Assembly (NCBI GenBank): GCA_016782545.1
Contig: JADHYG010000069.1
Span: forward strand, 1-5,232
Source: Candidatus Microgenomates bacterium
GTDB lineage: Bacteria; Patescibacteria; Microgenomatia; JADHYG01
DNA length: 5,232 nt
Direction: 5' to 3'
Shown: piece after piece, positions 1 to 5,232 of the stretch
How the letters are laid out: the number at the start of each line of letters is the position of its first letter
How positions within the stretch are numbered: the stretch's first letter is position 1
Translations under genes and position numbers: made by a program
The notes under the pieces: model-generated
Database searches by the model: none
Told to the model about the DNA's origin: nothing
What the model saw: only the letters and a program-made list of their open reading frames with translations

Positions 1-1
1 T

Positions 2-1174
2 GATGTTGATTGGACAGAAGAAAATAGGGTTAACATTCTGACTGTTCACTCTGCCAAAGGCTTAGAGTTTCCAATTGTTTTTTTGGTTAATCTTGTTCAG
101 GCCAGATTTCCTACTCGTCGGCGTCGGGAACAAATTCCTATTCCAGAGAAATTAATTAAAGAAATTTTACCCACAGGAGATTTTCACGAGCAGGAAGAGC
201 GCCGTCTTTTTTATGTTGGTATGACTCGGGCTCGTGATCACTTATTTTTAACCGCCGCCAATTATTATGGCGAAGGCAAAAGAGAAAAAAAGATCTCTCC
301 ATTTGTTTATGAAGTATTAGGAGAAAAAGCAATTAAGCAATTAGTAACTAAGCAATTAAGGGAGGGCAAATTAGAACAATTGAGTATCTTAGACTGGAAA
401 AAGATCCCAGAAAAGGAAAAAGAATCTAGAACCTATAACCTAGAACCTATCACCTACTTATCCTTTTCCCAAATCAATACTTTTAACACCTGTCCTTTGC
501 AATATCGCTACCGCTATATTCAAAAAATTCCGGTTGCTCCTTCGGCAGCGCAAAGTTTTGGTATTTCAATTCATAAAACTTTAAATGATTTTTATCAAAA
601 AGTTAAAAAAAGTGAAAAACCAGAAGAAAAAGAATTAATAGAAATTTTAAAAAATAATTGGTTGCCTCTAGGATATGCCAGTAAAGCTCATGAGCAAAAA
701 ATAAAAATAGAAGCAGAGAGAATGCTTAAAAGTTTTTATTCTCAAATTAACTGGAAAATTATTCCTAAAAGTCTGGAACAATTATTTGCCATCAGAATAA
801 GTTCAAGACTGAAGATTGGCGGTAGAATTGATCGAGTGGATGAAAAAGATGGCGGTTTGGAAATTATTGACTACAAAACCGGCAAAGTGATGAAACAAAA
901 AGATGTTGATCAATCACTGCAAATGACTGTTTATGCTTTAGCGGCCGCTGATAAAGGTATTTATGGAAAAGATCCAAAAGATATTGTTTTAACCTTTCAT
1001 TTTTTAGACACAGGTGAAAAAATATCAACCAAAAGAACAAAAGACCAGCTTGATCAGGCTAAAAAAGAACTGATTGAAAAAGCCAAAGAAATAGCTAGTA
1101 GTAAATTTAAACCAAAATCAAGCCGTTTATGTAATTTTTGCGATTATAAATTAATTTGTGAAGCTTGGACATAA
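2..1174 (+). CDS. UvrD/PcrA-type helicase fused to PD-(D/E)XK Fe-S nuclease, 3' part
   Basis: The frame is open from base 2, so the gene starts upstream of the window; 390 C-terminal residues are visible and the helicase 1A/1B domains are missing. Seen: superfamily 1 helicase motif V (LTVHSAKGLEFP, residues 13-24) and motif VI (EERRLFYVGMTRAR, about 65-78), both with the UvrD/PcrA wording. After a variable linker comes a RecB/AddB-family nuclease: LSFSQINTFNTCP (about 153-165), a histidine at 191, GGRIDRVD (Asp277) and IIDYKTGK (Asp290, Lys292). Cys164 with Cys377, Cys380 and Cys386 forms the C...CxxCxxxxxC pattern that holds a 4Fe-4S cluster in AddB- and Cas4-like nucleases. Family knowledge: such fusions unwind and resect DNA ends in recombination repair, as in AddAB and AdnAB. 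Inference: a cytoplasmic ATP-dependent helicase-nuclease. Domain calls are strong; pathway assignment is not, because the ATPase half and upstream neighbours are not visible. A TTG at 83 lies inside motif V and is not the start. Confidence 0.93.
   Translation, partial: DVDWTEENRVNILTVHSAKGLEFPIVFLVNLVQARFPTRRRREQIPIPEKLIKEILPTGDFHEQEERRLFYVGMTRARDHLFLTAANYYGEGKREKKISPFVYEVLGEKAIKQLVTKQLREGKLEQLSILDWKKIPEKEKESRTYNLEPITYLSFSQINTFNTCPLQYRYRYIQKIPVAPSAAQSFGISIHKTLNDFYQKVKKSEKPEEKELIEILKNNWLPLGYASKAHEQKIKIEAERMLKSFYSQINWKIIPKSLEQLFAIRISSRLKIGGRIDRVDEKDGGLEIIDYKTGKVMKQKDVDQSLQMTVYALAAADKGIYGKDPKDIVLTFHFLDTGEKISTKRTKDQLDQAKKELIEKAKEIASSKFKPKSSRLCNFCDYKLICEAWT
328..358 (+). repeat. Octamer repeat AGCAATTA, three copies, in the helicase gene
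   Basis: AGCAATTA occurs in tandem at 328-335 and 336-343, then after 7 bases (GTAACTA) again at 351-358. It lies just after the helicase C-terminal domain and encodes part of a Lys/Gln/Leu-rich stretch (KAIKQLVTKQL). The 8-8-7 periodicity matches other short arrays in this window. In such AT-rich sequence this could be partly chance. Confidence 0.5.
427..454 (+). repeat. Heptamer tandem repeat TAKMACC x4 in the helicase-nuclease linker
   Basis: Four consecutive heptamers fit TAKMACC; as a 14-base unit the two halves match at 13 of 14 positions. The array ends a few bases before the first nuclease motif (LSFSQINTF), so it sits in the linker between the two domains, encoding roughly residues 142-151. 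A 7-base period is not a multiple of three, so each unit is read in a different frame and the encoded peptide is not repetitive. Confidence 0.75.
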
Positions 1175-1201
1175 TGTAATAGCGAAATCTATTTAGAATT
1201 T

Positions 1202-1210
1202 TGTTAGAAT
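1202..1210 (+). promoter_or_regulatory. Possible extended -10 element for a leaderless transcript
   Basis: TGTTAGAAT matches the extended -10 pattern TGnTAnAAT. The hexamer ends 6 bases before the ATG at 1217, so transcription would begin at or next to the start codon and give a leaderless mRNA. No good -35 box is found at 17 bases, and no Shine-Dalgarno sequence precedes the ATG. The gene could instead be read through from the helicase gene 42 bases upstream. Confidence 0.4.
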
Positions 1211-1216
1211 AGTTTT

Positions 1217-1729
1217 ATGAAGATTAGACCCACTCTTTTATCTGCTTGGAACATTATCTATTTGTTCTTGGGTAGTATATTATTTTTTGGCTCACTAATT
1301 GATAAAAACTTAGATTATGGTTCTTTAGTATTAGGAGGCCTAGTAATCATAGGTGTTTTGGCTGGACAGTTAGAGTTTTTAGAGCTGAAGGAGGACAAAT
1401 TAATGTATTGCTTTTTTATTTTCAAAAGAACGATGGATCTAAAAAGGGTGACTTCAATTGTTGAGGACCATTGGAAACCAGGTTTTGGGGCGGAATTTTG
1501 GGTGGGATTAACTCGAAATTTAAAAGCGCTTTTCAGAGTAGGACATAGACTGTATTTTTATTCTGATCAAAAAAAGATAGGCGAGTGGAAATTAATATTT
1601 AGATGGAAATTTGAAGACACCACGTCTTTAATGACAATGATTCAGGAGAGGTTTAATATTGAAGTTAAAAGAGCTAAACGCGACGAGCATCCTCTCTATA
1701 TGGATCGTTTATTTAATCCTAAAAAATGA
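1217..1729 (+). CDS. Small membrane protein, two N-terminal helices, possible PH-like domain
   Basis: I do not recognise a named family for this 170-residue protein. Seen: two hydrophobic segments at about residues 11-28 and 34-52, separated by a short polar turn, giving an N-terminal helical hairpin with the remainder probably cytoplasmic. The rest begins LEFLELKEDKLMYCFFIF and alternates hydrophobic and basic residues like beta strands. Two membrane helices followed by such strands recall bacterial PH-domain membrane proteins, but this is a guess from pattern alone. An aromatic stretch (FGAEFWVGLTRNL) lies around 90-102 and the C-terminus is strongly charged. The ATG has no Shine-Dalgarno; a -10-like box lies 6 bases upstream. 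The last 21 bases overlap the end of the convergent femAB-type gene. The gene is probably real, given its length and membrane pattern; its function is unknown. Confidence 0.75.
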   Translation: MKIRPTLLSAWNIIYLFLGSILFFGSLIDKNLDYGSLVLGGLVIIGVLAGQLEFLELKEDKLMYCFFIFKRTMDLKRVTSIVEDHWKPGFGAEFWVGLTRNLKALFRVGHRLYFYSDQKKIGEWKLIFRWKFEDTTSLMTMIQERFNIEVKRAKRDEHPLYMDRLFNPKK

Positions 1730-2659
1730 CCGCAGATTAAACCGATTAAAAACATAGGGAGTCGGATATTTTATTTCTTTTCCTCCAAATCCTTTTTTAA
1801 ACTTTGTAAATCCTTGCCAGAATTTTGTGGCTTGATGAAAGCGGGGATCATAGATGCCTTGAAAGTCAAAAATCTGACAACCTCTTTTTTTTGAAAGTTT
1901 TAAAGCCTCCCAAACGAGGAGGGTAGGGGCAAATAATTTATTGCCTTGTTTTGTTGAACCTGCCAGCCAATAATGAGCGGTTTTTTGGTGAAAAAGAAGT
2001 AAAATCCCTGCTAAGAAATTACTGTTCGAGCTTGTCGAGAACTTTTTATGTTTAAGAGCTTCTCGACTCGCCCCGCATGTGGGGCTCGCTCGAAGAAGAA
2101 CAGCATTTTTCGGATAAAAAGTCTGCCATAAGGCGTTAATATCTTTTTTAACAAAAAAACTCGGCCAGAGGCCGAAAGGAAAAAATTGTGATGATTTTAA
2201 TTTAATAAATTCTTCAATATTCTTAGATTGGACAACAATCACCTTATTCTTAACAGCGCGGCGAACGGCTCTTCTTTTGGCTTCAGAAAAGTTTTTAAAA
2301 ATCTTTTCTTTTGGTTGGGTTAAGTCAATATGAATTGTTTTTGTTGGTAAATATGGCGACTTGCTTTTTTTATATCTGAATTCTTTAAGTTGTTCTCGTG
2401 TTCTTGTGTTCTCGTGTTCTTGTGATATTGGTTCAATAACGACTTTAAATGCTTGATATTTTTTAGCAATTTTTTCAATCTCATTGAATGGAATTGGATA
2501 TTTTGGTCTTTGAATTTTTATTATTGAGCCAATAATGGGAAAACGGCGAATGAAAATTTGACAATTGTCAACTTTTTCTACAATCCAGCCAATTTTTTTC
2601 ATATATTGGCCGTATTTTTCTGACTGATGAATGTCTTGAGTGGTTCTAAGCCATATCAT
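1709..2659 (-). CDS. FemAB-superfamily aminoacyl/peptidyl transferase, second copy, carrying repeat insertions
   Basis: This 316-residue protein is collinear with the upstream neighbour. Shared landmarks are an IEP near 75, TKTIHIDL (107-113) followed by a basic helix (AKRRAVRRAVKN, 127-138), then HYWLAGST (229-236), LLVWEALKLSKKRGCQIFDF (247-266) and FTKFKKGFGG (284-293). These fit the C-terminal GNAT-like half of FemAB proteins, which add amino acids from aminoacyl-tRNA to the lipid II stem peptide at the cytoplasmic membrane face. The N-terminus is shorter and diverged, and the HPLQSWQWGEF-type motif is absent, so substrate or activity may differ. Two oddities: residues about 79-89 are encoded by an octamer tandem array, and about 189-214 by palindromic repeat DNA, lengthening one loop by about 18 residues without a frameshift. 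No Shine-Dalgarno precedes the ATG. It lies 98 bases downstream of the other femAB gene, possibly cotranscribed, and overlaps the convergent gene by 21 bases. Confidence 0.85.
   Translation of the reverse strand: MIWLRTTQDIHQSEKYGQYMKKIGWIVEKVDNCQIFIRRFPIIGSIIKIQRPKYPIPFNEIEKIAKKYQAFKVVIEPISQEHENTRTREQLKEFRYKKSKSPYLPTKTIHIDLTQPKEKIFKNFSEAKRRAVRRAVKNKVIVVQSKNIEEFIKLKSSQFFPFGLWPSFFVKKDINALWQTFYPKNAVLLRASPTCGASREALKHKKFSTSSNSNFLAGILLLFHQKTAHYWLAGSTKQGNKLFAPTLLVWEALKLSKKRGCQIFDFQGIYDPRFHQATKFWQGFTKFKKGFGGKEIKYPTPYVFNRFNLRSFFRIK
2024..2042. repeat. Imperfect palindrome inside the second femAB gene
   Basis: This 19-base element has GTTC/GAAC ends and two internal TCGA blocks around a CTTGT centre. 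On the coding (minus) strand it contains CGACAAGCTC, a core resembling the AAGCTCAGGA-type repeat at the right end of the window. It is read in frame as part of FSTSSN. Confidence 0.65.
2060..2097. repeat. GC-rich hairpin-forming palindrome inside the second femAB gene
   Basis: Within AT-rich DNA this 38-base block is conspicuously GC-rich. A GCCCC/GGGGC stem (2070-2074 with 2081-2085) closes a six-base loop GCATGT, and an outer stem (TTCTCGA with TCGAAGAA) forms with one bulged base. It is translated in frame, giving RASPTCGASRE, a peptide unlike the rest of the protein. Together with the palindrome 17 bases away it accounts for the loop expansion relative to the neighbouring paralogue. Confidence 0.75.
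2393..2424. repeat. Octamer tandem repeat TTCTYGTG x4 inside the second femAB gene
   Basis: Four adjacent octamers alternate C and T at the fifth base, so the 16-base double unit is repeated exactly. On the coding strand the array is read through all frames as SQEHENTRTREQ, in the variable loop between the IEP motif and the TKTIHIDL strand. That loop has nearly the same length in the neighbouring paralogue, so the array seems to have replaced loop sequence rather than lengthened it. Confidence 0.85.
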
Positions 2660-2663
2660 AAAT

Positions 2664-2690
2664 GTTATTCTGAACTTGATTCAGAATCTA
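2664..2690 (+). repeat. Dispersed-type palindrome, copy 1 (ATTCTGAA/TTCAGAAT)
   Basis: Perfect 8-base arms ATTCTGAA and TTCAGAAT flank a CTTGA loop, 5 bases upstream of the second femAB start codon. It aligns at 20 of 27 positions with the reverse complement of copy 2. Elements of the form TCCTGAA-loop-TTCAGGA are widespread in bacterial spacers from memory; no search was run. Confidence 0.75.
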
Positions 2691-2703
2691 TATTTTGAAT
2701 CTT

Positions 2704-2730
2704 GAGATCCTGAAATAAATTCAGGATGAC
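2704..2730 (-). repeat. Dispersed-type palindrome, copy 2 (ATCCTGAA/TTCAGGAT)
   Basis: Perfect 8-base arms ATCCTGAA and TTCAGGAT flank an ATAAA loop. It is oriented opposite to copy 1 and separated from it by 13 bases, so each copy can fold alone or the two can pair with each other as one long imperfect hairpin, in the manner of REP doublets. Confidence 0.75.
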
Positions 2731-2740
2731 TTCGCATTTT

Positions 2741-2768
2741 TACTTCAATGATTTAAATCATTGAAGTA
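2741..2768. repeat. Perfect 28-base palindrome at the end of the first femAB gene
   Basis: The 14-base half TACTTCAATGATTT is followed directly by its exact reverse complement, with no spacer. The TGA stop of the upstream femAB gene (2758-2760) lies within it. On the minus strand it is followed by AAAA, not a T run, so it is not a standard intrinsic terminator; it could protect the mRNA 3' end or be a repeat insertion. Confidence 0.85.
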
Positions 2769-3771
2769 TTTGAGATTTGAAGTTAAGCAATTTCCAGCGG
2801 AGATCATTAGAAAAGGTGAAAAGAGGATAGACTTTTGGATTAATAACCAAATCATAAGTACCGATAAACTCAACTAATTGCGGTCCAAAACCCAATTTAA
2901 AACGATGAAAACCAAACCAAGGGTCTTTTGGATCAGGATCAGGTCCAGGTGTGCCCCACATGTCAAAAGTCTGACAATTCATTTTTTTGCCGAATTTAAT
3001 GGCTTCCCAAAAAAGAGCATAAGGCGGCATCATTTTTCGATGCTCTCTGGTTGAGCCGCCGTAAGGATAATAAAGCACATCTTTGAAAGTAAAAAAAACA
3101 TAAGCGGCCAAAACTTTTTCTTTTAATTTGGCCAAAAAAAGATGATACATCCCTGTATGGGCCAATGTTTGCCACATTTTTCGATGATAATCTTGAGTAT
3201 GGGCATAGAATTTTTGTCTTTGGGTGGTTTCCCAAAGTAATTCAAGATAAGCTTCAAAAGCTTCTCTTGAATTATCTTCTATCACTTGGACGCCTTTTTT
3301 TTCTGACAAGCGAATGTTATAGCGGGTTTTGGATTTCATTGAAGAGAGAATTTCTTTTTCTGGTTTGGTTAAATCAAGGCAAAAAGTGTATTTGGTAAAA
3401 AGAGGCCGGCCGATTTGGCAGCCGTTTTCCAAAAGAAATTGATGAAGTTTTTGGTTGGGAGCAAGAATATTGGGTTCCATTTTAATAAAAAGACAATTAT
3501 TTTCTTGGCCGATTTCAGTAAGCGCCTTGAGAATGGTTTTATCTGGAGGAATACCTTTAGGCAGATAACCAATCGTGTAGTTGGTGTAGGGAACAGGATG
3601 GATGGTTAATTGAAAGCCTTTAATCAGAGTGTTTTTTTGAAAAACTCCCAGTCTGACTACTTTCATGCCTGTTTTTTTTCTAAATTCTCCCCATTGCCAG
3701 GATTGCAGGGGGTGAGAAACAGCTTGGTTAAAATCTTTTTTCTGGTCGTAACTTACTTCTTTGATTTTCAT
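2758..3771 (-). CDS. FemAB/FemX-type peptidoglycan bridge aminoacyl transferase
   Basis: This 337-residue protein has the usual FemAB landmarks in order: HPLQSWQWGEFRKKTG (20-35), GYLPKGIPP (68-76), KMEPN (97-101), FCLDLTKPEKEIL (130-142), SMKSKTRYNIRLSEKKGV (144-161), YYPYGGSTREHRKMMPPYAL (234-253), FDMWGTPGP (269-277) and FHRFKLGFG (288-296). Family knowledge: these two-domain GNAT-fold enzymes transfer amino acids from aminoacyl-tRNA to the lipid II stem peptide at the inner membrane face, building cross-bridges (FemX, FemA and FemB in staphylococci). Length fits single-unit FemX-like members without the long coiled-coil arm. The ATG at 3771 is placed directly before the conserved N-terminus; no Shine-Dalgarno is present. 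A 104-base inverted repeat begins 14 bases upstream of the ATG and would fall in the 5' leader if transcription starts further upstream. The amino acid donor and addition position cannot be read from sequence. Confidence 0.93.
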   Translation of the reverse strand: MKIKEVSYDQKKDFNQAVSHPLQSWQWGEFRKKTGMKVVRLGVFQKNTLIKGFQLTIHPVPYTNYTIGYLPKGIPPDKTILKALTEIGQENNCLFIKMEPNILAPNQKLHQFLLENGCQIGRPLFTKYTFCLDLTKPEKEILSSMKSKTRYNIRLSEKKGVQVIEDNSREAFEAYLELLWETTQRQKFYAHTQDYHRKMWQTLAHTGMYHLFLAKLKEKVLAAYVFFTFKDVLYYPYGGSTREHRKMMPPYALFWEAIKFGKKMNCQTFDMWGTPGPDPDPKDPWFGFHRFKLGFGPQLVEFIGTYDLVINPKVYPLFTFSNDLRWKLLNFKSQILQ

Positions 3772-3785
3772 TTATAATTAATGCC

Positions 3786-3889
3786 GAAAATACTGAGGTC
3801 GCCTACGAAAATTTTTGTGTTCGCTGACCGGGTCGAAGTATCGACCCTAATTGCGAACAACAAAAATTTTGTAGACTCCCCGTATTTTC
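3786..3889. repeat. 104-base near-palindromic inverted repeat
   Basis: The outer arms GAAAATAC (3786-3793) and GTATTTTC (3882-3889) are exact. After an imperfectly paired section, CTAC...AAAATTTTTGTG pairs with CAACAAAAATTTTGTAG with single-base bulges, then TTCGC pairs with GCGAA, then across a 5x5 internal loop GGGTCGA pairs with TCGACCC around an AGTA tetraloop. Most bases are paired, so it could form a cruciform or a long RNA hairpin. TTAAT lies just outside both ends (3778-3782 and 3891-3895), a weak candidate target duplication. It encodes nothing recognisable. A MITE-like or palindromic element, or a leader hairpin for the femAB gene, are the main options. Confidence 0.85.
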
Positions 3890-3938
3890 TTTAATTTCAT
3901 AATTTCGCTATTTCTATTTTTTTCTTTCTCACTTCGAA

Positions 3939-3997
3939 AATTCAAAAACTCAAGAATTCAACATCTCACCTCTCACTTCCCACATCTCACTTCTCTA
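3939..3997. repeat. Adjacent tandem arrays: AAYTCAAN x3, then NTCYCAC x4
   Basis: Three octamers of the form AAYTCAAN (3939-3962) run directly into four heptamers of the form NTCYCAC (3963-3990), with a decayed fifth unit TTCTCTA (3991-3997). The tract is purine-poor on the plus strand and ends 19 bases before the -35 box of the rightward promoter. Confidence 0.7.
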
Positions 3998-4016
3998 ATT
4001 ACCTTTTTTACTTAAC

Positions 4017-4045
4017 TTGCCAGTTAACTTTTGATAAAGTATACT
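4017..4045 (+). promoter_or_regulatory. Sigma-70-like promoter for the anchored-protein gene
   Basis: TTGCCA (4017-4022) and TATACT (4040-4045) are separated by exactly 17 bases; five of six bases match consensus in each box. Initiation near 4052 would give a leader of about 20 bases with no Shine-Dalgarno. The -10 region contains the self-complementary AGTATACT (4038-4045), so a minus-strand promoter could overlap it, though only a weak -35 is seen on that side. A second, weaker pair, TTGATA (4031) and TATATT (4056), has a 19-base spacer. Confidence 0.65.
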
Positions 4046-4072
4046 AGAAAGTAACTATATTTTAACTCTTTT

Positions 4073-4918
4073 ATGGACAAAAGGAAAATCATTCTTCTTT
4101 TCATCAGTTTAGGATTTATTGTTTTATTTGTGATTTTTCTCTTAAATTTGAAAAGCAAGGCGCCAGTTTTTACACCTCCCATTGGTCCACAACCGTCGCC
4201 AACTCCAATCCCCTGGCAGTCTTATTTAAATCAGGATTATGAATATCGTCTTTCTTATCCACCTAACTGGCAGGTTGAGGCTTGGAATATTAAAGAGGCG
4301 GCTAAATTAACGCGAATTCCCGATGGCTCAATTTGGCATCAGGCAAAATTTAAAGGCGAAAGCGGGGTTTTTGAGGTTTTGATTTGGGAAAATCAAAGCC
4401 AAGCGCCTTTGAGAAGCTGGCTTTCCTGGTTCAGGCATGAAGATTTGAATTTGAGTGAATTACCTGAAGAAGAAAATTTTCAAATTGGCGGAATGCCGGC
4501 GATTTTATATTCTCAAGCAGAAACAGGCCGGGGGCCGTTGGACCACATTTTTTTCCAGCAGGATAATAAAATCTATGAATTTGTTGAAGAAAAAGAAGCT
4601 GCTTTCACAGTTGACTATAATAAAGTGATAACCAGCTTTGTTTTTTTAGAAGATGAAATTGCGATTGAACCAAAAGCAGAAAATTTAGTTAGTCAAGCCA
4701 AAGAAAATTTGAGTCAAAAACTTGATGTCAATAAAGATGAAATCAGATTAACACAAATAGAACCGGTTGATTGGCCTGATACTTCTTTAGGTTGTTCAAG
4801 CCCTGGTATGCTTTATGCTCAAGTAATTACTTCTGGCTACAAAATCACTCTTGAAGGCCGCGGCAAATCTTATATTTACCACTCAGATTTCAAACGAGTT
4901 GTTTCTTGTGAGAAATAA
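4073..4918 (+). CDS. Membrane-anchored extracytoplasmic protein, PsbP-like region plus two-cysteine C-terminal domain
   Basis: The 281-residue product starts MDKRK and then has one strong hydrophobic helix (about 6-25), giving an uncleaved signal anchor with the bulk outside the cytoplasm. A Pro-rich linker (about 31-48, ending in PSPTPIP) spaces the membrane from YLNQDYEYRLSYPPNWQVE (51-69), which resembles the opening strand of PsbP-like domains (short aromatic motif ending in YPxxW); that region continues to about 192. After an acidic linker, a helix (202-217) leads to a C-terminal module with DWPDTSLGCSSPGMLYAQVI (233-252), SYIYHSDFKRVVSC (266-279) and just two cysteines, Cys241 and Cys279, likely a disulfide. 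From memory, similar WPDxSLGC...PGMxYAQVI modules recur in exported proteins of uncharacterised function. There is no lipobox cysteine. No enzyme active site is recognisable; a structural or binding role in the envelope is a guess. A good promoter lies upstream and a hairpin 64 bases downstream. Confidence 0.85.
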   Translation: MDKRKIILLFISLGFIVLFVIFLLNLKSKAPVFTPPIGPQPSPTPIPWQSYLNQDYEYRLSYPPNWQVEAWNIKEAAKLTRIPDGSIWHQAKFKGESGVFEVLIWENQSQAPLRSWLSWFRHEDLNLSELPEEENFQIGGMPAILYSQAETGRGPLDHIFFQQDNKIYEFVEEKEAAFTVDYNKVITSFVFLEDEIAIEPKAENLVSQAKENLSQKLDVNKDEIRLTQIEPVDWPDTSLGCSSPGMLYAQVITSGYKITLEGRGKSYIYHSDFKRVVSCEK

Positions 4919-4982
4919 ATAAAGAAACTAAAAATTCCAGTGTTTGTCTAATCCATCCTCGGCGTGGTTGTTTTTTACTTTT

Positions 4983-5014
4983 CACTACAGCACTATGTAG
5001 TGCTGTAGTGTTTT
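4983..5014 (+). terminator. Hairpin with 13-bp perfect arms and short T run, candidate terminator
   Basis: Arms CACTACAGCACTA (4983-4995) and TAGTGCTGTAGTG (4998-5010) are exact reverse complements around TG, followed by TTTT. It lies 64 bases after the stop of the anchored-protein gene, so it may end that transcript. The T run is short and the stem only about half GC, so termination may be weak; it may equally be a dispersed palindrome. Confidence 0.55.
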
Positions 5015-5044
5015 GCAATATGCATTTCAGAGCTTTGTTGCGGC

Positions 5045-5071
5045 GTAGATTAGAGCTTAGCTCTAATCTAC
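5045..5071. repeat. 27-base palindrome, 13-base arms
   Basis: GTAGATTAGAGCT and AGCTCTAATCTAC are exact reverse complements around one T. There is no T run after it. It resembles its neighbours in size and shape but not in sequence. Confidence 0.85.
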
Positions 5072-5104
5072 TTCTAATTTGCTCTCTCATGGTTGAGAAT
5101 TACA

Positions 5105-5125
5105 AACCTAGGACTGTCCTAGGTT
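5105..5125. repeat. 21-base palindrome AACCTAGGAC/GTCCTAGGTT
   Basis: Exact 10-base arms surround one T. Its core CTAGGACTGTCCT (5108-5120) recurs exactly at 5136-5148, a 13-base direct repeat with a 28-base period. Confidence 0.85.
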
Positions 5126-5135
5126 GGGCACGATT

Positions 5136-5203
5136 CTAGGACTGTCCTGAGTTTTAGCCCTTCGGCCCTTCGATAAGACTCAGGACAAGCAAGCTCAGGA
5201 TGA
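5136..5203. repeat. Composite repeat block with alternative pairings
   Basis: The block begins with the second CTAGGACTGTCCT core. GTCCTGAGT (5144-5152) is the exact complement of ACTCAGGAC (5178-5186) across a 25-base loop; TCCTGAG (5145-5151) can instead pair with the second CTCAGGA (5194-5200), or with the AGGA immediately before it. The CCCTTCG...AAGCTCAGGATGA wording resembles a repeat type common in environmental bacterial genomes, from memory. Confidence 0.7.
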
Positions 5204-5232
5204 AAGCCTAAGAAAAAGAGATTTTGGGGGTG

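Follow-up and report, generated by a model that had tools for sequence, protein, structure and literature searches.

The window analysed here, a 5,232-nucleotide stretch of DNA from a Candidatus Microgenomates bacterium, carries a pair of femAB genes on its minus strand (femAB2, Table 1, and femAB1, 2758-3771, both from the ORF list), and femAB2 contains palindromic DNA that is translated as part of the protein. Is this DNA a copy of a mobile repeat, and if so, what spreads it? A sequence-only reading of the window had claimed two palindromes inside the gene, at 2024-2097. Palindromic DNA is present and folds strongly, but it is one element with three helices, not two palindromes, and its limits lie outside those claimed (Table 1). 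As DNA, positions 2020-2105 have a fold z-score of -3.93, and the reverse (coding) strand as RNA has one of -4.37; in both cases 0 of 200 dinucleotide shuffles were as stable. Two pairs of the outer stem are broken in the window copy. Its sequence identifies this stretch as one copy, inserted in frame, of a dispersed palindromic element with ends of the form W-TA-TTGTTCGAG...CTCGAAGAA-TA-W. An Rfam search of the window gave no family above cut-off; one tmRNA match at 3848-3907 lay far under its Rfam cut-off.

Table 1. Positions of the element, its parts and its host gene in the window. R1 is a covariance model built from ten full copies; A3 is the ten-copy alignment.
Feature	Positions	Strand	Basis
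Palindromic element copy, in frame in femAB2	2019..2100	- (strand of gene; R1 reads + strand)	R1 88 bits, E 6.7e-29 (the copy is one of the ten used to build R1); in-frame translation
Outer stem 5' arm, TTACTGTTCGAGC	2019..2031	+	Helix 1 of A3, 92.5% of cells paired, 10 copies
Outer stem 3' arm, GCTCGAAGAAGAA	2088..2100	+	Helix 1 of A3, 92.5% of cells paired
Hairpin 1 5' arm, GTCGAGAA	2034..2041	+	Helix 2, 92.5% of cells paired
Hairpin 1 3' arm, TTCTCGAC	2060..2067	+	Helix 2
Spacer between the two halves	2042..2059	+	Same place carries a GIY-YIG nuclease gene in longer copies elsewhere
Hairpin 2 5' arm, sequence variable among copies	2070..2074	+	Helix 3: 6/6 pairs with two-sided change in at least 1 of 10 copies
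Hairpin 2 3' arm	2081..2085	+	Helix 3: 6/6 pairs with two-sided change in at least 1 of 10 copies
femAB2, host gene, FemAB/GNAT fold	1709..2659	-	PF02388 E 1.9e-15; AlphaFold2 model

The femAB2 ORF encodes 316 residues and, as the earlier reading had it, remains open through the whole element, which contributes VLLRASPTCGASREALKHKKFSTSSNSN (residues 187-214); conserved FemAB sequence resumes directly afterwards. In an AlphaFold2 model of the protein (mean pLDDT 90.8), the insert occupies a beta-hairpin loop between strands 186-193 and 217-224. It contains a predicted helix (197-205) and a stretch of low confidence, its three 10-residue blocks having mean pLDDT values of 76, 55 and 85. The same reading had put the loop at about 18 residues longer than that of the paralogue. 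Inspection by eye agrees (the paralogue reads LFLA-KLKEKV-LAAY), but the BLASTP alignment of the two proteins, which are 22% identical, has no gap at this place. Loop length varies within the FemAB family.

Other repeats are present in the window. A short tandem repeat, TGTTCTCG/TGTTCTTG, at 2391-2430 is translated in frame as HENTRTRE in another femAB2 loop, which is also highly variable among homologues. By eye, further palindromes occur in the spacers at 2660-2768, 3780-3895, 4985-5015, 5045-5075 and 5100-5190; some are short perfect hairpins, and others are of a TTCTGAACTTGATTCAGAATC...AGATCCTGAA..TTCAGGATGAC type.

When the 86-base stretch was used as a BLAST query against 18 related genomes, 15 of them gave matches at E <= 10, mostly weak; a Gottesmanbacteria genome (G010) gave 11, 8 of them at E <= 0.001. 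Ten full copies align as one three-helix structure, consisting of an outer stem TTATTGTTCGAGC/GCTCGAAGAATAA, hairpin 1 (TCGAGAA/TTCTCGA) and then hairpin 2. The outer stem spans 13 positions with one mismatch and provides terminal inverted repeats which, like the sharp ends, are as in a MITE, while two TTCGAG..CGAGAA units in opposite orientation form an inverted pair of imperfect palindromes, as in a REPIN. Hairpin 2 differs in sequence from copy to copy with its pairing mostly retained (84.9% of cells). Across the ten copies, two-sided change is seen in 17 cells (shuffles, 7.1), with a covariation score of 0.168 (shuffles, 0.068); by each measure 0 of 500 shuffles were as high. The number of pairs with two-sided change, 6, is unexceptional, being reached by 151 of the 500. 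When partner columns were slid by 1-3 positions, pairing dropped from 90.9% to under 50%.

At E <= 0.001, R1 detected the family in 55 of 373 genomes of the class and in 38 of 379 genomes of a phylum-wide draw; copy numbers are lower bounds, at most 11 candidates having been scored per genome. The exact ends, TATTSTTCGAGC, occur in 12 of 13 genomes, up to 60 times per genome, and the reversed pattern 0-2 times; the thirteenth genome, G692, lacks exact ends, though R1 finds copies there. Across 118 copies the element is sharply bounded: every one of the 13 terminal positions carries about 1-2 bits, against 0.04-0.27 bits outside, and the composition of the ends is W-TA-(T/C)TGTTCGAG ... CTCGAAGAA-TA-W, so that TA adjoins each end. 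A plasmid search with the raw element yielded three records only, at E = 4. Some loci are composite. By eye, another palindrome is nested in the element's spacer at L118 (1059-1176), and copies at L190, L203, L169 and L188 lie between the arms of GTCAT...ATGAC-type palindromes; copies stand as near-identical neighbours in G634 (L370, 360-700) and as composites in G055 (L372, 220-400).

Copies are found in genes as well as in spacers. A first set comprised the 75 best-scoring copies, including the 10 training copies, and a second comprised 43 copies in 40 newly fetched regions. Taken together, 41 of 118 copies lie inside ORFs, 39 of them in one orientation and 34 in one frame, and 77 lie outside. 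In the first set, where a copy counted as genic if its ORF extended for 40 codons or more ahead of it and 30 or more beyond it, 35 of 75 (47%) were genic; 34 of these have the window's orientation, and 29 share one entry phase, giving a peptide of the form YSSSE...ESRS...SSRQARTI or ...FSTSSNN. The window copy uses another phase, common to 2 of the 35. The genic share was lower in the second set, at 6 of 43 (14%), 5 of the 6 having the same orientation and phase and the sixth lying in sense. Copies are not all independent, as L154 and L170 appear to share both gene and site.

Host genes are diverse and conserved. Among the 34 hosts of the first set other than the window's, Pfam matches at E <= 0.001 were obtained for 31, and a curated cut-off is passed by 28. 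They include UvrA twice, ribosomal protein L1 twice, carbamoyl phosphate synthase (carB), a class I tRNA synthetase, TatD, Lgt, QueA, DHFR and a P-type ATPase, among others. In CarB, TatD, UvrA and DHFR proteins with solved structures, the site of the insert has about 20, 25, 17 and 10 fewer residues, respectively. The element is, in other words, a palindromic repeat dispersed over genes and spacers, inserted in frame in conserved genes and absent from their homologues, which are the hallmarks of Rickettsia palindromic elements (RPE). From the copies compared, we regard the element and its in-frame spread as firmly shown. One of the L1 genes (L204, 2-769) contains further peptides near its N-terminus, VIASKAKQSQ and LPAGKAGT, which we take to resemble other translated palindromes.

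Copies outside genes that lie between co-directional genes were oriented 15 one way and 12 the other in the first set, and therefore insertion itself seems unbiased in orientation. Stop codons were considered as the cause of the genic bias and rejected: in non-genic copies, stops close the sense frames about as often as the antisense ones. Of the six frames, the one read in genes is the most hydrophilic even in the 77 non-genic copies (GRAVY -0.82, versus -0.13 to -0.50 for the others), and in genic copies it is more hydrophilic still (-1.32). That this property is present outside genes as well suggests a tolerance filter. Given the hydrophilic frame, the lack of a clear orientation bias outside genes and the failure of stops to account for it, we infer that selection lets mainly hydrophilic loop peptides survive.

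A TA target duplication was also considered as the rule that keeps the frame, and was set aside. TA is found at both ends of the element across the 118 copies, but genic copies vary in their length modulo 3: remainders of 2, 0 and 1 were seen in 19, 11 and 5 of the 35 genic copies of the first set, and in 1, 4 and 1 of the 6 in the second. We thus found no clean target-duplication rule.

Named homologues of the window's FemAB protein belong to Candidatus Gottesmanbacteria and other Microgenomates. The closest, P0002, shares 79.9% identity with it outside the loop; its own loop is short, with no insert, the window protein being about 16 residues longer between the two strands. P0003 and P0006 are 93.2% identical outside the loop; P0003 has the element's peptide signature and P0006 a different insert. 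Because P0002 has no insert and P0003 and P0006 differ in theirs, the femAB loop is an insertion hotspot. The sequence-only reading is supported here: the same element recurs in genes and spacers of related genomes with the frame kept, and the case that would have spoken against it, a peptide common to all close relatives with no related palindrome elsewhere, does not apply, the closest homologue having no insert.

The element was judged from the peptide rather than the DNA in P0003, P0004, P0005 and P0010. In a FemAB tree built without the loop, the five element-bearing proteins all fall in one clade of 12 (support 95/96), in which the window pairs with P0002 (100/100). Counting by hand with unlabelled rows included, at least 5 gains or losses are needed; a tool count without these rows gave 2 changes for the element label, with 85 of 500 shuffles as low. 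In 10 of 44 FemAB loci, the window among them, no part of the gene folds as stably as the loop, and the peptides of those 10 loops point to several different palindromes. Among orthologues of QueA and the P-type ATPase, too, the loop is short in some relatives and in others holds different inserts. The fold-energy signal is weaker outside FemAB, the loop being most stable in 6 of 29 QueA and 1 of 30 P-type ATPase genes.

A candidate for the enzyme that spreads the element comes from longer copies, a form that the sequence-only reading had not anticipated. In one of them (G634), the spacer between the two halves holds an ORF of 109 residues from the first TTG, or 92 from an inner ATG, that matches the GIY-YIG family (PF01541, E 6.3e-18). 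PF01541 matches are present in 13 of 13 genomes tested, most of them in open frames of fewer than 175 residues. Mutually pairing flanks, at a local complementarity score of at least 24, surround 14 of the 67 small GIY-YIG genes whose flanks were available, while random placements gave 10 of 1788 and other small ORFs 3 of 346; this score replaced duplex energy, which failed to separate genes from controls. An earlier count based on the longest exact complementary match had given 3 of 33 genes at 13 bases or more, versus 1% of controls.

Inspection by eye gave 21 of these genes a palindrome label: 4 are inside TTCGA elements (L416 on the basis of its downstream half), 4 are inside GTCATTGCGAG palindromes, and 13 are within or next to other GTCAT...ATGAC palindromes. 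In a nuclease tree of 95 columns, whose bootstrap had not settled, the 21 labelled genes all belong to a single clade of 26 (99/91) and the 4 TTCGA nucleases form one clade within the tree (100/98); a single origin of the GTCATTGCGAG group is unsupported (60/0). The three labels require 2 changes, the minimum, against 7.4 in shuffles, of which 0 of 200 were as low. Among the sequences compared, the tree shows that nuclease type tracks palindrome type. Of the 5 unlabelled genes in the clade of 26, 4 lie, by eye, beside GTCAT-type palindromes and 1 does not. The GIY-YIG motif residues Tyr-Ile, Tyr.Gly, Arg, His and Glu are each conserved in 90% or more of the 26 palindrome-associated proteins; some of these residues we take to be catalytic. 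Several GIY-YIG genes outside palindromes (L405, L383, L398, L428, L421) are, by eye, in or beside tRNA-like sequence, partly with repeated tRNA pieces on both sides.

With the G634 nuclease as query, 147 of the 373 class genomes matched at E <= 1e-13, and 16 exceeded 82 bits. Under a lenient pattern, these 16 TTCGA-type genes, two of which (G360, G168) were already among the four labelled ones, have half-elements on both sides in 13 cases and on at least one side in all 16, whereas the next-best 14 nucleases have them on both sides in none and on at least one side in 1. For one of the 16, L474, there is no convincing half-element, and its single match is doubtful because the gene adjoins a tRNA-like stretch. 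Under a strict pattern, with L382 and L408 added, 11 of 18 genes had halves on both sides in one orientation and 1 (L408) in the opposite one, against 0 of the 14 next-best nucleases and 3 of 710 random places. In elements with both halves the nuclease gene is thus oriented 11 to 1, and the halves around it have the same end motifs as the gene-less element. Genomes with a TTCGA-type nuclease were element-positive in 11 of 16 cases, as compared with 44 of 357 others (P 6.9e-7; two draws of 373 were taken as the same genomes from their agreeing handles). Conversely, only 11 of the 55 element-positive genomes have a TTCGA-type nuclease above 82 bits.

A similar pairing is seen on plasmids. Homologues of the nuclease occur in 34 plasmid records; of the 15 that we examined, 5 have the gene between complementary flanks (score of at least 36, reached by 1 of 753 random placements), in Azospirillum, Neorhizobium, Novosphingobium, Methylobacterium and Sinorhizobium meliloti. 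The other 10 lack paired flanks, and in 3 of these the gene frame was misjudged, running to the end of the locus in L451 and L458 and stopping early in L452.

As an association, the link between nuclease and palindrome is strong; we infer a mobiliser role, a cutting site, a copying step and target duplication. The GIY-YIG family gene of the longer copies probably drives their spread, and we think it quite likely that the window's element is the non-autonomous partner of this nuclease-encoding palindromic element, moved in trans, its survivors translated as loops. The nuclease would cut or nick DNA at AT-rich WTAW targets or at hairpins, and the break would then be repaired with the palindrome copied in. 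The nuclease would act in trans on short copies that lack its gene. Copies would land in either orientation. Those that kept the frame, had no stops and placed a hydrophilic, Ser/Arg-rich peptide in a surface loop would survive; others would be purged from genes. The window copy may be one such survivor, in the FemAB beta-hairpin loop.

Alternatively, the palindrome could be moved by another transposase or one of the RAYT (HuH) type, with GIY-YIG genes merely homing into palindromes as targets. Stand-alone GIY-YIG genes are known homing endonucleases, homing would likewise tie a nuclease clade to a palindrome type, and RAYT genes (PF01797) are present in 29 of 32 genomes tested. They are rarely near the element, however, and we rejected RAYT as the mobiliser: R1 found the element in 1 of 20 RAYT loci, and element units were present in 3 of 40, a sample in which at least 4 genes were fetched twice and one stretch reached a known copy. 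Several RAYT genes are flanked by other hairpins (in 3 of 6 loci checked, short hairpins lie on both sides). The nuclease gene, moreover, occupies the same place, the spacer between the halves, and mostly in one orientation. We consider this alternative unlikely. Three RAYT-type Y1 transposase genes (L232, L236, L245) have short hairpins of their own, for example GCTCAACCCC/GGGGTTGAGC, and apparently belong to a separate REP system.

Two further explanations bear on why the element persists and whether it is real. It might be kept for a function in RNA or DNA, as a terminator, mRNA stabiliser or binding site, its presence in genes being incidental; this would fit the retained pairing of hairpin 2 and the excess of copies outside ORFs. 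A functional role of this kind seems very improbable given the near-uniform orientation of genic copies, set against the even split in spacers, and given orthologous loops that have other inserts or none. The genomes named here are nearly all metagenome assemblies, and errors of assembly or binning could in principle create such patterns, but we see scarcely any likelihood of this, as frames are kept in conserved genes, the element recurs across separate assemblies, and nested nuclease genes also occur in plasmid records described as complete. That an ordinary fast-evolving loop, variable in length as FemAB loops are, should have acquired palindromes by chance is practically inconceivable, being contradicted by dispersed copies of the same DNA element, with sharp ends, in unrelated genes and spacers.

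Returning to mobilisation by the GIY-YIG nuclease, we lean slightly towards a broader proposal, in which a broad class of palindromic repeats in bacteria would owe its mobility to single-domain GIY-YIG nucleases, as the mobilisers missing so far. Each nuclease subclade would have its own palindrome family (TTCGAG and the CGTC-REP-like GTCAT...ATGAC in Patescibacteria, with similar ones in Proteobacteria), and gene-less forms would be non-autonomous, spreading even through essential genes as translated loops. What is new here is the longer, nuclease-bearing copies and, with them, a candidate enzyme for protein-coding palindromes. The top-ranked results of our literature searches, which included few subscription papers, contained no report of protein-coding palindromes in Patescibacteria, of GIY-YIG genes inside palindromic repeats or of this element family. 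Should the nuclease link hold, the spread of such repeats would have an enzyme that can be put to the test, and there would be a natural experiment showing at which sites proteins accept extra sequence. Unusual peptides inserted in Patescibacterial proteins, ribosomal protein L1 and UvrA among them, would be accounted for as well; such peptides matter for annotation and phylogeny.

Protein-coding palindromes have been a puzzle since they were first reported, in Rickettsia in 2000 (cited in the consulted part of PMC10969869). RPEs, of 105-146 bp, are described in the consulted parts of two reports as lying in frame in unrelated conserved genes and also in spacers (PMC2229807, PMC10969869), which bears out the precedent that had been named for the window's repeat; an excerpt on Wolbachia palindromic elements describes these as likewise dispersed and in frame in genes (PMC4224334). 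The present element resembles both, as far as those excerpts describe them, in being a dispersed palindrome found in frame in unrelated conserved genes and also in spacers. It differs in its phylum, its three helices, its variable third arm and its nuclease-bearing forms.

Intragenic REPs of the GTAG and CGTC superfamilies are short palindromes, often inverted dimers, some of which lie in coding regions of several species, including uvrA and other repair genes; in the consulted parts of the 2013 survey, the phyla listed exclude Patescibacteria, CGTC elements are apparently without a dedicated transposase, and no RAYT or other IS200 gene is flanked by CGTC units (PMC3733652). Our element, too, is a short palindrome and an inverted pair found in coding regions including uvrA, to judge by what those parts describe, but in the 118 copies neither a GTAG nor a CGTC tetranucleotide stands at its ends. 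By eye, it is the GTCAT...ATGAC palindromes around related nucleases that resemble the CGTC type.

In REPIN/RAYT systems, an inverted pair of imperfect palindromes is present in many copies and is thought to be spread by a dedicated nuclease. The present element is likewise a many-copy inverted pair of imperfect palindromes, but its associated enzyme is a GIY-YIG protein encoded inside the element, whereas that of REPINs is a HuH RAYT encoded beside it. In stand-alone GIY-YIG homing endonucleases, a single-domain protein is the only gene of a small selfish element. GIY-YIG proteins are also described, in the consulted part of one report, in non-intron insertions within rRNA genes of these bacteria (PMC11270868). 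Unlike stand-alone homing endonuclease genes, those described here were seen with no intron or intein and are framed by palindromic halves, and these halves also occur gene-less in many copies.
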